This document shows, piece by piece, positions 1 to 64,000 of a DNA stretch of 64,000 bases. A program made the position numbers and the translations under genes. The notes under the pieces are model-generated. The model ran no database searches, was not told where the DNA came from, and saw nothing but the letters and a program-made list of their open reading frames with translations. The stretch comes from Gammaproteobacteria bacterium. Lineage in GTDB: Bacteria > Pseudomonadota > Gammaproteobacteria > Ga0077536. The DNA lies in NCBI GenBank assembly GCA_016191285.1, contig JACPPA010000028.1, forward strand, positions 64,501-128,500, given 5' to 3'. Numbering within the stretch: the stretch's first letter is position 1; the number at the start of each line of letters is the position of its first letter.

Positions 1-894
1 GGTCACGCTCAGGCTGTCGGCGAGCAAGGCCACTTCGCGACGTTGGGCCGCGAGATCGAGGCGTGACTGCGCGGCGAGTTTCTGCAACTCGACAAGTTCG
101 TCTTCCCGGTCGAGCGGCGCGGGTAGAACGCTTGCCGCTTGCCAATTCGGCGCGTCTGCACCCAGGCCCAATAGTTCGTTCAATTGAGTGCGCGCCGCCG
201 CGGTGTCAGCTGTCACCTGCAACACGCTAAGTTGAGCCGTACTCGCGGCGGCCTGCTCTTGAGCCAACCCGCGCGCACTGACGTTACCCGCATCGAAGAG
301 CCGTTGTGCCAGTTCGGCGGAAGCCTGGGCGGCACTTGCAATCTTTACGCGCATGGCCACCACCTGCTGCATGCCGATCAGATTGAAATAAGCGCTTTCG
401 ACATCCGCGGTTACGTTCAGGATCGCTCGCCCCGCGGTTTGCTTCGCGCGCTCGAACTCGCCGGCCGCAAGTCGGCTCCGCGCCGGCAGCAGCAGGAGAT
501 CGGTGAAACTTTGCGCGAGGCCAAACGTCACCTGAGTAGCCGCACCGGCTGCGTTCGAGGTCAAGGCTCCGACGGAAAAACGCGGGTTCGACAGGCGTCC
601 GGCCTCGTAGACATCGGCACCGGCCAAACCCAATCGGGCATATTCGGCGCGCACGCGCGGATTGTTCAGTAACGCGATCTGGACCGCGCTATCCGCGGTG
701 AGCGGCGCTTTTAGCAGATCGCCTACGAGTGCACTCATATTCTGCTCCGGTGCGGCGAGTTCACGGCCGCCGCGTTCCGCGACGAGTCTGCGGACATCGG
801 CGGCGCCGCGATCCGCCGGCAATACGGCGCATCCGCTCAACGCTGCCGCAACCAGCGGCGCAACACTGCGAAATATCAATCTATCGATCGGCAC
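1..894 (-). CDS. TolC/CzcC-family outer-membrane efflux lipoprotein (partial, runs off left edge)
   Basis: The minus strand is open from a GTG at 894 to the window edge, giving 298 codons. The start has a good ribosome site (AAGGAG, 6-nt spacer). The N-terminus is a short signal ending in a lipobox (LSGC then AVL), so the mature protein should be a lipid-anchored outer-membrane channel. The body has helical, Ala/Leu/Glu/Gln-rich segments such as LLNNPRVRAEYARLGLAGA and DVESAYFNLIG, typical of the outer membrane factor (OEP) family that partners RND pumps. It lies downstream of a CzcI-like gene, so it probably serves a metal efflux system whose pump genes lie beyond the left edge. The C-terminal part is missing. 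Confidence 0.85.
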   Translation of the reverse strand, partial: MPIDRLIFRSVAPLVAAALSGCAVLPADRGAADVRRLVAERGGRELAAPEQNMSALVGDLLKAPLTADSAVQIALLNNPRVRAEYARLGLAGADVYEAGRLSNPRFSVGALTSNAAGAATQVTFGLAQSFTDLLLLPARSRLAAGEFERAKQTAGRAILNVTADVESAYFNLIGMQQVVAMRVKIASAAQASAELAQRLFDAGNVSARGLAQEQAAASTAQLSVLQVTADTAAARTQLNELLGLGADAPNWQAASVLPAPLDREDELVELQKLAAQSRLDLAAQRREVALLADSLSVT

Positions 895-1048
895 GAGGCT
901 CTCCTTACGGGAGTCGAATTAACGGAACGGGTGGCGAGCGGCCGCCATCGGTAAGTCGTAAGCGAGTTCAGATGAGGCAAACCGACAGCAGCGCGTGCTG
1001 TGAGATAGGAACTCGAGACTCGCCCGCGACCAACGCGGACTATGGCGA

Positions 1049-1432
1049 TCAGGCCGACGTGCGGATCGGGGGGCGATAAGGGGTGCCGCGATGGGCATCC
1101 CCATTGGGGAATTGTTCGATCACCGCAAAGTTTGATGACAGATGATTATCGAACGTTGCTTGTACGTGTGACGGCAGCGCGAGCGCTCCCGCGCAGTGGC
1201 AGTCGGTATCGCGGCTAGGCTTATGTTCGTGATGATTTCCGAGCGCGAGATGCTGCTGAAGATGAGTTATTTTCATGCCGCGAATCGCGGTGGGTGGCGC
1301 GCCGTGGTGATGGCGAGCCGCACCTGCCGGTGCGCTTAAGTGGCCGGAACAGCCGTTCACGCCGCTCGCGAACCCAGAAACCGGCAGCGCGATGATGAGC
1401 AGTATCGAGATAAAAAAATGTAATCGCCGCAT
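1049..1432 (-). CDS. CzcI-like small periplasmic His/Cys-rich protein
   Basis: 127 residues. A clear signal peptide (MRRLHFFISILLIIALPVSGFA) is followed by a His-rich middle (RHHHGAPP, GNHHEHKPS) and a DTDCHCAGALALPSH segment. The order of signal peptide, histidine cluster, D-x-DC-x-C-like motif and a short Pro/Arg tail resembles CzcI-type proteins found before czcC in metal-resistance operons, which are thought to be metal-responsive regulatory or chaperone proteins. That match is from memory and should be tested by profile search. The gene lies directly upstream of the lipoprotein OMF gene on the same strand. No strong ribosome site is visible at the ATG. Confidence 0.6.
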   Translation of the reverse strand: MRRLHFFISILLIIALPVSGFASGVNGCSGHLSAPAGAARHHHGAPPTAIRGMKITHLQQHLALGNHHEHKPSRDTDCHCAGALALPSHVQATFDNHLSSNFAVIEQFPNGDAHRGTPYRPPIRTSA

Positions 1433-1490
1433 GGCCGGATCATCAACCGAATTTAGACCCTAACGCAAGCGATTCCCTTACATCACCGGA

Positions 1491-1655
1491 CTACGCGCTA
1501 TAGTCCGCGAGTCGCGAGCGTTCCCCGCGCATCAAGGTAATGTGGCCACCGAGGACCCAGCCCTTGAAGCGATCGACAATGAAGGTAAGAACGCCGACCG
1601 GCACGAATACGGCGCTAAGAAGGCCTGCCAGTTCATTGAGGTGCCCTTTCAGCAA
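1491..1655 (-). CDS. possible 54-residue ORF overlapping the 3' end of the RND pump gene
   Basis: In another frame of the minus strand a TTG at 1655 opens 54 codons to a TAG at 1491, overlapping the last codons of the czcA-type gene. The product would have one hydrophobic segment (LAGLLSAVFVPVGVLTFIV) followed by a charged tail (DRFKGWVLGGHITLMRGERSR). It reads like protein and fills the gap before the CzcI-like gene, but there is no convincing ribosome site and I recognise no family. It could be a small membrane protein or the worn end of a lost gene. Confidence 0.25.
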   Translation of the reverse strand: MLKGHLNELAGLLSAVFVPVGVLTFIVDRFKGWVLGGHITLMRGERSRLADYSA

Positions 1656-4600
1656 ACCGCCGATACAGGATGGGCAGCAGCACGAGTGTCAGCAGCGTGC
1701 TGCTCACCAACCCGCCGATCACCACAATCGCCAATGGCTTTTGGATCTCTGACCCCGGCCCGCTGGCAAAGAGCATGGGCACCAGGCCAATAGCGGTCAT
1801 GCTGGCGGTGAGCATTACAGGCCGCAAACGCCGCATCGCGCCGCGCACCACCACTTCGCCGATGGCCATGCCGCTATCACGCAGTTGGTTGAAGTAAGTT
1901 ACCAGCACTACGCCGTTGAGTACGGCGATACCGAGCAGGGCGATGAAACCCACCGAGGCAGGCACCGAGAGGTATTCCCTCGATACGGCCAACGCCATCA
2001 CCCCGCCGATCAGCGCGAAGGGGATATTGCTGAGGACGAGTGCGGCCTGCCGTAGCGAGTTGAAGACGCTGTAGAGGATCAGGAAGATCAGCGCGAGCGC
2101 AATGGGCACCACTGTGGCGAGGCGTTTGGCGGCGCGTTGCTGGTTTTCAAACTCGCCGCCCCAGCTCAGGCGATAGCCCTGGGGCAGCTGGACTGTTTTT
2201 TCGACCGTGTCGCGGGCTTCTTCGACAAAGCCCACCAGATCGCGGTCGCGCACATTGGCAATGACGACGGTGTTGCGGCTGCCCAGCTCGCGGACAATCT
2301 GCACCGGGCCGCTCACCCGCGCGATGGTTGCGATCTGGCTCAAGCTCACCTGCTCGCCATTGGGTAAGCGTATTGGCATTGCAGCGAGGCTATCGGGCGA
2401 TCGCTCGGCACCGGCGGCTTTGAGCATGAGGGGATAGCGGCGACCGTCCTTCTGCATCATGCCCACCTTTACACCCTCGATCTGAGTGCGGAGCAATTCC
2501 GAGAGAGCGTCCACCGAGAGGCCATAGCGCGCGAGCGCATCGGCATCGGGCACCGCGCGCAGGTATTGCACGCCCTCGTTGGCGACGTAATACACGTCCT
2601 CTGCACCTTTGATGCGGCGCAGAGCCGTGGCAATCTCATCGGACTTGGCATTGAGCACGGCGAGGTCTGGCCCGTAGATGCGCACCGCCAAATCGCCGCG
2701 CACACCCAAGATCAATTCCGACACCCGCATTTCGATGGGTTGGTTGAAGGCAAATGCCACGCCGGGGAAGTCTTTCAGTACCTCACGGATGGCATCCTGC
2801 ACTTCTTCCTTGGTGTCGAACCGCCATTGGCTTTTGGGCTTGAGCGCAAAGAAGGAATCGGTCTGGTTCAGGCCCATCGGATCGAGACCGATTTCGTCGC
2901 TACCGGCACGCGCCACGCCCAATTGCAGTTCGGGCACGCGGGCCATGACGGCCTTTTGGAAAGCGGTATCAATTGCGAGCGACGCATCGAGATTGATGGA
3001 GGGCAGTTTCTCCAACTGCACGATGATGCTGCCCTCATCCATCGTCGGCATGAAGGTTTTGCCGATACGGGTATAGAGCGCGCCCGTCACCAACAACAGT
3101 GCCACGGCCACCCCCCCGACGAGCAACGGCTTCCTTAACGACCAGAGCAGTAACGGTGCATAGAGCGCGGCGATCCGGCGTGGAAGCCAGGGGTCGTCAT
3201 GGCCTTCGGCTTTCAAAAGTAGCTTGGCTGCAAGCGGAATGACCGTCAGCGAGAGCAGCAGCGATCCTGCCAGCGCATAGACGATGGTCAGGGCCACCGG
3301 CGCAAACAGCTTGCCTTCCAGTCCTTGCAGGCTGAGCAGTGGCACGAACACTAGCGCGATGATCGCGATGCCTGCCGTGACCGGCACCGCGACTTCCTCG
3401 ACGGCATTGAGCACCAGCTTGGCTTTGTCGCGCTCCTGCCTGCCGCCGCCGTGATCGGCCTCGTGCAAGTGTGCAACGACGTTTTCCACCACTACTACGG
3501 CGGCATCCACCAACAGGCCAATGGCAATGGCAAGACCACCGAGGCTCATCAGGTTGGCGCTGAGCCCGGTGCTGCGCATCAGCATAAACGTCCACAAAGC
3601 AGCCAGTGGCAGCACCAGTGCCACGGCGAGTGCGGCGCGCAGGTTGCCGAGAAACAGCACCAGCAGAATCAGCACCAGCGCCACCGCTTCGAGCAGGGCT
3701 TTGGAGACGCCATGCACCGCCTGCGACACCAGTTCGCCCCGGTTATAGAACGGCGTCAGCGTGACACCCTTGGGCAGCAGTGGCTTGAGTGCTTCCAGTT
3801 TGGCCTGCACGCCGGCGACCAGCGTGCCTGCATTGGCACCGCGCAAGCCCAGCACCAGGCCCTGCACGGTTTCGCCCTGACCGTTCTGCGTCACGCCGCC
3901 CATGCGGGTGAGCGCGCCCATCTGCACGTCGGCGACATCGCGCACGCGCACCAGGGCTGCACCTTCGGCCCGCACGACGAGATTGCCGATGTCATCGAGC
4001 GAGTTCAGCCGCCCTTGCACGCGCACCAGCAAGGCTTCTTCGCCTTCATTGACGCGGCCTGCGCCGTCGTTGCTGTTGAAGCGTTCCAATGTCTGGCGCA
4101 GTGCTTCGAGCGTGACGCCGCCAGCGGCTAGCCTCGCGGCATCCGGCACGACTTCGTAGCTGGTGGCGCGCCCACCCAGCGAGTTCACATCGGCCACACC
4201 GGGCACGGTACGCAGCGCGGGGCGCACGATCCAGTCCAGCACTTCGCGGCGCTCGGCAAGCGTTTGCGGGCCATCGATGGTAAACATGAACATCTCCCCC
4301 AACGGCGTGGTGATGGGAGCCATACCGCCCTTTACGCCATTGGGGAGTTCCGTCCACACCGCATTGAGCCGCTCTGCCACCTGGCTACGCGCCCAGTAGA
4401 TGTCAGTGCCGTCGGCAAAGTCGAGTGTGATGTCGGCCAGACCGTATTTGGTGGTGGAGCGCAGCATGGTTTGCTTGGGCAGACCGAGCAGCTCCACCTC
4501 GATGGGGGCGGTGACGCGGGACTCCATTTCCTCCGGCGTCATGCCTGCCACCTTGACGATGATCTTGACCTGCGGTGAGGACACATCCGGGAAGGCATCA

Positions 4601-4707
4601 ATCGGCAGATTGAGCATGGAATAAACCCCGGCACCGATCAGCAGCAGAGCCGCCAGCACGGTCATCAGCGGACGCGCGAGGGCGGCGCGAGTAAGAGTGA
4701 CGATCAT
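1633..4707 (-). CDS. RND heavy-metal efflux pump, CzcA/CusA family
   Basis: 1024 residues, the inner-membrane proton-driven pump of a tripartite CBA metal exporter. N-terminal membrane helix, then the conserved LPIDAFPDVSSPQVKI segment, two large periplasmic loops, and transmembrane blocks around residues 335-500 and 855-1010. The helix-4 motif AIGLLVDAAVVVVEN (about residues 395-409) keeps the proton-relay Asp and Glu but lacks the DFG..DGA form of Co/Zn/Cd CzcA pumps, so the substrate is uncertain (Zn/Cd/Co or Cu/Ag). Length is close to CusA (1047) and CzcA (1063). It starts one base after the adaptor gene stops, so the two are translationally linked. Confidence 0.92.
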   Translation of the reverse strand: MIVTLTRAALARPLMTVLAALLLIGAGVYSMLNLPIDAFPDVSSPQVKIIVKVAGMTPEEMESRVTAPIEVELLGLPKQTMLRSTTKYGLADITLDFADGTDIYWARSQVAERLNAVWTELPNGVKGGMAPITTPLGEMFMFTIDGPQTLAERREVLDWIVRPALRTVPGVADVNSLGGRATSYEVVPDAARLAAGGVTLEALRQTLERFNSNDGAGRVNEGEEALLVRVQGRLNSLDDIGNLVVRAEGAALVRVRDVADVQMGALTRMGGVTQNGQGETVQGLVLGLRGANAGTLVAGVQAKLEALKPLLPKGVTLTPFYNRGELVSQAVHGVSKALLEAVALVLILLVLFLGNLRAALAVALVLPLAALWTFMLMRSTGLSANLMSLGGLAIAIGLLVDAAVVVVENVVAHLHEADHGGGRQERDKAKLVLNAVEEVAVPVTAGIAIIALVFVPLLSLQGLEGKLFAPVALTIVYALAGSLLLSLTVIPLAAKLLLKAEGHDDPWLPRRIAALYAPLLLWSLRKPLLVGGVAVALLLVTGALYTRIGKTFMPTMDEGSIIVQLEKLPSINLDASLAIDTAFQKAVMARVPELQLGVARAGSDEIGLDPMGLNQTDSFFALKPKSQWRFDTKEEVQDAIREVLKDFPGVAFAFNQPIEMRVSELILGVRGDLAVRIYGPDLAVLNAKSDEIATALRRIKGAEDVYYVANEGVQYLRAVPDADALARYGLSVDALSELLRTQIEGVKVGMMQKDGRRYPLMLKAAGAERSPDSLAAMPIRLPNGEQVSLSQIATIARVSGPVQIVRELGSRNTVVIANVRDRDLVGFVEEARDTVEKTVQLPQGYRLSWGGEFENQQRAAKRLATVVPIALALIFLILYSVFNSLRQAALVLSNIPFALIGGVMALAVSREYLSVPASVGFIALLGIAVLNGVVLVTYFNQLRDSGMAIGEVVVRGAMRRLRPVMLTASMTAIGLVPMLFASGPGSEIQKPLAIVVIGGLVSSTLLTLVLLPILYRRFAERAPQ

Positions 4708-5787
4708 TTACTTGCCTCCGCCGTGGCCGAGCCATGCACCCTTGATGGCGATGGTGCTGGTGGTGGCAATGGCGTTTTCCGCACTGAGGTTGCCCTCGAC
4801 GGTAACAGTGCCGGCGTTGCTCGCTAGCACCGTTACCGGCAGGGCTTTGAAGCCCTGTGCCGCTTTGACGAACACCACGGTTTGGGCGCCTTCGCGGCTG
4901 ATGGCCGTGGCGGGCAGCGTCCAAGCGGCATTGTTGATTACGGCTTCGCGCTGCACCTTCAGCCATTGGCCGGGGCGCAGACCCGATGCGCCGCTGGGCA
5001 GGGCGGCGCGCACGCGCACGGTTTGCGCCATGTCGCTAGTGCCCCAGCCGGACTGCCGCACGATGGCGCGGCGGCCATCCGGCAACAGCAGTGTGTCGCC
5101 GATGGCGAAGTTGGCTTCCGTCACCGGCACTTGCAGTTCGAGCATCAGCTTGTTGGCATCCACCAGGCGTAGCAGCGGATCGGCCTCCGCCACCCGCTGG
5201 CCGGGATTGACCAGGCGTTCCAGCACGGTGGCGGCCGAGGGCGCCCGCGCTAGCACACGGCCGTTACTGGCGTCTTCTGCGCTCATGCCCATGAGTTTGA
5301 AACGCATCCGCACGGCGGCGAGTTGGCTCTCGGCTTGTGTTGCCGCTTGCTGGCTGGTCTGCACGCGACGGGCGGCGATGATGCCTTCCTGGTGCAATTG
5401 CTGATCGCGATCGCGCTCGGCGCGGGCGAGCTTGGCAGTGGACTCGGCCTGGATCAGTTCGGCCCCCATTTGCGGCGCTCCGGCGCTGCGCAGCTCGGCC
5501 AGCACTGCGCCGCTGTTCACGCTGTCGCCTTCGGCCACCGGCACGCGGACGACAACCCCGCTGGTCTGCGCCGTGACCACCCATTCGGCGTCGGGTGCGG
5601 CGATCACCTTGGCGGTCAGCGCGTTGCTGGCGGCATGGGTGCTGGGCTGGGGTGCGGCCACCGCGATGCCGAGACTGTTGATTTGTTCAGCGCTGAACGG
5701 GATCGCGGCGTCGGTGCCTGGGGCGGCAAACACCACGTCGGCGCTGAGTGCGGCAATTAGCGGCAGCAGCCGTGAAAAGTGGATCAT
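4708..5787 (-). CDS. RND efflux periplasmic adaptor (membrane fusion protein), CzcB family
   Basis: 359 residues. N-terminal signal peptide (MIHFSRLLPLIAALSADVVFA), then a barrel-sandwich/lipoyl half (EWVVTAQTSGVVVRVPVAEGD), an alpha-hairpin rich in Glu/Arg/Gln (about residues 115-165), the second lipoyl half (ARAPSAATVLERLVNPGQRV) and a C-terminal beta-barrel and membrane-proximal domain. It would bridge the inner-membrane pump and the outer-membrane channel. It overlaps the upstream channel gene by 4 nt (ATGA) and abuts the pump gene, making a tight operon in the order channel, adaptor, pump. The long N-terminal His-rich extension of some CzcB proteins is absent. Confidence 0.9.
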   Translation of the reverse strand: MIHFSRLLPLIAALSADVVFAAPGTDAAIPFSAEQINSLGIAVAAPQPSTHAASNALTAKVIAAPDAEWVVTAQTSGVVVRVPVAEGDSVNSGAVLAELRSAGAPQMGAELIQAESTAKLARAERDRDQQLHQEGIIAARRVQTSQQAATQAESQLAAVRMRFKLMGMSAEDASNGRVLARAPSAATVLERLVNPGQRVAEADPLLRLVDANKLMLELQVPVTEANFAIGDTLLLPDGRRAIVRQSGWGTSDMAQTVRVRAALPSGASGLRPGQWLKVQREAVINNAAWTLPATAISREGAQTVVFVKAAQGFKALPVTVLASNAGTVTVEGNLSAENAIATTSTIAIKGAWLGHGGGK

Positions 5788-7046
5788 GGCAAAACTCCGT
5801 TGATCTGGTTGAAACGGGCAATGGCGCGGGAATAAGCGATGACGGCCAAGCGATGCGTGCGATTGGCCTCGGCAACCCGGATTTCGGTGAGCAGACGTTC
5901 GGCCAATCCGATTTCGCCTAACGTGTACGAACGACGGGCGAGGGCGAGTTCGTCCATTGCCAGTGAGACGCGTCTGGTGGCGCCGGCAAGCGCTACGTCA
6001 CGGGCGTGGAGTTCGTGCTCGGCCTCATGACGCATGAGCTCAGATTCGCGCTCCATCTGGCTAACCTGATCATGGGCACGGGCGGCATCGAGCATCAGCG
6101 GCGTGAGCACGACCTGCCGGTGGCTGTCGCCGCCAAACGGAACCGAGAGCTGGGCGGCGAGACTGTCCACATCGGGCGCGCCGTTCTGGGTGTCATGCCG
6201 TACGCCGAGCAGCAGACGAGGGGTGCCGGCGCCTTCGGCCTTGAGGGTAGCAAGCGCGCTGTCGGCCCGGGTGGCGGCAGTGCGGGCGGCGTCCAGCGGC
6301 ACATAGGTCGCTGCCGCCGGGGCCGGGCGCTCGGCCGACGCGCCGGGCACCACCTTAAACCCGGTCAGCGCCCGCCAGCCAAAGAAGCGATCCGCCAGTA
6401 CGACCTCGGCCTCATGAAGTGCTGCTTCGCGCTCGCGGCGTTGGCCTTCGGCGGTGAGGCGCTCGGCGGGCGCTGTGTCCCCGGCAGCGATGCGGCGTAG
6501 CACGTCCCGCTCCAGTTGCACGAAGGCGGCGACATCGCGGCGTGCCAGTTCCAGTCGTTCCTGCGCCTCGCGCACGCCCCAGTAACTTTCGCGCACCGCG
6601 CCGGCCACCTGCCAGCGATGCAAATGGGCATCTTCGACGGCACTCGCTTGATTGGCGGTGGCCTGATTTGCCGCCGCGTCCCGCTGACCCCAGCGCCAGA
6701 GCGGTAGGTCTATTCCGGCCTCGGATTCGGTGACGCCTTGCCGAGTTTGCAGACGATCACTGAGGTGGCGCAACTGGACACTAGGCGCGCCAGCGATAAA
6801 GCTGCGACTGCGCCGCTGGAAGTTGGTCGCCGCCTCGAACTGCGCCGCCAGCAACCCCGCGCCCGGCGCCCGGGCGAGTGCCGCCTCCACGGCGGCGGCC
6901 AGTGTCAGGCTGGCCTCGATGACAATGGGGGCGTTCTCTTCGTCGGTCAATGGGCCTTCTTCTTGGGCCACTAGACCGGGCGAGAAAGCAATCAAAATCA
7001 AGAGGGGAACGCGCCTTCTTGCCGTGGATAATCGCGATCTTTTCAT
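5784..7046 (-). CDS. TolC-like outer-membrane factor, CzcC type
   Basis: About 420 residues with a signal peptide (RRRVPLLILIAFSPGLVAQ) and two similar Ala/Glu/Arg-rich helical halves characteristic of outer-membrane efflux proteins. It has no lipobox cysteine, unlike the channel at 1-894. The ATG at 7046 is preferred over the in-frame GTG at 7055 because it has at least a weak GAG ribosome site 8 nt upstream. First gene of the channel-adaptor-pump operon, divergent from the two-component system, and likely controlled by that regulator through the 150-nt spacer. Confidence 0.87.
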   Translation of the reverse strand: MKRSRLSTARRRVPLLILIAFSPGLVAQEEGPLTDEENAPIVIEASLTLAAAVEAALARAPGAGLLAAQFEAATNFQRRSRSFIAGAPSVQLRHLSDRLQTRQGVTESEAGIDLPLWRWGQRDAAANQATANQASAVEDAHLHRWQVAGAVRESYWGVREAQERLELARRDVAAFVQLERDVLRRIAAGDTAPAERLTAEGQRREREAALHEAEVVLADRFFGWRALTGFKVVPGASAERPAPAAATYVPLDAARTAATRADSALATLKAEGAGTPRLLLGVRHDTQNGAPDVDSLAAQLSVPFGGDSHRQVVLTPLMLDAARAHDQVSQMERESELMRHEAEHELHARDVALAGATRRVSLAMDELALARRSYTLGEIGLAERLLTEIRVAEANRTHRLAVIAYSRAIARFNQINGVLP

Positions 7047-7100
7047 CCTAGCCACTCAGGTAAGGTAACGGCGGATACCTTCGGCCACAGCACCTTGCAA

Positions 7101-7146
7101 GAACATGGCCGGCGCATTACTAAACGTTAATGCGCCAGCCATGTTC
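7101..7146. promoter_or_regulatory. 46-nt near-perfect inverted repeat between divergent efflux operon and regulator
   Basis: Arms 7101-7119 (GAACATGGCCGGCGCATTA) and 7128-7146 pair at 18 of 19 positions around an 8-nt loop (CTAAACGT). It sits between the start of the czcC-type gene (7046, leftward) and the small ORF before the response regulator (7206, rightward). That is where a two-way operator would be expected, although OmpR-type regulators normally bind direct repeats. It could instead act as an RNA hairpin in a leader. The function is inferred from position only. Confidence 0.6.
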
Positions 7147-7205
7147 CGGTTAGCGGGCCGGGCCCAGGCTGCCCACCGCTAAAATTGAAACCAGAGGAGT
7201 TCGCC

Positions 7206-7328
7206 ATGTCGAATACTTCGCCGCCGTACTCGCCCGGCCTGCGCGTCAGCCATGCGGGTATGGCGTTGATTCACGAATGGCGGGGCGAAGGGCTGATGCG
7301 TAAGATGTTTTCTTTGCGCGATAGCTGA
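7206..7328 (+). CDS. small ORF (40 residues) preceding the response regulator
   Basis: ATG at 7206 has a strong ribosome site (AGAGGAG, 6-nt spacer) and the frame closes at TGA 7326-7328, 5 nt before the response-regulator ATG. The product begins MSNTSPPYSPGLRV, continues through SHAGMALIHEWRGEG and ends LMRKMFSLRDS; it has no signal peptide or membrane segment. The good translation signal and tight spacing suggest it is translated as the first cistron, either as a leader peptide coupled to the regulator or as a small protein. I recognise no family. Confidence 0.5.
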   Translation: MSNTSPPYSPGLRVSHAGMALIHEWRGEGLMRKMFSLRDS

Positions 7329-7333
7329 TCGCC

Positions 7334-8014
7334 ATGCGCATTCTGGTGGTGGAAGACGACACCGACATCGCAGGCTTCCTCTGCAATGCCCTGCGTGAAG
7401 CGGGCCATGTGGCTGATCACGCCGCCGATGGCCGCAACGGCTTGTTTCTGGCGACCGGTGAGGCTTACGACGCCGTCGTGCTGGATCGTCTGCTACCGCA
7501 GATGGATGGCCTCTCGATGCTCGCTGCCTTGCGCGCCACCGGCTCACGGGTGCCAGTGCTGATTCTCTCGGCACTGGGTCAAGTCGATGAGCGCATCAAG
7601 GGCCTGCGGGCCGGGGGCGACGACTACCTCGTCAAACCCTTCGCCATTGCCGAATTGCTGGCCCGGCTAGAAGTGATTACCCGGCGCGGCCTGCTGCCCG
7701 CTGCCGAAAACCGCCTGCGAGTGGCTGATCTCGAACTTGATCGCATGGCGCGTGTGGTGAAGCGCGCCGGCGAGGTCATTGCCCTCAAGCCGCAGGAATA
7801 TCGCGTGCTGGAGTTTCTGATGCGGCATGCCGGGCAGGTGGTCACGCGCACGATGCTGCTGGAAGGCGTGTGGGACTACCATTTCGATCCGCAGACCAAC
7901 GTGATTGACGTGCAGCTGTCCCGCCTGCGGGCGAAGGTGGACAAAGCCCCGTGGGTACCGCTCATTCAGACTGTGCGCGGCGCGGGGTATTGCCTGCGCG
8001 AGCCGCAGCCATAG
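7334..8014 (+). CDS. OmpR/PhoB-family response regulator (CusR/CzcR-like)
   Basis: 226 residues. Receiver domain with acidic pocket E7-D8-D9, phospho-acceptor D51 (VVLDRLLPQMDG), S79 and K101 (DDYLVKPF). A winged-helix DNA-binding domain covers about residues 128-224 (LKPQEYRVLEFLMRHAGQVV, NVIDVQLSRLRAKVD). The sensor kinase follows after 3 nt, and the pair is divergent from the efflux operon. By analogy with CusRS and CzcRS it would switch on the pump in response to metal. Confidence 0.92.
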   Translation: MRILVVEDDTDIAGFLCNALREAGHVADHAADGRNGLFLATGEAYDAVVLDRLLPQMDGLSMLAALRATGSRVPVLILSALGQVDERIKGLRAGGDDYLVKPFAIAELLARLEVITRRGLLPAAENRLRVADLELDRMARVVKRAGEVIALKPQEYRVLEFLMRHAGQVVTRTMLLEGVWDYHFDPQTNVIDVQLSRLRAKVDKAPWVPLIQTVRGAGYCLREPQP

Positions 8015-8017
8015 TCC

Positions 8018-9364
8018 ATGCGCTTTTCCACCTCCGCCCGTCTCACCCTTGCCAATAGCGCGCTGCTGGCGGTCAGCTTCGCCGCGCTGCTGCTGTTGGT
8101 AACATGGCTGGCCGATCGCTTCATGGTGGAGCATGTGCAGGAGAGCGTAAAAGCCGAGCTGCGCATCCTGCAGGCCGAGTTGCAGGTGGACGGCATACCC
8201 AGCACGATTGCGCTCATCCGCCAGCGGATGCAGAGCACCACGCTCTATCACGACCGACTCTATCGTCTGGAAAACGCAGCGGGGACACTGCTCGCAGGCA
8301 ATGTCGAGAGCTGGCCGGCAACGAATACTGCACCCGGGCAATTTTTCAAAAGACCCAGCCGCAAATATCCGGGCGAAACCGAAGTGGTGCTCCAGTGGAC
8401 GCGGCTTGCAGACGGCGGTCGCCTGCTGGTGGGCTTCGACGAAATCGAGGTGGCGCAAGTGCGCGGCGATATCCGTCGGGCGGCGCTGCGGTGCCTCGGC
8501 GCGATGCTGCTGGTGTCGTTCGCGGCAGGTTTCCTCCTTACTCGGTCCGCGCTCAAACCTGTGGAAGCCATCCGCGCCGCTGCTCAACGCATCATGGAAG
8601 GCGATCTACGGCATCGCATCCCCACCAGTACAAACGGCGACGAGTTCGATCGTCTGGGTGAAACGCTCAATTCCATGCTGGATCGCATCAACGCCCTGAT
8701 CGTCTCGGTGCGCGGTGCCACCGATAACATCGCCCACGATCTACGCTCGCCGTTGACTCGCCTGCGCGCGCGGCAGGAAGTCGCACTGCGCGACCCCCCG
8801 CTTGCGGCGGATTTGCAGCCGTGGATTGAGCGAAACCTGGTTGATCTTGACCAGGTGCTGGCGACCTTTCACTCGCTGCTGCGGATCGCCAGTGTGGAAT
8901 CCGGCTTGCTGCGCCAGGAGTTTGCAGATTGCGATGTGGGGCAATTAATGCGAGATGCGGCCGATTACATCGAGCCGCTGATTGAGGAAAAAACTCAGCA
9001 ACTAATGGTGTCGGTAGGTCCAGGTCCACCTTTTTGCGGGCACCGGCATCTGCTCTTCCAACTGCTCATCAACCTGCTCGACAATGCCGTCAAATACAGC
9101 CCTGTGGGCACCTCGATAATCCTTTCAGCCCGCGCAACCGCGACCGGCTGGGAGCTGGAAATTTCCGATGCCGGGCCGGGGATCCCAGCAGAACAACGTG
9201 CCCGTGTGTTCGAACGCCTCTACCGCCTGGATGCGTCCCGCCATACTCCGGGACTGGGGCTTGGGCTGTCGGTGGTCAAAGCCATTGTCGGACTGCATCA
9301 AGGGACGGTCGGTGTGCAAGACAACGCACCGGGGACACGCATCGTGGTCACCATGCCGCTCTAA
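8018..9364 (+). CDS. heavy-metal sensor histidine kinase
   Basis: 448 residues. One transmembrane helix near residues 13-33, a periplasmic sensor loop of about 125 residues, a second helix near 160-178, a HAMP linker, a HisKA dimerisation domain with phospho-acceptor H240 (DNIAHDLRSPLTRL), and a HATPase domain with the N box (LLDNAVKYSP), G1 box (DAGPGIP) and G2 box (GLGLGLSVVKA). All catalytic motifs are intact. It pairs with the regulator immediately upstream. The ligand cannot be read from the sequence, but the adjacent CBA pump points to a transition metal. Confidence 0.9.
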   Translation: MRFSTSARLTLANSALLAVSFAALLLLVTWLADRFMVEHVQESVKAELRILQAELQVDGIPSTIALIRQRMQSTTLYHDRLYRLENAAGTLLAGNVESWPATNTAPGQFFKRPSRKYPGETEVVLQWTRLADGGRLLVGFDEIEVAQVRGDIRRAALRCLGAMLLVSFAAGFLLTRSALKPVEAIRAAAQRIMEGDLRHRIPTSTNGDEFDRLGETLNSMLDRINALIVSVRGATDNIAHDLRSPLTRLRARQEVALRDPPLAADLQPWIERNLVDLDQVLATFHSLLRIASVESGLLRQEFADCDVGQLMRDAADYIEPLIEEKTQQLMVSVGPGPPFCGHRHLLFQLLINLLDNAVKYSPVGTSIILSARATATGWELEISDAGPGIPAEQRARVFERLYRLDASRHTPGLGLGLSVVKAIVGLHQGTVGVQDNAPGTRIVVTMPL

Positions 9365-9366
9365 GG

Positions 9367-9426
9367 GAATTAAGAATTAAGGTGCCGGCGTGGTTAGAAT
9401 TAAGAATTAAGGTGCCGGCGTGGTTA
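9367..9426 (+). repeat. tandem duplication of a 30-bp unit
   Basis: Two exact head-to-tail copies (9367-9396 and 9397-9426), each starting GAATTAAGAATTAAGG and ending GCCGGCGTGGTTA, begin just after the kinase stop codon. There are only two units with no spacer, so this is a local duplication and not a CRISPR or iteron array. Confidence 0.85.
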
Positions 9427-9878
9427 GAATTTCGCCCTCCAACAAGTAGACGGCACCGGCCGCACGCTCTTGTCTATTCAAGATTCGGTAATGAACCGAA
9501 TATTTCGGCGATCTTTGGGGTGGTAAAGGCTCGTGAATCCGCTACGCTCGCGCAAATCGACGCCGCCATCGCCAACGGCTGGCGGCACAATCGCGCATGC
9601 GCTAACTAGAGTGCTGGTGGATAACGCCGAAGCGTCCGAACAATGTGCCGTCGCGCGCAAGGTTTTACCTCTGCGAAGCTGGTGTTCATACCGCAAGTAT
9701 CGAGCGCTTCGCCGGTGATACTGCTTGGGGGTTTGCGGTTACATGATTGCTATGTTTGCCACCAAAAGCATGATTCAAAAGTCCTGACGTTTGACAAAAA
9801 GCCGGCGCGGCCGAGCGGCGGTATGACGCTGCGCAAGGTTTCGTTAACGAAGAATAGACCTCTTTATTCCAACCCTTC
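9427..9878. other. 452-nt gap before murI with no supported gene
   Basis: No convincing coding sequence or RNA gene is seen. A plus-strand frame ending at 9609 has a protein-like tail (SAIFGVVKARESATLAQID) but no start of its own. It could be the worn end of a lost gene or transposase, and I recognise no family. The murI promoter should lie in the right half. A TTGACA-like box occurs near 9789, but no good -10 partner was found. Confidence 0.5.
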
Positions 9879-10733
9879 ATGAACGCTAACGGTTCCATCG
9901 GTGTGTTCGATTCCGGCGTCGGCGGATTGTCGGTGTGGCGCGAAATCGTCCGCCATCTCCCACACGAAAACACCATTTACTTCGCGGATCGCGGCCACGT
10001 TCCTTACGGTTCTAAACCGCAGACCGAAATCCAACGCTATTGCACTGCCATCGCCCGGTTTCTACTCGAGCAGGAATGCAAGGCGATTGTTGTTGCCTGC
10101 AACACCGCGTCGGCGGCCGCGCTTAAATATCTGCGCGAAACTTTTCCCGAACTCGTGATTATCGGTATGGAACCCGCCGTGAAACCGGCGGCCGCGCTGA
10201 CGCGGACCGGCGTCGTCGGCGTCATGGCCACGCCCGCGACTTTCGAAGGTCGTATGTTTCAAGCGACAGCTGGTCGCCACGCGTACGCGATCAAGCTCAT
10301 CAATCAAGTTTGTGATGGGCTGGCAGATCTGGTGGAAACCCTCGAAGTAGATTCGGCGCGGACTGAAACGGCACTGCGCGCGTATCTCGAACCAATCCTT
10401 GCTACCAACGCCGATGTCATTGTGCTGGCCTGCACGCATTATCCGTTTGTGCTCGACACCATTCAGCGCATCGTTGGTGACGAGATAAAGGTTCTTGACC
10501 CTGCACCTGCCGTGGCGCGGCACCTCGGCCGGGTGCTCGCTGAACGCAATCTAGCGACTAGTCGCGACATCGTCACAGGAACGCATGGCTTTTATACGAG
10601 CGGCGATGCCGCGTCGTTTGCTACCGCGCTACGGCGCCTAGTGGGTGTGAGCGCGACTACCCAATCCGTAAGTTGGATCTCAGCCGACCTGGTCGTGGAA
10701 TGCGCGAACTCGTCAACTTTCGCGATAGGCTAG
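9879..10733 (+). CDS. murI: glutamate racemase
   Basis: 284 residues. Cytoplasmic, cofactor-independent conversion of L- to D-glutamate for peptidoglycan. Diagnostic motifs are GVFDSGVGGLSV at the N-terminus (D11, S12), the first catalytic cysteine C74 in VVACNTASAAAL, the FADRGHVPYG segment, and the second catalytic cysteine C185 in VLACTHYPF. Length is typical. The ATG lacks a clear ribosome site. Its 3' end overlaps the convergent copD-like gene by 21 nt. Confidence 0.95.
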   Translation: MNANGSIGVFDSGVGGLSVWREIVRHLPHENTIYFADRGHVPYGSKPQTEIQRYCTAIARFLLEQECKAIVVACNTASAAALKYLRETFPELVIIGMEPAVKPAAALTRTGVVGVMATPATFEGRMFQATAGRHAYAIKLINQVCDGLADLVETLEVDSARTETALRAYLEPILATNADVIVLACTHYPFVLDTIQRIVGDEIKVLDPAPAVARHLGRVLAERNLATSRDIVTGTHGFYTSGDAASFATALRRLVGVSATTQSVSWISADLVVECANSSTFAIG

Positions 10734-12362
10734 CAAGATCAAACCAATCGCGATAAAACACAGCGGCCAAATCCACGCGGCGCGCTCGCGGATCGGTGAC
10801 CCGCAGCGTAATTCCAACCACCGCGAACAGCCACCGGCGATCGCAAATAGGCCGAGCGGGATGTGACTCAATTCGATCAACAGCGCTTCTTGGATGTTTT
10901 CCAAGTTATGGCTATGCGTCAGCAGCATGATGCCGCCGACGATATTCGAAATTGGAAATACATAGGCCGCGCGCGTTCCTGCTAACGATCCGTTTCTAAC
11001 TCGCCACTCAAAAAAACCGAAGACCGCGACCAACATCGCCATAAAACGATGTTGGATGACCGTGGGATCGCGCAGCGACGCAAAAAAGCTGATTTCGCCC
11101 AACGGCCACGTCTCGGGATCGGAACGAATAGTGAGGAACACCGCCAATGCCACGAACACCAGCGGCCAATGGCGCGTCCACGGTAGGTACGGCGTACGCG
11201 CTAATAACGCCAGTAGGCCGATGCTTAAAACAAAAATTCCCGACCAATTGTGATTATATTCAGACCACGCCAGGTCGCCGGCCGTGCTCGGCGCATTCCA
11301 GCCCGAACCCGGAATGAACGCGCGCACCGCGGCCGCGCGCTCGGCTTCCACCAATTGTTGTTGTCGGGCTTGTTCCACGGCGTACCACGTTTCTGAAATA
11401 TCGGGACTGACCAGGCGCGGCGCGCGTGGCGTTAATACGCGGTCGACGATGGTGTGCCATGCGACGCGATCGTGCGGCAGATCGATTGCCGGTGGCTGCG
11501 ACGTCAACGATCCCGCGACAAAGAACACGGTAAGCCCGAGCACCAATTCGACTTCGACAAAACGCCGTGTGCGCAGCGCCGCCTTGTCGTCATTGGCCAT
11601 GCGGCGCACGGCCCAGAAATTACCCGCACCGAAGCCGAGCAGGGCGCCGAACAGCACCACCTTGGTGGAGGTCATGATGCCGTAAGCCGTGCCATAGGTT
11701 GCCGCGAACACGCCGAGGTAATTGATATATTTGAAGGCGGCGGAAACGATAATGGCGACGACCCCGGCCACGCACACGTGCGAATAACGCCGTGCGATCG
11801 CGGCGCGGGCGGCGAGCGGCAAGGCGGCGCCGAGCGTCAATAAAAAGTACGGAAGACCGCCCAACCATATCGCGCCGCCGGCCTGATGTAGCGCGGATGC
11901 GCCAAGTAAGGCGGCTCGCGTGTCAATGCGCCCGACCGCATGCGTGGTCGCAACGATGCTGCCTAATAACAACAAGGCGCCCAATCCTTCGAACCAGGGG
12001 TTCACGCGCGTTAATCGCGCGGTGAGCGCGAGCACCAGCGCCACCACACATGTCGCGGTACCCGCCAAGGCAAAGGGCGCAGTGAGCGCCGCCAGCCAAC
12101 TCACGCCGATGGTTGCGATCAGCACGGTGAGATCGAGACTAGTCGCGAGCATAATGACCAACGCGAGCGCCAACGCGGCGATCCATTGAATGCGGCCCAA
12201 GCGTGGACCCACGGCGCCCGCGATGCCGCCGGTATCCACATGCAGTGGATTAAACACTGCGTGACGGAAGACCACACCGCCGATCGTGCAGGCCATCAAG
12301 GCTAGCGCGCAGCCACGGAGAATCACGGTCAGGAATCCAAACAGATCGACGAGTAAATCCAT
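10713..12362 (-). CDS. copD: CopD-family copper-resistance membrane protein with long C-terminal extension
   Basis: 549 residues with many membrane helices. The N-terminal two thirds resemble CopD (helices with conserved polar residues, for example GASALHQAGGAIWLGGLPYF, a histidine-containing helix typical of the family). The remaining part, after about residue 300, is a separate multi-helix block with a short soluble stretch (ISETWYAVEQARQQQLVEA). It follows copC by 7 nt, so the two probably cooperate in periplasmic copper handling or uptake. It is longer than classic CopD (about 300 residues), as in fused or extended CopD proteins. Confidence 0.82.
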   Translation of the reverse strand: MDLLVDLFGFLTVILRGCALALMACTIGGVVFRHAVFNPLHVDTGGIAGAVGPRLGRIQWIAALALALVIMLATSLDLTVLIATIGVSWLAALTAPFALAGTATCVVALVLALTARLTRVNPWFEGLGALLLLGSIVATTHAVGRIDTRAALLGASALHQAGGAIWLGGLPYFLLTLGAALPLAARAAIARRYSHVCVAGVVAIIVSAAFKYINYLGVFAATYGTAYGIMTSTKVVLFGALLGFGAGNFWAVRRMANDDKAALRTRRFVEVELVLGLTVFFVAGSLTSQPPAIDLPHDRVAWHTIVDRVLTPRAPRLVSPDISETWYAVEQARQQQLVEAERAAAVRAFIPGSGWNAPSTAGDLAWSEYNHNWSGIFVLSIGLLALLARTPYLPWTRHWPLVFVALAVFLTIRSDPETWPLGEISFFASLRDPTVIQHRFMAMLVAVFGFFEWRVRNGSLAGTRAAYVFPISNIVGGIMLLTHSHNLENIQEALLIELSHIPLGLFAIAGGCSRWLELRCGSPIRERAAWIWPLCFIAIGLILLAYRES

Positions 12363-12369
12363 GATGGCG

Positions 12370-12741
12370 TTACGGTGTGGCTTCCACGTGAAATTTTAAA
12401 TTGCCGCGCGTGATGTGACCGTCCGCGCTTAAAACATACCATTCGAGGCGGTATTTGCCCGGCGCGAGATTCGACGCCGTCGCCCGCATATGGTTGGGCG
12501 GCGAATCGGGATTGAGATGCAGAACTCGCGATTTGCCGGTGGCATCCACTATCGCGAGTCGTGACCGCGTCGTGTCGATGCGGCTATTGAACTTAAGATC
12601 AACCGGCACCGAGTTGCCAACAGTCGCGTTAGCTGCGGGCGTGGCCTCCACGACGATCGCATGAGCGTGTACCGCCCGACTTGCGAGACCGGTGCTCGCT
12701 AACAAACAGGCAACATACATCACAACGATTCGATGCTTCAT
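12370..12741 (-). CDS. copC: CopC-domain periplasmic copper-binding protein
   Basis: About 123 residues from the ATG at 12741 (MKHRIVVMYVACLLASTGLA). The signal peptide ends at AVHA, leaving a mature N-terminal histidine (HAIVVEATPAANATV), the copper-coordinating His1 of CopC proteins. The later segment SADGHITRGNLKFHV matches the conserved C-terminal DGH copper-site region. An upstream in-frame start would add 25 residues and spoil the signal peptide. The ATG overlaps the hpnN stop (ATGA), so translation is coupled to the hopanoid transporter gene. Confidence 0.88.
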   Translation of the reverse strand: MKHRIVVMYVACLLASTGLASRAVHAHAIVVEATPAANATVGNSVPVDLKFNSRIDTTRSRLAIVDATGKSRVLHLNPDSPPNHMRATASNLAPGKYRLEWYVLSADGHITRGNLKFHVEATP

Positions 12742-15380
12742 GATTTTCCTTGTGCAAGGTGCGATGCGCGCCGCTCGACCGCCGCCATTAGCGCTGGCAA
12801 CACCACGAGCGCGCAAAGAATCGCGTACGAGAGCGAGATACTGATCAACACCCCCATCCCCGCCATCCCAGGGTGCTTGGAGACACCGAGTACGCCAAAC
12901 GAGGCGATGGCGGTGAGGCCACTGAATAACACTGCGCGCGGCGTGCTGCTAGAGAGCAACGCGCCCACATTATCCGCGGCATGTTTGCGCACGACTAGAT
13001 AAGCGCCATAAGCGTTGTTGAGCCCAATCAACAGTGGCAGCGCGATGATATTGGCGAAATTAAACGGAATATCGAAGATCACGGAAGTCGTTGTGGTAAA
13101 CAACATGGCGAGCACCAGCGGTGCGGCGACCAACAACGCGTCGAGCACGCCGTGCAGCACCACGCTATGCAGAATGATGGTCAATACCAGCGCGCCAATC
13201 GAGGCCGAAATACAGGCTTTGATCACGGCCCGGCTGCCTTCGTACAATTCAACTGGCGCGTCGGTCGCGGCCGGCGTCACCGCCCGCACGGTGCGCACGA
13301 ATTCGCGCATCGCTTCATTGTTATTGAGGTCGGCTTTGGGAAATACCTGAATTCGCGCTTGACCGGTTGGCGCGAGAAATTGCGTGGTGATCTCCGCCGG
13401 TAGCGTCGCCAGTGTGATTTGTTCCGCTTCGAGTAGACGCCGGAGTTTGACGAGCGTCGGGACTAAGTCACCGAGCAGTTGGCCGCGGAATGTCGGCAAG
13501 GTGGCGCCGGGCCAACCGGGTAGCGCGATGATTCGATCGAGCGCTTGCGTCAGTCGACTGACACTCGCTGTCCACGCCGCGGTGCGTTCACCAGGGGGTG
13601 TTGTGCCGAGCACGGCGCGAAATTCGCTAACCGCGCGAGCCTCGTCGTCGGCGTTTGGCGGTGGTGCGGTGGTGGGTTCCAACACGCCCGTCAGTGCGAG
13701 TTTGAGACCGTCCAGGATCTCTAGTTTCTCGGCTTGCGCGCTAGGTACGAAACTCGTCAAAGTCACGGTCTTATCGACGGTTGGCAAGGCCGCGAGTTTG
13801 TTCGCTAGCGCATCGGCCGCGGTTAGCGAATCGGCCAGCGTTTCGATGGTATAGGGCGCGTTAGCGGGATCGCGCGCCAGGTCGCGAAAGGCGGCGACCC
13901 CAGGCGTGTGCGGATCTTTCAGGTTCAGCGGATTCAGATCGAACCGGGCGCGCGGCGCGACGACGAGACACCCGGCGACCACCACTCCGGTGATCATCAA
14001 CACCAATCGATGATGTCGATAAATCCAAGTGCCGCTTTGATCACTTGCGGTGTGCCAGCGCGCGCGCGCGCGCGGCGCCTTGAAGCGACTCAAGAGCGCC
14101 GGTAACAAGGTAATGTTCACCAGCCACGCGAGCACCATGCTCGAGCCCGAAATGAGCCCGAGTTGAGCCAGCCCACGATAACTGGTCGGTACGAAAGCGA
14201 GAAAACTGATGGCTGCCCCCACCGCGGCTAACGACAGCGCTCCGCCTGCTTCGCGTGCCGCCGTGGTCAGGGCAGTCGTGCGCTCCGTGCCGCGATCCGC
14301 TTCTTCCAAGTAGCGCATCGAGTACTGGATCCCGAAATCGACCCCCATGCCAATAAACAGCACCGCAAAACACACCGAAATGATATTCAACGCGCCAACG
14401 AAAAAAGTCGCGAACGCGGCAGTCCATACCAAGCCTACCGCAAGCGTGATGAGCACGGCCAAAACTAAAACGGGCGAGCGCAAACCAGCCACCAACACGA
14501 GGGCTACCAGGACAAAGGACAGCGCGGTGGTGAGTTTGGCATCCTTGGCGACCGTCACGAGTTCCTCACTATCCATGACGTCGGCGCCGGTGAGCCGAAT
14601 ACGCGTTTGAGGATGGCGCTGCGCCACTTCGCGCACGACCTCGCGCAAGGCATCGAGCGCGCGATCCACCGGTTGCACCTCGTTTGGATCGAGCGTGGCT
14701 TCCAACGCCACAAACGAGCGTTGCGGTGTGCCAGGATGCGCTTTGGTTTCGAACAATTCATCGCGCCAATGAATCGGCTCTGGGTGACTGGCGAGAAGCT
14801 GTTCAATGGCGGTGCTTACGCGATCAAACATGCGGGCTAAGAGTTTTTGTTGCTCGGCGTTCAGCGTGTCGTTTAGACCCCGCGTTAAAGTCGTGAATAA
14901 ACCGCGCAGACTCGGATCGTGGGCCAGCGTGCCTAAAAATGGCTCGGCGGCTTGCAGACGCTCATCCAGCGCCCATAACTCATCGGTCGAAAGATACAAC
15001 AGGCCATGCGTCGCAAAGAATTCTCCGCCGCCAGGTTGGGATACCGAGCGCGCGATATCGGGTCGCGCGCGGAGCGTTGTGGCCAGGAGATCCGCGACAT
15101 CCTCTGCCTCGCCGGCATGTTCGGCTTCGGTAAAGATCACGATCCCGCCGGTGAGATTTGGAAACGCGGCATGAAAGGCGCGCTGGGCCTGGCGGTGCGG
15201 AAGGTTGGGGTCGATCATTTTGGACGTGTCAGTATCGATACCAAGGTGCGCGACGGTGTAGCGCAAGGCACCGATGGTGATGATCGCGCACGCGATCACC
15301 GTGATCCAGGCATAACGCGTAGCGGTGGCGACGATGGCCGCGGTCAAGCGGCCGGGCAGGGTACGGAGCGAATGGTGCAT
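12738..15380 (-). CDS. hpnN: hopanoid-associated RND transporter HpnN
   Basis: 880 residues of the RND/MMPL superfamily. N-terminal helix (residues 23-46), a first large periplasmic domain with the characteristic LLYLSTDELWALDERLQAAE segment and PSLRGLFTTL, a membrane block around residues 260-450 (VCFAVLFIGMGVDFGIQYSM carries the helix-4 motif), a second periplasmic domain, and a last membrane block from about residue 760. HpnN proteins move hopanoids to the outer membrane. The genome also encodes HpnI and HpnJ 1-3 kb away. It is the first gene of the unit with copC and copD. No clear ribosome site is seen before the ATG. Confidence 0.88.
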   Translation of the reverse strand: MHHSLRTLPGRLTAAIVATATRYAWITVIACAIITIGALRYTVAHLGIDTDTSKMIDPNLPHRQAQRAFHAAFPNLTGGIVIFTEAEHAGEAEDVADLLATTLRARPDIARSVSQPGGGEFFATHGLLYLSTDELWALDERLQAAEPFLGTLAHDPSLRGLFTTLTRGLNDTLNAEQQKLLARMFDRVSTAIEQLLASHPEPIHWRDELFETKAHPGTPQRSFVALEATLDPNEVQPVDRALDALREVVREVAQRHPQTRIRLTGADVMDSEELVTVAKDAKLTTALSFVLVALVLVAGLRSPVLVLAVLITLAVGLVWTAAFATFFVGALNIISVCFAVLFIGMGVDFGIQYSMRYLEEADRGTERTTALTTAAREAGGALSLAAVGAAISFLAFVPTSYRGLAQLGLISGSSMVLAWLVNITLLPALLSRFKAPRARARWHTASDQSGTWIYRHHRLVLMITGVVVAGCLVVAPRARFDLNPLNLKDPHTPGVAAFRDLARDPANAPYTIETLADSLTAADALANKLAALPTVDKTVTLTSFVPSAQAEKLEILDGLKLALTGVLEPTTAPPPNADDEARAVSEFRAVLGTTPPGERTAAWTASVSRLTQALDRIIALPGWPGATLPTFRGQLLGDLVPTLVKLRRLLEAEQITLATLPAEITTQFLAPTGQARIQVFPKADLNNNEAMREFVRTVRAVTPAATDAPVELYEGSRAVIKACISASIGALVLTIILHSVVLHGVLDALLVAAPLVLAMLFTTTTSVIFDIPFNFANIIALPLLIGLNNAYGAYLVVRKHAADNVGALLSSSTPRAVLFSGLTAIASFGVLGVSKHPGMAGMGVLISISLSYAILCALVVLPALMAAVERRASHLAQGKS

Positions 15381-15531
15381 TAAGAGTGGGTTAGAGGTAA
15401 GAGCTGATGGCGATGGGATAACAATAGTTGGCCCCGCGGGCGCGGCACAGGATACGCAAATCCGCTGGCGATTTCAGCTTCCTCGCGCCGTGCTTTCATC
15501 ATGCGCGCGGTCTCGCTAGTCTAGTCGCCTT

Positions 15532-16407
15532 ATGGCGTCGTCCTTAAACGTTTCCGTTCGCGATGACCGCCTGTTCGGCGTGTGCATGTTGGCGACCGAT
15601 CGTTCAATTGCCCCGACCGCGCTCGCTCGCGCGGTCGAAGAGCGCGGCCTCGACATGTTGTTCCTGCCCGAAAACAGCCATATTCCGCTCAATCGCAACC
15701 AAGAGTGGCCGTATGCGGAAGCGCTGCTCGATCCCTTGTCGCGACTTTACGACCCCTTTGTCGCGTTGGCGGCTGCCGCCGCGGTCACCGAACGCTTATT
15801 GCTGGGTTTTGCGGTGTGCCTGATGACCCATCGCGATCCGATCAACACGGCGAAGGCGGTCGCGTCGCTCGATCATCTGTCGGGGGGTCGAGTCATACTT
15901 GGCGTTGCCGGTGGCGCGCTCGACGAAGCGATGCGTAATCACGGTGCGCCATTCAAACAGCGCTGGCAGATTGTGCGCGACCGCACGTTGGCGATGAAAG
16001 CGATCTGGCGTGATGACGTCGCCGAATATCACGGCGAGTTCGTTGATTTCGCGCCGATGTGGTCGTTTCCGAAACCGATCCAGGCCGGCGGCCCACCGAT
16101 TTGGATCGGGTCCAATTCCAAATGGGTGCCGGGCCGGGTGGCCGATTATGCGGATGGCTGGATGGTCTATAACGGTCGTTACGTTGGCGACGCCGTGCAC
16201 GATCTTGCCATGGCGTGCGAAAAGCGCGGCCGTAATGCGGCCGAAGTGACGTTGGCGCTGATGGATGCGCCGTGGGATGTCGGCGAAGCGAGCGGATTTC
16301 TCGAACAGGGATTTTCAAAGCTGATTTTCTTGGTGCCGCCCGATAGCCGCAACGTCGAAGCAGGGCTTGATCGGATCGCGGCGGTGGTTGAGCGTTTGCG
16401 GACGTAA
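15532..16407 (+). CDS. LLM-class (luciferase-like) flavin-dependent oxidoreductase
   Basis: 291 residues, a TIM-barrel bacterial luciferase-like fold. Seen: RGLDMLFLPENSHIPL near the N-terminus, LGFAVCLMTHRDPINTAKAV, the flavin-contact region GGRVILGVAGGALDEAMRNHG, and GGPPIWIGSNSKWVPGRVAD near the C-terminus. It is probably an FMN- or F420-dependent oxidoreductase of the TIGR03619 type; the substrate is unknown. It is divergent from hpnN and convergent with hpnJ, with a repeat element in between. Confidence 0.85.
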   Translation: MASSLNVSVRDDRLFGVCMLATDRSIAPTALARAVEERGLDMLFLPENSHIPLNRNQEWPYAEALLDPLSRLYDPFVALAAAAAVTERLLLGFAVCLMTHRDPINTAKAVASLDHLSGGRVILGVAGGALDEAMRNHGAPFKQRWQIVRDRTLAMKAIWRDDVAEYHGEFVDFAPMWSFPKPIQAGGPPIWIGSNSKWVPGRVADYADGWMVYNGRYVGDAVHDLAMACEKRGRNAAEVTLALMDAPWDVGEASGFLEQGFSKLIFLVPPDSRNVEAGLDRIAAVVERLRT

Positions 16408-16435
16408 TCGACGCTTGTTTATTGTGGGAGCCGCT

Positions 16436-16575
16436 TTAGGGAATCTCTGCAAAAGGCAGAGATTCCTGCGGCACAGGGATGTGCCGCCATTTTCAATGGT
16501 CGCAGACCGTTGAAAATGAAGGAAAACAAAAATCACACTTTTTGTTTTCCGTACTCTGAAAAGTCCAGGAGGGAC
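16436..16575 (+). repeat. modular hairpin repeat, copy 1 (long form A-B-C-D-E)
   Basis: Successive hairpins match the copy at 39284-39444 almost base for base: A (GGAATCTCTGC with its complement), B (GGCACAGGGATGTGCC), C (CATTTTCAATGGTC with GACCGTTGAAAATG), D (GGAAAACAAAAA with TTTTTGTTTTCC) and most of E (ACTCTGAAAAGTCCAGGAGG). The element lies between the 3' ends of the convergent LLM and hpnJ genes and provides the last codons and stop of hpnJ. Its right arm of E is missing. Confidence 0.85.
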
Positions 16576-17930
16576 AATTCCCAACTCTGCAGCATTTCCC
16601 AGGTGATTTCGCCAATTTTTCGTGGCCGGAAATAGAACCGCTTATAAAACGTGGCGAGGGCGCCAAAGATTTCCTCATGCGAGAGATGGGGATACTCCAG
16701 CGAACTGATCTGCAGACCGTTGTTGGCGACGATCTGGCTACTGTCGCGTTTCAACCAGCCGTTCTCGAGCGCTTGCGAATACAGCGCGGTGCCCGGGTAG
16801 GCCGCGGCCAGCGAGACCTGAATCGTGTGCGGGTTGATGTCCTGCGCGAAACGAATGGTTTCTTCAATCGTGTCGCGGGTTTCACCGGGTAGGCCGACGA
16901 TGAAGGTGCCGTGGATCTTGATCCCGAGCTTATGGCAGTCAGCCGTGAAGCGCCGAGCAAAATCGACACGCATCCCTTTTTTGATGTTAAACAGGATCTG
17001 TTGGTTGCCTGTTTCGTAGCCGACCAATAGCAGACGCAGACCATTGTCCTTCAAGACCTTCAACGTTTCGTAGGGCACATTCGCCTTGGCATTGCAGGAC
17101 CACGTAACGCCGAGTTTTCCGAGCAATTTGGCAGTGGCTTCGGCGCGCGGCAGATCATCGGTGAAGGTGTCGTCATCGAAGAAAATTTCTTTCACCTGCG
17201 GGAAGTAATCTTTGACCTTGGCAACTTCCTTGGCGACTACTTCGGGACTCCGAGTTCGATACTTATGCCCGCCGATGGTTTGTGGCCACAGGCAAAACGT
17301 GCAGCGCGATTTACAGCCGCGGCCCGTATAAAACGAGACGTAGGGGTGCTCCAGGTAGCCGATGAAATAATCTTCAATGACGAGATCGCGTTTGTAGACA
17401 TCGATAACCGACGGGAGATCATCCATGTTCATGATCAAGGGTCGCTCGCCGTTCCGCACCGCGGCGCCGTTCTTCTGGTAGGTAATCCCGCGCACGTCGG
17501 CTAACGGCTTGCCTGCGGCGATTTCCTTGACGGTGTAATCGAATTCGCTACCGGCAACAAAGTCGAGCGCGCTCGAGGCGAGCACACTGCGCTCCGGATC
17601 GATCGCGACGTGCGCGCCGACCATGCCGATCATGAGCCTCGGGTTAGCGGTTTTCATCGCCTCGGCGATTTTCACATCGTTGCTGAACGAGGGCGTACTC
17701 GTATGCAACACGGCCAATTCGAAATCGCGTCCGGCAGTCGTTACGTCGTCAACCCCAAGACCACGGGCCGGAGCATCGATCAGGCGACTGCGCTCGACTA
17801 ACGCGGCGGGCTGCGCCAACCACGTGGGATACCAAAACGAACGAATTTCGCGGCGCGCCTGATAACGAGATCCGGCGCCGCCATCGAAACCATCGAAGGA
17901 CGGTGGATTTAAGAATAGTGTCTTCATCAT
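16533..17930 (-). CDS. hpnJ: hopanoid biosynthesis radical SAM protein HpnJ
   Basis: 465 residues. The N-terminus TLFLNPPSFDGFDGGAGSR leads a B12-binding-like domain. The radical SAM cluster motif CKSRCTFC (CxxxCxxC) lies near residue 210, followed by EIFFDDDTFTDD and IKIHGTFIVGLPGETRDTIE. HpnJ is known to contract the glucosamine ring of the hopanoid head group to the cyclitol ether found in bacteriohopanetetrol cyclitol ether. The start overlaps the hpnI stop by 4 nt. The last 13 residues (SLLDFSEYGKQKV) are encoded by the hairpin repeat and so are not native to the family. Confidence 0.93.
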   Translation of the reverse strand: MMKTLFLNPPSFDGFDGGAGSRYQARREIRSFWYPTWLAQPAALVERSRLIDAPARGLGVDDVTTAGRDFELAVLHTSTPSFSNDVKIAEAMKTANPRLMIGMVGAHVAIDPERSVLASSALDFVAGSEFDYTVKEIAAGKPLADVRGITYQKNGAAVRNGERPLIMNMDDLPSVIDVYKRDLVIEDYFIGYLEHPYVSFYTGRGCKSRCTFCLWPQTIGGHKYRTRSPEVVAKEVAKVKDYFPQVKEIFFDDDTFTDDLPRAEATAKLLGKLGVTWSCNAKANVPYETLKVLKDNGLRLLLVGYETGNQQILFNIKKGMRVDFARRFTADCHKLGIKIHGTFIVGLPGETRDTIEETIRFAQDINPHTIQVSLAAAYPGTALYSQALENGWLKRDSSQIVANNGLQISSLEYPHLSHEEIFGALATFYKRFYFRPRKIGEITWEMLQSWELSLLDFSEYGKQKV

Positions 17931-19105
17931 CGCGAGGTAATCTCCTTCAATTCGAGCTGGCCGTGGCGATCGACCTTAAATGAGTGACCACGCCATTCGA
18001 CATCACGGCTGACAAAGCTTGTCGCCCAGACGCCGAAACAGAGTAAATCGCGCACCACGGCGAGACCGTAGAGCGCCGGAGAATGAGTAGCCGCTGCCGG
18101 ATCGATCGAGATCCGCGCCACGTCGTGCATCAGAACGCGCAAGCCCACTGCAAAGGTCACCGCACCCAAGCCGATAATTGGATTGCCCGCAATGATTGCT
18201 AGTCCAACTGCCGCGGGAACGACATACGTCAGGAAGGACAGCATGTAGCCCAGCGGCTGCACCGAACGCACGGTGCGCGCCCAGCGTAGTTCATGCCCCA
18301 ACAAACTGCGTAAGTTCGGTTCGTAGACGACGTTTTCGACCAAGTACGGAACCAGCGCAACTTCGTGACCGTGTTTGGCGACTAAATTACCCAGCATGTA
18401 ATCGTCCGCGAGTTCGTTAGCGATTCGTTCAAGCCCGCCGATCTCTTCCAGCACCGCGCGTCTAATCCCCATCGTCGCGCCGAAGCAGAAGCGAATTTTT
18501 TGAAACTTCAGCGCCACCAACACCGACGGCATGAACCACTCGTTGATAAATGTAGCGCCGAGAACCGAGGACACACCGCTGGCCGCTTTCCCCTTATACA
18601 GACAAGTCACGGCGCCGACATTTTGTTTTTCGAAACCGGCGGCTAGATGGCGTAAATAATCCGTACCGACTCGCATGTCACTGTCCCCGATTACGAGCAA
18701 ATCGTGTTTGGCGAGTTTGAGGCAATTCCATACATTGGAAATTTTGCGGTTCGACCCAATTTGAAGGCCGCTGACCGTGACGCTTAGATCGCGTTCCGGG
18801 AGATCCGACAGTAGTTGATGAATAACCGGGAGCGCCGCGTCATTCGGGTCCGCGACGCCAAAGACAATTTGGAAATTCGGATAGTCCTGTTCGCAGAACG
18901 AGCGCAGGTTCTGATAAAGATTGGCGTCGAGCCCGTACACGGGTTTGAGCACGCTTATCGGCGGGAGCGCCGTGGTCGGTAAATTCTCTTCGCGCCGCAG
19001 CTTCAGCATGCACCAAATCGCAAGGAGCACGTACGCGCACGCGGCAGCAAAATACACTGTGAAAAATATCAGCATTAGGGCACCATTAAGACCAAGCGCA
19101 TCCAT
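17927..19105 (-). CDS. hpnI: hopanoid biosynthesis glycosyltransferase HpnI
   Basis: About 392 residues, GT21 (ceramide glucosyltransferase-like) family. An N-terminal helix (LMLIFFTVYFAAACAYVLL) is followed by the catalytic domain with SVLKPVYGLDANLYQNL, the metal-binding VIGDSDMRV, ELADDYMLG and the HELRWARTVR motif, then C-terminal membrane helices. HpnI adds N-acetylglucosamine to bacteriohopanetetrol. hpnJ follows with a 4-nt overlap; the deacetylase hpnK that acts between them is not in this window. The start is uncertain: the ATG at 19105 is chosen over a GTG at 19147, and neither has a strong ribosome site. Confidence 0.92.
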   Translation of the reverse strand: MDALGLNGALMLIFFTVYFAAACAYVLLAIWCMLKLRREENLPTTALPPISVLKPVYGLDANLYQNLRSFCEQDYPNFQIVFGVADPNDAALPVIHQLLSDLPERDLSVTVSGLQIGSNRKISNVWNCLKLAKHDLLVIGDSDMRVGTDYLRHLAAGFEKQNVGAVTCLYKGKAASGVSSVLGATFINEWFMPSVLVALKFQKIRFCFGATMGIRRAVLEEIGGLERIANELADDYMLGNLVAKHGHEVALVPYLVENVVYEPNLRSLLGHELRWARTVRSVQPLGYMLSFLTYVVPAAVGLAIIAGNPIIGLGAVTFAVGLRVLMHDVARISIDPAAATHSPALYGLAVVRDLLCFGVWATSFVSRDVEWRGHSFKVDRHGQLELKEITSR

Positions 19106-19147
19106 TGAGCGCCACGCGTGCGGCAACGCGGACACTTCCCCCGGCAC

Positions 19148-19434
19148 GTAGAACCACTAGATCAAAACCTAGGGTGAACGGCATTACCACGAAAATTAGT
19201 ACGACTGCCGCGTAATTATGTTACAGGACAGTCGCGTAACCAAGCTTTGAGCGACTCAGCGTTGACGGCCGAGCTTTCACGCGCAATTTGTCTGAACCCG
19301 GGCTTAATGGGCCCGGGCACCGTTCACCCGGCTGCAGCTCGCCGTTCGCCGAAATTTTTGATTTTTTTCTTGGCAGCAGGCTTGGCGCCGCCTACAACTG
19401 TCTATGATCTAGATTCATCAAGGATCGTAATCAA
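19148..19434. other. 287-nt divergent spacer between hpnI and the zinc-ribbon gene
   Basis: No gene is supported. A CCCGGGC/GCCCGGG palindrome near 19297-19317 could form a hairpin. TATGAT near 19403 with a TTGGCG box 15 nt upstream is a weak rightward promoter candidate. Confidence 0.4.
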
Positions 19435-19773
19435 ATGCCGGTTTACGACTATTTTTGTGCCGCCAACGGCCAGACCGTTGCAGTGAAACATGGGCTTAAC
19501 GTTGAGTTAAACACCTGGGGCGAGGTGTGTTACGCCGCGCAGCATCCACTGGGCGATACCGAGTTCCTAGCCCCGGTGGGCCGCGTGATCTCGGCGCCCG
19601 CGTTGGCGTTCCCAGCCGGCAACTCGAAACTAAAAGAACTGGGCCTAACGAAACTCGTAAAACGTGACGATGGCGTTTATGAAAACGTGACGCGCCAGGG
19701 CGATGAGCATCGGTATATGCAACGCGGGGATCCCGAGAGTGCGCCGCATCTCCATAAGAAAATTGGCGATTAA
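19435..19773 (+). CDS. FmdB-like small zinc-ribbon-family protein
   Basis: 112 residues beginning MPVYDYFCAANGQTVAVKHG, the typical opening of FmdB-type regulatory/zinc-ribbon proteins, with a second cysteine in WGEVCYAAQ and a conserved LGLTKLVKRDDGVYENVT stretch. Only two cysteines are present, so a full four-Cys zinc site is not evident within one chain. AAGGAT lies 9 nt before the ATG. The gene is separated from hpnI by 287 nt and converges on the unknown gene at 19781. Confidence 0.65.
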   Translation: MPVYDYFCAANGQTVAVKHGLNVELNTWGEVCYAAQHPLGDTEFLAPVGRVISAPALAFPAGNSKLKELGLTKLVKRDDGVYENVTRQGDEHRYMQRGDPESAPHLHKKIGD

Positions 19774-19780
19774 TTCGGTG

Positions 19781-20434
19781 CTAATGGACAGCCCGGATCC
19801 GGCTGATTTTTTGATTCTGAGATAACCGATAAAAAGCCCGTAATTCGCGTAGAAAGCTCGGCTGCCAATGATGCGCGGGGAAACGACGACGCAGATCCGC
19901 ACAGTATTTGGCGGCGAAGTAATTTGCCTCGTGATAACGAGTTCGCGCTTCGGCGGATAAGGCGGTATCGAAACTCACGCGTTCAAACAGGACTTCATGT
20001 AACTCGGCTGGGATCGCATCCGCCGTATGCCGGCCAAGGATTTTCGCGCAGGCGACGTATTTATCCACCTCCGCCTGCAATTCAATCTCGAACAACGATA
20101 CTGCGGTGTCATGGGTCGCGTTCCACATCAAGTAATGGAGATGGCTGACGCCTTCAAACGCGATTAAAAATTCGGCCAAGTTACCCGCATGCAACGATTG
20201 CGTCGGATCGTCGAGCCCCAAATGATCTAGCACCGTCTCATCGATATATAGCGACAGCAACACGTCGTGTGCATTCGAACCGACGAGCACGCGCTCCAGA
20301 TTTTGATTAGGCACCGACTTCGGGGTGAGAGCCGCGGCAAGCGTCCGATCCGTGATCAAGTAATCATAGACATCATAGCCAAGGGGCGCGGCGTAGACGG
20401 CCGCGAGTTCGGCCTGCATGCGTCGTAGGAGCAT
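19781..20434 (-). CDS. conserved protein of unknown function
   Basis: 217 residues, no signal peptide or membrane segment. Notable stretches are YDVYDYLITDRTLA, VSHLHYLMWNATHDTAVSLFEIELQAEVDKY and a C-terminal basic, aromatic tail (RRRFPAHHWQPSFLRELR). Predominantly helical by eye. It follows the gene at 20441 by 6 nt on the same strand, so the two form an operon and probably work together. I recognise no family. Confidence 0.75.
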   Translation of the reverse strand: MLLRRMQAELAAVYAAPLGYDVYDYLITDRTLAAALTPKSVPNQNLERVLVGSNAHDVLLSLYIDETVLDHLGLDDPTQSLHAGNLAEFLIAFEGVSHLHYLMWNATHDTAVSLFEIELQAEVDKYVACAKILGRHTADAIPAELHEVLFERVSFDTALSAEARTRYHEANYFAAKYCADLRRRFPAHHWQPSFLRELRAFYRLSQNQKISRIRAVH

Positions 20435-20440
20435 AGATCC

Positions 20441-21064
20441 TCAGTGGCGAGTTAGGCTCGTCATTTGTCGGCTCGGGAATACGCCACGACCGTGTAAATT
20501 GCCGAGTGCGCGTTGGCTTCCCGTGCGCAGCCAAATTTCAAAATCACGTAGCGTATCGCCGCGAGATCCCAGGTTCGATTCATCGGCGACTTCACTCAGG
20601 ACATCAACCACGGCAGAGAATTTTCGCGCTAATTCGCCAAAAGGGTTGGCGTACGGGAAGTTCGTGACATAGATGGTGAGCGCTGCATTTAAATCGCGAT
20701 AAGCCGCGCCACCCATCGCGATGTAATAATCGACGTCAACGACTTTTCGCGCCAAGCTCCGCGAAAACATACCCGCGATAAACAAGGCAATATCCCCGAG
20801 GCGTTTTAATGCCACTTTCCGTTGCTGCTGGCCATCGGCGTACACCGCATCGGCAAATTGCATGGCGAGCGGTTTGATTTCGAGGCCATCGGCGCCGCGC
20901 GTGAAGAGCAGGGCTGGATCGGCGAACGATGACAATAATCGAACGAGGTATTCAGCGGTGCCGATACTTATATCGAGCTCGCGATGCGCGAGGGCCGTCG
21001 TAAGTTGACCGCGGAAATAATCTTCGACATTAAGCGTGGTGACCAGTGCGGGCGCATTCATCAT
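20441..21064 (-). CDS. conserved protein of unknown function, paired with the gene at 19781
   Basis: About 207 residues from ATG 21064, which has a GAGGTG ribosome site 5 nt upstream; an in-frame upstream start lacks one. Cytoplasmic-looking and largely helical. Seen: LNVEDYFRGQLTTALAHREL, YLVRLLSSFADPALLF, ALKRLGDIALFIAGMFSRSL and VDVDYYIAMGGAAYRDLN. No motif points to an activity. Its partner gene follows 6 nt after the stop. It lies downstream of groESL but beyond a strong terminator, so it is not part of that operon. Confidence 0.78.
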   Translation of the reverse strand: MMNAPALVTTLNVEDYFRGQLTTALAHRELDISIGTAEYLVRLLSSFADPALLFTRGADGLEIKPLAMQFADAVYADGQQQRKVALKRLGDIALFIAGMFSRSLARKVVDVDYYIAMGGAAYRDLNAALTIYVTNFPYANPFGELARKFSAVVDVLSEVADESNLGSRGDTLRDFEIWLRTGSQRALGNLHGRGVFPSRQMTSLTRH

Positions 21065-21315
21065 AAGCACACCTCGACTATCAGTTGGTCGGTTGATCCC
21101 TATATCGACGCGCGGCAATTTAGCTTGATGCTCGCCTCCGACGGTACACCAACGTCACGCCGATAGGTGAAAGATTGATAACAGGCGGTGGCGAAAAACT
21201 GCTTAGCAGCCTATGGAGTTGGCTGCTAGTAATTCCGCGGAACGATGGTTCATCGGTGTGCCCGGGAAGGCGCGAAGATATCCAAATGGTTGATGCGCGC
21301 GTCAACTAGACGCGC

Positions 21316-21345
21316 AAAAAGAAAGCCCCGCGAGGCGGGGCTTTC
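21316..21345 (-). terminator. Rho-independent terminator of groESL
   Basis: Read leftward, GAAAGCCCCGC-CTC-GCGGGGCTTTC forms an 11-bp GC-rich stem immediately followed by TTTTT (21320-21316). It starts about 25 nt after the groEL stop codon. Confidence 0.92.
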
Positions 21346-21370
21346 GAAGGAACAACGTAACGGATTAACG

Positions 21371-23020
<1,650 letters not shown>

Positions 23021-23044
23021 CTAAATTGATTCGTTGCGCCGGGA

Positions 23045-23335
23045 TTAGGCCAGGACGGCCATTAAGTCGTCTTCGCGCATAACCACGTATTCAACGCCTT
23101 CGACTTTCACTTCGGTCCCCGAGTACTTGCCGAAAAGGACTTTTTCGCCGACTTTGACGTCGAGCGCACGAACTTGCCCGTTCTCGAGTACTTTGCCGTT
23201 GCCGACGGCGATGACTTCTCCGCGCACCGGTTTTTCAGCCGCCGAATCGGGGATCACGATGCCGCCGGGCGAGGTTTTGTCTTCTTCTAAGCGCTTAACC
23301 AGTACGCGGTCGTGTAATGGACGGATCTTCAGCAT
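23045..23335 (-). CDS. groES: co-chaperonin GroES (Hsp10)
   Basis: 96 residues: [20 protein letters not shown] at the start, the mobile loop [16 protein letters not shown], and [14 protein letters not shown] near the end. Caps the GroEL chamber. A strong ribosome site (AAAGGAG) precedes the ATG. First gene of the groES-groEL operon. Confidence 0.99.
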
Positions 23336-23395
23336 AGTAATTTCTCCTTTAAAGCTCCGTTAACTTATTGAATGCAGTACTCATAAAGAATTTTA

Positions 23396-23422
23396 TTAGC
23401 ACTCTCTTGCGAGTAGTGCTAA
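23396..23422 (-). promoter_or_regulatory. CIRCE operator (HrcA binding site)
   Basis: TTAGCACTC, 9-nt spacer, TAGTGCTAA. The consensus is TTAGCACTC-N9-GAGTGCTAA, so only one base of the right arm differs. It is 61 nt upstream of the groES start, the expected place for heat-shock control by the HrcA repressor. The hrcA gene itself is not in this window. Confidence 0.93.
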
Positions 23423-23530
23423 TCATATGGGCGTATCACCAAGAATTCAACCGGGACGATCGATATGTCTACCGATGAACCTCACGGCGATCTGGCGCAA
23501 CTGTTTTGCGCAAGACAACACTGCCCCTCG

Positions 23531-24055
23531 ATGTTCGTCCGCCGCCTAGCGGCCGTGCTGTGGGTGACATTGGCCGGTGCCGGGACCGTGGCTGCCGATT
23601 CGACGAAGCCGACGTGCGAGTTAAGCGGCAATAACTCGCACTTTGAAGTGACTAGCACGCCGGATGACGGCGAGTGGGGTGCGACCGTCGAAATCCGAGT
23701 GAGCGACGCGGTGCAGATCCGCAACCGTCTACTCGTGGTGGAAGAACGGCCTATCGAAGGTTGCTGGTGGCTGGATTTCGGCAAAACGGGGTCCAGCGGT
23801 CTCGTTATTGGGTTAGGTGCAGCGCCCGGTAACAGCGCCGGCGTACGCGTCTACAAGATGAAAGCCGATTCCCTCGTGGCGATGCCGATCGTGCCGCCCG
23901 CCGCGCCCGGGAGTGAACGATATCGATACTTGGTGATAAACGGTGTATTGCACGCGGTCACCACGAACATTGCGGTAGTCGGCGAGTCCACGGATCTTCG
24001 CTACGACTTCGATCGTAACGCGTGGGTTAACCCGCTACCCGGCAAGTCGCCCTAA
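23531..24055 (+). CDS. secreted protein of unknown function
   Basis: About 174 residues from ATG 23531. The signal peptide MFVRRLAAVLWVTLAGAGTVAA gives a periplasmic or exported product. The mature part has cysteines in KPTCELSGNN and IEGCWWLDFG, possibly a disulfide pair, and looks beta-rich. An upstream in-frame ATG at 23465 would bury the signal peptide, so the inner start is preferred. It lies divergent from groESL and before the Crp-type regulator. No family recognised. Confidence 0.65.
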   Translation: MFVRRLAAVLWVTLAGAGTVAADSTKPTCELSGNNSHFEVTSTPDDGEWGATVEIRVSDAVQIRNRLLVVEERPIEGCWWLDFGKTGSSGLVIGLGAAPGNSAGVRVYKMKADSLVAMPIVPPAAPGSERYRYLVINGVLHAVTTNIAVVGESTDLRYDFDRNAWVNPLPGKSP

Positions 24056-24184
24056 CTCGCGTTAACAAAAAACGTGACCGTGCTCACGTCCTCACTCTAT
24101 TGGCCAGTTGCTCGCCTATTTTGGCGACTGAATTCAAGCTATAAGCATAAGTACCGATATAGCAACAATACATTCCGCGAGCGC

Positions 24185-24865
24185 ATGACGGGCATGGCCC
24201 TCGACAGCTTCAATATGAACGATTGCGTGCAGCCATTCTTGGCGCATTGCCATCGCCGACATTATCCGCCTAAGTCGGCGATCATCCGCCAGGGCGACCG
24301 CGCGGGGGAGCTATTTTTCATTATCTCGGGCTCGGTCACGGTGCTGCTAGAAGACGACAAGGGGCACGAAATCGTCCTCGCCTATCTCAATAATGGTGAG
24401 TTTTTTGGTGAAGTAGGATTATTTGTCGAGGACGGTAATCGCTCAGCGCTGGTGCGCGCGCGCACCACGTGTGAAATCGCGCAGATAAGCTACACCAAGC
24501 TCAAAGCGCTTACCGATCTCTACCCGCGGTTACTGACCTGTATGACTGCGCAACTCGCGAGACGCCTCCGCAACACCAATCGTAAGCTTGGCGATTTGGC
24601 GTTTATGGACGTTTACGGTCGAGTGGCCAGGACATTGCTCGATTTGAGCGACCAGCCGGACGCAATGACCCATCCGGACGGCATGCAGGTCCGTGTGACG
24701 CGTCAGGAATTGGCGCGTTTGGTCGGCTGCTCGCGTGAGATGGTCGGCAAAGTGCTGAAAGAAATGGGCGACCACAAACAAGTTAATGTCGCCGGAAAGA
24801 ATGTCGTGCTCATCGGGATTCGAACCCGTGGTACTCGCCGACTCACTACCGCCCAAGCGTCGTAA
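24185..24865 (+). CDS. Crp/Fnr-family transcriptional regulator (Crp-like)
   Basis: About 226 residues from ATG 24185. The cyclic-nucleotide-binding domain (PPKSAIIRQGDRAGELFFII) has the phosphate-binding cassette region NNGEFFGEVGLFVEDGNRSALVRA, where the Arg after Asn and the Gly-Glu match Crp. A long C helix (ARRLRNTNRKLGDLAF) precedes a helix-turn-helix (TRQELARLVGCSREMVGKVLKEM). It is closest to Crp/Clp proteins. It ends with an extra tail (TRGTRRLTTAQAS) beyond the usual end of Crp. No Fnr-type cysteine cluster is present, so cAMP or c-di-GMP is the likelier ligand. Confidence 0.88.
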   Translation: MTGMALDSFNMNDCVQPFLAHCHRRHYPPKSAIIRQGDRAGELFFIISGSVTVLLEDDKGHEIVLAYLNNGEFFGEVGLFVEDGNRSALVRARTTCEIAQISYTKLKALTDLYPRLLTCMTAQLARRLRNTNRKLGDLAFMDVYGRVARTLLDLSDQPDAMTHPDGMQVRVTRQELARLVGCSREMVGKVLKEMGDHKQVNVAGKNVVLIGIRTRGTRRLTTAQAS

Positions 24866-24976
24866 TTCGTAATTGTCGATAGCGGGTCGTTGACCGACCC
24901 CATATACTGTCATGGCAGCCTGTATGCCATTCGATAGCGCCGATCTCGACTTACTACACTTACTTTCGCACCCTCA

Positions 24977-26149
24977 GTGTCATTGCCGAAATTTCGATTC
25001 CTAATCGCGCTTGCTGTTGGCGCCGTCGGCGTAAATCTTACGAGCCCGAGTTACGCAGCAGGGCTCGCCGATGCCGACGCGGCGGTTGCGCGCGCCGATT
25101 ATGCGAGCGCGATTCCACTGTATGAATCGCTCACGCAAGCGGGCGACACCGTGGCCATGGTAAAGCTCGCGAATTTGCTGCAAAAGGGCCAGGGAATCCA
25201 ACGCGATCTCGGGCGCGCATTAGCGCTGTATAAAACCGCGGCGGCGAGTGGCAATGCCGATGCAGAATACAGTCTCGGTAATTTGTATCTCCTGGGAGAA
25301 GGCGTGCCACAGGATGACGATTGGGCTTTCACGTACTATCGGCAGGCGGCGCAACAAGGTCATCCGCTCGCGCTGAAGAATGTCAATGAATTCTATCGCG
25401 CCGCGGGAGTTACGCCACCGGGGTCGGGCAATCCAGCGCCGGAAGCCACGCCAGCCGCCGCCGCCCCGCCCGCTACCGAGTCGGTAGTCGCGACCACGCC
25501 AGTCGAACTAACCACCGACGAACTCAATGCCATCGATCGCGCGCGGGCCGCCGGCATCCAAGTCAACCTTGAATCATCGGTCGCGGGCATTGCAAACAAT
25601 GCCCATGATTTGAAAGCCATGCCGAACGCACCGGTCAGGCTTGGGTTAGCCGACATAAAACAGATGTTACAAAACGGCGATGTCGCACACGCGCGGGCCG
25701 AATTGGAAATTCTCGCCGGCAACGATGAGCCGGAAGCGCAGTACCTGCTCGCCAAAACGTTGAGTAACACGCAAGGCAGTCAGACGGATCGCGAGCAGGC
25801 ACTTTTCTGGTTACGCCGCGCCGCCGAAGGTGGGTACGCCGATGCGCAATTCGAACTCGCCGAGCACCAGATGCGCGGCGACGGTGTTCCGCTCGACGAA
25901 GCCGAAGCGGTGAGTTGGTATCGCGCCGCCGCGCGCCAAGGCCATCGCGTCGCGCGACAGCAACTCGACCGGATCTATCGCGATGCGGGTTTACCGGTTC
26001 CTGATGCGGAAACCACCAACGGGCCACCTACAAAATCGATCGATAGCGGCGCAAATGGTCCGCGTTCACAACTTGTGATGCCGCTTAATAACTCGTTCGT
26101 CGGCGCCGCATCCTGCGCTCACGATTCCGAATCGAAGGCGGTAGCATGA
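24977..26149 (+). CDS. Sel1-repeat (TPR-like) periplasmic protein
   Basis: 390 residues starting at a GTG, with a signal peptide (FLIALAVGAVGVNL to SYA). Two blocks of Sel1 repeats: about residues 35-135 (AMVKLANLLQKGQGIQRDLG, AEYSLGNLYLLGEGVPQDD) and 240-335 (AQYLLAKTLSNTQGSQTDRE, AQFELAEHQMRGDGVPLDEAE). A Pro/Ala-rich linker separates them. Sel1 repeats mediate protein-protein contacts. The methyltransferase gene follows with an ATGA overlap, so the two are co-translated. Confidence 0.85.
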   Translation: MSLPKFRFLIALAVGAVGVNLTSPSYAAGLADADAAVARADYASAIPLYESLTQAGDTVAMVKLANLLQKGQGIQRDLGRALALYKTAAASGNADAEYSLGNLYLLGEGVPQDDDWAFTYYRQAAQQGHPLALKNVNEFYRAAGVTPPGSGNPAPEATPAAAAPPATESVVATTPVELTTDELNAIDRARAAGIQVNLESSVAGIANNAHDLKAMPNAPVRLGLADIKQMLQNGDVAHARAELEILAGNDEPEAQYLLAKTLSNTQGSQTDREQALFWLRRAAEGGYADAQFELAEHQMRGDGVPLDEAEAVSWYRAAARQGHRVARQQLDRIYRDAGLPVPDAETTNGPPTKSIDSGANGPRSQLVMPLNNSFVGAASCAHDSESKAVA

Positions 26150-26769
26150 ATTTTGGCGGTGAGTATGTGTGGCCAAAATTGCAGCAACTCAAGGACCGCA
26201 TCGCCAGCGTGGACGACTTACGCAGCCGTGCAGCCGAATATACGACTGGCCATGTGCTCGATTTGAGCGCGGACGCACTGGCATCAAGCCTATATTTTTA
26301 TCCAGACACCATTACGTCGCTGACCGTGGTGACCGCAGGACCCAAGCAAAACGCGCACTTACGGCAGCGTGCCCGAACAATGTCGTTTCCCATCGACATC
26401 CGCGCCGCGCCCGACGCCTTGTTGCCGGTAAAAAGCGCGGCGTTTGATTGTGTGGTCAGTACGTTTGCGTTGTGCACCGTGCTCGATATTGAGGCCAGGT
26501 TGGGCGAAATCCGCCGGGTACTAAAGCCGGGTGGCCGCTTACTGTTCGTGGAATACGGCTTGAGCCGGGAACCAGAAATCGCGCGATGGCAACACCGCCT
26601 CGCACCGATTTATTCAGTGTTCCGCTGGGCAGTCCGCCCGCTCCGCTATATCGACGAAGTGGTTAGCGTCTCTGGCTTGTCGTTGAAACGCGCGGAGTGC
26701 TCTTATCTTGCGCGCCTGCCGCGTGCGCTCGGTTGCGTTTACGAGGGCGTTGCGCATAACGACGCTTAG
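26146..26769 (+). CDS. SAM-methyltransferase-like protein with degenerate motif I
   Basis: 207 residues, class I methyltransferase fold of the Methyltransf_11/UbiE type. The post-core motifs are clear (FDCVVSTFALCTVLD, EIRRVLKPGGRLLFVEYG), but the SAM-binding motif I, normally of the form VLDxGxGxG, reads GHVLDLSADALASSLYF without the glycines. SAM binding may therefore be weak or lost. It overlaps the Sel1 gene by 4 nt. The TAG stop is the first triplet of a hairpin repeat element, so the native C-terminus may have been altered. Confidence 0.75.
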   Translation: MNFGGEYVWPKLQQLKDRIASVDDLRSRAAEYTTGHVLDLSADALASSLYFYPDTITSLTVVTAGPKQNAHLRQRARTMSFPIDIRAAPDALLPVKSAAFDCVVSTFALCTVLDIEARLGEIRRVLKPGGRLLFVEYGLSREPEIARWQHRLAPIYSVFRWAVRPLRYIDEVVSVSGLSLKRAECSYLARLPRALGCVYEGVAHNDA

Positions 26770-26862
26770 GGAAACTCTGAATAAGTCCATCCCGGACTTA
26801 TTCAGAGTGCGGCACATCCCTGTGCCTTAAGGAACCTCTGTCTTTTGCAGAGGTTCCTTAGG
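26766..26862 (-). repeat. modular hairpin repeat, copy 2 (short form A-B-E, opposite orientation)
   Basis: Read rightward the modules are E, B, A. E is a perfect 15-bp stem (ACTCTGAATAAGTCC, loop ATCCC), B is GGCACATCCCTGTGCC, A is a 13-bp stem (TAAGGAACCTCTG). Modules C and D of the long form are absent. TTAGG occurs at both edges and gives the stop codons of both flanking convergent genes: TAG of the methyltransferase and, on the other strand, TAA of the FimV-like gene. Confidence 0.88.
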
Positions 26863-28531
26863 ATGACGAGCGTCGTCCCACCACGCGTGGTCCGCTGAAA
26901 ATTGCTAAGTCGGGCGCGATGATTTTTCCCATCCGGGAAACTCGCTGCCATTCTTCGTTACTAAGCGCCCCGCGTTCGCTAACTAAGTCTTCGACGAGCG
27001 CGCAGAACTTCGACACTTCCTCGGTGATGTAGTAAACCTCGCTCAAGCGCAGTTTCGCCGCGATATTGCGCGGAGTCGAGGCGATTACGGCTAACAATTG
27101 GCGTTCAGCTTGTTCGTAATGACCATGCGCGATACTGGCGTCGATATCCGCATCCTGTGCGGTGATTTGAACGGGCGCATCCGATGGCAGTAGATTTCGA
27201 TTGGTCGAATCAAATTCGACGACCGGCGTCTCCACACTCGCCGCGCGATCTTTTTTCTTTACCTGCAACTCACGAATCTCACTCTCCATACGGACGCGAT
27301 TTTCCGCTTTACGGGCGACTTCCGCTTTGAGATCAGCCTCGTCGGAGATATGAGCTACCGATTTATCGCGTCGTTTAAGACGCCGAAAAGTCCTCCAACT
27401 GAACCATCCGAGCGCCGCCAGCGCGAAGAGGGCGGCACTCGGCGCGATGCTCGAATACTTTCCGGTCGCTGACGTTGTCGTTTGCTCGCCCGGTTGTGGA
27501 TCGGGAGCCGAGCCCGGAAGTTGAGTCGCGGACCCTACCTTTAGGGGTGCGACCGCTTCATTGCCGACAGTGCTTACAGGCTGTGCTGCCAGAGCAACTG
27601 CGGGTGCCGTCGGTGTGGTACCAAACGAGGCCGCTTGATTAGCATTCGACGGCGTGGCGTATTTAGCGCGTATCGCCGCGAATTTGACCTCGAGGTCCGC
27701 CAACTGTTTAGCTAACGCCGGGTCGCGCTGCGCGACATCCACGGTGGCGACCCGGGTCGGTGCCGCCGCGGTTGTAGTCATTTCTACCCGTGTCGTCATC
27801 GAACTGAAATCGAGGTCAGGCGTGATTCCGATATCTTGCGGCTTCTCCGGCGGATTTCGCGTTACCGCTGCGACTACTGTTTCGGCCATTGCCAGTTGCA
27901 AGGTGACGCCAACTTTTAAGCGATTAATATCGCCGCCGACGAACGCGTCCGGGTTTAGTTCGTGAATCCGCTTCATCAAGGCATTCGGCGCCGCCCGCTC
28001 AAAATGCCGCGCAATCGACCACACCGATTCGCCTGAACGAACCGGCCCATAGGTGGCCGGCAGCGATGAGTTTAGTTTCGTTGTGGAGCGCGGCGAGCGA
28101 ATGCGTTGTCGCGGCGGCACCGCCGCGGCAACCGCGCGAGGTAATCCCGATTCGAGGTTGATCACATAATGGCGCGCCACCGTACGGTCCTCGGCACTAA
28201 CACGTAGCCGAAACGCGAGTTGGCTAACGGTCGGTACCTCGCGAGTGCTCAAGTGAACATACGAATATCCACCCACCGCGTGCACGACTTCGGATTGAAT
28301 CTGCGCGAGCACTGCGCTCTGCGTGTCATACTGATCTATGAAAATATCGCGCGCCAAGGACGTTGCCATCGATTGGGTGCGCTCGGTCGGCGACAAATAA
28401 AGGTCGACATAGGCCTCCAGCGGTCGGTCGTTGCGGCTGTGGGTACGCAATTCGCCGAGACCGAGTGCAAGGGCGAGCGTCGGCGAGGCAACGGCGAAAA
28501 CGGCCAGCAGCCGTGCGGTGGGAGTTATCAT
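26858..28531 (-). CDS. FimV-like LysM membrane protein
   Basis: 557 residues. Signal peptide, then the FimV N-terminal domain (LGLGELRTHSRNDRPLEAYV), a LysM-like peptidoglycan-binding segment (VRSGESVWSIARHFERA, residues about 178-230), a Pro/Thr/Ala-rich spacer, a single membrane helix near 370-388 (APSAALFALAALGWFSW), and a cytoplasmic part with coiled coil and a TPR-like C-terminus (GHYEQAERQLLAVIASTP). FimV proteins organise the cell pole and type IV pilus assembly. Shorter than Pseudomonas FimV (about 900). A strong AGGAGG site precedes the ATG. The stop codon lies in the repeat element. Confidence 0.85.
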   Translation of the reverse strand: MITPTARLLAVFAVASPTLALALGLGELRTHSRNDRPLEAYVDLYLSPTERTQSMATSLARDIFIDQYDTQSAVLAQIQSEVVHAVGGYSYVHLSTREVPTVSQLAFRLRVSAEDRTVARHYVINLESGLPRAVAAAVPPRQRIRSPRSTTKLNSSLPATYGPVRSGESVWSIARHFERAAPNALMKRIHELNPDAFVGGDINRLKVGVTLQLAMAETVVAAVTRNPPEKPQDIGITPDLDFSSMTTRVEMTTTAAAPTRVATVDVAQRDPALAKQLADLEVKFAAIRAKYATPSNANQAASFGTTPTAPAVALAAQPVSTVGNEAVAPLKVGSATQLPGSAPDPQPGEQTTTSATGKYSSIAPSAALFALAALGWFSWRTFRRLKRRDKSVAHISDEADLKAEVARKAENRVRMESEIRELQVKKKDRAASVETPVVEFDSTNRNLLPSDAPVQITAQDADIDASIAHGHYEQAERQLLAVIASTPRNIAAKLRLSEVYYITEEVSKFCALVEDLVSERGALSNEEWQRVSRMGKIIAPDLAIFSGPRVVGRRSSS

Positions 28532-28578
28532 GGTGACCTCCTGCTTACCACCCGATGCGATGGTGAGGGTACTGAAAC

Positions 28579-29301
28579 TTGGGGCTTTTCCTGCTATTAC
28601 AGAGCGCGCCGGGGGCCTTTACCAGGGCTCCAACAAGCTCCTCGGTACGCTATCGGCCAAAACTGCGAACTACTTCACGGATAAAAGGCTTGGTATTACC
28701 AAAGGACCCGCACAAACCAGGGAGTAGCGAGCGCTTTGGCGCCGCGTTCTATCGCCGCTTTTATGGCGCCCGCGCCACTCGCGTGGCAGCCTTCGAAGAC
28801 TACGAAGTCCGCGCTAGACTCTTGGCGGCCTATGCCGCATTGCTGCGCGCGCCGGTCCGTCGAATCCTCGATGTCGGCGCCGGTACCGGCCATTTTCGCA
28901 AGGCGTTAATGGGTTGTTTCAAACGCGCCGAATACGTTGGCATCGAAGTCAGCGAATATGCATGTGAACGCCATGGCTGGCTCAATCGCTCAATCGTCGA
29001 CTACGCCCCGGCCCGCGAATTCGATCTAATCGTATGCCACGATGTGCTGCAATACCTGGTGCGCGCCGATGCAGTTCGGGCGATCGCGAATCTGAAGGCG
29101 CTGTGCGCTGGTCTTCTCTATTGCACGGTCCTCACGCGTGAAGATTGGAACGACAACTGCGACCAAAGCCGCACCGATGGCGATGTCAACTTACGCTCCG
29201 CCGCCTGGTATCGACGCCGCCTAGCGGACGATTTCTGCAAACTCGGAACGGGTGTCTATATCGCGAATCGCTTTGCGGGCCAGTTAAGCGCGCTTGCTTA
29301 A
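28579..29301 (+). CDS. class I SAM-dependent methyltransferase
   Basis: Up to 240 residues. Motif I is intact (RRILDVGAGTGHFRKAL), followed by YVGIEVSEYA and DLIVCHDVLQYL. The C-terminus (SAAWYRRRLADDFCKLGTGVYI) is typical of small-molecule methyltransferases. The start is doubtful: the first in-frame start is a TTG at 28579 with no good ribosome site, the next 35 residues look unlike a folded domain, and a TTG at 28690 is an alternative. Substrate unknown. It is divergent from fimV and convergent with gshA. Confidence 0.8.
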   Translation: MGLFLLLQSAPGAFTRAPTSSSVRYRPKLRTTSRIKGLVLPKDPHKPGSSERFGAAFYRRFYGARATRVAAFEDYEVRARLLAAYAALLRAPVRRILDVGAGTGHFRKALMGCFKRAEYVGIEVSEYACERHGWLNRSIVDYAPAREFDLIVCHDVLQYLVRADAVRAIANLKALCAGLLYCTVLTREDWNDNCDQSRTDGDVNLRSAAWYRRRLADDFCKLGTGVYIANRFAGQLSALA

Positions 29302-29368
29302 ATAAATCGACGAAGTTGAGTGGAGCGCGCATCCGGCTATCGCCCGGGCTGGGATTATTTATTTGAAG

Positions 29369-30952
29369 CTAGCCTTCAGCCAGACGCCCGGCGAAATAGT
29401 GCGCTAAATAATCTTCGAAACTAAGGGTATCGCCGGTCTCCAAGGCGAGTTGCTTGTTGAGCGATTCTTCGGTGATGGTCCGGAATTGTTCGCCAACTGA
29501 ATCAACCAACACCAAATTACGAAAATAATCCGCGTGAGTGGCGGCGAGTTCCAAAGTGAAGTCAAAAAACGATTTCTTCTCCGCGCGAAGGGTCTGGAGC
29601 AAGCGCGCCGAGGGTAGTCGGTCGAGATCATTGAGCGCCGCACGCTGGGTTTCGAGCGCCGCGCGGTACGGCGCGTCCGTGGTCGCGCGATCGAGGATCG
29701 CACAGATCGGTTCCATTGCATTAAAAATCACCGCCGCCCATTCCGTAATCGCGACCCGGCGGTCGCCTTGCATCAGGCGCAGGCCCGGCTCACGACCGCG
29801 TAAGGCGACGGTGAGCTCGTTGTAATCGATCGACCATTGCTCGACCGCCGCGATTGGCGGGCTGTCGGCGAGCAGACACAGAATTAAAAACGCCTCTAAA
29901 AAGTACATATGCTCGAGTTCGACGCCGGTCGGGCTGAAGCAGTAAACATCGAGGGCACGCATTTCGACATACTCGACACCGCGCTCATCCAACGCATGGG
30001 TGGGCTTTTCGCCGGCGCGAATGGTCCGTTTCGGACGAATGTAGCTGTAAAACTCGTTCTCCAGTTGCAGCACGTTGGTGTTCAATTGCACGCGCTGATC
30101 ACCGTCGTAAAGCCCAATCACTTCGTACTCGGGATAGGGTGTGACAATCGCACGCGCCAAGCTCGAGACATAGGGTTCTAAACCATCGTAGGACACATTC
30201 AGCGCGGCTTGATTCTTATTTTTGTAGCCGATGTCGCTCATGCGTAGCGAAGTCGCGTACGGCAGATAATGCGAACATTCGTCAAAGGCTTTAAATCGAG
30301 TCGTCCGCCCGCCCAGAAACGAACTGCAAACCACCGGGCTATTGCCAAACAGGAACGGCACAATCCAACCCAAGCGGCGAAAATTGCGGATTAACGCAAA
30401 GTAACTGCGATCGATGAAATCGCGCAGCCGTCCGCGATCTTTTTCCACCGCTTGGAACAAGGGCCAGAATTCCTGTGGCAATGAGTAATTGAAATGCACG
30501 CCGGCGATTGCCTGCATGCGACGGCCATAACGATAGTCGAGACCCACTCGATACACATGCTTCATGCGACCGATGTTCGAGCGGCCGTAGTCCGCGATTG
30601 GCACCGCGAGATCGTCTTTTATCGCACACGGCATACTGGCGCACCACAGAAGCTCGTCCGGGGTCAATTCACGGTAAATAAATTGATGAGTGCGATGAAG
30701 AAATTCCGCGACTTCGGTGTTCAACGAAAACGCCGGCGTGATTAATTCCGGTAACGCTTCTGAGTAATCGGTGGTGATGAAGGGATGGGTTAGCGCCGAG
30801 CCCCACGCGCGTGGGTGCGGTGTGCTGGCGAGCGTACCATCGCGCCGGATCCGCAAACTCTCTTTTTCCAAGCCACGCTTGCCCCCGGGCAGCGCGTCCG
30901 TGCAACCCGTGGCCTGCATGCGATTGAGACGCTGTTGGGCAAGTTCGTACAC
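29369..30952 (-). CDS. gshA: glutamate-cysteine ligase
   Basis: About 527 residues, the gammaproteobacterial type that makes gamma-glutamylcysteine, the first step of glutathione synthesis. Motifs: GLEKESLRI (substrate/metal binding), FITTDYSEALPELITPA, HFNYSLPQEFW and EYVEMRALDVYCFSPTGVE. The GTG at 30952 is taken as the start because GGAG lies 5 nt upstream and the length then matches E. coli GshA (518); an upstream ORF start adds 44 unlikely residues. It is divergent from the biotin-dependent carboxylase operon. Confidence 0.95.
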   Translation of the reverse strand: MYELAQQRLNRMQATGCTDALPGGKRGLEKESLRIRRDGTLASTPHPRAWGSALTHPFITTDYSEALPELITPAFSLNTEVAEFLHRTHQFIYRELTPDELLWCASMPCAIKDDLAVPIADYGRSNIGRMKHVYRVGLDYRYGRRMQAIAGVHFNYSLPQEFWPLFQAVEKDRGRLRDFIDRSYFALIRNFRRLGWIVPFLFGNSPVVCSSFLGGRTTRFKAFDECSHYLPYATSLRMSDIGYKNKNQAALNVSYDGLEPYVSSLARAIVTPYPEYEVIGLYDGDQRVQLNTNVLQLENEFYSYIRPKRTIRAGEKPTHALDERGVEYVEMRALDVYCFSPTGVELEHMYFLEAFLILCLLADSPPIAAVEQWSIDYNELTVALRGREPGLRLMQGDRRVAITEWAAVIFNAMEPICAILDRATTDAPYRAALETQRAALNDLDRLPSARLLQTLRAEKKSFFDFTLELAATHADYFRNLVLVDSVGEQFRTITEESLNKQLALETGDTLSFEDYLAHYFAGRLAEG

Positions 30953-31125
30953 GATTACTCCGATCACTCGACAAGGCGACAAGCGTGAACGGCGAGTATA
31001 GCAGCGCCCTTGGCGAGCTCGGCGAGTTTTAGCATTTACAAGCAAAAACGATGTCGCATACGATGCGTATCGGTGCCGCCGCAATTTATCCTTAAGCCGC
31101 GCCGGATCCGCCGCTAGAGGTAGTC

Positions 31126-32487
31126 GTGAAAAAGATCTTGATCGCCAATCGCGGCGAAATTGCGTGCCGAATTGTCCACGCCGCGAAAGCGCTGGGACTC
31201 GAAACCGTTGCGGTCTATTCCGACGCGGATGAACACGCCCGCCATGTAAGTCTTGCCGACTCGGCGCTTCGGATCGGGCCGTCGAAGGCGAGTGAAAGCT
31301 ATCTCGTGATTGAAACCATGGTGGCCGCCGCGATTGCCAGTGGCGCGGACGCCGTGCATCCGGGTTATGGGTTTCTCGCCGAGAATGCCGGCTTCGCCCG
31401 GCGAGTGGCCGACGCTGGCTTGATCTTTATCGGACCCACGCCGCCTCAGATCGAGGCCATGGGCGACAAGGAACGCGCGCGGCGCCTGGCGAGCGCGGTT
31501 GGACTGCCTGTTGTTCCAGGCAGCGCGCGCTTCGCAGCCGGCGAATTGGATGGGTTATCGGCGGCCGCTTCAGACATTGGTTATCCGTTGTTAGTGAAAG
31601 CGTCGGCCGGCGGCGGCGGTATTGGCATGCGGCTCGTTGAAGAGCCCGCACAGCTATTAAAAGTCGCGGAGGCGACACAAACCATGGCGGCGCGTTCGTT
31701 TGGCGACGGGACGATTTTCCTCGAACGGTTTGTACCGAAAGCCAGACACGTTGAAATTCAGATCTTCGGCTTCGGTGACGGGCGTGCGGTACATTTCTTC
31801 GAACGCGATTGTTCGGTACAACGACGATTTCAAAAAGTGATTGAAGAATCGCCCGCGCCTGGACTGCCCGCCACGGTGCGCGCCCGCATGGCGGCGGCGG
31901 CGGTCGCGTTGGCGCGCAGTCAACAGTATCGCGGTGCGGGCACCATCGAATTCATTGTGGATGCAGTGAGCTTCGAATTTTTCTTTTTGGAAATGAATAC
32001 CCGGATCCAGGTCGAGCATCCCGTTACCGAAGCGGTGACCGGGCATGATCTGGTAGTCCTACAGTTGCGTTTGGCAGCGGGTGACTCACTCGCCGACATC
32101 ACTCAGGACGTACTCGCCGCCCGCGGCCACGCGATCGAGTGCCGGATTTACGCCGAGAATCCGGCCAAGATGTTTTTGCCGTCGCCCGGCAAATTAAATA
32201 CCTTTGTCATGCCACCGCCGAGCGTACACGTGCGAATCGACACCGGCGTGCGTGAAGGCGATATCATCACAGCGTATTACGATCCCCTGATCGCCAAGTT
32301 AATCTGTTGGGGCGAAACGCGCGGCGCCGCGCTCGAAACGCTCGACACAGCACTGGCGGCTACGCGGATCGAGGGAATTTGGACTAATGTCGAGTTTCTA
32401 CGTCGCGTCGTAACGCATCCGGCATTTGTGGCCGGTGATGTGTTTACTGGATTCATCGAAGCCCATAAGCAAGCGCTCATCGGTTAG
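31126..32487 (+). CDS. biotin carboxylase subunit of a urea-carboxylase-like enzyme
   Basis: 453 residues starting at GTG 31126 with GAGGT 4 nt before. Full AccC-type ATP-grasp enzyme: ILIANRGEIACRI, HPGYGFLAENAGFA, the Gly-rich ATP lid KASAGGGGIGMRL, catalytic FFLEMNTRIQVEHPVTE, and a C-terminal biotin-carboxylase domain. It carboxylates the biotin on the partner carrier protein using ATP and bicarbonate. First of four genes (BC, two carboxyltransferase halves, carrier) on the plus strand. The neighbours are urea-carboxylase-type transferases, not AccA/AccD, so this is not acetyl-CoA carboxylase. Confidence 0.93.
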   Translation: MKKILIANRGEIACRIVHAAKALGLETVAVYSDADEHARHVSLADSALRIGPSKASESYLVIETMVAAAIASGADAVHPGYGFLAENAGFARRVADAGLIFIGPTPPQIEAMGDKERARRLASAVGLPVVPGSARFAAGELDGLSAAASDIGYPLLVKASAGGGGIGMRLVEEPAQLLKVAEATQTMAARSFGDGTIFLERFVPKARHVEIQIFGFGDGRAVHFFERDCSVQRRFQKVIEESPAPGLPATVRARMAAAAVALARSQQYRGAGTIEFIVDAVSFEFFFLEMNTRIQVEHPVTEAVTGHDLVVLQLRLAAGDSLADITQDVLAARGHAIECRIYAENPAKMFLPSPGKLNTFVMPPPSVHVRIDTGVREGDIITAYYDPLIAKLICWGETRGAALETLDTALAATRIEGIWTNVEFLRRVVTHPAFVAGDVFTGFIEAHKQALIG

Positions 32488-32511
32488 CGCACGAACAGGG
32501 GATCAACCGCA

Positions 32512-33384
32512 ATGTTCTACGACGAACCACGCTTTCTGCCGGGCGGCGATCGCTTCATGGTGATCGAATTCGGCGACGAATTGAATTTGGAACTCAATTT
32601 TCGCGGCCAAGGACTGGCGCAATTGATCGGGGAAAATAAGCTCAAAGGAATCATTGAAACAGCGCCATTTTTTGCTTCGATCCTGATCCATTATGACCCC
32701 GAGACCATCGCGTTCGACGATCTCCAGGTTGAAATGACGCGCTTGATTGCTTCGGTCACTACGCTCGATGACGTCGAACTCAATAGTCGTTTGATCTATT
32801 TCCCCGCGGTTTATCTTGATCCGTGGAGCAGTGAGGCGATCGACCAATACATCGAAAAAATTAATCCCAACAAGGAGCGCGATCCCGCCTTTATCGCAAA
32901 GTTGAATCATCTGACCGACGAAGCGCAGTTCGTTCGCGTACATTCCGGGACGGAGTACTGGGTCGCCGCGTTGGGATTCTGGCCCGGCACGCCGTTTATG
33001 ATGCCGCTCGACCCGCGCTGTCGACTGTTCGCGCCTAAATACAATCCACCGCGGACTTTCACTTACAAGGGCACCATCGGCATGGGTGGCGGGGCGACTG
33101 CGATTTATCCAGTCGATGGTCCCGGCGGCTATCAAATATTCGCGCGGACACCGGTGCCGATCTGGGACATGAAACAGCGCCTGCAACCGTTCAAGGCCGC
33201 GCCGTATTTATTGCGGCCTACCGACCGCATGAAATTTATTCATTGCAGCCTGGAAGAATTCGCGGCGATCGAACGGCAGTGCGAAGAAGGTACGTATGAA
33301 ATGAACGTGGTCGGTTATCAGAAGATTTCGCTAAAGCGCTATCGCGAGTGGGTCGCGACGCTCGATCACACGGCGAGATTTTGA
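32512..33384 (+). CDS. carboxyltransferase subunit, allophanate hydrolase subunit 1 / PxpB (KipI) family
   Basis: 290 residues. Matches the CT_C_D (AHS1) family: LNLELNFRGQGLAQLIGE, HSGTEYWVAALGFWPGTPF, LFAPKYNPPRTFTYKGTIG and MGGGATAIYPVDGPGGYQIF, the last being the family's diagnostic G-rich segment. It is longer than PxpB (about 220) because of extra N- and C-terminal regions. With the next gene it corresponds to the carboxyltransferase domain of urea carboxylase. Ribosome site GGGGA 9 nt before the ATG. Confidence 0.88.
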   Translation: MFYDEPRFLPGGDRFMVIEFGDELNLELNFRGQGLAQLIGENKLKGIIETAPFFASILIHYDPETIAFDDLQVEMTRLIASVTTLDDVELNSRLIYFPAVYLDPWSSEAIDQYIEKINPNKERDPAFIAKLNHLTDEAQFVRVHSGTEYWVAALGFWPGTPFMMPLDPRCRLFAPKYNPPRTFTYKGTIGMGGGATAIYPVDGPGGYQIFARTPVPIWDMKQRLQPFKAAPYLLRPTDRMKFIHCSLEEFAAIERQCEEGTYEMNVVGYQKISLKRYREWVATLDHTARF

Positions 33385-33403
33385 GTCAAATTGCGAGGCG
33401 CTC

Positions 33404-34372
33404 ATGTTGGAAGTCATCAAACCCGGACTCGAAACCAGTATTCAAGACTGGCCAGGACGTTACGGCTTTTTAAATGTCGGGTTTCCGTGGTCCGGACCGA
33501 TGGACGCGTGGTCGTTTCGACTCGCCAATTGCCTGGTCGGCAATGCGCCGGGCGCGGCCGCGTTGGAATGCCAATTCATCGGTCCGACATTGAAGTTTCA
33601 TCGCCCGACTGTGATCGCGCTCACCGGTGCCGAGATGCAAGGCACGATCGATGGCGTCCCGCTCCCCTTATGGGAAAGTATCGCGGTAAACGCAGGTGCC
33701 ACGCTCGAAATGAGGTTTGCCAAAACTGGCGCACGCGGGTACTTGGCGATTGCCGGTGGGATTCAGAACGAAGCTTTCTTTGGATCGCGGGCGACGTTTC
33801 ACAAAGGAGGCCTTGGCGGGATGGAAGGTCACGCGATCAAAGCCGGGCAAACCATTCCGGTCGGCGTCGGCGCAAGTAAGGCAGGGCGCAAGGTTCGCTT
33901 GAGTGCACGTCCGCCATTGGTTACCGACAAGCGCTGGCAGGTCGAAGTGGTTGCGGGTCCCAACGACGATTGGATTGATGCGGCGGGTCACGCGCGATTT
34001 TTAGCCATGGATTGGAAGCTGTCATCGAAAAGCGATCGCGGTGGATTTCGCCTGGAAGGTCCGGAGTGGACCTTCACCCACCGTGCCCATCACAAACTGC
34101 CCGAACACGGTTCAGATCCGGCGAACATCGTCGATCACGGGTATCCAGTCGGCGCGATTAATCTCGCCGGGCAAACGCCGATCATTCTCGTCAACGACGG
34201 TCCGAGCGGTGGCGGCTTTATTAATCCCTACACCGTTCCGCAATGCGCGTTCTGGAAACTCGGGCAATCCAAACCCGGTGAAACGTACCGCTTCCATGTC
34301 ATCTCGGTCGTGGAGGCGCAGGCGCGCGCCCGCGCGCTGACGGCACTGTGCACCGAATCCAGTATCGAATAA
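33404..34372 (+). CDS. carboxyltransferase subunit, allophanate hydrolase subunit 2 / PxpC (KipA) family
   Basis: 322 residues of the CT_A_B (AHS2) family: MLEVIKPGLETSIQDWPGR at the start (the hallmark G-x-x-T-S-I-Q-D), FLNVGFPWSGPMDAWSFRLAN, GARGYLAIAGGI, and SDPANIVDHGYPVGAINLAG with TPIILVNDGPSGGGF near the end. It should pair with the preceding subunit to form the carboxyltransferase site. GAGG lies 5 nt before the ATG. 19 nt separate it from the previous gene and 12 nt from the carrier gene. Confidence 0.9.
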   Translation: MLEVIKPGLETSIQDWPGRYGFLNVGFPWSGPMDAWSFRLANCLVGNAPGAAALECQFIGPTLKFHRPTVIALTGAEMQGTIDGVPLPLWESIAVNAGATLEMRFAKTGARGYLAIAGGIQNEAFFGSRATFHKGGLGGMEGHAIKAGQTIPVGVGASKAGRKVRLSARPPLVTDKRWQVEVVAGPNDDWIDAAGHARFLAMDWKLSSKSDRGGFRLEGPEWTFTHRAHHKLPEHGSDPANIVDHGYPVGAINLAGQTPIILVNDGPSGGGFINPYTVPQCAFWKLGQSKPGETYRFHVISVVEAQARARALTALCTESSIE

Positions 34373-34384
34373 GGAGCAAGCGCC

Positions 34385-34603
34385 ATGGCGCACGAAGTCG
34401 AACTGCAAACCGCGGGGAATATGTGGAAGGTGATGGTCAAAACTGGGGATCGCGTGCAAGCGGGCGATACGCTATTCATCATGGAAGTGATGAAGATGGA
34501 AGTTCCGCATGAAGCACCGGCGGCGGGCACGGTGACCGCCGTCAATGTCCACGAAGGAGACGAAGGCTTGGACGCGGGGATAGTCGCGGTGGTGATTGAA
34601 TAG
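34385..34603 (+). CDS. stand-alone biotin carboxyl carrier protein
   Basis: 72 residues, a single biotinyl domain. The biotin acceptor should be K37 in FIMEVMKMEVPHEA (EVMKME where acetyl-CoA carboxylase carriers have EAMKM). There is no N-terminal Pro/Ala-rich arm as in AccB. Strong AAGGAG ribosome site 8 nt before the ATG. Last gene of the four-gene operon; it would shuttle carboxybiotin between the ATP-grasp subunit and the two carboxyltransferase subunits. It ends 6 nt before the convergent cyclase gene. Confidence 0.92.
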   Translation: MAHEVELQTAGNMWKVMVKTGDRVQAGDTLFIMEVMKMEVPHEAPAAGTVTAVNVHEGDEGLDAGIVAVVIE

Positions 34604-34609
34604 TGCGGA

Positions 34610-36409
34610 TCAGTGATCCGGCCAAATGGTACGCAGTATCTCAAGCAGAGGTGTGACGAGGCTGTGGTCGGACTGGCAAGTGACGAGGAAGGTTTCGACG
34701 AACTCACGACTCCAGTGCGGCGCGCCGCGCAGGACGTCGGCAATCGCGACGCGTGCTTCGGTCTCGCGCCCCAAGGCGCCGAGTGCGATAGCGAGCATCG
34801 TCCATGACCAGGGATTCCGTCCACCGGACGCAGTGACGGCGTCGCGCGCGATGACTTCGGCTTCCACCCAACGCCGCGCGAACACGATCGCAATCGCATG
34901 GTACATGGCGGCCTGGTGTGCGCCGGGGTCGTTCGGGTTGAGCCGCTTGAAGCGCGCGAAATGCGCGAGCGCGCGTTCGGGCTCACCCGAAAACATCAAA
35001 CCACGTCCGTAGTAGCAATGCGTCAATACGTCACTCGGATTCGCGCGCAAACTGCGCACGAGATAACCGAGTGATTGCGCCGCCTGGCCAGCGTACTGCA
35101 TCGCCGCCGCGTGGGCGGTCAGAGCCCATGGGTCATGCGGGTCGAGAGCGAGCGCCCTGCGGGTCGCGGCGAGTGATGTTTCGACATCCGCGGCACGATC
35201 CGTGCTCCGCCCGCTCGGGAACTTAAGCGCCGTGAGGAAGCCGAATATGGCCCATGCGTAAGCGTAATCGGGCTCGAGTTCGAGCGCGCGCTCGACCATG
35301 CGCAAGCCCTCTGTGGCAGAAACCGTCCCCATGGTGAAATAGGCGAGCGAGGCGCGCGCTACCAGTGCCCAGGCATCGAGCTGCTCCGGGGGCCGGCGCC
35401 GATGGCGAATGTCTTCGGCCAGCTTCAGATGTGACGCGAGCGCGGTCACGAGAGCTTCAATGACGTCATCGAAGACCTCGAAGATTTCCGCCAGCGTGCG
35501 ATCCTCGCGACCGCTCCAGATCTCGTTCCGAGTTGCGACCTCGACCAAAGCCGCCGTAATTCGCAGCCGCTCGCCAAGCCGACGAACCGCGCCGGTGACG
35601 ACATAGTTCGCGCCGAGCAATTTTCCGATCTCGGTCACGTCACGCGTCTCGCCCTTGAACGCTTTCGCCGAACCGTGCGAGATAATGGCAAAGCGACGAT
35701 CACAGGACAGGCCGCTCGTAATGTCCGCGGTCATGCCCTCCACGAGATACTCGTGTTCGGGATCGGTCGAGAGGTTCGTGAACGACAGCACCGCGATCGT
35801 CGGGATGCCGACGACAACCGCCGCTTGCGACGCAAGCGGCGCGTTCGCGCCACCGGCGTTAACAAGGGGCCGCTCGGATAACGCGTCGGGGTCGATAGCA
35901 TACGCATGCACGCGCTGGCTCACGTTCTTGAGTGTCTGCGGACCGAGATCGCGCACTGAGATGCTGATCTGCGCTTCGACCTGCTCGTAGAACTGCCGTG
36001 ACAGACAGATGCCGCCAGCCGGCGCTAACCCTTCGAGCCGCGCGGCGATGTTCACCCCGTTGCCGTAGAGACGCTCACCAACGATGCGCACGTCACCGAG
36101 ATGCGCGCCGAGTCGAAACACCATTCGCTGTGCCGTGGGTACGTCTGCGGTTCTGACCGCGATCGCGCGCTGAATGGCGAGTGCCGCATACACCGCATGC
36201 ACCGCGCTGCTGAATTCGGCAAGGAAGTTGTCGCCAGTGAAATCGACGATACGACCGTGGTGGGCGAGCACCGCGTGCCCGATGGCATCCCGCGCCGCCG
36301 CAAGCATGACGATGGTGGCACTCTCGTCAGCCGTCATGAGTCGGCTGTAGCCGACGACATCACCGGAGAGGATGGCGAGGAGTCGACGCTCTTCGTCTGG
36401 TGCAGGCAT
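34610..36409 (-). CDS. class III adenylate/guanylate cyclase with TolB-like and TPR domains
   Basis: About 599 residues from ATG 36409. N-terminal cyclase domain (residues 5-165): first metal Asp in LAILSGDVVGYSRLM, second in FTGDNFLAEFSSAV, and the transition-state Asn/Arg in GVNIAARLEGLAPAG. The middle has a TolB-N-like segment (LVEGMTADITSGLSCDRRFA, NYVVTGAVRRLGERLRITAAL). The C-terminal 300 residues are TPR repeats (ALELEPDYAYAWAIFGF, HCYYGRGLMFSGEPERALA). Soluble, with no membrane helix. Probably makes cAMP under control of protein contacts. The proximal MPAP start is preferred over an upstream one 18 codons earlier. Confidence 0.88.
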   Translation of the reverse strand: MPAPDEERRLLAILSGDVVGYSRLMTADESATIVMLAAARDAIGHAVLAHHGRIVDFTGDNFLAEFSSAVHAVYAALAIQRAIAVRTADVPTAQRMVFRLGAHLGDVRIVGERLYGNGVNIAARLEGLAPAGGICLSRQFYEQVEAQISISVRDLGPQTLKNVSQRVHAYAIDPDALSERPLVNAGGANAPLASQAAVVVGIPTIAVLSFTNLSTDPEHEYLVEGMTADITSGLSCDRRFAIISHGSAKAFKGETRDVTEIGKLLGANYVVTGAVRRLGERLRITAALVEVATRNEIWSGREDRTLAEIFEVFDDVIEALVTALASHLKLAEDIRHRRRPPEQLDAWALVARASLAYFTMGTVSATEGLRMVERALELEPDYAYAWAIFGFLTALKFPSGRSTDRAADVETSLAATRRALALDPHDPWALTAHAAAMQYAGQAAQSLGYLVRSLRANPSDVLTHCYYGRGLMFSGEPERALAHFARFKRLNPNDPGAHQAAMYHAIAIVFARRWVEAEVIARDAVTASGGRNPWSWTMLAIALGALGRETEARVAIADVLRGAPHWSREFVETFLVTCQSDHSLVTPLLEILRTIWPDH

Positions 36410-36484
36410 GTCGTCAGGCTCTCCCTTGAGCACATGGTCGTGGCCATTGTGCCGTCGCCGCACACGGCAGCGCGCGACAGTAGG

Positions 36485-37189
36485 TTACGCGAAATACCGA
36501 GTCTGGATTCTCGCGATAAAGTCAACTAGATTTTTATGTTTCAAAGCCAGATCCTTGACCGGACTGTCGATCGGTACGTTCATGATATTCGCAAGGAAAG
36601 CGTACGCGATCGCATCGATCTCGCTCGCAGTCGCTCCCATCACGAAGGGCTTATCCCCAAGAAAATCGGCAATTGCGCCGATGTCTTTCCGGCCAATGGC
36701 GTGAATCTCGTCCTGCGAGTGCAACCCGATGCCATGGCCTTTAAGTTGGCGCCGCACGCCGCGCCGAGCGAGGGGTGCAATTAGTTGGCGGATTGGCGCG
36801 GGAACCTTACCCAGGACGACGTCGCGGAAACTCCGCCAATTGTTTTCCACCATCCAACGATCGTAGACCATCGTCCAGTAAAGGTTCTCTTCGATGAGAC
36901 GCCGCATCGCGCAGGCAACCGCTCGCTCTGACGCAGAAAGCGCAGCGTTTGGATCGCAGCCGAATCGGCTCTCGAGGTATTCGATGATGAACCCGGAATC
37001 ACCGATCTTTTTGCCTTCATGCTCGATCCATGGAGCTTTCCCCTTGGGTCCGCTGAAAGGAGTTGCATCGACGATCTTTTGGAATGGAAGGTCGACGATT
37101 CGGAGGTAAGTCTCGAGCTTCAGACAGAACGGGCTGAGTGATGACATCCCCCAGCCGCCAGCGAGCGTGTGCACGACTAAATCTGACAC
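36485..37189 (-). CDS. glutathione S-transferase-like protein (FAXC/metaxin-type)
   Basis: About 234 residues. Thioredoxin-like N-domain (SLSPFCLKLETYLRIVDLPF, KGKAPWIEHEGKKIGDSGFI, where PWI and DSGFI form the glutathione/cis-Pro region) and an all-helical C-domain (FLGDKPFVMGATASEIDAIAYAFLANIM). The best start is GTG 37189 with GGGAGG 7 nt upstream; the ATG at 37204 lies inside that ribosome site. The ligand and reaction are unknown. It follows the cyclase on the same strand but is upstream of it by 75 nt, so the two may be co-transcribed. Confidence 0.85.
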   Translation of the reverse strand: MSDLVVHTLAGGWGMSSLSPFCLKLETYLRIVDLPFQKIVDATPFSGPKGKAPWIEHEGKKIGDSGFIIEYLESRFGCDPNAALSASERAVACAMRRLIEENLYWTMVYDRWMVENNWRSFRDVVLGKVPAPIRQLIAPLARRGVRRQLKGHGIGLHSQDEIHAIGRKDIGAIADFLGDKPFVMGATASEIDAIAYAFLANIMNVPIDSPVKDLALKHKNLVDFIARIQTRYFA

Positions 37190-37294
37190 GGCAAAACCTC
37201 CCATGGTTCGTCTTTTTTTGCGTTCAGCGATAACAACATTTCCGCCGCGAAGAACTCGATATTTATTGCTCTCAAAGTATAGGTTGAACCTACC

Positions 37295-38794
37295 TTACTC
37301 GCGACTCTGCCCGATGGGCGCCGCGGTCAAACCCCGTTCGGCCATGGCCACCGCGCGAAACATCGCGCGACCCTTGTTGAGTGTTTCTTCCCATTCCAAG
37401 GCCGGCACTGAATCGGCGACGACGCCGCCGCCGGCTTGAATATAAAGTCGGCCGTCCTTGATCACAGCGGTGCGAATCGCGATAGCCATATCCATGTTGC
37501 CGTTCCAGGAGAGATAGCCGACAGCGCCGCCGTAAATCCCGCGCTTCACCGGTTCCAGTTCATCGATGATTTCCATCGCTCTAATTTTGGGCGCCCCCGA
37601 CAGCGTGCCTACCGGCAGTGTCGCGCGTAACACATCTAGTGCATCGTGACCGTCGGCCAGTGTGCCTTCGACGTTTGACGAGATGTGCATGACATGCGAA
37701 TAACGTTCGATCACGAGTTTTTCAGTGACTCTCACCGAACCGGCTTGTGCGACCCGACCGACGTCATTGCGACCGAGATCGATCAGCATCACGTGTTCAG
37801 CGATTTCCTTCGGGTCGGCGAGCAGTTCGGCTTCCAACGCGCGATCTTCTTCGAGGGTGGCGCCGCGCCGGCGCGTTCCGGCAAGCGGCCGTGACGTTAT
37901 CGTGGCGCCGTCCAAGCGCACCAGAATTTCCGGCGAGGAGCCGACGATTTGAAACGCTTCGAGATCGACAAAAAACAAATACGGCGATGGATTTAAATGA
38001 CGCAGCGCGCGGTAGACGCTGATCGGCGTGGCCTTGAGCGGAATCGACATGCGTTGTGAGGGCACGACCTGAAACGCATCGCCTTCAATAATGTAATCCT
38101 TGATACGTTCAACCGCCTGCTTGAAGCGGGTTTCGCCAAACTCCGAAACAAAATCATGATCGGCAATCGCCGCTGGATTGATTGCTTCGGTGGGCAGGAC
38201 CAATGGCTTGCGCAACAATGCTTCAAGTGTCTGCAGTCGAGTGACAGCCGCCTCCAAGGCGTGGGTGTTCGTCGGGTCGATGTAACAAACCAGTTGCATC
38301 TCGCCCTTCAGGTTATCGAACACCACGTATTCATCCGCCACCATCAACAAGATATCGGGTGTTTGTAGTGGATCGGGCGGCGTCGTCGCCGCCAATTTGG
38401 TTTCCACGTAGCGGACGGTGTCGTAACCGAAGTAGCCGACTAAACCGCCGGCAAAGCGGGCCGGCGCGAGGGCTGGAATTCTGGTGCGGTGGAGAAAGTC
38501 GCGAACGAATTCGTACGGATCACTCGCGTGGTGGGTTTCGGTCACCCGGCCTGAGGTAGTCACGGTAATTTCGGCGCCAGTGGCGCGGATCACGGTGCGC
38601 GCCGGTAGCCCGATGATCGAATAGCGACCCCATTTTTCACCACCCTCGACCGATTCAAGCAGATAGCTGAAGGATCCGGCGGCGAGCTTTAAATACACGC
38701 TCAATGGGGTATCTAAATCGGCCAGCACCGTGCGAGTAATCGGTACGCGGTTATAGCCAGCGGCGGCAAGCGCGCTCAATTCATTCGGAGTCAT
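37295..38794 (-). CDS. trpE: anthranilate synthase component I
   Basis: About 499 residues. N-terminal Trp-binding region ([31 protein letters not shown], containing the LLES feedback element), then the chorismate-binding domain: [63 protein letters not shown] and [17 protein letters not shown]. Makes anthranilate with a TrpG glutaminase, which is not adjacent here. The ATG at 38794 (GGTGG 8 nt upstream) is preferred to a TTG five codons earlier. No Trp-rich leader peptide was seen upstream. Confidence 0.95.
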
Positions 38795-38809
38795 CGACAG
38801 GTCCACCAA

Positions 38810-39040
38810 TATTTGTATTTGGCGGCGGCGTCAGCACTGAAGGTGCGGCATATCGGCCGGCGCGGAGCCCGGCAGGGTAATGCACGCGGATCGCGGTAGC
38901 AACTCGTGCATAACCGACAACCGTCTCGCCAGGCCGCGGGTGGTGAATTCTTTAGCGGGCGGTTATTGGTTAGAAGACTAACGTGAAATTCGCGTCAGCA
39001 AAACGACAAGATTAACGGCAGGTGATGGCGGCCGTTCGAG
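38810..39040. other. spacer upstream of trpE
   Basis: 231 nt, followed leftward by trpE. I see no gene, no obvious attenuator and no tryptophan-rich leader ORF. Confidence 0.4.
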
Positions 39041-39250
39041 TTACGCCGACAAGCTTCGATCGTTGGTGTAGAACAAGCCTTGGAGTTGTTGATTGTCACC
39101 GAGCTCCAAGCGCAGGAGCACCCGTGCGCCAAGCTTACGGGCGCGACGGAATACTTCATCCGACATTACGAACGGCACGAATTCGCCGTTCATATCTTGG
39201 TAGCCGTTAAAGCGCGCAATACGCCGATCAATCGACGGGATGGCTTTCAT
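39041..39250 (-). CDS. small protein of unknown function (69 residues)
   Basis: ATG at 39250 with GGAG 6 nt upstream. The product starts MKAIPSIDRRIARFNG and ends LQGLFYTNDRSLSA; it is charged, soluble, and contains VFRRARKLGARVLLRLELGD. A longer in-frame version reaching back to 39388 is not credible because its first 46 codons come from the hairpin repeat. The repeat therefore occupies the upstream leader of this gene. No family recognised. Confidence 0.55.
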   Translation of the reverse strand: MKAIPSIDRRIARFNGYQDMNGEFVPFVMSDEVFRRARKLGARVLLRLELGDNQQLQGLFYTNDRSLSA

Positions 39251-39283
39251 TCCTAACTCCAATGGTCCAGCGTTCGAAATCTT

Positions 39284-39444
39284 CTTAAGGAATCTCTGCA
39301 AAAGGCAGAGATTCCTTAAGGCACAGGGAAGTGCCGCCATTTTCAATGGTCGAAGACCGTTGAAAATGAAGGAAAACAAAAATGACACTTTTTGTTTTCC
39401 TTACTCTGAAAAGTCCAGGAGGGACTTATTCAGAGGTTCCTTAA
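39284..39444 (+). repeat. modular hairpin repeat, copy 3 (long form A-B-C-D-E, most complete)
   Basis: Five hairpins in a row. A 39285-39319 is a perfect 15-bp stem (TTAAGGAATCTCTGC, 5-nt loop). B 39320-39335 is GGCAC-AGGGAA-GTGCC. C 39338-39368 is a 14-bp stem with one G-T pair (CATTTTCAATGGTC). D 39369-39402 is a 14-bp stem (AAGGAAAACAAAAA, loop TGACAC). E 39403-39436 is CTCTGAAAAGTCC against GGACTTATTCAGAG. The right edge (GGTTCCTTAA) repeats part of A. This copy is not between gene ends; it lies in the leader of the 69-residue gene. Confidence 0.92.
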
Positions 39445-39688
39445 ATCTACTAGAGGCAAGAGCCGTTCCAGGCGCTCGACGCTAGCCTAGTTGTATGACC
39501 GAGATGCGACGAAGTTCAGCATTCGACTGGCAGAGCGAGAACCACGTCACGGTTCTATAGCGGCGTTGTCATCGGTTCCTGAATTTCACGCAGTGGTGCG
39601 GCAGACCTATATGCCTGTGGGTGACGCAATTCGACGACAAAATCGGATAGATAGCGCGCCGTTAAGCGGCGACGCTGCAGTCGAAAAC

Positions 39689-40723
39689 CTAAGGCGCTCC
39701 AATCGGCGCCGCCGCCCGGTTATCGAACGGCGCCGCCAACGGTTCGCCAATAAACACGCCTTGGCCAGGCCATACGACGCTTTTCCAGTAGGCTTCGATG
39801 AGAGACTCGCCGGCCAGGTAATACTTCAATACCAGACCGGGATTCGGAAACTTTTGCGGAAAATTGCAGGGTTCGACGACGCTGCCATAACTGCCGGTGG
39901 CGCCCGCCTCGAGCCAGCGTAGCGCGCTCATTTGTCCGTGACCGTCGAGTTGACCGCCCGCCGAGGTCAAATGATCAGCCACCGCGCCAGGGAGAAACCC
40001 CAAGGTATCGAGGCCCGGCACAGCGGTCGTGCCGGTGAAATAAAACATCACGTCAAAGCGGTTACGGATCCCATCAGCTTCAATAATGTCGATCGGTATT
40101 ATTGAATTAAACGCAGCGCGAATAGCGGGGAACAGGGGACTGCGTGTATTCCGCGCGGCGTCGCGCGTAATGACAAGGTAAGCGCGCCCTCGCGGTCGCG
40201 ACGCATCGCTGTGTGCGCCGCGATCGATGAGTTGGCGAACGTTACCCTCGGTCGTGCCCGCGAGGAGCATCGTCGGGCGCATGCGGAAATCTCGATACGG
40301 CGCGCGCGACGCGCTATCGAAATAAGGATTCGGCGCGGTCGGTTTGCATCCCGTCGCACAAAATCGCGTGCCATAGCCAAAGGCGAACGCCGAACTGATC
40401 GACATGCAGCCCACGCGATACGGCAGCGTCCACGCCAACGCATAGGCCTGCACGGCGGGGCTGGTCGCTGCCTTGACCTGGCGCTGGGCGTTCTCGAAAT
40501 CGGCCGGCGCCAAGTTTTGCCGAGGTGAGCCGAGATGAATGCGAATGACATTCGCGGCGGGGACTTGGCGCCGGGTGCGATAGTACTCGCCAGTGTCGAC
40601 GCTTGCCGGATCGTCGACGTTGATGATGATGGCGAGTTCAGCGGGCTGCAGCGCGCGCGCGGGCGGCGCGAGAGTTGCGCCCAGGAGCAGCGCGAGCAGA
40701 CCTAACGAACGACCGTGCCTCAC
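39689..40723 (-). CDS. TIGR03790-family exported protein
   Basis: 344 residues with a signal peptide (LGLLALLLGATLAPPARA). The opening AELAIIINVDDPASVDTGEYY and the segment RRQVPAANVIRIHLGSPRQ match the TIGR03790 family of secreted proteins of unknown function. Four cysteines occur in CMSISSAFAF and CATGCKPT, possibly disulfides. It ends with a helix-rich region containing LSSAGGQLDGHGQMSALRW-like sequence. It is 16 nt downstream of the VWA gene on the same strand. Confidence 0.75.
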   Translation of the reverse strand: MRHGRSLGLLALLLGATLAPPARALQPAELAIIINVDDPASVDTGEYYRTRRQVPAANVIRIHLGSPRQNLAPADFENAQRQVKAATSPAVQAYALAWTLPYRVGCMSISSAFAFGYGTRFCATGCKPTAPNPYFDSASRAPYRDFRMRPTMLLAGTTEGNVRQLIDRGAHSDASRPRGRAYLVITRDAARNTRSPLFPAIRAAFNSIIPIDIIEADGIRNRFDVMFYFTGTTAVPGLDTLGFLPGAVADHLTSAGGQLDGHGQMSALRWLEAGATGSYGSVVEPCNFPQKFPNPGLVLKYYLAGESLIEAYWKSVVWPGQGVFIGEPLAAPFDNRAAAPIGAP

Positions 40724-40739
40724 GGATTAGAACGCAGGG

Positions 40740-41924
40740 CTAATGCGCTTTTTTCAAGGCCTTCATTGCCCGATCGAGACCATCAATCGTGAGTGGAAAC
40801 ATCCGATCCGAAAACAGTTGTTTTACGATGCCGATCGATGGGATATAGCTCCAGTAATCCTCGGGTTGCGGATTCAGCCATACGGCATGGGAGTAAACCG
40901 CCAACAGGCGCGCGATCCATGTCGCGCCCGCGTCTTCATTCCAATGTTCGATGCTGCCGCCAACCGCCATGATTTCGTAAGGGCTCATCGTCGCATCGCC
41001 GACGATGACGACCTTGTGGTCGGCGCTATAGGTGTTCATCAACTGGGCAGTGGGTAAACGTACGTTGTTGCGCATTTGATTGTCGCGCCACACCGTTTCG
41101 TAGACGAAGTTATGAAAATAAAAATGCTCGAGATGCTTAAACTCGGCGCGCGTCGCTGAAAACAGTTCTTCGCACACTTTAACGTGCGGATCCATTGATC
41201 CACCGACATCCAAAAACAACAGCACCTTGGTGGTATTGCGGCGCTCCGGCACCAGTTTGATATCGAGCAAGCCAGCCCGCCGCGCGGTCGAGCGAATGGT
41301 ATCGTCGAGATCCAATTCTTCTTCGGCGCCTTCGCGCGCAAAGCGCCTGAGTTTGCGCAGCGCAACTTTGATGTTGCGCGTGCCAAGCTCGACCTGGTCG
41401 TCGAGATTTTGGTACTCGCGCTTATCCCATACTTTGACTGCGCGGCCCTGGCGTCCGCTCGCTTGGCCGATCCGGATCCCTTCCGGATTGTAACCGTTGG
41501 CCCCGAAGGGCGACGTGCCACCGGTGCCAATCCACTTACTACCCCCGTGATGGGCTTTTTTCTGTTCTTCCAAACGCTGCTTTAGCGTCTCCATCAACTT
41601 GTCCCAACCGCCGAGACTCTCGATTAACTTTTTCTCTTCGTCGGTGAGATTCAGCTCTTTTTGTTTGCGCAGCCATTCCAGCGGGATCTCCCCCAGGATC
41701 TCGTCAAAGGCGGTTTGCTGACCGCGAATGTAATCTCCGAACACTTGATCGAAACGATCGAAGAAGCGTTCGTCCTTGACCAAAGTGGCGCGTGCTAAAT
41801 AATAGAAATCGTCGACGGACGAGGTTGCCACTCCTGCTTCCAACGCCCCCAGCAGGGTCAGATACTCGGTGAGCGAGACCGGGATCTGGACTTTTCTCAG
41901 GCGATAGAAAAACTCAGTTAGCAC
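40740..41924 (-). CDS. VWA-domain protein, CoxE-like
   Basis: 394 residues. The N-terminus FFYRLRKVQIPVSLTEYLTL and the AgxxSVDDFYYLARATLVKDE region are typical of VWA_CoxE proteins. The metal-ion-dependent adhesion site is LFLDVGGSMDPHVKV with a later VIVGDATMSPYE. The linker is charged (ELNLTDEEKKLIESLGG). Such proteins pair with MoxR AAA ATPases to insert cofactors or mature enzyme complexes. Its start overlaps the end of the moxR-type gene by 11 nt. The target complex is not in this window. Confidence 0.88.
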   Translation of the reverse strand: MLTEFFYRLRKVQIPVSLTEYLTLLGALEAGVATSSVDDFYYLARATLVKDERFFDRFDQVFGDYIRGQQTAFDEILGEIPLEWLRKQKELNLTDEEKKLIESLGGWDKLMETLKQRLEEQKKAHHGGSKWIGTGGTSPFGANGYNPEGIRIGQASGRQGRAVKVWDKREYQNLDDQVELGTRNIKVALRKLRRFAREGAEEELDLDDTIRSTARRAGLLDIKLVPERRNTTKVLLFLDVGGSMDPHVKVCEELFSATRAEFKHLEHFYFHNFVYETVWRDNQMRNNVRLPTAQLMNTYSADHKVVIVGDATMSPYEIMAVGGSIEHWNEDAGATWIARLLAVYSHAVWLNPQPEDYWSYIPSIGIVKQLFSDRMFPLTIDGLDRAMKALKKAH

Positions 41925-42771
41925 TGCGTCCTCGCGACATGAATACCAGGCGTTCGAACAAATGCATGTCTTGCTCGTTCTTCAACAAGGCGCCGTAGAG
42001 CTTGGGGATGGCTTTGCGCGAGTCTTTCTCGCGTAGCGCCTCGGGCGGAATATCTTCGGCGACCAGCAGCTTTATCCAATCGAGCAACTCGGAGGTCGAT
42101 GGCTTTTTCTTCAAGCCGGGCAATTCCCGCAGTTCGAAAAAACATTGCATGGCTTCGGCGAGCAGACGCTTTTTAATGTCCGGATAATGTACGTGGACAA
42201 TATGATCCATGGTTTCCTGGTCCGGAAACCGGATGTAATGGAAGAAGCAACGGCGCAAGAACGCGTCCGGGAGTTCTTTTTCGTTGTTGCTGGTAATGAT
42301 GATGATGGGCCGTTGCACGGCTTTGATGGTTTCCTTGGTTTCATAGACAAAGAATTCCATGCGATCGAGTTCTTGTAATAAATCGTTCGGGAATTCGATA
42401 TCCGCTTTATCGACCTCGTCGATCAGCAATACCGGCTGAACCGTCGACTCGAACGCCTCCCACAATTTTCCCTTAAGGATATAGTTACGAATATCGTGGA
42501 CTCGGTTATCGCCCAGCTGCGAATCACGCAAGCGCGCGACGGCATCATATTCGTAGAGGCCGCGGGCTGCTTTAGTGGTCGATTTGATATGCCACTGAAT
42601 TAACGGGCGGTCGAGCGCGCGGGCGATTTCTTCCGCCAACATGGTCTTGCCGGTGCCCGGTTCGCCTTTGACTAAGAGTGGCCTTTCGAGCGTGATTGCG
42701 GCGTTAACCGCCATCATGAGATCGTCGGTCGCGACGTAGGTATCAGTTCCGGTAAAGCGCTCGGTGGCCAT
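41914..42771 (-). CDS. MoxR-family AAA+ ATPase
   Basis: About 285 residues from ATG 42771 (MATERFTGTDTYVATDD). Walker A is LLVKGEPGTGKTMLAEEIA; Walker B is VQPVLLIDEVDKADIEF; sensor I is RPIIIITSNNEKELPDAFLRR with the arginine finger. Acts as a chaperone ATPase with the VWA protein encoded just downstream (11-nt overlap). The longer ORF starting at 42867 adds 32 residues without family similarity and is rejected. Confidence 0.93.
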   Translation of the reverse strand: MATERFTGTDTYVATDDLMMAVNAAITLERPLLVKGEPGTGKTMLAEEIARALDRPLIQWHIKSTTKAARGLYEYDAVARLRDSQLGDNRVHDIRNYILKGKLWEAFESTVQPVLLIDEVDKADIEFPNDLLQELDRMEFFVYETKETIKAVQRPIIIITSNNEKELPDAFLRRCFFHYIRFPDQETMDHIVHVHYPDIKKRLLAEAMQCFFELRELPGLKKKPSTSELLDWIKLLVAEDIPPEALREKDSRKAIPKLYGALLKNEQDMHLFERLVFMSRGRSAN

Positions 42772-42933
42772 GATGGATTCCAATCGATGAATTGTCGGGG
42801 CATTGTAATGCAAGGCGCGCCACGTGCGACCGGGCAACTTAGGGCTACGCAATCCTTGACTCGACAACGCATGTCCGCGGAATTAGCTGACCCAAGCAGG
42901 GTCCTATTCTCAAATATCGCGCGAAAGATTGGT

Positions 42934-43758
42934 ATGGATGGGGTGCATTTATCCGCCGTGAAGAGGTTCGTACTGGGCTCCTGCGCCGTGTTGGCCTTGC
43001 TCGTGATGAGTGGCGCCGGGGCGGATTCATCGGCTGGTGTCGCCGCCTTTCGCGCCGGTGATTATGGTCGGGCCATCAGCGAATTGACGCCGCCGGCCGC
43101 GGCCGGCGAAGCCGAAGCGCAGTTTTACCTAGGCGTCATGTACGCCGCGGGCTGGGGGACCGTCGCGGACCCCGCGGTTGCGCGCTCCTGGTATGAACGC
43201 GCGGCAGACCAGGGTTTTGCGAAGGCCGAACATAATCTGGGTGCGCTCTATCGCGATGGCGTTGGCTTGGCGCGCGACCCCGTGCAAGCGAGGATCTGGT
43301 TTGAACGGGCGGCCACGCATTCGAGTGCGAGAGCAGCTGCCGCGCTCGGCACAATGTATTACCGAGGGGACGGCGGCGCGCGCGATTTTGCGGCAGCGGC
43401 GGACTGGTGGCGGCGTGCGTTCGAGGGGGGCGAGGCGGATGCGGGCTATAACCTTGGGATCGCCTACCGCCGGGGGGTAGGCGTTAACCGCGATTTCGTA
43501 ATGGCCGCCAAGTGCTGGCAACGCGCTGCGCGTGCCGGCTCGATACTGGCGCAAAATGCCCTGGGCTCAGCCTACTTAAGCGGCGAAGGTGTCATTGCGG
43601 ATCGCGTCAAAGCCTACGGTTGGTATCGCCATGCGGCCGTTGGCGGCTTGTCCGTCGCGGTGCAAAACGCCGAGCTGCTATTTAATCAATTATCAGAAAC
43701 TGAGCGGGAGGCGGCGCGCGCTTTCGCCGCCGACTTGAACATTCCGCATCGGCCCTAA
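42934..43758 (+). CDS. Sel1-repeat periplasmic protein
   Basis: About 274 residues from ATG 42934; a GTG at 42958 is an alternative. The signal peptide (KRFVLGSCAVLALLVMSGAGA) is followed by at least five Sel1 repeats: AQFYLGVMYAAGWGTVADPA, AEHNLGALYRDGVGLARDP, AAALGTMYYRGDGGARDF, AGYNLGIAYRRGVGVNRDF and AQNALGSAYLSGEGVIADR. A scaffold for protein contacts, probably periplasmic. It is divergent from moxR. It has the same architecture as the protein at 24977, but a denser repeat array. Confidence 0.85.
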   Translation: MDGVHLSAVKRFVLGSCAVLALLVMSGAGADSSAGVAAFRAGDYGRAISELTPPAAAGEAEAQFYLGVMYAAGWGTVADPAVARSWYERAADQGFAKAEHNLGALYRDGVGLARDPVQARIWFERAATHSSARAAAALGTMYYRGDGGARDFAAAADWWRRAFEGGEADAGYNLGIAYRRGVGVNRDFVMAAKCWQRAARAGSILAQNALGSAYLSGEGVIADRVKAYGWYRHAAVGGLSVAVQNAELLFNQLSETEREAARAFAADLNIPHRP

Positions 43759-43931
43759 GCCAACGAATTTATCCGACCCGTTTAAGTAAGTGCCAATCAT
43801 CCTAGATGTAAAAGACTGTGGCGGGTGTATTTGGCCGTCAATTTCCGTGATCTACGTCGCGAGTATGCCCTCGCGCGGCCGCTAAGCTTCCTCACCGACG
43901 TCACAAAAATAACGGCTGAGGTAGTACTTCC

Positions 43932-44435
43932 ATGCCACATTTAAGTCGCCCACTGATGGGCACGGCCCACCGCGCGTCTAGTTGGCAGCCGATTCCAGTG
44001 ACGGACGGCGAACAACGCGTTTATCCCCGAATTGTGCTAGAAATTCCCGTCGCGTTCCGCAATGGACTCGGCCAGCACTGTGCGGCGCGCCTGCGTAACC
44101 TCGCACCGGATGGCTTGCAGGTTCAATGTAACGTCGTTACAGCGCAAATCATCCATCCGCTTGGCGGCAAACTTCAAGCCACCAATCGGTCCATTTTGCA
44201 CGCGACCGCGGTATTGCCATTGATGAGTGGCCCGGAGACGTTATCGGTGGGAGTGCGTCTGCTTTATTCGGCGACGGTGAACGAGGAGCCGCGTTGTGTG
44301 TTGGGCTTCCAATTCCTCGAACTGCGCCCGATCCCACGACGCTTGCTCGACGCGTTTTTTACCGAACAAATAAAGGGAACTCTGAATAAGTCCATCCTGG
44401 ACTTTTCAGAGTACGGCACCTCCCTGTGCCTTTAG
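43932..44435 (+). CDS. PilZ-domain protein with repeat-encoded C-terminus
   Basis: 167 residues. The core YPRIVLEIPVAFRNGLGQH through RLRNLAPDGLQVQC and RCVLGFQFLELRPIPRRLL resembles a PilZ beta-barrel (c-di-GMP effector). The canonical RxxxR and D/NxSxxG motifs are only partly kept (RLRNLAPDGLQV in place of xDxSxxG), so ligand binding is uncertain. The last 20 residues (GTLNKSILDFSEYGTSLCL) and the stop are translated from hairpin repeat copy 4. GAGG lies 10 nt before the ATG. Confidence 0.72.
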   Translation: MPHLSRPLMGTAHRASSWQPIPVTDGEQRVYPRIVLEIPVAFRNGLGQHCAARLRNLAPDGLQVQCNVVTAQIIHPLGGKLQATNRSILHATAVLPLMSGPETLSVGVRLLYSATVNEEPRCVLGFQFLELRPIPRRLLDAFFTEQIKGTLNKSILDFSEYGTSLCL

Positions 44436-44464
44436 GAAGCTCTGCCTTTTGCAGAGCTTCCTAA
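44374..44464 (-). repeat. modular hairpin repeat, copy 4 (short form A-B-E, opposite orientation)
   Basis: Rightward order E (ACTCTGAATAAGTCC then GGACTTTTCAGAGT), B (GGCACCTCCCTGTGCC), A (TAGGAAGCTCTGC then GCAGAGCTTCCTA). Same design as copy 2. It lies between the convergent pilZ-type and DUF1223 genes and encodes the last 20 codons of the former. Confidence 0.88.
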
Positions 44465-44505
44465 AACACCGCTACCCCGACGCCGACAACGACGTTGGGC
44501 GCCGC

Positions 44506-45240
44506 CTAGTCGAGCCACCCGCCCGTGGCCTGCAGCGGGCGGCGCGATGCAGCGTCTTCGATCCATACCGCCAACGCACGGCGCGGTGTGGGCGCCGTCG
44601 GCACTGGAAGCGCCAGCCGTTTATCAAATTGCCGGTCATGGGCGTCCAGAGCGGTTTCGGTATCGGCCAAAACGACGAAATCATGGCGTAATTGACGGCC
44701 AGCGTTTTCGCCACGCGCAATCGCGCTATTAATGCCACTCCCCAACACCGCGACGTGGACAATGAAATCGGTCCCGAGGATCAGCGGTCGCCACTGGATT
44801 TCGACTGCTGAGTTGATCATCCGCACCTCAAGATTCCCGACGTTCGCCGTCGCGCGCGGCAGCGTCGCGCCACCGAACCATCCCCGCCATTCGTGACCGT
44901 CGACGATAAATTCAGGCGTGTACACCCCGGCTGCGCTGTGTCCCGCCTGCGTGCGTTGCCGGTTACTGGCGGCATTTGACGCATACCTATCCTGCCAGCC
45001 GAGGTCATCCCAATAGTCGACATGAAAGGCGACCGGCACCACCTCCTGCCACAGTCGTGAGTCATCGACCCAGGCCGAGAGCCAGCGATCAGCCGGTGGA
45101 CAACTGCTACAGCCTTCCGAAGTATAGAGTTCGAGTAACGTGGTTTGAGTGGGGCCGGCGCGAAAACTAGCGGGCGCGGCCAGCACCGCATCGCACGCCA
45201 GTATGAGCAGCAGTAACAACACCCCGGGGGCTGGCCGCAT
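44506..45240 (-). CDS. DUF1223 secreted thioredoxin-fold protein
   Basis: 244 residues. A signal peptide (LLLLLILACDAVLA) is followed by the DUF1223 signature LELYTSEGCSSCPPADRWL with a CxxC redox pair, then VVPVAFHVDYWDDLGWQDRY and GVYTPEFIVDGHEWRGWFG. It should be a periplasmic thiol-disulfide-type protein of unknown role. GAGG precedes the ATG. It lies 48 nt downstream of the cNMP/rhodanese gene on the same strand and may belong to that operon. Confidence 0.9.
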   Translation of the reverse strand: MRPAPGVLLLLLILACDAVLAAPASFRAGPTQTTLLELYTSEGCSSCPPADRWLSAWVDDSRLWQEVVPVAFHVDYWDDLGWQDRYASNAASNRQRTQAGHSAAGVYTPEFIVDGHEWRGWFGGATLPRATANVGNLEVRMINSAVEIQWRPLILGTDFIVHVAVLGSGINSAIARGENAGRQLRHDFVVLADTETALDAHDRQFDKRLALPVPTAPTPRRALAVWIEDAASRRPLQATGGWLD

Positions 45241-45288
45241 CAGGGCCCTCGCGACCGTTCAAGCGCTGAGGCGGCAGCGAAACGGACG

Positions 45289-47697
45289 CTACAGGTCGAC
45301 GCCAATCTTGCCGGCAATTTCGTCGAGTAGCGAAAACACATTATTGGTGGCCGCCTGCTTGGCGGCCGCCGCGCGTTGTTTAATACGTTCGGTTTGCGCC
45401 TGCTGGCGTGTGAACTCCGCGCGTTGTTCAGTTGAACCGTGGAAGCGTTCTTGCTCTTCGATCCAGTCGTCGAGTTCGCGGTGTAGAAGCCGATCAAGTT
45501 CATTTTCCGAGCTGTAAGTACGCTCCAGGCGTTGCGCGTTCTCGCGTTGTCGCTCGGCGGCGTTGGAGGTGGCAGTCTCGGCGTCAGACACTCCACGAGC
45601 CGCGTTCGCCACCCGCGTTTCGAGCATTTGCAAATGCGTACGTAGGTGAGTTTCGGTGGCCGCACTCGTGGTTTGACGCTCGCGCGCGACAGAAAGTTCG
45701 CGCTCCGCGGCGTCACGCGCGGCTTCCGCGTCGGTTTTGGCCTGGAGCGCCGCCGCCATTTCCACCCGGATCCGTTCGGCTTCGGTGACGACGGCTGCAC
45801 GCTCGGCCAGCAGGCGTTGTTGCAAGATGGCGAGTTGCCGCTGCTGGGTCGTTTGGTATTCCGCCATGATCCTCCGGGCTTCGTCCGCCGCGGCCTGGTT
45901 GGCCGCCTCGGCCGCCTGCTGTTCATGACGGGCCCGTGCGATTTCGGCCGCGGAGCGCGCGAACTCAACCTCGAACCGCTGCCGCTCACGCGCCAGTTCG
46001 GCGGTTAACGCGTCGCGGATTTGTTGTTCGCGTTCGGCTATCGATTGTGCCTGTGCGTCCTCGCGCGCCTTGATTTCGCGTTCGAGCCGCTCGGCGGCGG
46101 CTAGACGTTCCCGGCTTTTCGACGATTCGAGTTCAAGTTCCTGCCACGCCTGATCCAAGGCCTTGCGCGTGTCCGCCTGTTCCGCGTGTAATTGTTCAAG
46201 TTGTGCCGCTTGCTTGTGGTAGACCTCCTCGAGACGCTGCTCCTTTTCTTGCATCGCGAGCGCGATTTTGCGTTGTAATTCTTCGGCCTTTGCGTCCTGC
46301 GTCGCGCGCTGGCGCGTGGCTTCGGCCACTGCCGCGGCATGTTGGCGTTCGAGTGCGGCCTTAAATTGCTGCGCTTCCGCCAACTTGGTTTGAACCAGTG
46401 CGGCGGCTTGATCGATAGCGGCGCGCTCACCTTGCAAGCGCTGCTGTACATACTGTTCGGCGTCGCGTTTCGCGGCCGCTGCTTCCGCCATCAAGCGCTG
46501 CGCCGTTTCGATTTGCAGGCGCGCGCGCTCGACATCCGCCGCGAGCGACAGCGCCAATGCTTCAGCGGCAACGAGTTCGTCGCGCGGGGCCGAGATAGTC
46601 GGCGGTGCTGGCGTTGCGGTGACTGCGCGCGCTTGCTGCGCGCCGATTTCGTCGATCCCGCCATTTTCGACGAAATACGCGTCACAGCCTTCTTCGGTTA
46701 ACAGAAAGGCAGCGGCGGAACTGCGTCCACCGGTGTCGCAATACGCGATATATTGAACGTCGCGGTCGATTCCCTTGAGCCGATTCCGCAACAGACTGAG
46801 CGGTATGTTAATGCTGTTCGGTAGCCCGTTGGCGCTATGTTCTTCTGGAAATCGCACATCGAGCCACCGCGCACCAGCGGCGACCATGGTGGTTGCGGTG
46901 GCGAGCGAAATCCCCTGCAGGACTGGACGTTTGATGAGCTCAATGAAGTGCTCCTGCGTCAGGCGGCCGAGTGCGCCGTCGGTCAGCATGCGCACCGTCG
47001 CGTTACGCGTGGCGTTTGACACCAGGGCTTCTTCACCGAAGGTATCGCCGGGGCCGAGCTCCGCCAAGCGAATATCTTTACCGACTCGCGTAGCCCGGCA
47101 TACTTCGCACGTTCCTGCCTGGATTACATAATAGTAATCGCCCGCCGCACCTTGCTGAATGATGACGTCGCCAGCCTTTACTTCGGTGGTTTCGAGGGTA
47201 TCGATGAGGCGTTGAATATTGGACGGTGGGATTCGCGCGAATAATTCCGACTGGAGCAGGGTGGCTAACCAATCGTTGCTTCCAACGGTCTCGTATTCTT
47301 CGACTTCGATGGCGGGTTCGGCGGTCAGTGCGCGCGTGTCAGTTCCGACGCTTAACAGCGTGTCGAGAACTCGCCGATCGATCCGTAGGATCTGGACGTT
47401 AGTTACGGCCACGGCTGACATTTGGCGTGGCTGGAGCTGGGCCAATGGGTGAAACGACGTTGCCTCGCCCCCGATAACCTTTTTGATCAATTGGTCGCCG
47501 GCGACCATCTCCAATTCGCCGGCCAGCAAGTAAAACGAATAGTGGTCGTGGTCCCCCTGCCGAAACAGGTACTCCTTGCGTCGCAAGGTCAGGATTTCCG
47601 CCGCCGCGAGTAATTGCTCCTGCTGCCTGGGTTGCAGATTATTGATGGGAACCAACAATCCAAGGCGTTCACGAAACGGGTTTTGAGCCTCTGCCAT
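45289..47697 (-). CDS. cNMP-binding / rhodanese / coiled-coil protein (802 residues)
   Basis: 802 residues, no signal peptide or membrane helix. Two cyclic-nucleotide-binding domains: the first (about 15-130) is degenerate in the phosphate cassette; the second (about 150-265) keeps FGEEALVSNATRNATV with the ligand-binding Glu and Arg. A rhodanese domain (about 268-360) has an intact active-site loop, catalytic Cys in YCDTGGRSSAAAF, and the entry ARWLDVRFPEEHSANG. Residues 370-790 are a long Ala/Glu/Arg/Gln coiled coil. It is preceded by a DUF465 gene (4-nt gap) and diverges from a longer paralogue. Function unknown; the layout suggests a cNMP-regulated cytoplasmic scaffold or filament. Confidence 0.87.
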   Translation of the reverse strand: MAEAQNPFRERLGLLVPINNLQPRQQEQLLAAAEILTLRRKEYLFRQGDHDHYSFYLLAGELEMVAGDQLIKKVIGGEATSFHPLAQLQPRQMSAVAVTNVQILRIDRRVLDTLLSVGTDTRALTAEPAIEVEEYETVGSNDWLATLLQSELFARIPPSNIQRLIDTLETTEVKAGDVIIQQGAAGDYYYVIQAGTCEVCRATRVGKDIRLAELGPGDTFGEEALVSNATRNATVRMLTDGALGRLTQEHFIELIKRPVLQGISLATATTMVAAGARWLDVRFPEEHSANGLPNSINIPLSLLRNRLKGIDRDVQYIAYCDTGGRSSAAAFLLTEEGCDAYFVENGGIDEIGAQQARAVTATPAPPTISAPRDELVAAEALALSLAADVERARLQIETAQRLMAEAAAAKRDAEQYVQQRLQGERAAIDQAAALVQTKLAEAQQFKAALERQHAAAVAEATRQRATQDAKAEELQRKIALAMQEKEQRLEEVYHKQAAQLEQLHAEQADTRKALDQAWQELELESSKSRERLAAAERLEREIKAREDAQAQSIAEREQQIRDALTAELARERQRFEVEFARSAAEIARARHEQQAAEAANQAAADEARRIMAEYQTTQQRQLAILQQRLLAERAAVVTEAERIRVEMAAALQAKTDAEAARDAAERELSVARERQTTSAATETHLRTHLQMLETRVANAARGVSDAETATSNAAERQRENAQRLERTYSSENELDRLLHRELDDWIEEQERFHGSTEQRAEFTRQQAQTERIKQRAAAAKQAATNNVFSLLDEIAGKIGVDL

Positions 47698-47701
47698 GAG
47701 T

Positions 47702-47947
47702 TTAAGCGTCGAGATCAGGGATGAGTGCGCTCTTTAGTCGGGTAATCTGATCTTTAAGCTGCAACTTGCGCTTCTTTAGCCGTTTAATGAGCAATTCGTT
47801 TAGCGGTGCGGAATCGTTAAGGCGATGCACAATTTCGTCGAGATCCCGATGCTCGACTTGCAGCTCAAAAAGCCGGCGTTCGAGTGATTTTTTCCCGCCG
47901 TCCACTACCCCACCCTTATATCGCCGAGCCCAGTTTACGTGTGCCAT
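47702..47947 (-). CDS. DUF465 (YdcH-like) small coiled-coil protein
   Basis: 81 residues, helical and charged: LFELQVEHRDLDEIVHRLND followed by LLIKRLKKRKLQLKDQITRL, the DUF465 pattern. GAG lies 5 nt before the ATG. The stop codon is 4 nt before the cNMP/rhodanese gene, so the two are one operon. It has an N-terminal extension of about 15 residues relative to the usual family. Confidence 0.85.
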   Translation of the reverse strand: MAHVNWARRYKGGVVDGGKKSLERRLFELQVEHRDLDEIVHRLNDSAPLNELLIKRLKKRKLQLKDQITRLKSALIPDLDA

Positions 47948-48329
47948 TGACGCTCAAATTCTACGCCTAATGAACCAAAAATGCGGCACCCATCCGCGTG
48001 GTTGCTCCACCGGGGTCAAAATCCGCTGGGCACCGCGGGTCCGGTAGGTATAATCAAACGCATCAATTAAGGCCCTTAATGGCATACGGAACCGCCGCGG
48101 GTACTGCCAATTGGCTGTTTGTGACGCAACGGACGTTTTTGTTGCTGAATCAAATGCCCCGAACGCCGATACCCGGTCCGCATCAGCCTAGTCATGTGCC
48201 TAGGGCGAGGATCAAGAGAATGCGTGACCGCTATCACAAACACCTAGGTCTAGTCCTGCGCCACGCGATTTGGCTTGCTTTAATTCAAGCCTGTGAGAAC
48301 GCATCCGCCTCGATTCACGGCTGGAAATT
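47948..48329. other. 382-nt divergent promoter region between the two cNMP/rhodanese loci
   Basis: Contains the promoters for both divergent units. A plus-strand frame at 47998-48351 is open but has no ribosome site, is compositionally unlike its neighbours and runs into the large gene, so I do not call it. No clear Crp-type palindrome (TGTGA-N6-TCACA) was seen; TGTGA occurs alone at 48290-48294. Confidence 0.4.
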
Positions 48330-51300
48330 ATGTCATCCGCAACTGACATGACCGCATCCGTGTCGCTCGAAGAACGCTTTGCTGCTGTTCTGCGTATGCT
48401 CGTTCCGGTAAACGGGTTGTCGGTGTTGCGGCGGCAGCAACTGTTTACGCAAGCTGAAATGCTGCCGGTTCGGCGCGGCAGTTATGTCTTTCATGAAGGC
48501 GACAAGGACAGTTACACGTTCTTTTTGCTCGAAGGCGATCTCGAACTCTTTTCCGGTCAGCAGTTAGTCAAGAAAATCACCGGTGGTACGGCGGATGCCG
48601 TGCACCCATTGGCCCAGCTACAGCCGCGCCAGTTATCGGCGCGGGCGGTGAGTGATTCGAAGGTTCTGCGCGTTAGCCGCGATCTATTGGATAAATTGCT
48701 CGCGCTAGATGGCGCGGGCGAACCGCGCGACGTGCGCGTCAATGATATCGGTGCGGAGGATGATGCGGATTGGATGACGCGCATGCTGCAGTCCGAACTA
48801 TTCGGACGCGTGCCGGCGGCCAACATCCAACGGATTTTTTCCAGCCTTGAGCCGATTGAATTCAAGTCCGGCGACATCGTCGTCCGCCAGGGTGACCTTG
48901 GTGACTACTACTACGTCATCCAATACGGTCGTTGCCAGGTGAGTCGGCAAATTGCCTCGGGTAAAATGCCGATCAAACTCGCCGAATTGGGGCCCGGAGA
49001 CACTTTCGGCGAGGAAGCCCTGGTCGCCGATGCCAAACGCAACGCGACCGTGGTGATGTTGACCAATGGCACGCTAATGCGACTGACAAAATCCGATTTT
49101 GTCGAGCTCATAAAAAAACCATTACTAAGCGATATCAGTCATCAAGAAGCCATGCGCCTGGTCGATCAGCATGGCGCGTTGTGGCTCGATGTACGCTTCC
49201 CTGAAGAACATAAACAGGGAAATTTGGAAGGCAGCCTGAACCTGCCGCTCAATACCTTGCGCATGCATGCGGAACGACTCGATCACGATAAGGTGTATAT
49301 CGTGTGCTGCGATACCGGCTCGCGCAGTTCGGTGGGTGCTTTTCTGTTGTCGGAACGTGGGTTTGATGTGCACTTTTTGGCGGGTGGTCTGAATCGCTAT
49401 GGCCTGGTCAAGCTTGCCGCGCCACCGGCGGCACGCAAGCCCGAGCTCAAGATCGCGCAAGTCACGACCATGCCGGTGAGCGCCACCGTGCCAGCGTCGC
49501 AGCGTTCCGATGCCGAACGCCGTAGCAGCGGGCTCGCGGAGCAGGATTTTGACAACGATTCAATCGAAGCTGACCTGCGTGCGCAATCGCTGAAGGCAGA
49601 ACTCGCGAAAGCCAACATCCAACTTGACGAAGCACGCAAGCTAAAGGAACAAGCCGAACAGGCGCGTCAAGAATCGACCAAGGTTGCCGCCGCGCAACTC
49701 GAGGCCGAACGCACGCGTCTCGGGCAAGAAGCAACCAAGGCGCGACGAGCTTGGGAGGAAGCGCAGCGCTTAAAGAGTGAACTAGAGCAGGCCAAGCAGG
49801 CGGCCCAACAAGCTGCGGCGCAGGCGCGCAGCGAAGAGCAGGCCGAGCTGCGCGAAGCCAATCGTAAGCTCGAAGAAGCGCAACGTATCAAACAAGAGGT
49901 CGAAGCCGCGCGCGCGCAAATGGAGGTCGAGCTGCGTGAGCGAATTGCCGCCGAACAAGCGAAATTCGCCGCCGACGCAGAACGCTCGCGCCTGGAATAC
50001 GAAACGCGTGCACGGGAATTAGCCGCCGAACAGGACCGTCAACGACGCCAGGACGAAGCGCAACGTTTCAAGGAAGAGACGGCGGCGGCGCGGGCGCAGA
50101 TGGAACAAGAGCTGCGCGAACGGATTGCCGTCGAACAGGACAGACTCGCGATCGATGCGGAACGTGCGCGAAGCGAACTTGAAACACGCGCACGTGAGTT
50201 AGTCGAAGAGCAACTGGCGCGACGACGAATCGAAGAAATCGAACGGCAGAACGAAGAAGCAGCCGCGCTCCGCGCGCGCATGGATATCGAGCTCCGTGAG
50301 CGCCTCGCCGCGGAGCAAGCAAGAATCGCGGCGGAGGCTGATCAGTCGCGGGGGGGCTCGGCGGACAACACACGCGACGAAGAATTGGCCGATCTGCACG
50401 AAGCGGTGCGCAAATTGGAAGAAGCGCAACGGCTTAAGGAAGAAGCCGAGGCCGGGCGTGCGAAATTAGATCTTGAATTGCGTGAACGGCTGGCGGCGGA
50501 GCAGGCCCAATTGGCGGCGGATTCCGCACAGGCACGCCAGGCCCTGGAGGATGAGGCGCGTCGTTTGCGCGCCGAACTCGAGACGCGGCAGCATGACATC
50601 GAAGCGACGTACGCGGCCCGCTTGCGCGCGCATGAGGCCGTGGAAGCGGAACTCGCGGCGCAGCGTCAGGCGGAAGCGTTGCAGCTCCGCGAAGAAGCCG
50701 ATCGTGCGCGACGCGAACTGGAAGTCGCGGCTGAAATACGCCTGCGCGAAGAGCAAGCCAAACTTGACGCCGAGGCCGCGCGCACGCGCGCGGCGTGGGA
50801 AGACGCCCAACGCCTCAAGGCACAGTTGGAACTCGAAAAGCGCGAAGCAGAAAGTGAAGCTGTGTTACGGCGCGCACGCGAACAGGCTGAGCTGCAAGCC
50901 GCGACCGCGCGAATCGAAGAAGCGGAGCGCATGCGTCAGGAAGCCGAGGCGTCGCGCACGCGCCTGGAAGCCGAGGCCGCGCAAAAACTCGCCGAAGAGC
51001 AAGCACGTCTCGCGGCGGAGTCCGCGCGCGCCCAACGCACGTGGGAGGAAGCACAGCGTCTCAAGGAGCAAATAGAAATCGAGAAACGCAACGCGGAACA
51101 AGAAGCCGCGCTGCGCCATCAAGCCGAGGAAGAGCGCATTCAGGCGATGCGTGAGGAAGCCGAGCGCCGTCTGCGCCAAGAAGAGAAGAAGCTGGAAGAA
51201 AGTTATGCGTGGCAGGCAGAAGAACTGGCGCGCTTGCAGCGCATGAAGGAAACCGCGGAGCTACAGCTGGCCGACGAGCGTGAACGCCTGAAAGCCGAGT

Positions 51301-52166
51301 CGAACGAAGCAATGCTGCGGCTTGCCGAGGCCAAACAACTGCAGGTCGAGCTCGAACAAGCACGTGTCGCCAGTGCCGAAGAAGCCGAGCTTCGCCAGCA
51401 GCGCCAACTTGAAATCGAACGTAAATTACGCGATGAAATTCAAGCTAAAGTTGATGGTGAACGACGCAAGCTCGAGGCTGAATTCGCGCGCAATGCCGAG
51501 GAGCTAGAGCGCGCGCGTCGTGAGAAGGCGGCTGCCGAAGCCGCGCGCAATGCCGCCGCCGAGGAAGCCGAACGAATCATCGAAGAGTATAAGCAAACGC
51601 ATCAACAAATGCGCGAGCGCGAGGAAGAGAACCTCCGCGCCGAGCGCGCGCGTCTCGAGTCCGAGGCCGCAGCATTGCGCTCAGCTTTAGGCGATGCGCA
51701 AAACGCGCGGGAGCACGCGGTCACGGTGCAGCAGCGCCTGGAGCTGCAGCTCCACGAATTGGCCGACGCGCGTGCGAAGGACAGCGATTCACATAGCGCG
51801 CGTGAATCCGAGTTAGCCTCCGATATCGCCGCCATCGAGGCCGAAGTCAGCGCGGCACGCGCCAAGGCGTCCGCCGCCGAGGCGGCACACTTGATGGTGC
51901 AGCAGGCGGCGACCCGTAATCAGGAAAATCTCGCGCAGCATCGGCAGGAAGAGGCAACGACTCGCGGGCGCTTCGAACAGGAGATTTCGGCGTGGTTGCG
52001 CGAACAGGAATCCGCGCACGCGAGCCGTGCATCGAGCCAAGCCTTTGCCAATCAAAGAGCCCATCTCGAGCGAATCAAACAACGCGCGCAGGCGGCCCGA
52101 GTCGCCGCCAAGCACCATGACCAAACCTTGATCGAGGAACTCGCGGCGCGTTTGAAGGACGAATAG
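48330..52166 (+). CDS. giant cNMP-binding / rhodanese / coiled-coil protein (1278 residues)
   Basis: 1278 residues, paralogous to the 802-residue protein. CNB domain 1 (about 15-135) is degenerate; CNB domain 2 (about 155-270) has FGEEALVADAKRNATV. The rhodanese domain (about 275-365) keeps the Cys in CCDTGSRSSVGAF and LWLDVRFPEEHKQGN. From about residue 410 to the end it is an uninterrupted Glu/Ala/Arg/Gln coiled coil of roughly 850 residues with tandem 60-residue repeats. The C-terminal 40 residues resemble the paralogue's end (HLERIKQRAQAARVAAKHHD). No signal peptide. ATG has GGA 4 nt upstream. Likely a cytoplasmic rod with ligand-sensing heads; the role is unknown. Confidence 0.87.
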   Translation: MSSATDMTASVSLEERFAAVLRMLVPVNGLSVLRRQQLFTQAEMLPVRRGSYVFHEGDKDSYTFFLLEGDLELFSGQQLVKKITGGTADAVHPLAQLQPRQLSARAVSDSKVLRVSRDLLDKLLALDGAGEPRDVRVNDIGAEDDADWMTRMLQSELFGRVPAANIQRIFSSLEPIEFKSGDIVVRQGDLGDYYYVIQYGRCQVSRQIASGKMPIKLAELGPGDTFGEEALVADAKRNATVVMLTNGTLMRLTKSDFVELIKKPLLSDISHQEAMRLVDQHGALWLDVRFPEEHKQGNLEGSLNLPLNTLRMHAERLDHDKVYIVCCDTGSRSSVGAFLLSERGFDVHFLAGGLNRYGLVKLAAPPAARKPELKIAQVTTMPVSATVPASQRSDAERRSSGLAEQDFDNDSIEADLRAQSLKAELAKANIQLDEARKLKEQAEQARQESTKVAAAQLEAERTRLGQEATKARRAWEEAQRLKSELEQAKQAAQQAAAQARSEEQAELREANRKLEEAQRIKQEVEAARAQMEVELRERIAAEQAKFAADAERSRLEYETRARELAAEQDRQRRQDEAQRFKEETAAARAQMEQELRERIAVEQDRLAIDAERARSELETRARELVEEQLARRRIEEIERQNEEAAALRARMDIELRERLAAEQARIAAEADQSRGGSADNTRDEELADLHEAVRKLEEAQRLKEEAEAGRAKLDLELRERLAAEQAQLAADSAQARQALEDEARRLRAELETRQHDIEATYAARLRAHEAVEAELAAQRQAEALQLREEADRARRELEVAAEIRLREEQAKLDAEAARTRAAWEDAQRLKAQLELEKREAESEAVLRRAREQAELQAATARIEEAERMRQEAEASRTRLEAEAAQKLAEEQARLAAESARAQRTWEEAQRLKEQIEIEKRNAEQEAALRHQAEEERIQAMREEAERRLRQEEKKLEESYAWQAEELARLQRMKETAELQLADERERLKAESNEAMLRLAEAKQLQVELEQARVASAEEAELRQQRQLEIERKLRDEIQAKVDGERRKLEAEFARNAEELERARREKAAAEAARNAAAEEAERIIEEYKQTHQQMREREEENLRAERARLESEAAALRSALGDAQNAREHAVTVQQRLELQLHELADARAKDSDSHSARESELASDIAAIEAEVSAARAKASAAEAAHLMVQQAATRNQENLAQHRQEEATTRGRFEQEISAWLREQESAHASRASSQAFANQRAHLERIKQRAQAARVAAKHHDQTLIEELAARLKDE
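49929..50660 (+). repeat. tandem about 180-bp repeats inside the coiled-coil gene
   Basis: The unit starts ELRERIAAEQ at codons beginning 49929, 50109, 50289 and 50475, so the spacing is 180, 180 and 186 nt (60, 60, 62 residues). Each unit continues with an acidic/basic heptad-like stretch and ends with an Ala/Arg/Met segment such as AAARAQMEQ. A recent in-frame duplication is likely. The last unit fades after about 50660. Confidence 0.85.
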
Positions 52167-52194
52167 ATCCCGTCGTAAGCCCCCTCGCGCGCGG

Positions 52195-52533
52195 TCAGCG
52201 AATCGCACCCGATGATGGGTCGATGAAAATTGCTCCGTTCGGATGCGCTAGGCGCGCCCAAATCAGGCCCAACCCCTGCAAGGTGATTTCACCCCGGCGG
52301 CGATCAGCGCCGTCGGTGCTAAATTCAAATTCGTACCGACGCTCGATTGCCGGGCCGTCGACCCAGCGCAGCCGCATGCCACGCAACGCCACTGAATCAT
52401 CGAGCCGCTGTAGACCAAGGTCGCGACAGAGTTCTGTGCTGATGCGCAGCACGCGTTCGCGCCCGAGCACGCTCCAATGCCAAATACCCACGGTGCCGAG
52501 TAACAAACCGATGAGGGTTGCTGCGTCAGACAT
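52195..52533 (-). CDS. DUF3301 family membrane-anchored protein
   Basis: 112 residues. One N-terminal membrane helix (LIGLLLGTVGIWHWSVLG), then RVLRISTELCRDLGLQRLDDSVAL and RRYEFEFSTDGADRRRGEIT, the typical DUF3301 core. Function unknown. Its start overlaps the CPXCG gene's stop by 8 nt, so the two form an operon as in many gammaproteobacteria. Confidence 0.85.
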   Translation of the reverse strand: MSDAATLIGLLLGTVGIWHWSVLGRERVLRISTELCRDLGLQRLDDSVALRGMRLRWVDGPAIERRYEFEFSTDGADRRRGEITLQGLGLIWARLAHPNGAIFIDPSSGAIR

Positions 52534-52723
52534 CGTCGAGCCGCGCCGCCCGAAAATCCGTTAACGCAGCGGCTTCCACTGCGTACCGTAGCTCGATAGG
52601 GCAGCAGCAGACCTCGCAATCTTCGATGTATTCTTGCACGTTTTCCGAGAGATCGAGCACGCACGAGATGAAGGCGTCGCAATACGGGCAGTGATAGAAA
52701 TGCTCGGTCTCGAAACGATTCAT
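52526..52723 (-). CDS. CPXCG-motif cysteine-rich protein
   Basis: 65 residues. Opens with an HCPYC knuckle (YHCPYCDAFISC) and has further cysteines in DCEVCCCPIEL, a zinc-ribbon-like protein of the CPXCG family (PF14255). Function unknown. Overlaps the downstream DUF3301 gene by 8 nt. Confidence 0.88.
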   Translation of the reverse strand: MNRFETEHFYHCPYCDAFISCVLDLSENVQEYIEDCEVCCCPIELRYAVEAAALTDFRAARLDDV

Positions 52724-52783
52724 TGCAGAGGCGGCGCGACCTAAGGGTTGGAAACGATAAACGGTCGTTGGCGCGCGGCGAAT

Positions 52784-53266
52784 CTAGTCACGGAAATTCG
52801 TGAATTGCAACGGCAGCCCCAGTGCGGCGCCGCGCAAAGCCGCCATGACGGCCTGTAGATCATCGCGCTTCTTACTCGTGACACGCACTTGTTCATCTTG
52901 AATTTGCGCCTGGACCTTGAGTTGCCCTTCCTTGATGAATTTGACAATTTTCTTGCCGGCTTCTTTATCGATCCCGTGACGCGCGGTCAGCGTTTGTCGC
53001 GCTTCGCTCAGCGATTGCGTCAGCGCGGATTCTTCCAGGCAGGCGACATCGATGCCGCGCTTGGCGATCTTGCCGCGCAAGATCTCGATCACCTGTTTTA
53101 CCTGGAACTCCGATTGCGCGATGATGGTCATGCGATGCTCATCTTGCTCGATCTCGGTACCGGTCCCTTTGAAATCGAACCGATTGATAATTTCACGCTT
53201 GGCTTGGTCAACGGCATTCGTTAGCTCGTGTAGATTGACTTCCGAGACTACATCGAACGATGGCAT
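52784..53266 (-). CDS. yajQ: YajQ family nucleotide-binding protein
   Basis: About 160 residues. MPSFDVVSEVNLHELTNAVDQ opens the chain, followed by REIINRFDFKGTGTEIEQDE, KQVIEILRGKIAKRGIDV and IKEGQLKVQAQIQDEQVRVT, all diagnostic of YajQ, which binds nucleotides or c-di-GMP. The ATG at 53266 has GGAG 7 nt upstream; the ORF's upstream GTG/ATG adds five residues only. Monocistronic, divergent from the protease gene. Confidence 0.95.
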   Translation of the reverse strand: MPSFDVVSEVNLHELTNAVDQAKREIINRFDFKGTGTEIEQDEHRMTIIAQSEFQVKQVIEILRGKIAKRGIDVACLEESALTQSLSEARQTLTARHGIDKEAGKKIVKFIKEGQLKVQAQIQDEQVRVTSKKRDDLQAVMAALRGAALGLPLQFTNFRD

Positions 53267-53422
53267 GGGGATGCTCCACAAAAAAGTTAAGTCATTCTAG
53301 CGTTCCCAGGCCTATCTCCGACATGATTTCGCTCCCCCGTCGCGCGCGGGTCGAAATTAGCACATTATTGGAATTCGCCAGCCACTCACGGCTATCGAAC
53401 AAACAAACTCACGGAACTGCTC

Positions 53423-56326
53423 ATGAATCATTCTTCCTTCACGCAGCAAGGCTCGCGGCGCATTGAATCGCTGAATCTTGAATTTCAATCGTATCGCCAT
53501 TCGCGTACGGGCGCGCGCCATTTGCATCTGGCCTGCGACGACGACAATAACGCGTTCATGGTGGCGTTTCCGACCATTCCCGAAGATTCGACGGGGGTGG
53601 CGCATATTCTCGAACACACCACCCTGTGTGGCAGTGAACGCTACCCAGTTCGCGATCCGTTTTTCATGATGCTCCGGCGCTCGTTGAACACCTTCATGAA
53701 CGCGTTTACCAGTAGCGACAGTACGGCCTATCCCTTCGCCACGCGCAATCGCAAGGATTTTGATAATTTGTTGGCGGTGTATCTCGACGCGGTATTTTTT
53801 CCGAAATTGGATCCGCTCGATTTTGCGCAAGAGGGTTATCGCGTCGAACTGGCGGACGACAACGCCAGCGAAGGCGTGGTCTACAAGGGCGTGGTGTTCA
53901 ACGAAATGAAGGGCGCGATGAGTTCGCCGGTGTCGCAATTATGGCATCACCTACAAGCCGCACTGTTTCCGAATGCCGCCTACCGCTTTAATAGCGGCGG
54001 CGATCCGGCGACGATCCCGCAGTTGACCCATCAACGATTAAAAGCGTTTCATGCCCGGCATTATCATCCGAGCCAAGCGGTCTTTCTGACCTACGGCAAT
54101 TATTCGCCGCAGGATCATCAAGCGCAGTTTGAAGCGCTAGCGCTGGCGCGTTTCGAAGCTTCGACGCAAATTATCGTCAGCGGTTTACAGCCACGCGTTA
54201 ATACGCCGCGAGCCGCGACGGTGACGTATGCGGTGGAGCAGGCCGCCGACGCCATCGACGCCACGCACATCGTCTGGGGCTGGCTGCTCGATGAAACGGG
54301 GCAGCCGCGGACGATGCTGGAGGCGCAGCTCTTAACCGGTGTGCTGCTCGAACATAGTGCGTCGCCACTGCGGCATTATCTTGAGACCACCCAGTATGCG
54401 AAAGCGCCGTCCGAACTATGCGGAGTCGATGACTCGGCGCGGCAGCTCGCGTTTTATTGCGGGGTGGAAGGCTCCGACCCGCGGCACGCTATCCCGCTCG
54501 AGGAGGAAATCCTCGCGCTGCTCGCGCAAATTGGACGCGATGGAGTGCCACCGGCGGTATTGCACGCCGCGCTCGATAAAATCGAGATGGCACAACGCGA
54601 CATCAGTGGCGATCACTATCCGTATGGCTTGCAGTTGATGAGTCGGGCGCTGCCAGGTGCGATGTATCGCAGCGATCCGGTGGCGCTGCTCGATATCGAT
54701 AGCTTGCTCGCCGAACTGCGTCAGGAAATTCTCGATCCCGCCTATTTCAAGCGCCTGGTCGCGGAAATGCTGGTCGATAATCAACATCGGGTTAGGGTCG
54801 TCATGACGCCCGATTCGAGCAAACGCAAACAAGACCAAGACGACGAACGCGCGCGGCTGAAGGCGCTGTTTAATTCATTATCGGATGCGGATAAAGCCGA
54901 TCTCGCGCGCCAGGCCGAAGCCCTGTCGTCACGTCAAGCGCGGCGCGATGATCCCGATATCTTGCCGAAAATTACGTTGGCCGATGTGCCCGCTTCCGCG
55001 GCGCCGATTACCGGTCAGGTGGAAACGATCAATGGGCGCCGCGTTCACGCCTATCGGCGCGGGACGAATGGCTTGGTCCACGCGCAAATCGCCTTCGATT
55101 TGCCAGCGTTGACCGCCGAAGAGTTGGCGCTGCTGCCATTATTCTCAGCCTACCTGCTGGAGTTCGGCGCGGGTCGCGAAACCTATCTCGAAACACAGAC
55201 GCGTCGTTCGCAATTCGGTCATTTCGCGGCGAGCAGCGTGGTCCGTAGTCAGGTTTCCGATCTCGCGCAGCATCATGCGCAATTCGTGGTGTCGGCCAAA
55301 GGCCTGCGCCGTCACACGTCGGCGTTGCTGGCGACGGTCGATGAAATTATTGCCGCCGCACGCTTCGACGAAGCCGACCGCTTGATGGATTTGTTGACCC
55401 AAACGCGCGCCGATTTAGAGCTAGGCATCAGCGAGCGTGGCCATCAACTGGCCATGCATAGTGCGGCCCGTGGCTTGTCGAAGAGCGGTTGGCTATCCGA
55501 TGAATGGGATGGGCCGAGCAACATTCGGCAAGTTCAGCGGCTCGAAGCGTTGGCCGGCACTGATCCGGCCTCCTTGCAACGATTATTCGCGACCTTCGAT
55601 AAATTGCGCCAGCGCCTCGTGCCGGCGCAACGTCAGGTATTGCTGGTGGGCGAAGAGGAGTCACTGGCGCTCGCGCGTGACGCACTCCAAGTTAGCGCGC
55701 CGTCGACGCCGACAACCAACGCGCCGGGTTTGGTCATTCCCGACCCGCCGCCGGCGCGCGCGACGGCATGGCTCGCGAATGCCGATGTGAATTTTTGCGC
55801 GAAAGCGTATCCCGCGGTGCCCGAAGGCCACGCCGACGCCGCGGCGCTAGCCGTCTTGGGCCGCTATTTGAGCGATGGCTTCTTGCATCCGGCGATCCGC
55901 GAGAAGGGCGGCGCCTATGGCGGCGGTGCAAGTTTCGATAGCGACAGTGGTTGTTTCTTTTTCTATTCGTACCGCGATCCGCGATTGACGGAGACGCTGG
56001 CCGATTTCGATCGCGCGCGCGACTGGTTCGCGAGCACCAATGATGCCTTACGTCTGGAAGAGTCGATTTTGGGCGTTATTCGCGCGCTCGATAAACCGCG
56101 CTCGCCGGCCGGCGCCGCGATCGACGCGTTCTATAGCCAGCAACAAGGACGCACCCCGGAGTTTCGGGCACGGTTTCGCGGCCAGGTATTGGGGATTACT
56201 TACCAGGACCTCACGCGCGTCGTGTCGCGCTATCTAAGCGGTCATGGAGGGAGCGTTAGTGTAGTGACGCATCCGGGGGAACGCGCGACAATAGATGCAC
56301 TTGGAATGCATGCCGAAACCTTGTAG
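53423..56326 (+). CDS. M16C metallopeptidase, presequence-protease (PreP) type
   Basis: 967 residues, the usual length for PreP-like M16C enzymes. The inverted zinc motif HxxEH is at H61-E64-H65 (GVAHILEHTTLCGS), the third ligand lies in VVFNEMKGAMSSP, and the C-terminal half carries AIREKGGAYGGGASFDSDSG, the catalytic-chamber R/Y region. No signal peptide, so probably cytoplasmic and acting on short peptides. GGAA lies 6 nt before the ATG. The following small gene overlaps no further than the stop region. Confidence 0.93.
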   Translation: MNHSSFTQQGSRRIESLNLEFQSYRHSRTGARHLHLACDDDNNAFMVAFPTIPEDSTGVAHILEHTTLCGSERYPVRDPFFMMLRRSLNTFMNAFTSSDSTAYPFATRNRKDFDNLLAVYLDAVFFPKLDPLDFAQEGYRVELADDNASEGVVYKGVVFNEMKGAMSSPVSQLWHHLQAALFPNAAYRFNSGGDPATIPQLTHQRLKAFHARHYHPSQAVFLTYGNYSPQDHQAQFEALALARFEASTQIIVSGLQPRVNTPRAATVTYAVEQAADAIDATHIVWGWLLDETGQPRTMLEAQLLTGVLLEHSASPLRHYLETTQYAKAPSELCGVDDSARQLAFYCGVEGSDPRHAIPLEEEILALLAQIGRDGVPPAVLHAALDKIEMAQRDISGDHYPYGLQLMSRALPGAMYRSDPVALLDIDSLLAELRQEILDPAYFKRLVAEMLVDNQHRVRVVMTPDSSKRKQDQDDERARLKALFNSLSDADKADLARQAEALSSRQARRDDPDILPKITLADVPASAAPITGQVETINGRRVHAYRRGTNGLVHAQIAFDLPALTAEELALLPLFSAYLLEFGAGRETYLETQTRRSQFGHFAASSVVRSQVSDLAQHHAQFVVSAKGLRRHTSALLATVDEIIAAARFDEADRLMDLLTQTRADLELGISERGHQLAMHSAARGLSKSGWLSDEWDGPSNIRQVQRLEALAGTDPASLQRLFATFDKLRQRLVPAQRQVLLVGEEESLALARDALQVSAPSTPTTNAPGLVIPDPPPARATAWLANADVNFCAKAYPAVPEGHADAAALAVLGRYLSDGFLHPAIREKGGAYGGGASFDSDSGCFFFYSYRDPRLTETLADFDRARDWFASTNDALRLEESILGVIRALDKPRSPAGAAIDAFYSQQQGRTPEFRARFRGQVLGITYQDLTRVVSRYLSGHGGSVSVVTHPGERATIDALGMHAETL

Positions 56327-56351
56327 GACGAACCGACAGCGGACCCCGCGG

Positions 56352-56783
56352 ATGAAGATCGATTTTGACGAAGGCGAAGCCGGGTTTTATGAAGCGCGTG
56401 CGCTGTTTTCGCTGACCCGCGAGGCGCGTCACGTGCTGCACGCCCATCGTGATCTCGAACTCCTGCAATTTTTGCACGACGCCGCTGGCGAACACATGGC
56501 GCGCGGCGAATTCGATGGTCTGCGCGCACGCGTCGGCATCAGTGACGAGGTGTGGCCGAGCTTTTCGATTATCAAACATCTGTGGCGCCGCACTGTCGGG
56601 CCGACTGACGTCGAAACCGACCTCAGCGAGCAACGCAGCGCCGCGCTGGAGCGCGCCGAACGCGCTGAACGATCGGTATTTGAAGCGCTGGCCGAATCCG
56701 CCAAACTAGCCCGCGAGCGCGACGAAGCCCGGGCCGAAGCGCTGCGCCTACGCCAGGCGCTGGCGGCGTCGGACGTCAAATGA
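56352..56783 (+). CDS. protein of unknown function with C-terminal coiled coil
   Basis: About 143 residues from ATG 56352 (MKIDFDEGEAGFYEAR). The N-terminal part is helical (LFSLTREARHVLHAHRDLEL) and the last 45 residues form a coiled coil (LERAERAERSVFEALAESA). No membrane segment. It begins 25 nt after the protease stop on the same strand, with only a weak ribosome site. I recognise no family. Confidence 0.6.
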   Translation: MKIDFDEGEAGFYEARALFSLTREARHVLHAHRDLELLQFLHDAAGEHMARGEFDGLRARVGISDEVWPSFSIIKHLWRRTVGPTDVETDLSEQRSAALERAERAERSVFEALAESAKLARERDEARAEALRLRQALAASDVK

Positions 56784-56867
56784 TCAGACTCTTTTGAAAC
56801 TTGAGTCGGTGAGGCTACAAGATATATCGGCGATAAAAGCTCAAACGCGAGAGCGCCATCGCGTTCT

Positions 56868-56970
56868 AACCCCCTCACCCCAGCCCTCTCCCGCGAGGGA
56901 GAGGGAGCAATACGCGCGCGGTCTTTGCCCTCTCCCCTTGCGGGAGAGGGCGAGAGTGAGGGGTTGGGAG
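56868..56970. repeat. REP/BIME-like palindromic element (CCCTCACCCC type)
   Basis: Outer arms AACCCCCTCACCCC and GTGAGGGGTTGGG face each other around two inner hairpins: CCCTCTCCCGCGAGGGAGAGGG (56884-56905, read as two arms) and CCCTCTCCCCTTGCGGGAGAGGG (56928-56950). This is the common dispersed proteobacterial element type built on CCCTCACCCCAGCCCTCTCCC. It lies between the convergent gene ends at 56783 and 57018 and could stabilise or terminate transcripts. Confidence 0.85.
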
Positions 56971-57017
56971 TTCGAGGCAAAGCACCATTTGAATCTCTAA
57001 AGAGCCACCGATCGATA

Positions 57018-58505
57018 TCATTCGCGAGTGAAATAGCGCCCAATCAAATCCGCGTCATCGAAATGCCGACGCCCGACGAACGCGGTTGCCTGATGACCGC
57101 GGCTCCGCATCGCGCCGGGTGCCGGCACGCCGAGCGGCCACAGTACAAAGCGTTCGCCACGTTCGCTGCCCGCGATGACGCCGTCCGTGCCAAAGATGCT
57201 GCGGCTCCGTGTCGCGGCCTGCGGCAGGCTGCGTAACACGTCATAGTCGGCGCGTGCGAGTGGGATCAGGGCTGTGGTGTCTGCGCGACCAATGCCCCGC
57301 ACATAATGCGTCGCGCTCGCCAATTCGACGACCATTTGACCTTCGGCCTCCGGAATTTCGAATGGCACCCACGGCGGTTCGGTTCCGCCCTCGGAAGGTC
57401 TACGCAGGATCAGGCGCGATGTCGGAAACCATAGGTGATAGCAACCGCAATTGTGAATGCTGTCGTAGAGCAACGCGTGGCCCTCATCGTCCAAGGTCAC
57501 GCGCCAGGTCAGGCCGTCCAACGCGCCCGCCAACAAATCGAAAGGCCCAGCCGACGGACGTGCCGCGAACCACACCACATAATTCAATTGCAACAACACG
57601 CGCGACTCGAAGCGCGTGTAGCTCAAGTAAGTAAAAACCGTCGGTGCACTCACATCGACCGCAACGCGACCGTACCGCCATACGGGACGACCGATGCGGT
57701 CATTGTCGTTCAATGTCGCGATTCGCCACTGCGGCGCGTGACGCGCAAATAATTGGGCGAGCAGGGCTTCAGACACGATAGGGATCTCGAGCGCATCGCG
57801 GGCAAACGCCGTTGGCGTTGACATCGTCGGTGCTGCGTTGCTCGATCCGTAAGCGAGCACAGTACTGTCAGTCGTCGACAAGTGCGATGAGACCGGGAAA
57901 TCGCGCTGTAGCCGCGCGAGTCCCGACAAGGCGAAGCGTGCGGCCACGGGATAGACGCCGATCACTCGCTGCCAAGTGCGATAATCATCCGGAACCACGG
58001 CGGCGGCGCGCAGCGCGTTGAAGCGCCGCGGGTCGCCGGCGATTTCGGTTATCAACGATTGTCGACAGTCGTCCAGCGCGAGGCGCGTCGGCAGGCGTTC
58101 GCGATGCACTCCTGCGAGATTGACAAGTTCATGTTGACGCGCCTCGGCATCGAGGGCCGCCAACCGCGCGAGCCACGTCGTGCGGCCGGCAGGATCTCGT
58201 ACCGTCGTCCCCACGGCGGCGAGCAGACGATCGATACGCAAAAATGGAAATCCGGGAACGCGTGCCGCTTCCGCATCGCGTACGCCAGCCCGCTCGACCA
58301 TGGCATCCAGTTGTTCGAATGCCGCGACACACGCGGCCGCGGAGTGTTCGACTGGCGCGAGTGACGTCTGGGGTAGTTCTGCGCACCCGCTAAGTCCGAG
58401 CAGAAAGAGCGGAACAAGGCGCGCGAAATAGAGACGGGGAAAGGCAATGCGCGCTGCTCCTTCAACGGTGCCACAGCGTGTAGAATCCAGGCAAATTAGT
58501 TTCAT
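57018..58505 (-). CDS. large lipoprotein of unknown function
   Basis: 495 residues from ATG 58505. The signal peptide ends in a lipobox (LFLLGLSGCAEL), so the protein should be membrane-anchored in the periplasm. The mature part has LRIDRLLAAVGTTVRDPAGR, YLSYTRFESRVLLQLNYVVWF and a Cys-rich DSIHNCGCYHLWFPTSRL. No family recognised. The 5' end is odd: a strong AAGGAG site lies 8 nt upstream of an in-frame ATT (58448), and starting there would give a textbook signal peptide, whereas the ATG at 58505 has no ribosome site and adds 19 residues. Confidence 0.75.
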   Translation of the reverse strand: MKLICLDSTRCGTVEGAARIAFPRLYFARLVPLFLLGLSGCAELPQTSLAPVEHSAAACVAAFEQLDAMVERAGVRDAEAARVPGFPFLRIDRLLAAVGTTVRDPAGRTTWLARLAALDAEARQHELVNLAGVHRERLPTRLALDDCRQSLITEIAGDPRRFNALRAAAVVPDDYRTWQRVIGVYPVAARFALSGLARLQRDFPVSSHLSTTDSTVLAYGSSNAAPTMSTPTAFARDALEIPIVSEALLAQLFARHAPQWRIATLNDNDRIGRPVWRYGRVAVDVSAPTVFTYLSYTRFESRVLLQLNYVVWFAARPSAGPFDLLAGALDGLTWRVTLDDEGHALLYDSIHNCGCYHLWFPTSRLILRRPSEGGTEPPWVPFEIPEAEGQMVVELASATHYVRGIGRADTTALIPLARADYDVLRSLPQAATRSRSIFGTDGVIAGSERGERFVLWPLGVPAPGAMRSRGHQATAFVGRRHFDDADLIGRYFTRE

Positions 58506-58513
58506 TGCCGCTA

Positions 58514-59572
58514 ATGCCGATCATCGATTCCGAAACCTCGCAGGTAGCCGAGACCGTTTTATCCGCCTACGGAATAGAGCCCGCGAGCTTAACGCAGCAT
58601 GGCGGTGGCTTGATCAATCTCACGCTAAAAGTCGTTACGCAAAACGACGACGCGTGGATTCTACAACGCCTGCACCCGGTATTTCCGCCGGCCATTAATG
58701 CCAATATCGACGTGGTGACTCGCTATTTGGCGGAGCGCGGCGCGTGCACCCCACGCTTGCAACACACGCTAAACGACGCGTTGTGGGTCGAAGTCGACGG
58801 ACAATATTGGCGCGTGCTGACCTTTGTACCTGGGCGCAGTTTCGCCACGCCGCCGGATCTAATTCATGCCACCGCGGCTGGCAAACTCCTCGGCGCGTTT
58901 CACGCGACCCTGGCAGGGTTCAGCGCGGACTTGCCGTGCCCGAGACCAGCAGTCCACGACCCAGAGCGGCACCGAGCCGCACTCATCGCAGCGCTCGCGA
59001 CGCACCCCACGCATCGTCTGCACGGCGAAGTGCGGAAGCTCTCAGGCGTCATCGCCAACCAGCTTGCCGCCTTGCCGGCGCTGCCGGTGACGGCGCCTCG
59101 ACTCATTCACGGTGATCCCAAACTCTCCAATCTATTGTTCGATGCCAAAGCTCGGCCGCTCTGTTTAGTAGACCTCGATACGCTAACCCGCGCGCCGCTG
59201 CCCTTTGAACTCGGCGATGCGTTTCGATCCTGGTGTAATCTGAGCGCGGAGGATGCGCCGACCGCAACATTCGAATTGTCACTATTCGCGGCGGCGATTG
59301 CTGGTTACGCGGAAGCGGCTGGCGAGTTCGTAACCGCCACGGAAGCGAGCGCGATTGTACCTGCCACTGAAATCATTTATCTCGAATTGGCGACGCGCTT
59401 TGCAGCCGATGTCCTGAACGAAAGCTATTTCGGGTGGGACGCCGCACGCTTTGGTTCGCACGGCGAGCACAATCTCTGCCGGGCGCGGAATCAGCTGCTG
59501 GCGGCGCGCGCCTTGCGCGCGCAATGCCATGACGCCGCGCGAATCGTCATACGAGCGTTCCAGGCCGTGTGA
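58514..59572 (+). CDS. aminoglycoside-phosphotransferase-fold kinase (NahK-like)
   Basis: 352 residues. N-lobe GGGLINLTLKVV (nucleotide loop) and ILQRLHPVFPPAIN; C-lobe with the catalytic HGDPKLSNLLFD (Asp in HGD, Asn in LSN) and metal-binding LVDLDTL. Overall layout resembles N-acetylhexosamine 1-kinase (NahK) and other APH-family sugar kinases. The true substrate is uncertain. The start is ATG 58514, not the TTG at 58505. Divergent from the large lipoprotein gene, with start codons 9 nt apart. Confidence 0.85.
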   Translation: MPIIDSETSQVAETVLSAYGIEPASLTQHGGGLINLTLKVVTQNDDAWILQRLHPVFPPAINANIDVVTRYLAERGACTPRLQHTLNDALWVEVDGQYWRVLTFVPGRSFATPPDLIHATAAGKLLGAFHATLAGFSADLPCPRPAVHDPERHRAALIAALATHPTHRLHGEVRKLSGVIANQLAALPALPVTAPRLIHGDPKLSNLLFDAKARPLCLVDLDTLTRAPLPFELGDAFRSWCNLSAEDAPTATFELSLFAAAIAGYAEAAGEFVTATEASAIVPATEIIYLELATRFAADVLNESYFGWDAARFGSHGEHNLCRARNQLLAARALRAQCHDAARIVIRAFQAV

Positions 59573-59702
59573 AGACTACTGCGCTCGATTGCGACGTTTT
59601 CACCCGGATGGGTTTGCTTGAATTCACGATGATTTCGAATATCCGAGAGCTCGGCATGCGCCGCGACAACCCGCTTCGGGATCTACGTGGTAGTCTTTCG
59701 CG

Positions 59703-60749
59703 ATGAATCCAATTCTAAACCCCGACCACACCTCGTGGCACGAAGAGCGTCAGTCCGCCTGGCTGTACCGCATCATCGCGCGCGGCGAAGCCGATCCAAA
59801 ACTTGCGCACATGTTTAATGCGCTGGCGGACGCGGCGGACGAGCAAGCGGAAATATGGGCGACTTCGATCAAACCGACGCCGGAATTTAGTCCCGGCACG
59901 CGCGCGAAAATCGTCGCGTGGCTGATTCGTAGCTTCGGTCCGCGTGCGCTCAAACCCGTGTTGGCGGCGATGAAGGTGCGCGGACTGTCGGCGTTGCAGG
60001 CGAGCGCGGCGGTTGTCAGCCATGCGATGCCGACGCAGGTAAATGAGGTAGGCGCACGGCATCGTGGGGTCGCTGGCGGCGGTAATTTGCGCGCGGCGGT
60101 ATTCGGCGTAAATGACGGGCTCATCTCCAATACGTGCTTAATCATGGGTATCGCGGGCGCCGGTAGCGATCACGCCGCGCTCGTCGCGACCGGGACTGCC
60201 GGATTACTCGCCGGCGCGCTATCGATGGCGGCGGGTGAATATGTCTCGATGCGCGCGCAACGCGAAGTTTTCGAATCGCAGATTGCGCTCGAACGCGCCG
60301 AACTCGCGAGCTATCCCGAGGAAGAGGTCGAGGAACTCGCGCTTATCTATAACGCGCGTGGGCTTGATCTGGATGCGGCACGCGATTTCGCGCGCGAACT
60401 GATCAAGCATCCGGAACACGCCTTGGACACGCTGGCCCGCGAAGAACTCGGCCTTAATCCCGATGATCTGGGCTCGCCATGGGGCGCGGCGCTGGCGTCG
60501 TTCGGCGCGTTTGCCGTGGGCGCCTTACTGCCGTTGCTACCGTTGGCTTTATTCAAGAACGGCAATCCGCTCATGGCAACCGCCGCCGTCGCCGCCTTCG
60601 GTCTCTTTTCAATCGGTGCCGCGCTCAGTCTATTTACCGGGCGCAGTGTGTGGTGGAGTGGGGCACGCATGGTCTTGATCGGCGGCGCGGCAGGGGCGGC
60701 GACCTACCTGATTGGACGCGGTTTTGAAGTCGGACTCGCCAATCTGTGA
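59703..60749 (+). CDS. VIT1/CCC1-family metal transporter with N-terminal ferritin-like domain
   Basis: 348 residues. The N-terminal 125 residues carry the EExxxxExx-like helices typical of the ferritin-like domain fused to some VIT proteins (SWHEERQSAWLYRIIARGEAD, NALADAADEQAEIWA). The rest is the CCC1 core: AAVFGVNDGLISNTCLIMGI, LLAGALSMAAGEYVSMRAQ, a cytoplasmic metal-binding loop with many Glu (YPEEEVEELALIYNARGLDL), and three C-terminal helices. Probably moves Fe2+ or Mn2+. Standalone gene. Confidence 0.88.
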   Translation: MNPILNPDHTSWHEERQSAWLYRIIARGEADPKLAHMFNALADAADEQAEIWATSIKPTPEFSPGTRAKIVAWLIRSFGPRALKPVLAAMKVRGLSALQASAAVVSHAMPTQVNEVGARHRGVAGGGNLRAAVFGVNDGLISNTCLIMGIAGAGSDHAALVATGTAGLLAGALSMAAGEYVSMRAQREVFESQIALERAELASYPEEEVEELALIYNARGLDLDAARDFARELIKHPEHALDTLAREELGLNPDDLGSPWGAALASFGAFAVGALLPLLPLALFKNGNPLMATAAVAAFGLFSIGAALSLFTGRSVWWSGARMVLIGGAAGAATYLIGRGFEVGLANL

Positions 60750-60831
60750 CACCGTCAGTCCGCCTCCCACGACTCAATCCCGTTAGAATAAACGCATCCC
60801 AGAAACCCTGGGCAAAGCCTTGGGAGGCATC

Positions 60832-61761
60832 ATGGATACTGGCGGTCTATTCGTTTTGGGCTTTGTCGCGCTCGTCGTTGTCACGCTCTACAAGGGCGCC
60901 AAGATCGTGCCGCAAGGCTTTGAGTGGACGGTCGAGCGCTTCGGACGTTACCGCACCACCTTATCGCCTGGGCTCGGATTAATCGTTCCCTACATCGACA
61001 GCATCGGGCGCAAGGTCAACATGATGGAGCAGGTCCTCGAGGTGCCCTCGCAGGAGGTCATCACGCGGGACAATGCGGCGATCAAGGTCGACGGGGTCGT
61101 GTTCTATCAAGTACTCGATGCCGCGCGTGCCGCCTATGAAGTGAATAATCTCGAATACGCGATCTTGAACCTCACGATGACCAATATTCGCACCGTGCTG
61201 GGTTCCATGGATCTCGATGAGTCGCTCTCGAATCGCGATGTCATCAATACCAAACTGCTAACCGTGGTCGATCAAGCCACCCATCCGTGGGGTCTCAAAG
61301 TAACCCGCATCGAGATCAAGGACATCACGCCGCCGCCGGCACTGGTCGAGGCCATGGGGCGCCAGATGAAGGCGGAGCGCGAAAAACGCGCCTCGATACT
61401 CGAAGCCGAGGGCGCACGGCAGGCTTCCATCCTGAAGGCCGAAGGCGAGAAACAGGCCGCGGTGCTGGAAGCGGAAGGGCGTCGCGAAGCGGCGTTTCGC
61501 GACGCCGAGGCGCGCGAACGGCTGGCGGAAGCTGAAGCGCAAGCCACGCGCGCGGTATCGGACGCCATCAGCAGTGGCAGCGTGCAAGCCGTGAATTATT
61601 TCGTCGCGCTTAAATATGTCGAAGCCTTGCACAGCATCGGGCTCGCGCCGAATCAAAAAATCATCTTCATGCCGATGGAAACCGCCGGTCTGCTCGGAGC
61701 GCTGGGCGGCATTGGCGAGATCGCCCGCGAGGCGTTGCAAGGTCAGGTTAAAAAAGCGTGA
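60832..61761 (+). CDS. SPFH/stomatin-like protein (QmcA/HflC type)
   Basis: About 309 residues from ATG 60832 (GGGAGG 4 nt upstream); a TTG at 60820 is inside that site. One N-terminal membrane helix ([17 protein letters not shown]), then the SPFH domain ([59 protein letters not shown]) and a C-terminal coiled coil rich in Glu/Ala ([20 protein letters not shown]). Membrane-anchored scaffold that often pairs with NfeD proteins; the NfeD gene overlaps by 4 nt (GTGA). Confidence 0.93.
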
Positions 61762-62246
61762 GTCCGTTTGGCATGGTGGTCTATTGGCATTGGTTCACCT
61801 TAAGCGTCGTGCTCATGATCGCCGAGAGTTTGTTCCCGGGAAGCTTTTTAATTTGGTTCGGCGTCGGCGCTCTCGCCGCGGGCCTTGCATTGCTCGCGGT
61901 ACCCGGGCTTGCGTGGCAAGCGCAGGGGGTGATCTTCGCCCTGGTGGCCGTGGCCGCGATCATCGGATGGCGACGTTATAAAGCCGCGAATCCGGAGCTC
62001 AGCAGTCATCCCAGTTTGAATCGGCGTGGCCAGGCGTATGTTGGTCGACACTTCACGTTGGACGCACCGATTGTCGACGGCGTCGGTCGCCTCCATGTCG
62101 ATGACACGCTGTGGCGCGTTGAAGGCGCCGACTTGCCGGTTGGAACGCAGGTGACGGTCATCGATGTCGTGGGCACGACCTTACGCGTCGCGGTAAATCG
62201 GGGAACGAAACGGCAAGAAATGGAGGAATCATGGAACTCGGATTAA
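61758..62246 (+). CDS. NfeD-family membrane protein
   Basis: 162 residues from GTG 61758. Four hydrophobic segments in the first 70 residues ([53 protein letters not shown]), then the C-terminal OB-fold ([36 protein letters not shown]). Short NfeD (NfeD1b-type), the usual partner of the SPFH protein encoded just upstream. Overlaps the SPFH gene by 4 nt and the SDR gene by 16 nt, so all three are co-translated. Confidence 0.92.
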
Positions 62247-62992
62247 CAGGTAAAGGCGTCATCGTAACCGGCGCGAGTAAGGGCATCGGTCGCGCCATCG
62301 CGCTCGAATTCGCGCGCGAAGGCGCGCATGTCGCGATCTGCGCGCGCGGCGCCGAAGCGCTGGAAAAGACGCGCCGCGAACTCGCCGCACTGGGAGGCAA
62401 AGTGCATGCCGCGAGCTGCGATGTCGGCGATGCGCAATCACTCGGAGCGTTTCTCGATGCCGCGCATAACGCGCTCGGGCGCGTTGACGTGCTAGTTAAT
62501 AATCCGTCCGGCTTCGGCGTGACCGATAACGAAGACGGCTGGGCCGCGAGTTTGTCGGTGGACATGATGGCCGCTGTGCGCGCGACCTGGAAAGTCGTGC
62601 CGTGGCTGGAAATGCAAGGCGGCGGCGCGATCATCCATATCAGCTCGATCTCGGGACTCGAAGCGAGTTTGCCCGGTGTCGCCGCCTATGCCGCGGTGAA
62701 GGCCGGATTGATCAGTCACTCAAAGAGCATGGCGATGGAACTCGCGCCCAAGGGCATTCGCGTCAACTGCGTGGCCCCCGGCTCGATCGATTTTCCCGAC
62801 GGTTTTTGGGACAACGTGCACAAGGGCAATAAAGCTTTCTACGACGGTGTGGTCAGCACGATCCCGTTTGGCCGGATGGGCAAACCGGAAGAAATCGCGA
62901 ATGCCGTGGTGTTTCTCGCGTCCACCAAAGCGAGCTGGGTTTCCGGTGTCATGCTGCCGGTCGATGGCGTGCAGCATAAGAGCAATCTCTGA
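62231..62992 (+). CDS. short-chain dehydrogenase/reductase (SDR)
   Basis: 253 residues, classical SDR. Cofactor motif TGASKGIGRA near residue 14, LVNNPSGFG in place of the usual NNAG, catalytic Ser in IIHISSISG and the YxxxK pair in AAYAAVKAGLIS. A C-terminal stretch GFWDNVHKGNKAFYDGVVST precedes the common IPFGRMGKPEEIANAVVFLAS. Specificity unknown. The start lies inside the nfeD gene, with an AAATGGAGGAATC ribosome site just upstream, so it is translated from the same transcript. Confidence 0.9.
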   Translation: MELGLTGKGVIVTGASKGIGRAIALEFAREGAHVAICARGAEALEKTRRELAALGGKVHAASCDVGDAQSLGAFLDAAHNALGRVDVLVNNPSGFGVTDNEDGWAASLSVDMMAAVRATWKVVPWLEMQGGGAIIHISSISGLEASLPGVAAYAAVKAGLISHSKSMAMELAPKGIRVNCVAPGSIDFPDGFWDNVHKGNKAFYDGVVSTIPFGRMGKPEEIANAVVFLASTKASWVSGVMLPVDGVQHKSNL

Positions 62993-63175
62993 ACCGTAGC
63001 GGCGGCGGGCTTATTGCCAACCCACGGGATCGAATCCGCGATCCCGTAAGCAGCGCTCGACATAGGCTCGATAAGCGGGAGTGGGCGCCGACGCTGGGAA
63101 ATGTGCGACCAACCAACGCGCGCCCGCGTGGCCGAACGATTCCGTATACTGTCACGTCAGTGATTTAGGATCGTC

Positions 63176-63907
63176 ATGGCGCAGACTGCTGTATTGTCTC
63201 GTTTGGTCATCCGTGCGGGTTTGGCCTGTGGTTTTATCGCGCCCGTCTGGTGGGCCTTGATCATCGCGTACTCTGCCACGCAATTCCCCGGGTACAGCCA
63301 TCTCACTAATTTCATCAGCGAACTCGCCGCGCGCGGCAGTCCCACGCAAGCGCTCATGCGTAACGCGGGCTTCATTTTTACCGGGGCGCTTTATGTGATT
63401 TTTGCGCTTGCGCTCGGTTGGCGTTTCCGGCGCGATTGGCGGGCGGCATTCGGGATCCTCGCGCTTGCGCTCGGCGGCGCGGCGCGCATTGGCGCGGGGC
63501 TTTACCCCTGCGAGCCGGGTTGCGATCCGCACGTCATTTCGCTCAATCAAGAATGGCACGGGCGTTTCGCCGAAGCCGGCTATTGGCTGATGATGCTTGC
63601 CGCTGTCTTGTGGGGAGTGGTCGGTAATCGTTATGCGCGCCTGCGGCATTTGATGGCACTCGGCATCGGCACCGCGGCATGGTGCGCGACAGCGTTGGTG
63701 TTGATGTACCTCCATGCTGAATGGCAGGGGCTTTTCCAGCGGTTGGCGAGCGGAATTTTGTCGTTGTGGGTGGTGGTATTCGCCACCGCGGTTTGGCGGT
63801 TGCCGGCCGACTCTGACCGGGTGGAACCAGTGGCGTTCGCGCCCGCCGGTGTGCGCTTGAAACGCCGCGAACGGCGCGCCGCCGCCCGCCGGCGCGTGTC
63901 GCGCTGA
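63176..63907 (+). CDS. DUF998 integral membrane protein
   Basis: 243 residues with about six membrane helices. The DUF998 pattern is seen in FIAPVWWALIIAYSATQFPG, SHLTNFISELAARGSPTQAL and NAGFIFTGALYVIFALALGW, plus a GLYPCEPGCDPHVIS loop. The C-terminal tail is strongly basic (LKRRERRAAARRRVSR). Function unknown. The next gene begins 6 nt downstream. Confidence 0.88.
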   Translation: MAQTAVLSRLVIRAGLACGFIAPVWWALIIAYSATQFPGYSHLTNFISELAARGSPTQALMRNAGFIFTGALYVIFALALGWRFRRDWRAAFGILALALGGAARIGAGLYPCEPGCDPHVISLNQEWHGRFAEAGYWLMMLAAVLWGVVGNRYARLRHLMALGIGTAAWCATALVLMYLHAEWQGLFQRLASGILSLWVVVFATAVWRLPADSDRVEPVAFAPAGVRLKRRERRAAARRRVSR

Positions 63908-63913
63908 ACCCGC

Positions 63914-64000
63914 GTGCAGCGTCTTTGCCCCAGTTGCCGAAACCGCACCATATCGCTGCTGCGACTTATGTTCTGGCGCGTACGCTGCCGCGACTGCGGT
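63914..64000 (+). CDS. CxxC/zinc-ribbon protein (start only, runs off right edge)
   Basis: From GTG 63914 the frame stays open to the edge (29 codons). It contains LCPSC and CRDCG, two CxxC knuckles 18 residues apart, typical of a small zinc ribbon preceding a membrane protein. Only 6 nt separate it from the DUF998 gene. No clear ribosome site. Too short to assign a family. Confidence 0.5.
   Translation, partial: MQRLCPSCRNRTISLLRLMFWRVRCRDCG

Follow-up and report, generated by a model that had tools for sequence, protein, structure and literature searches.

The 64,000-nucleotide window analyzed here, that is, the whole stretch of DNA under study, contains a single 1278-residue open reading frame (gene A; Table 1) in which four consecutive segments begin with the residues ELRER. 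A sequence-only reading had taken these segments for a recent in-frame expansion of a coiled coil, of the kind seen in length-variable surface or cytoskeletal proteins. The locus hence raises the question of how old these repeats are, what structure they form, and what kind of protein would carry a rod built in this manner.

Origin of the ELRER repeats

ELRER occurs at residues 534, 594, 654 and 716 of gene A, in frame and exactly where it had first been read, with spacings of 180, 180 and 186 nt (Table 1). Since the ELRER count and the self-similarity of the rod both lie above all shuffles, the repeat is real: in 5000 shuffles of residues 401–1278 ELRER appeared 0.068 times on average and at most twice, and the best 50-residue self-match of the rod, 72% at an offset of 60 residues, compares with 36% on average, and 44% at most, in 300 shuffles. 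The similarity between units begins some 20 residues ahead of ELRER, and weaker copies are seen outside the span originally described, in the form of a profile match at residues 862–906 and an offset-82 match at residue 797.

The notion of a recent expansion does not survive comparison of the copies. Units are 44–70% identical in residues over a 50-residue core and 62–71% identical in DNA over 161 nt, Tandem Repeats Finder reports no array at the ELRER region, and third codon positions are near saturation. Identity at these positions ranges from 0.28 to 0.50 between copies, the upper value belonging to the 50 residues of the first pair that match best. As baselines, randomly chosen codons of this rod that encode the same amino acid give 0.44, and the head of gene A compared with that of G005, the nearest orthologue among the genomes compared and of the same genus, gives 0.42. 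These values indicate that the ELRER repeats are old, having been made by in-frame duplications and diverged since. Furthermore, short-read collapse at the repeats is unlikely, because 30–56% of residues differ between copies. For a helical rod, a change of length by means of repeats is nothing unusual. Elsewhere in the window, a perfect 30-nt tandem repeat (2.2 copies, 9367–9431) directly follows the stop of the open reading frame at 8018–9364.

Table 1. Coordinates of the features discussed in the text. Positions are those of the window unless an L-numbered locus is given.
Feature	Position	Strand	Basis or remark
Gene A, 1278 aa: CNB-CNB-rhodanese head, linker, variable helical rod, conserved C-terminal rod	48330..52166	+	ORF, Pfam, AlphaFold
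CNB1, ~residues 34–128, degenerate phosphate-binding cassette (without FGE)	48429..48713	+	Pfam, AlphaFold strands 43–116, alignment; boundaries set by eye
CNB2, residues 176–262	48855..49115	+	Pfam, head alignment
Rhodanese domain, residues 271–356, loop Cys327-Asp-Thr-Gly-Ser-Arg332	49140..49397	+	Pfam, head alignment
Length-variable middle, linker then helical rod, residues 365–957	49422..51200	+	Alignment of 8 A proteins
Repeat unit 1, 60 aa	49929..50108	+	
Repeat unit 2, 60 aa	50109..50288	+	70% identical to unit 1 over 50-aa core
Repeat unit 3, 62 aa	50289..50474	+	Most diverged, 44–54% identity to other three
Repeat unit 4	50475..50660	+	54–58% identity to other three
Conserved C-terminal rod, residues 958–1278	51201..52163	+	Alignment, model
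Predicted helix break, residues 1151–1155	51780..51794	+	Model of window 51030–52163
CRP-type palindrome CGTGACCGCTATCACA	48223..48238	.	107 bp ahead of A start
Gene B, 802 aa, divergent paralogue, same head, shorter rod	45289..47697	-	Pfam, tree
Small DUF465 gene, upstream of B	47708..47950	-	Matched in 10/10 relatives' loci searched, including G001 and G006
Head + long middle + FGE-sulfatase domain	L053:7951-12348		
Head + long middle + FGE-sulfatase domain	L055:3913-8253		
Head + long middle + FGE-sulfatase + PP2C phosphatase domain	L090:279-5489		Transmembrane-like segment after head
Head + long middle + FGE-sulfatase domain	L094:429-6074		Transmembrane-like segment after head
Head + long middle + FGE-sulfatase domain	L096:303-4913		Transmembrane-like segment after head

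Head domains and predicted location of the gene A product

In the first ~360 residues of gene A, Pfam identifies two stretches of cNMP_binding (PF00027; E 8.2e-31, 106.3 bits against a cut-off of 27.5) followed by Rhodanese (PF00581; E 2.6e-12, 47.5 bits against a cut-off of 22.2), and beyond this head it finds no family at E 0.01. The phosphate-binding cassette of cyclic nucleotide-binding (CNB) domains follows the motif FGE-x-AL...R-x-A. In an alignment of 20 heads this motif is present in CNB2 only and absent from CNB1, and the CNB2 residues F226, G227, E228, A230, L231, R237 and A239 are invariant in all 20; C327 and G330 of the rhodanese domain are retained in at least 90% of the aligned heads. 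The AlphaFold model of the head has a pLDDT of 86.9 and a pTM of 0.59.

In a scan of 19-residue segments, hydropathy reaches 1.13 in A and 1.19 in gene B, the adjoining paralogue. Across 21 A, B and related rod proteins the maximum is 1.66, a value that lies inside a rhodanese domain and only slightly below that of the lowest of the FGE-linked proteins described below (1.70). In this hydropathy scan A and B show no export signal or membrane anchor, and the gene A product looks cytoplasmic. A role in anti-phage defense was considered and rejected, gene A having no PADLOC match at E 0.01 and gene B matching TIR-effector models over its CNB regions only. Rfam gives no match at the gathering threshold within the window.

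A variable middle between conserved ends

The comparison drew on 58 genomes, the window's own (G000) among them, in which 20 places picked by eye from the best matches were examined; among the matches listed, 12 A heads belong to family f1. Nine A proteins, the window's and those of eight relatives, are complete and carry a C-terminal YAWQ landmark, and the multiple alignment comprises eight A proteins. Length figures omit G012 (contig end) and G014 (interrupted frame), those for the middle and the C-terminal rod also omit G001 (landmark absent), and pieces of C-terminal rod at contig ends in G010, G024 and G033, together with a separate piece in G014, are left uncounted.

Total length ranges from 870 to 1362 residues among the nine proteins, each species being represented by one genome, and the earlier reading of in-frame units in a rod is borne out, with the length differing between relatives. 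The variation resides in the middle, which comprises 593 residues in the window and 190–679 among the nine (3.6-fold; CV 0.37) and which would span about 28–101 nm as one straight helix. The C-terminal rod measures 312–322 residues (CV 0.010). The middle is thus a length-tolerant spacer between conserved ends.

The ELRER units themselves are unevenly distributed among these relatives. LRER occurs four times in the window's protein and at most once in every other A protein. A profile built from the four units matches four times in G005A (one strong match and three weak ones, 43 residues apart), three times in G013A, five times in G030A (82 residues apart) and once in G020A, and has no match in G001A, G018A, G006A, G011A and G019A. 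The best self-match offsets also differ, at 60 residues in the window's protein, 104 and 132 in G013, 82 in G030, 61 and 54 in G018, and 40 in G006, and the self-match scan found no strong repeat in G011A and G001A. Some repeats of other species are better preserved than those of the window, above all the 40-residue units of G006, with a third-position identity of 0.78. The profile matches, combined with the differing offsets, indicate that some relatives share the ancestry of the unit, having multiplied it at other lengths. We hence propose that in one lineage the spacer took the form of the ELRER repeats, and that other species would have lengthened or shortened theirs with other repeat lengths.

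Unit lengths may in addition have been filtered for helix phase. Among ten offsets with at least 68% identity, multiples and sums of other offsets having been dropped, seven lie no more than 0.2 turn away from an integer at a period of 3.57 (P 0.025). This test is partly circular, as the period was measured on the same rods, and P depends on the offset set, being 0.0013 for eight hand-picked offsets, 0.025 upon adding offsets 95 and 212, of equal strength, and 0.09 upon adding the weaker 62 and 88; the filtering is hence only suggestive.

Helical character of the rod

From residue 441 on, gene A contains 0.0% proline and 0.8% glycine, the rod consists mainly of A, E, R, Q and L, and the last 378 residues (901–1278) are modeled as two long helices with one break. 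The description of this rod as a coiled coil holds in part: several orthologous rods are periodic, but the four units of the window have no significant hydrophobic period, the peak of their profile, at 3.67, being reached by half of 2000 shuffles. Over the whole middle rod of the window's protein the peak falls at 3.3, on the border of the range of periods tested, and the C-terminal rod of this protein peaks at 3.57, a height matched by 20 of 200 shuffles. For the orthologous middle rods, the peak was reached by none of 200 shuffles in G013A and G020A, by one in G005A, by seven in G018A, by 74 in G019A and by 184 in G006A; in G030A it was again reached by none, but at 3.3. The G013A, G020A, G005A and G018A peaks lie at periods of 3.54–3.59, as does that of the related rod protein G046y.

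Opposite-charge pairs at i/i+4 number 100 in the middle rod of the window's protein, where 49 would be expected (z 9.1), and 55 in its repeat block, where 27 would be expected (z 6.7). Like charges are avoided in both, with z -8.0 in the middle rod and z -6.0 in the repeat block, and the same pattern is present, more weakly, in C-terminal rods and in B rods. The acid-before-base order of such pairs is in excess in the window's protein (z 4.0), but not in G018A, G006A and G020A. The charged fraction of the middle rod is 0.44, a value that classic single alpha-helices exceed. A charge-patterned helical rod is the description that fits the repeat region best.

Gene B and the genomic neighborhood

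The head of gene B is 49% identical to that of A. In a tree of 58 of 62 heads, four head-only rows having been dropped for short matches, the B-type heads, 13 rows, group together with support (100/99), with G154, G167 and G279 from two other families among them, and no single clade is resolved for the A-type heads. Of the 12 f1 loci with an A head among the matches listed, 10 have B next to A, and the two genes also adjoin in the other families, divergently in G154 and in tandem in G167 and G279. No B was found in G001 (99% complete) or in G006 (62% complete). The C-terminal rod of A is kept in G006, and in G001 (L044:6047-9292) it has drifted to 34% identity over 224 positions, with conserved sequence kept near the C end. 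A dependence of this rod on B would thus agree with G001 but not with G006. Interrupted frames, which may reflect decay or draft error, are seen in B of G005 (L039:4699-7009) and in both A and B of G014 (L048).

A and B differ in length, and their lengths are uncorrelated (r 0.26, p 0.51, n=9 pairs, with G005, G012, G014 and G167 left out for a broken or open A or B), which argues against a coil formed by A and B over their full length. The full-length A:B heterodimer was rejected on these grounds, and we infer that the rod is a homo-oligomer or a single helix instead.

Around 11 relatives' f1 loci, VWA_CoxE and MoxR-type AAA genes occur in at least 10, and YajQ (DUF520) and PreP in at least eight; these counts are lower bounds, since the stretches examined vary in length. 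The VWA_CoxE/MoxR-type AAA pair of the window (40740–42867) is 64–94% identical in 10 relatives' loci. The A-B pair is flanked by a weak PilZ match (43932–44435; 20.3 bits, short of the 22.5 required) and by YajQ/DUF520 (52784–53281), flanks that possibly mark a second-messenger neighborhood.

A CRP-type site upstream of gene A

The consensus binding site of CRP is TGTGA-N6-TCACA. A site of this type was first noticed in the window and was then tested in 11 f1 loci, and later in G012. Within 300 bp upstream of A, all 11 loci have a match with at most one mismatch; among the control tiles, which overlap and consist mostly of coding DNA, 8 of 1487 have one. This dyad is the only one of 3072 tested that is present in all 11 upstream regions, and the next dyads are its variants. 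Ten of the 11 sites share the GTGA-N6-TCACA core, from which that of G001 (TGTGCCGCGCGTCACA, at -232) departs in lacking GTGA. Three of the 11 loci have doubled sites, 41–43 bp apart, and G012 has two sites, 43 bp apart, at the called start of A. Within the window alone the three CRP-type matches are unremarkable, being equaled by 12 of 100 shuffles, and in the whole genome exact CGTGA-N6-TCACA occurs four times, against eight for a reversed control pattern.

The three pair loci of other families also have CRP-type sites at or near A. In G167 and G279 the site is a perfect TGTGA-N6-TCACA with a second one 33 bp on, and in G154 it falls 12 bp inside the called start. As the matched head begins only at residue 63–79 of the called protein in G154, G167 and G012, these A starts have probably been called too early. 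More broadly, a CRP-type site precedes six of 12 FGE-linked genes and one of two G043 genes, and it precedes none of five other rod proteins (G153, G174, G198 and G046 twice), nor the one head-only gene considered; it is also absent at three B-type starts, one of which is of unsure assignment. The genome has 13 class III cyclase-domain matches and 13 HTH_Crp_2 matches, 11 of the latter over the cut-off. The conservation of the upstream site suggests that a CRP-family regulator controls A, and, combined with the cyclase and HTH_Crp_2 matches, makes a cAMP-type circuit plausible.

Distribution of the head family

Of 274 genomes sampled within the class, 129 contain a match to the head profile at E 1e-30. 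Among the matches listed, these range from proteins of ~350–400 residues to long open frames of up to 2033 residues, and the family comprises three forms, head-only, paired-rod and FGE-linked. A transmembrane-like segment (hydropathy 1.70–2.51) follows the head in each of 11 long proteins whose C-terminal pattern is FGE-like, and Pfam detects the FGE domain in all five proteins submitted to it, three of the 11 and two further ones. A limited literature search found no description of this widespread receptor-rod family, which apparently is undescribed so far.

A proposed receptor-scaffold model and its alternatives

The model that we favor, with a roughly even balance between its being right and wrong, is that the gene A product may act as a cytoplasmic cyclic-nucleotide receptor-scaffold, with a sensing head, a spacer rod, a fixed tail and CRP-type control. 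In this protein, a tandem CNB and rhodanese head is joined by the linker to a long alpha-helical rod, the middle of which would serve as a spacer and the last ~320 residues of which would provide a fixed docking or oligomerization segment. CNB2 would bind cAMP or cGMP, a CRP-family regulator would control expression of A, and nucleotide binding would change the action of the head at a distance set by the rod. An extension of this model, which we consider rather unlikely, is that the locus belongs to an undescribed cAMP circuit in which a CRP-family regulator would switch on paired CNB, sulfur-transferring scaffolds, and in which the duplicating rod would function as an evolvable ruler, setting a species-specific distance between head and dock, beside c-di-GMP-type genes (YajQ and a possible PilZ).

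The strongest competitor, which is on balance unlikely but more probable than that extension, is that the middle has no length function and drifts neutrally, a helical sequence of low complexity being free to duplicate or delete as long as frame and helix survive. The 3.6-fold variation of the middle, the differing repeat offsets among species and a composition made up mostly of A, E, R, Q and L would all be expected under drift, and two very close FGE-linked proteins, G057 and G204, are nearly equal in length (1446 and 1443 residues), as slow drift would give. The excess of opposite charges at i/i+4 shows that the helix is constrained, without showing the same for its length, and the keeping of helix phase, which would also count against pure drift, is only suggestive. 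More improbable still is that A and B polymerize into a cytoskeletal structure that shapes the cell, in the manner of crescentin or of other coiled-coil-rich proteins. A long helix nearly devoid of proline, the 3.54–3.59 period in the rods of G013A, G020A, G005A and G046y, and the presence of adjoining paralogues are compatible with such a role, but both A and B bear a sensory head, the C-terminal part contains a predicted break, neither protein contains a further Pfam family, and large differences in length would be expected to upset the repeat of a filament. Lastly, tandem repeats and length variation are common among length-variable surface proteins, and the sequence-only reading had named these as one precedent; the low hydropathy of A and B in the scan and a head made of intracellular-type domains speak against this assignment and leave a surface location very improbable.

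The family is worth following for its conserved nucleotide cassette, its rhodanese cysteine and, in the paired A genes, the CRP-type site. Furthermore, relatives with fixed ends and a spacer of 190–679 residues already amount to a natural test of whether the length of the rod is important.

Comparison with known systems

The tandem CNB regions of PKA-R and PKG have, like A, two CNB domains in a row, and these proteins are the best PDB sequence matches of the A head (E 1.3e-30 for PKG and 4e-20 for PKA-R). The 50 fold matches listed are PKA or PKG entries, one of them an axoneme entry, with TM-scores of 0.27–0.31 over the head. With a whole-head TM-score of about 0.3, the modeled head would resemble PKA and PKG domain by domain only, and either its domain arrangement differs or the arrangement in the model is unsure (pTM 0.59). 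A departs from PKA-R and PKG in its degenerate CNB1 cassette, in the rhodanese domain and the rod that come after its CNB domains, and in having no kinase domain. The rhodanese domain matches the models of the single-domain rhodaneses PspE and GlpE and retains the Cys loop, but it sits between CNB2 and the rod and scores far under the family cut-offs (34.3 against 102 bits for PspE).

Crescentin and Ccrp are bacterial coiled-coil cytoskeletal proteins with long helical rods. A would share with them a long cytoplasmic helical rod, but differs in its sensory head, its variable spacer and the absence of a cytoskeletal Pfam family. The charge-stabilized single alpha-helix spacers of the myosin VI/X type offer a precedent for the opposite-charge excess at i/i+4, though the A rod has a charged fraction of 0.44 and is rich in Ala and Leu. 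Proteins of the form CNB-CNB-rhodanese-helix-FGE_sulfatase, which occur in other families of this class, share with A the head family and a long middle; they carry a transmembrane-like segment and an FGE-sulfatase domain at the C end, whereas A ends in its conserved C-terminal rod.
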